Assembly: GCA_022561955.1 (NCBI GenBank)
Contig: JADFQF010000072.1
Location: 1-6,894 of the forward strand
Length of the DNA: 6,894 nucleotides
Reading direction: 5' to 3'
Source of the DNA: Chloroflexota bacterium
GTDB taxonomy: Bacteria; Chloroflexota; Dehalococcoidia; SAR202; UBA11138
Shown: positions 1-6,894 of the stretch, piece after piece
How positions within the stretch are numbered: the first letter of the stretch is position 1
Layout: each line of letters opens with the position of its first letter
The notes under the pieces: model-generated
Seen by the model: the letters and a program-made list of their open reading frames with translations, nothing else
The model's database searches: none
What the model was told of the DNA's origin: nothing
Program-made: the position numbers and the translations under genes

Positions 1-65
1 ATAATAAACGGTTTGTTACATACTTCAAGCATGATATTAGCAAATATACGCTCTATACACTGAGG

Positions 66-81
66 ATGTCAAAGATGACAT
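66..81. promoter_or_regulatory. Perfect dyad ATGTCA-N4-TGACAT, candidate operator
   Basis: The sequence ATGTCA AAGA TGACAT is a perfect 6+6 inverted repeat with a 4-nt centre. The next bases continue the pattern, because GACA-T-TGTC at 77-85 forms a second, overlapping dyad. It lies in the AT-rich leader about 70 nt before the small ORF at 154. It could be a repressor site or a short RNA hairpin. I could not assign a convincing sigma-70 promoter around it; the best match, TTGTTA (13-18) and TATTAG (35-40) with a 16-nt spacer, is only 4/6 in each box. Confidence 0.25.
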
Positions 82-153
82 TGTCGAAATCACCTTCTTT
101 TATTCTGGCCTGTATGTATGGGGTACTTTGCAGGTCAACTGAGAAATTGAAAG

Positions 154-387
154 ATGTCCTCAGAGAACGATTCGCTAGTTGCGATCCTGGCGGATATGCT
201 CCGCTCTGCCTTAACATGGGAAGAGAAGAATGCGCCATCTTCCTCCCAGACCGACCTCTGCGATTCGAATGATGTACTCGATCCCTACACAAGCCCTTCA
301 CAGACGGCCCAAAGGATAATCACGATACCAAAGAAAGAAGGCAAAGAATATGGGAAAGCAGAGGACTCCGCGAAGCCACCCCAATAA
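154..387 (+). CDS. Small hypothetical protein upstream of the recombinase (77 aa)
   Basis: I do not recognise this protein. It starts MSSENDSLVAILADMLRSAL, which would form a short amphipathic helix. A Ser/Thr/Asp-rich middle follows, and then a Lys/Glu-rich hydrophilic tail. It has no membrane segment or signal peptide. The ATG at 154 is preceded only by a weak purine stretch (GAAAG), so the ribosome binding site is poor. The last 38 nt overlap the recombinase start at 350 in another frame, and the recombinase Shine-Dalgarno lies inside this ORF, so translation of the two could be coupled. Small accessory genes directly before an integrase are common in mobile elements, but no function can be given. 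It may also be a chance ORF. Confidence 0.45.
   Translation: MSSENDSLVAILADMLRSALTWEEKNAPSSSQTDLCDSNDVLDPYTSPSQTAQRIITIPKKEGKEYGKAEDSAKPPQ
336..341 (+). promoter_or_regulatory. Ribosome binding site of the recombinase
   Basis: AGAAGG lies 8 nt before the ATG at 350. This is a good Shine-Dalgarno match and fixes the recombinase start at MGKQRTPRSH. The site is inside the coding sequence of the small upstream ORF. Confidence 0.6.
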
Positions 388-2062
388 ACCCCCCGTGACC
401 TTCGAGGAATTAAAAGGTCTCAGGGCAAGAGGATACATCCGAGACTCCACGTTGGATCAGCGTGACGGCTTCGGCCCCGATATTCAGCGCCACAACATCC
501 AGCGCTTCGCTGATTCGTACGTCCTTATCCTTGATGACTTTTTCTACGTCGAGTTCGTCTCGGGCAGAAGCGCATCCAAGAGAAGTGTCTTTGCCCAGCT
601 CATTGAGGACGCACGACTCGACCTCTATGACGTCCTCCTGGTGGACCACACTTCCAGATTCGGCAGAAACCAGGAGGAGTGTATCAAATACAAGACCATA
701 CTCAGGGAGCTGGGCAAGGTAGTCGTGTTCGTCTCCCAAGGCATCATCAGCGGCTCCGATCGAGACTTCCTTAATGAACGCATCAACGAGACCCTGGACG
801 AGGTCTACAGCAGAAATCTTTCCAGGTACATATCCGCGGGACTATTCGAGAAGGCCTCGCAAGGGCTTGCCAATGGCAAACCTCCCCTGGGCTATAAGAG
901 CGAGAAGCTCGACAACGGCAGGAGAGAGAGCAAAGTGCCCGATCCAAAGACCTTGCCGGCTCTATTCGAATTGCTCGAGTGCTATGCGACAGGAACCTAC
1001 TCCTATCCGTCTCTTGCAGACCACCTGAATGTTCAGGGTCTCCGCACAAGGTTAGGGCAACCATTTACGCCAGGCTCTGTCGAGCATATCCTGCAAAACC
1101 GGTTCTACGAAGGCAAGGCCGTCTACCACCCAGGCAGGCCTGATGAGGAGGTAAGGGATGGAGTTCACGAGGTATCCGGTGAGATTAGAAATCTCTGGCT
1201 CATCTGCCAGGATGTGAAGCAGCGGAGGACCAAACCCTGGGGACGTGGAACAAGGACCGCATCCAGGGCCTACGTCTTTTCGGGTGTCCTAATCTGCGAT
1301 GAGTGCGACACCTGCTACAAAGGTCTCGCCAAGTACCGAGATGACGGTAGGGTCATCCAAAAGCTGCTTCACAAGCGGGGATCGTGCAGCGTACGCCCTC
1401 GTACGCAGCGAATGCAAACGCTCAGCAACCAGTTCGCTGATCGTGTTCTACCCTACATGAACTTATCGGTGGACTTCGTTGAAAGCGTAACCCGTGCTCT
1501 CGTACGGCAAGCTGGACAGCCGGAGGATGAGTCGAAGATCCCACGACTTGAACGAGCGCTTGCACAATTAAAGAAGCAGCACGTTTGGGGGGATTTATCA
1601 GACGAGCATTACCTCAAGGAGCGGGACAAACTACGGAAAGAGCTTCAGACGTTAAGATCCGCCTCATCGGTGGTACAGATTCCGAACATCCAAAGGGCTA
1701 AGAAGCTTCTAGATAATCTTCGTTGTCTCTGGAGACACCCTGGTGTTTCGGACGCTCAGAGACAGAGGCTCGTTTTGGAGGTATTCGACCAGGTGAGAAT
1801 CAGAGGAAAGGAGATCGTGGCCATAAGACCTAAGGCCCAATATGAACCCCATTTCGCATATATGGCCCTGGCGAACGGGGGGTGTCCGGTGTCGGGGAGA
1901 CAGGAATTGAACCTGCGACCCCCTGCACCCCATGCAGGTGCGCTACCAAACTGCGCTACTCCCCGACTACAGCTAGAGTATCACAGGGATTTCAGGGGTT
2001 CAAGAACACACGCTGCGTCCGAGGACGCCTCAACTCTGATGAGACTTACTCGCGAAGGCTAG
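350..2062 (+). CDS. Large serine site-specific recombinase (resolvase/invertase family, integrase-like)
   Basis: A 570-residue large serine recombinase, expected to catalyse integration and excision of the element by DNA cleavage through a 5'-phosphoserine link. The N-terminal catalytic domain (about residues 27-165) carries RDST, with S33 the likely nucleophile and R31 beside it, and the DHTSRFGRN motif with R103 and R106 as active-site arginines. A 'recombinase' DNA-binding domain follows (about 175-290, with GKPPLGY at 176-182). Next comes a Cys cluster typical of the zinc-ribbon domain (C316, C319, C322, C346) and a charged coiled-coil-like stretch (about 395-437). Homology-like sequence ends near residue 510 (VRIRGKEIVAIRPKAQYEPH). 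From residue 515 on, the frame is antisense to a tRNA-Pro gene (to about 539) and then flanking chromosome. These last ~56 residues look like host-derived read-through rather than a domain. The TAG stop overlaps the ogg stop by 4 nt. The family call is firm; the role as integrase of this island is inferred from position. Confidence 0.9.
   Translation: MGKQRTPRSHPNKPPVTFEELKGLRARGYIRDSTLDQRDGFGPDIQRHNIQRFADSYVLILDDFFYVEFVSGRSASKRSVFAQLIEDARLDLYDVLLVDHTSRFGRNQEECIKYKTILRELGKVVVFVSQGIISGSDRDFLNERINETLDEVYSRNLSRYISAGLFEKASQGLANGKPPLGYKSEKLDNGRRESKVPDPKTLPALFELLECYATGTYSYPSLADHLNVQGLRTRLGQPFTPGSVEHILQNRFYEGKAVYHPGRPDEEVRDGVHEVSGEIRNLWLICQDVKQRRTKPWGRGTRTASRAYVFSGVLICDECDTCYKGLAKYRDDGRVIQKLLHKRGSCSVRPRTQRMQTLSNQFADRVLPYMNLSVDFVESVTRALVRQAGQPEDESKIPRLERALAQLKKQHVWGDLSDEHYLKERDKLRKELQTLRSASSVVQIPNIQRAKKLLDNLRCLWRHPGVSDAQRQRLVLEVFDQVRIRGKEIVAIRPKAQYEPHFAYMALANGGCPVSGRQELNLRPPAPHAGALPNCATPRLQLEYHRDFRGSRTHAASEDASTLMRLTREG
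1890..1916. other. Putative attachment site at the tRNA-Pro 3' end (element/chromosome junction)
   Basis: This stretch covers the T-arm, the 3' acceptor strand and the first bases past the discriminator of tRNA-Pro. The recombinase gene abuts it and points into it, as integrase genes commonly do beside their att site. The tRNA is intact, so the element appears to have rebuilt or preserved the 3' end. The second copy expected at the far end of the element is not in this window; I saw no match in bases 1-349, so the element would extend left. Just outside is a short direct repeat, GGTGTC at 1881-1886 and again at 1888-1893. The exact crossover cannot be placed. Island insertion by a serine recombinase at a small-RNA gene has precedent in Dehalococcoides (islands at ssrA). 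Confidence 0.4.
1892..1965 (-). tRNA. tRNA-Pro (anticodon GGG)
   Basis: The minus strand folds as a complete 74-nt cloverleaf. The acceptor pairs CGGGGAG (1965-1959) with CTCCCCG (1899-1893). The D-stem is GCGC/GCGC with a 9-nt loop containing GG. The anticodon stem is CCTGC/GCAGG around the loop ATGGGGT, placing GGG at 1931-1929. The variable loop is GGGTC, the T-stem GCAGG/CCTGT (one G-U pair) and the T-loop TTCAATT. The discriminator is A, at 1892. CCA is not encoded; the genome continues CACC, so CCA must be added after transcription. GGG reads CCC (and CCU by wobble). A C at position 1 is typical of bacterial tRNA-Pro. The gene lies entirely inside the recombinase frame on the opposite strand. 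Confidence 0.95.
1975..2003 (-). promoter_or_regulatory. Sigma-70-type promoter of tRNA-Pro
   Basis: On the minus strand, TTGAAC (2003-1998) and TACTCT (1980-1975) are separated by exactly 17 nt. Both boxes match the consensus well. The -10 box ends 9 nt before the mature tRNA 5' end at 1965, so transcription would start only a few bases upstream of the tRNA. It sits in the 93-nt gap between ogg and the tRNA, so the tRNA keeps its own promoter on the chromosomal side, unaffected by an insertion at its 3' end. Confidence 0.6.
2015..2028. other. Hairpin GCGTCC-GA-GGACGC between ogg and tRNA-Pro
   Basis: A perfect 6-bp G+C-rich inverted repeat, or 5 bp with a CGAG tetraloop, about 30 nt past the ogg stop on the minus strand. 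It could be a weak terminator for the repair operon, but the bases after it (AGCGTGTGTTCTTG on the minus strand) are not a proper U-tract. The call is therefore only a stem-loop. Confidence 0.3.
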
Positions 2063-2913
2063 GTCTTCTTTCCCTGCAGGCGACGCCCGTGAAACAGGTA
2101 CTGGTTCGCGTAGCCCGCGTAGCGTCCGAAGTAGTCCTGCGCCCAGGGCCTCATGGCCTTCTTGGTCAGCTTCTTTTCCACGACCGTCGGGTACCACTCT
2201 CGCAGCGCCCGATCGATCCAGACATCCACGGGAAAGGCCTCGAGCTTGTCCAACGAGAAGAGCATTATGCAGTTGGCCACCTTGTCGCCTATTCCGGGCA
2301 GGGCCACCAGCGACTCCAGCGCCTCGTCGTAAGATGCCTCACGCAGCGCATACAGGTCGAGGCCTCCATCCGCGATAATTCTGGCCGTCGCGGCGACGTA
2401 CTTGGCACGGAACCCCAGCCCGAGGTCTCGCAGCGGCTGCTCTCCCGCCTCCGCCAGCACATCCACGGTCGGAAACGTGTGCCTAACGTCGCCGTTGGCC
2501 CTGATTGCACGGCCAAATCTCGTTGAGATGTCTTCGACGTTTGTGCTGATTCGGCCTATGTTGGAGTTGGCGGAGCAGATGAAGGACACGAGGCATTCCC
2601 AGGGCTCCTGCCGCAGGATCCGCATGCCTGGGAACCTCTTGATGGACTCTCCGATATACTCGTCTCTGTTGATGGTCGCGTAGATGGCGTCTATGTCGTC
2701 TTCGAGACGCAGATAGCCGCGCAACAGGGGTTCCAGGGCGAGCTCGTCGTCAGGCGAAGAGCGGAACTCCACGCCCTTCTGGTTCCTCCTGATCTTGACG
2801 TTGTTGTTGAAAATGACGCTGCCGTACCAGTCGCCTTCTCTCCGCCAACGGAAGGCCTGTCCGCACTCCAGCGTGCTTTCAAGATCGTAGGTGCTCTCGA
2901 AATCAATCTGCAC
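2059..2913 (-). CDS. ogg: 8-oxoguanine DNA glycosylase/AP lyase, OGG1 type
   Basis: This bifunctional base-excision repair enzyme removes 8-oxoguanine opposite C and nicks the abasic strand by beta-elimination. The 284-residue protein shows the OGG1 signatures in order: GQAFRW (18-23); CSANSNIGRI (113-122), the counterpart of human CSSNNNIARI, with N116 matching the Asn that fills the gap in DNA; and LGLGFRAKYVAATAR (164-178). The helix-hairpin-helix LPGIGDKVANC (205-215) has catalytic K211 (human K249), and PVDV has catalytic D230 (human D268). F274 in YLFHGRR matches the Phe that stacks on the damaged base. C215 corresponds to human C253. The start is GTG at 2913, only 3 nt after the dinG stop, with a weak Shine-Dalgarno, so it is probably translated by coupling. 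The GTG is in the same frame as dinG, separated by TAG GCG. It is shorter than human OGG1, as expected for a prokaryotic form. Confidence 0.93.
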   Translation of the reverse strand: MQIDFESTYDLESTLECGQAFRWRREGDWYGSVIFNNNVKIRRNQKGVEFRSSPDDELALEPLLRGYLRLEDDIDAIYATINRDEYIGESIKRFPGMRILRQEPWECLVSFICSANSNIGRISTNVEDISTRFGRAIRANGDVRHTFPTVDVLAEAGEQPLRDLGLGFRAKYVAATARIIADGGLDLYALREASYDEALESLVALPGIGDKVANCIMLFSLDKLEAFPVDVWIDRALREWYPTVVEKKLTKKAMRPWAQDYFGRYAGYANQYLFHGRRLQGKKT

Positions 2914-2916
2914 CGC

Positions 2917-5775
2917 CTATCGCACCGTACTGGCGACGGCCAGCCAATCTCCGACAACGTTCTTTAGGTCTTGTAACGCGCAATCCGCGTAGGCCGTCTC
3001 GGGCAACGAAGACAGGAAGGCCTTGCCATAGCCGCGGGACGAGATGCGCTTGTCCAGAATGATCGCGACGCCCCTGTCCGCCTTGGTGCGAATCAGGCGC
3101 CCGAAGCCCTGTCTCAGTCGCAGTATTGCCTGCGGCACCGCGTATTGATTGAATGAGCTCTCGTACAGCTCCGACCGGGCGGCAAAGACCGGGTCCGTCG
3201 GCACGCTGAACGGCAGCCGGCTCACGAGCAACACCTTCAACACGTCTCCGGCCAGGTCAACGCCCTCCCAGAAGCTGGACGTACCCAGCAGAACCGCCTT
3301 GGGATCCTCCAAGAACCTACGCAGAAGCTGTGCCGGCGAGCCGTCGAGTCCCTGGGCCAATACCTTTATGCCGTCGGCCTGAAGCTGTGAGCGAATGGCG
3401 GCCGCGGTGGCCTGCAACGAGGCATGGGACGTGAAGAGGGCCATCGTGCGACCCTCCGCGGCGTTGGCTGCGTCGACGACCGCCTGCTCCAGCGCCCCCT
3501 GGTACGCCCACGAGTTGGGCTCCGGCATGTCTTGCGGCACGCAGACAAGGGCGGCCCTGGGATAGTCGAAGGGTGAGCCCAGCAGGAGCTCCTCGGCGTC
3601 GGAAAAGCCGGTGCGCTCGACCATGTGCGAAAACGAGCCCTTTGCGCTTAGCGTGGCGCTCGTCATGACTACGGACTCTTTTTGAGAAAAGAGCGACTCC
3701 TCCAGGGAGTCCCCGACATGAATGGGCGCCATGTGAAGGGTTATGTCCCCACTTCTCGAAGAGTGGCTGATCCAGTAGATGCCCTCCGGCTCGGGATGCG
3801 GAACGAATTCAGTGAGCCTCTGGCGCAGCTCGGCGTTGGCCTGCTGAGCGTTGGCCAGCTCCATCATGAGGCCGTCGTAGTTGAGCAGATTCGCGTTCGC
3901 CAGGTCCTCCAGCCCACCGTACAGCTTTCGCAGGGAGCCGCCAAGCTCGCCCAAGAGAATATCCGCATTCTGCCAGGAGACCTCAGCCTCCGACCAGGAC
4001 GGCTGCGACCTGACGCCGCTGGTGACGCGCAGCTCCTGGACTTGCCCGCTGCCTCTCTCGGCGGACTCATCGAGCACGACCTTTATGGCGGCAAACATCT
4101 GCGAGAGGCTGTCCCGCAGGCGCGGCATTCGCTCGGCAACATTCGTCGCGATGGCCTGGACCGATTCCTTGCGCTCAGTCATGCCCGAGGCGGTGCGAAA
4201 GGCGGTCACGGCCTCATTCAGGAGGCCACGGTCGCCGCTCAGCGACCCCAGGTACTCGTCGAACCTGCCCTGTGCTAGCTCGAAGCCAAAGTGCCGGGTG
4301 GCCTCGTCTTCCAGATGGTGGGCCTCATCGACGATCAGGATGTCGTAGTCCGGTATCAGCGTCCCGCCCGCGATGACGTCCGACAGCAAGAGAGCGTGGT
4401 TCACCACTACGATATGCGAGGCGGCGGCGCGCTCCCTGGCCGCGCGTAGGAAACACGGCCCGCCCGTGCTAAGGCATTCGACGGCCCCCTGGGCGGACAG
4501 CCTCTCCCACGGCGCCGCGCTGTTGCGGTTGCCCAGGTTTATCTCGCTCCGGTCTCCCGTAGCTGTGTCCTTGAGCCAGACCATGGCCTTCGCCAACAGT
4601 CGGGCCTCGTTGTCGGCCAGCGACTCGCTGGAGCGCATGTGAGTGAATCGACGTAGGCAGAGGTAGTTCGCCCTACCCTTCAGCTGCGTGAACTTCAGCT
4701 CCTCGGCGTCGATGGAATCCATAGCTCGCAGCGTGTTCACGAGGTCCGGCAGGTCCTTGTTCGCGAGCTGCTCCTGCAGGTTGATCGTGTTTGTGGAGAT
4801 GACGACGCGCTTGTCGTTCATCAATGCGTAGAGCGCCGCGGGCAGGAGATATGCCAGCGACTTGCCGACGCCCGTTCCGGCCTCGACGATGAGCCGCTGT
4901 CCCTCGTTGATGGCCTTACCGACGGCGAGGGCCATCTCCACCTGCTCCGTGCGCTCCTCGAATGCTGGAATCGACTGTGAGAAGGGGCCTCCACTTCGCA
5001 ACATCGAGGCGATGACGCCCAGGTCCAGAGTTGCCGGCTCTTTCGTCGCGCGCAAGGACCGACGCTGATGTAGCCGTGCCGAAATCTCCTTCATATCGAC
5101 GCCCGTGGCCCCTGTCCCTAGATCTTGGGCCCCGGTCCTTCCAGGTTGCCACGAGCTTTTCTGGGCCTCCAGCCCCTTGAGGACATAGCCCAGGACCCAC
5201 GAGGAGCGCGCGGCGAGCCTGCTCATCTCGGCAAGGGTGTAAACGTCCAGCTCGGAGGCCTCCTCGACCATCGTGACGAATACCTCCTTTGTCGCCAGGG
5301 CATCGTCCACGGCCCTGTGGGGCCTGTCGTGTTGGAGGTTCATGCGGGCCGCAAGCCGGGAAAGCGAATACTCGGGCAGACCCGGTCGCATGACATAGGC
5401 CAGGTCCCAGGTGTCGCAACGAGGGTTCGACAGCTTCAGGCCCTCCGATTCCAGAAATCCAAGGTCGAACCCGAGGTTGTGGCCCACCACCGGCGAGGAG
5501 CCTACGAATAAGGCGAATTGGCCCACGACGGATGAAAAGGGGGGAGCTTCGTTCACCTGTGCCTGTGTGATGCCGGTGAACTGCCGGATGAAGGGGCTGA
5601 GGCGTCTACCTGGATTCACGAAGCTCTGGAAGGTGTCCAGGACCTCGTGTCCCTGAAACTTCACGGCCCCGATCTCGATTATGCGGTCCTTCTTGGGGGA
5701 CAGGCCCGTGGTCTCCAGGTCCAAAGCTACCCAGACCTCTTCGAAGGGCGGAGAATGCTGCGGGAGGAGGGTCAT
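2917..5775 (-). CDS. dinG: DnaQ-DinG fusion: DEDDh 3'-5' exonuclease plus superfamily 2 helicase
   Basis: A 952-residue two-domain DNA repair protein. The N-terminal domain (about 14-175) is a DnaQ/epsilon-type exonuclease with a complete DEDDh set: D19 and E21 in DLETTG, D104 in HNLGFD, and H153 with D158 in HRAVDDA. The helicase part (about 255-945) belongs to the XPD/DinG group of SF2. It has Walker A AGTGVGKS (299-306), DEAH (483-486), motif III-like TSATLS (705-710), GTSSFWEGVD (831-840) and motif VI QGFGRLIR (889-896). Between Walker A and DEAH only three cysteines occur (C373, C434, C441), against the four that hold the Fe-S cluster in DinG/XPD. The cluster may therefore be absent or altered, as in Gram-positive DinG proteins that act mainly as nucleases. 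The ATG at 5775 has a strong Shine-Dalgarno, AAGGAG, 5 nt upstream (5786-5781). It is followed by ogg in one operon. Confidence 0.93.
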   Translation of the reverse strand: MTLLPQHSPPFEEVWVALDLETTGLSPKKDRIIEIGAVKFQGHEVLDTFQSFVNPGRRLSPFIRQFTGITQAQVNEAPPFSSVVGQFALFVGSSPVVGHNLGFDLGFLESEGLKLSNPRCDTWDLAYVMRPGLPEYSLSRLAARMNLQHDRPHRAVDDALATKEVFVTMVEEASELDVYTLAEMSRLAARSSWVLGYVLKGLEAQKSSWQPGRTGAQDLGTGATGVDMKEISARLHQRRSLRATKEPATLDLGVIASMLRSGGPFSQSIPAFEERTEQVEMALAVGKAINEGQRLIVEAGTGVGKSLAYLLPAALYALMNDKRVVISTNTINLQEQLANKDLPDLVNTLRAMDSIDAEELKFTQLKGRANYLCLRRFTHMRSSESLADNEARLLAKAMVWLKDTATGDRSEINLGNRNSAAPWERLSAQGAVECLSTGGPCFLRAARERAAASHIVVVNHALLLSDVIAGGTLIPDYDILIVDEAHHLEDEATRHFGFELAQGRFDEYLGSLSGDRGLLNEAVTAFRTASGMTERKESVQAIATNVAERMPRLRDSLSQMFAAIKVVLDESAERGSGQVQELRVTSGVRSQPSWSEAEVSWQNADILLGELGGSLRKLYGGLEDLANANLLNYDGLMMELANAQQANAELRQRLTEFVPHPEPEGIYWISHSSRSGDITLHMAPIHVGDSLEESLFSQKESVVMTSATLSAKGSFSHMVERTGFSDAEELLLGSPFDYPRAALVCVPQDMPEPNSWAYQGALEQAVVDAANAAEGRTMALFTSHASLQATAAAIRSQLQADGIKVLAQGLDGSPAQLLRRFLEDPKAVLLGTSSFWEGVDLAGDVLKVLLVSRLPFSVPTDPVFAARSELYESSFNQYAVPQAILRLRQGFGRLIRTKADRGVAIILDKRISSRGYGKAFLSSLPETAYADCALQDLKNVVGDWLAVASTVR

Positions 5776-5780
5776 TCAGG

Positions 5781-5786
5781 CTCCTT
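5781..5786 (-). promoter_or_regulatory. Ribosome binding site of dinG
   Basis: The minus strand carries AAGGAG, 5 nt before the ATG at 5775. It is the clearest Shine-Dalgarno in the window and settles the start. Confidence 0.7.
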
Positions 5787-5881
5787 GACTAGCCTTTTTA
5801 TATGCTACGGCAACAGCAATCCTACCAGAAACCAGGGCTCAATTGTCGGACATTTCGAAAAGAAAAAGGCACGGACAACAT

Positions 5882-5897
5882 CGAAGTCCAGACTTCG
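5882..5897. terminator. Possible weak terminator after the HxlR gene
   Basis: A perfect 6-bp hairpin, CGAAGT-CCAG-ACTTCG, lies 10 nt past the HxlR-gene stop. On the minus strand a T-rich run (CCTTTTTCTTTT, 5868-5857) follows, but about 14 nt beyond the stem rather than directly after it. This makes a canonical intrinsic terminator doubtful. The 132-nt gap to dinG otherwise holds nothing I can identify except the dinG ribosome binding site; I found no convincing promoter in it. Confidence 0.3.
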
Positions 5898-5907
5898 CGG
5901 GCGACCG

Positions 5908-6558
5908 TCATACAGGCAGCCCGAAGACCTCCGAGCAATGCCTCAGAGCTCCTTCGTCCCCCTGATATCGCACGTTTCCCGCGTCTATCGCCTCCATCAG
6001 GGTGACTCGTTGCATGGCGATCGCCGAATAGGTATATGAATCGGCGGTGATTACGAGGTCGGGGCCATCTACCGGACCCTGACCCGTCTTTAGCTCGCCA
6101 CCCTCGACCGACGCGTGGAATATCTCGTCGCCTATTCGGAACTCATACCGTTCGCTGAGGCCTGCGGCGAGGTCGGGCCTGAACGCGAAGTGCATGGCGA
6201 GGACCGACCAGCCCGGTCGAAAGTGGTCCCCTGTATTGGGCAGAGCGTGGCTCAGGCTGCCCCACTTGCCGAGCTCAATGATGACGGATTCGAGCCCTCG
6301 GCCCTTCTCCGTGAGCTCGTAGACGGTGGAGCCTGCGGGAGGCGGAAGCCACCTTCGCCCGATCACGCCTTCACCCTCCAGGTCCTTCAACCGCGACGTA
6401 ATGAGGTTCGTGCCGATCCCGGGAAGGTTGTTGAGGATGTCCGTGAAGCGCTTGGGGCCGATCAGCAGCTCCCGGATAATCAGGAGTGTCCAGCGCTCGC
6501 CGACTATGTCCAGGGCGTGGGCGATGGAGCAGTACTGGTGGTAGCTTCGCTTACTCAA
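5908..6558 (-). CDS. HxlR-family winged-helix regulator with C-terminal SCP2-like domain
   Basis: A DNA-binding transcription factor. Numbered from the TTG at 6558 (216 aa), it begins MSKRSYHQYCSIAHALDIVG, followed by ERWTLLIIRELLIGPKRFTD, the HxlR signature. The HTH and wing span about residues 12-95 (recognition region GIGTNLITSRLKDLE, 47-61). C10 sits where HxlR proteins often carry a conserved N-terminal Cys, which in some relatives (YodB, HypR) senses redox. The C-terminal half (about 110-216; LVITADSYTYSAIAMQRVTL through RYQGDEGALRHCSEVFGLP) resembles the SCP2 sterol-carrier-like domain and may bind a lipid-like ligand. An AAGG 8 nt upstream supports the TTG at 6558. Longer in-frame options are GTG at 6567 and TTG at 6624. 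The target genes are not evident, and its link to dinG is only positional. Confidence 0.85.
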   Translation of the reverse strand: MSKRSYHQYCSIAHALDIVGERWTLLIIRELLIGPKRFTDILNNLPGIGTNLITSRLKDLEGEGVIGRRWLPPPAGSTVYELTEKGRGLESVIIELGKWGSLSHALPNTGDHFRPGWSVLAMHFAFRPDLAAGLSERYEFRIGDEIFHASVEGGELKTGQGPVDGPDLVITADSYTYSAIAMQRVTLMEAIDAGNVRYQGDEGALRHCSEVFGLPV

Positions 6559-6661
6559 TTTCTGCACCTTTTCGTCGCTACTTCGTTCGTAATATTGCTG
6601 GGTCGCTAATCTGTTATTCCGCAAACCGGGTCTCGAAAGGACGGACTTTAAGATTCTGACA

Positions 6662-6688
6662 TATTGGCTTCCTAAATTCTAGCCAATA
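6662..6688. promoter_or_regulatory. 27-bp inverted repeat TATTGGCT-N11-AGCCAATA, candidate operator
   Basis: Perfect 8-bp arms (6662-6669 and 6681-6688) are separated by 11 nt, so the arm centres lie 19 bp apart, roughly two helical turns. It lies about 100 bp upstream of the HxlR gene in an AT-rich stretch. A dimeric winged-helix regulator binding here and controlling its own gene would fit, but is inferred. On the minus strand the repeat contains TTGGCT followed 17 nt later by TATGTC, a weak promoter-like pair that the operator would cover. Confidence 0.4.
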
Positions 6689-6732
6689 GTTGATTATAAT
6701 GCTGCCGGCTATAAATTTAGAGCGTCAACACC

Positions 6733-6761
6733 TTGTAATTAACAATGTGATACTTTAAAAT
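6733..6761 (+). promoter_or_regulatory. Predicted sigma-70 promoter reading right
   Basis: TTGTAA (6733-6738) and TAAAAT (6756-6761) are separated by 17 nt, matching consensus 4/6 and 5/6. Transcription would start near 6768, a few bases before the GTG at 6775 that opens the partial frame at the window edge. The surroundings are very AT-rich, so a chance match is possible. Confidence 0.35.
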
Positions 6762-6774
6762 TATATAGTCATAT

Positions 6775-6894
6775 GTGGGGGCGTTAACCCGGGCGACGGT
6801 CGAGGATATCGACTCCCAGGAGGGCGAGATGGATGTGCTCATAGACCTGCATTGGCGTATCTATCCCGCCGCGGTCTTGGCCCTAGCGGGCGCA
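6775..6894 (+). pseudogene. 5'-truncated mandelate racemase/enolase-superfamily fragment, runs off the window
   Basis: The frame is open from 6769 (TAG at 6766-6768) to the window end. Possible starts are GTG at 6775 and ATG at 6829. From 6829 it reads MDVLIDLHWRIYPAAVLALA. This resembles the segment in the middle of mandelate racemase/muconate-lactonising proteins where a beta-strand ends in a metal-binding Asp followed by D-x-H (as in galactonate dehydratase), then a Pro-Ala-rich helix. In intact family members more than 150 residues, including the capping domain, precede this point. Here there is only AT-rich noncoding DNA, so the gene looks truncated at its 5' end. With about 40 residues visible the family call is tentative; it could also be an unrelated intact gene. 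Confidence 0.35.

Follow-up and report, generated by a model that had tools for sequence, protein, structure and literature searches.

A large serine recombinase gene in a Chloroflexota genome that continues, without a stop codon of its own, across an antisense tRNA-Pro gene into host DNA

The window, i.e. the whole stretch of 6,894 nucleotides that was analysed from a Chloroflexota bacterium, carries a large serine recombinase gene that extends over a tRNA-Pro gene of the opposite strand, with further genes of the minus strand on the right. The following features were delimited:

154-387, plus strand: small ORF of 77 aa that overlaps the start of the recombinase gene; its N-terminal motif recurs upstream of the recombinases of relatives
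350-2062, plus strand: large serine recombinase ORF, 570 aa, with TAG 2060-2062 as its first in-frame stop
350-1858, plus strand: conserved part of the recombinase, residues 1-503 (Pfam, PHROG and alignment conservation)
1859-1891, plus strand: unconserved 33-nt spacer, residues 504-514, which differs among relatives
1892-1965, minus strand: intact tRNA-Pro(GGG), the putative target gene, antisense to residues 515-539 (ARAGORN, Rfam and fold)
1892-1957, minus strand: tRNA positions 9-74, residues 515-536, a part possibly carried by the element and common to the ectopic copy L002
1958-2059, plus strand: part of the frame derived from the host, residues 537-570 (tRNA positions 1-8 and the 5' flank)
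1975-2003, minus strand: likely tRNA-Pro promoter, TTGAAC-17-TACTCT, by eye
2060-2062, plus strand: TAG stop, supplied by the host
2059-2913, minus strand: 8-oxoguanine DNA glycosylase-like gene (OGG), used as a host-side marker (PF07934, E 1.1e-19; PF00730, E 2.3e-11)
2917-5775, minus strand: DinG/exonuclease-like gene
5908-6624, minus strand: HxlR-type regulator

The protein encoded at 350-2062 is assigned to the large serine recombinases by its resolvase and Recombinase domains and by its length. In Pfam, the resolvase domain covers residues 28-172 (PF00239, E 3e-17, 63.5 bits against a cut-off of 23.3) and the Recombinase domain residues 203-263 (PF07508, E 1.3e-8, 35.4 bits against a cut-off of 21.1). 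An integrase family, PHROG 95, matched over residues 18-492 (E 1.8e-56), and the SPbeta integrase 9dxh (PDB) was matched by profile over profile positions 168-483 (E 4.5e-10). When 22 sequences were aligned, the stretches YIRDSTLDQ, with a nearly invariant S33, and SRFGR were found to be conserved, as were C316, C319, H341 and C346. We take YIRDSTLDQ with S33 to be the catalytic serine motif of large serine recombinases, and the activity is a predicted one. At E<=0.01 the window protein gave no match to the zinc ribbon PF13408, a domain that is listed for some homologs such as P0006 and P0007. The CcrB equivalog NF047343 (NCBIfam) was aligned over residues 19-273 only, and with 61.2 bits the protein is far below its cut-off of 900, so that an identity with the CcrB of SCCmec was rejected. 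The clade of the window recombinase was not encountered in the named phages and plasmids searched: 191 phage and 120 plasmid records were matched, each with less than 60% identity at its best place. Among viral contigs, a search with the single protein gave no match and a search with the alignment returned one distant relative (L035, 28% identity).

The 77-aa ORF that precedes the recombinase matched no Pfam or PHROG family. Its motif LVxILADMLRSALTWEE was found in small ORFs at 7 of the 11 loci L036-L046 (L036, L037, L038, L039, L041, L042 and L043; tblastn E 1.7e-5 to 4e-3), and L040 has no upstream DNA. The product could be a partner of the recombinase or a directionality factor.

Conservation of the recombinase reaches only to about residue 503-508, with its limit at F502/A503. 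Nearly invariant positions extend as far as A503, whose codon ends at 1858, 33 nt ahead of the tRNA. Among the matches listed, local alignments with the query end at residues 502-512 in 81 of 120 relatives, at 515-519 in 9 and earlier than 502 in 3; those that end at 527-539 (27 of 120) continue into unlike or tRNA-like tails. These results agree with the preliminary description of this DNA, in which the end of homology had been placed near residue 510 and the frame had been seen to run from there without a stop to TAG 2060-2062. The open frame alone was discarded as a signal: in first-order Markov simulations, 66 codons without a stop are within chance, with P = 0.10 for the composition of the region and P = 0.12 for that of the window. 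The juxtaposition of recombinase and tRNA, unlike the open frame alone, exceeds chance. In the AlphaFold2 model (mean pLDDT 81.3, pTM 0.43), mean confidence is 83 at residues 501-510 and 33-49 per ten-residue block across 511-570, i.e. the tail is modelled as disordered, a drop in pLDDT that is partly built in since the aligned tails differ.

ARAGORN places tRNA-Pro(GGG) at 1891-1965 on the minus strand, and Rfam reports a tRNA at 1892-1965 on the same strand (62.2 bits; gathering score 29). It had been proposed that residues 515-539 are the antisense translation of this tRNA and residues 540-570 that of its 5' flank, and both placements uphold this reading. A sequence comparable to the likely tRNA promoter, TTGAAC...TATCCT, is present in L010 and L013; a scan for consensus promoters did not report the candidate at 1975-2003 at its thresholds.

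To the right of the tRNA, the window was compared with genomes of the same order. L001, a contig of the Chloroflexi MAG B47T1B5, is 92% identical to the window over 3.9 kb and shares with it the end of the recombinase, the tRNA and OGG. In the order of B47T1B5, an OGG-like match at E<=0.001 was obtained in 238 of 250 genomes, and tRNA-Pro(GGG) lies beside OGG in 7 of the 30 OGG loci retrieved, namely L005 (B47T1B5 itself), L008, L010, L013, L018, L019 and L020. Beyond the tRNA, the contig stops at L008 and L019 (at or within the tRNA itself), and at L010, L013, L018 and L020 the DNA is not a recombinase, nor is it alike among distant pairs. Recombinase searches at E<=1e-60 matched 5 of 250 genomes of the order, 2 of 393 of the class and 4 of 400 of the phylum, in sets that partly overlap, and gave no match in the genomes of L010, L013, L018 and L020. 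The relatives that have OGG and tRNA-Pro without the recombinase are relatives at the level of the order, with an OGG identity of 57-62%, and not sister strains. Because they keep OGG followed by tRNA-Pro, the right side of the tRNA is attributed to the host, as the preliminary description had assumed. By this comparison of gene order, OGG-tRNA-Pro belongs to the old DNA of the host, and the recombinase is a newcomer. No sister genome was found that is free of the recombinase and carries unchanged DNA left of 1892, and in the four order-level relatives this DNA differs.

It had also been claimed that, with the boundary of the element at the 3' end of the tRNA, the integrated protein has a tail encoded by the host. 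This holds for the distal part. The host encodes residues 537-570 at the least, together with the stop codon: the stretch 1958-2059 is missing from L002, a second copy of the recombinase end in the MAG of L001, and a similar 5' flank lies ahead of the tRNA in relatives free of the recombinase. The proximal part, residues 515-536, may instead ride on the element as a rebuilt 3' part of the tRNA. L002 matches the window over 1680-1957, that is up to and including tRNA positions 74 to 9, and then diverges; its frame stops directly after the shared part of the tRNA, which gives a protein of 536 aa, and there is no intact tRNA at this place. At L041, just 18 nt behind the recombinase match the 3' end of an antisense tRNA-Pro(CGG) and end at the T-loop. 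The two loci conflict as to the position of the crossover, L002 pointing to tRNA position 8/9 and L041 to the T-loop, and we infer a crossover somewhere between about 1906 and 1957. If it occurred in the T-loop, the lower bound of the element-carried part of the tRNA would lie at about 1906-1912. The tRNA of the window differs from the OGG-linked tRNAs at 7-8 places. These letters were rejected as a mark of element origin: the tRNAs of G022 (L067) and G231/G232 (L069, L070), with 4 differences each, share several of the window letters, including some in the T-arm.

L002 was also considered as a circular form of the L001 element, and this was rejected: several letters differ in the shared end of the recombinase, and comM-like and tRNA-like fragments lie behind it. 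The comM-like fragment in L002:279-620, named by eye, is 91% identical to G001:C81 of the same MAG. The tRNA-like fragment, which was also named by eye and was not reported by Rfam, resembles sequences in many genomes. The stretch L002:279-620 as a whole looks like a heap of attachment-site scraps. L001 and L002 share their first base, and about 126 nt (L001:1-126 and L002:1-126) are identical in both before they diverge, as would be expected where an assembly graph branches, perhaps with k = 127. As to the far end of the element, L051, L052, L056 and L057 contain no direct repeat longer than 13 nt that could mark it, besides the tRNA; the longest direct repeat is one of 16 nt at 94% in L048, against 9 nt in the window. 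Terminal overlaps indicative of circularity were absent in 9 of the 9 contig sequences tested. Neither the far end (attL) nor an excised circle was found, and we therefore infer the attachment site.

Other members of the clade also contact tRNA genes. Fourteen recombinase loci were gathered (the window, L001, L002 and L036-L046); two of them, L037 and L038, end before the conserved end of the protein, which leaves 12 to be counted. The frame enters an intact antisense tRNA in half of these (6 of 12: the window, L001, L039, L043, L044 and L046). Further contacts are present at L045, where the tRNA is cut by the end of the contig, at L002 with its 66-nt tRNA fragment and, over 18 nt, at L041; at the remaining 3 of 12 (L036, L040 and L042) there is no tRNA. 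The gene concerned is a tRNA-Pro(CGG) at L039, L043, L044 and L045 and a tRNA-Val(CAC) at L046. The point at which translation would end also varies: the frame of L044 crosses its tRNA from end to end and reaches a stop 33 nt past it, and those of L039, L043 and L046 stop inside the tRNA, at L039 and L043 in the T-loop. The contig at L045 (G615:C4), 1.05 Mb long, begins within the tRNA-Pro that adjoins the recombinase. A Rep-like protein (PF23343) is encoded in this vicinity, and the element there may be an integrated replicon.

At the protein level, tails that look like antisense tRNA, as anticipated for relatives, were found in 19 of 117 untruncated homologs, in all three frames; this count comprises 17 tails called by script, minus P0073 and plus P0008, P0029 and P0075, which were added by hand. 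Three internal motifs matched 10 of the 117 tails (one of them falsely) compared to 4 of 837 control stretches. Eight of the 19 tRNA-like tails end in the T-loop. With 3 of 12 loci and 98 of 117 homologs lacking a tRNA-like tail, the tRNA target seems to be limited to part of the clade. The tails that are not tRNA-like were named by their letters and fall into 53 'SPP', 27 'VGG' and 18 others. On a FastTree tree of 123 rows, the type of tail is strongly clustered, with 20 changes compared to a mean of 63 after shuffling: VGG forms one group, SPP falls mostly into one, and tails of the tRNA type are scattered near the base. The rows of L044-L046 are long, and their placement is unsure. Among the closest relatives of the window protein are P0002, with a tRNA-Pro-like tail in the same frame, and P0001, with no tRNA-like tail. 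On these comparisons the tail seems to report which site is targeted, and its type would track the type of target site on the tree.

The VGG tails (L040 past 1203 and L042 past 2970) end in GTTCATCCTGAGC or GTCATCCTGAGC inside sequence that resembles a repeat, and a dispersed repeat, not a tRNA, may be the target in this subgroup. The SPP class, the largest with about 53 of 117, has a conserved SPPSPP stretch and is variable after it. Searching with the tail of the window protein returned P0121/P0122; their tail GREDLNLRPPEPHSGALPNCATPR, which shares 84-85% identity with that of the window over 25-26 residues, also has the look of antisense tRNA-Pro. These two proteins, known from the protein alone, have a similar tail but belong to another, distant branch of serine recombinases, with the zinc ribbon PF13408. 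A second search with the tail returned the query alone. The reach of such searches is limited, P0002, with 80% identity in the tail over 25 residues, having been missed, and within this reach no relative away from tRNA genes was found to conserve the last 56 residues.

In our judgement the locus most probably represents an integrated element, or a remnant of one, whose large serine recombinase is directed at the 3' part of tRNA-Pro, the tail of the protein being a tolerated by-product. The attachment site, which would contain the 3' part of the tRNA, would lie directly behind the last codon that is needed, and integration would rebuild a working tRNA. With attP at the end of the gene, there would be no room for, nor need of, a stop codon of its own. 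With about 33 nt between the last conserved codon and the start of the attachment site, the gene would take whichever stop comes first, and translation would run to a stop within the tRNA, in the host flank as in the window, or across attP in the circle. The resulting tail would not be under selection, and the recombinase would work with many tails. Over residues 445-504 the window and L001 differ at 7 nt and at 0 aa; their tails are 66 aa and 132 aa long owing to non-triplet indels in the host flank. This frameshift despite an unchanged core favours neutrality of the tail.

The effect of integration might instead be exerted on expression, which we regard as unlikely. The promoter of the tRNA would fire antisense into the integrated recombinase gene, the mRNA would gain a host 3' end and the recombinase would be dampened. 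Consistent with this, the two genes face each other across about 33 nt, and the recombinase took the place of the host DNA behind the tRNA; moreover, no terminator-like site was found on the minus strand between 1500 and 2200, whereas at L018, the one empty locus considered here, a hairpin and T-rich sequence were seen by eye just behind the tRNA. The terminator scan was crude, and 0.8 sites are expected by chance in this interval. More generally, the clade might have retained a fusion between attachment site and gene end in such a way that integration swaps the stop, the 3' end of the mRNA and the antisense traffic at once. The recombinase would then need no dedicated regulator to sense whether it is integrated, the signal acting on expression even if the tail itself has no effect; this we put forward as a distinctly doubtful conjecture. 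A state-dependent effect, if true, would amount to simple integration sensing.

It is also quite unlikely that the recombinase is a decaying remnant in which the read-through reflects the loss of a former stop. No rest of the element is visible in the window, and L002 looks broken and ectopic, with fragments of other genes behind it; however, residues 1-503 retain an intact frame with conserved motifs, none of the nucleotide changes relative to L001 in residues 445-504 alters the protein, and the layout without a stop recurs in relatives.

The preliminary description had raised the possibility that the tail acts as an integration-state switch, a host tail in the integrated form and an element tail in the circle altering the activity or stability of the recombinase. 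Such a tail could, for example, block the integrated enzyme or mark it. The tail must indeed differ between the two states beyond the crossover, L002 has the shorter form with a stop right behind the shared part of the tRNA, and the accessible text on DsiB of Dehalococcoides already suggests that this enzyme is perhaps fully functional only on the circle (McMurdie et al. 2011, PMC3146451), but the idea fares poorly and is very improbable: the tail is frameshifted and unconserved even between the window and L001 at the same site, the tails of relatives are in three frames and of very different lengths, those that stop inside the tRNA, in the T-loop (L039, L043 and 8 of the 19 protein tails), might not change between the states if this stretch is carried by the element, and the tail is predicted to be disordered.

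In practice, the variable end of a recombinase in databases can disclose its target site, and tails past residue about 505 are best omitted from trees, domain models and constructs.

Some lambdoid and staphylococcal phages have an int gene whose end lies within attP or close to it, and mycobacteriophages are known for immunity that depends on integration. The archaeal suicidal tyrosine integrases of the SSV, pTN3 and pT26-2 types have, according to the accessible text of PMC8371274, an attachment site inside the integrase gene that often matches a tRNA, and there as in the window integration changes the integrase gene. In these archaeal systems a tyrosine integrase gene is split and killed, whereas in the window the conserved part of a serine enzyme stays whole and only an unconserved tail changes; the window recombinase, with its serine recombinase domains and intact conserved part, was thus not identified with them. 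In the mycobacteriophages Boilgate and Fionnbharth, attP carries tRNA sequence, by which the tRNA is kept functional once the phage has integrated; their attP precedes int, and the focus of the accessible text is on the phage tRNA, not on the C-terminus of the integrase (PMC10865867).

A survey of mostly open-access literature on attachment sites and integrase C-termini returned one direct precedent, PMC3146451. It concerns DsiB, a serine recombinase of about 540 aa that is related to CcrB and encoded by the ssrA genomic islands of Dehalococcoides (McMurdie et al. 2011, PMC3146451). In the part of that paper available, the 3' end of the DsiB gene always overlaps attL and its stop lies only outside the island, in ssrA or in a neighbouring island; the C-termini diverge in length and sequence, the islands insert in the T-loop of ssrA, and both low-efficiency, variable translation and a function restricted to the circle are discussed (PMC3146451). 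DsiB thus resembles the window protein as a Chloroflexota serine recombinase whose gene lacks its own stop and has its 3' end over the attachment site, a putative one in our case. The targets differ, ssrA (tmRNA) for DsiB and tRNA-Pro for the window, which does not have its insertion at ssrA. The insertion point is in the T-loop for DsiB and anywhere within about 1906-1957 for the window, and the comparison is one of published description. A small serine recombinase of the DsiA type, PinR-like, was looked for in relatives, the window having 349 bp upstream of the recombinase. Small serine resolvases lie upstream of the large recombinase at L048 (L048:1881-2504, 207 aa, PF00239) and at L047 (about 102-761, about 205 aa, translation by eye), an order that resembles DsiA-DsiB of the Dehalococcoides islands as the accessible text presents them. 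The phenomenon, including the idea of a switch, has therefore been described for DsiB in the same phylum (PMC3146451, in the part available). What is added here is a tRNA-Pro target, further tRNA targets in the wider clade, evidence for neutrality from the three frames and the frameshift, and a correspondence of tail class with clade. The fusion of a stop-less integrase gene to its attachment site, a feature that has drawn little attention, would thus extend from one family of ssrA islands in Dehalococcoides to tRNA-targeting recombinases elsewhere in Chloroflexota.
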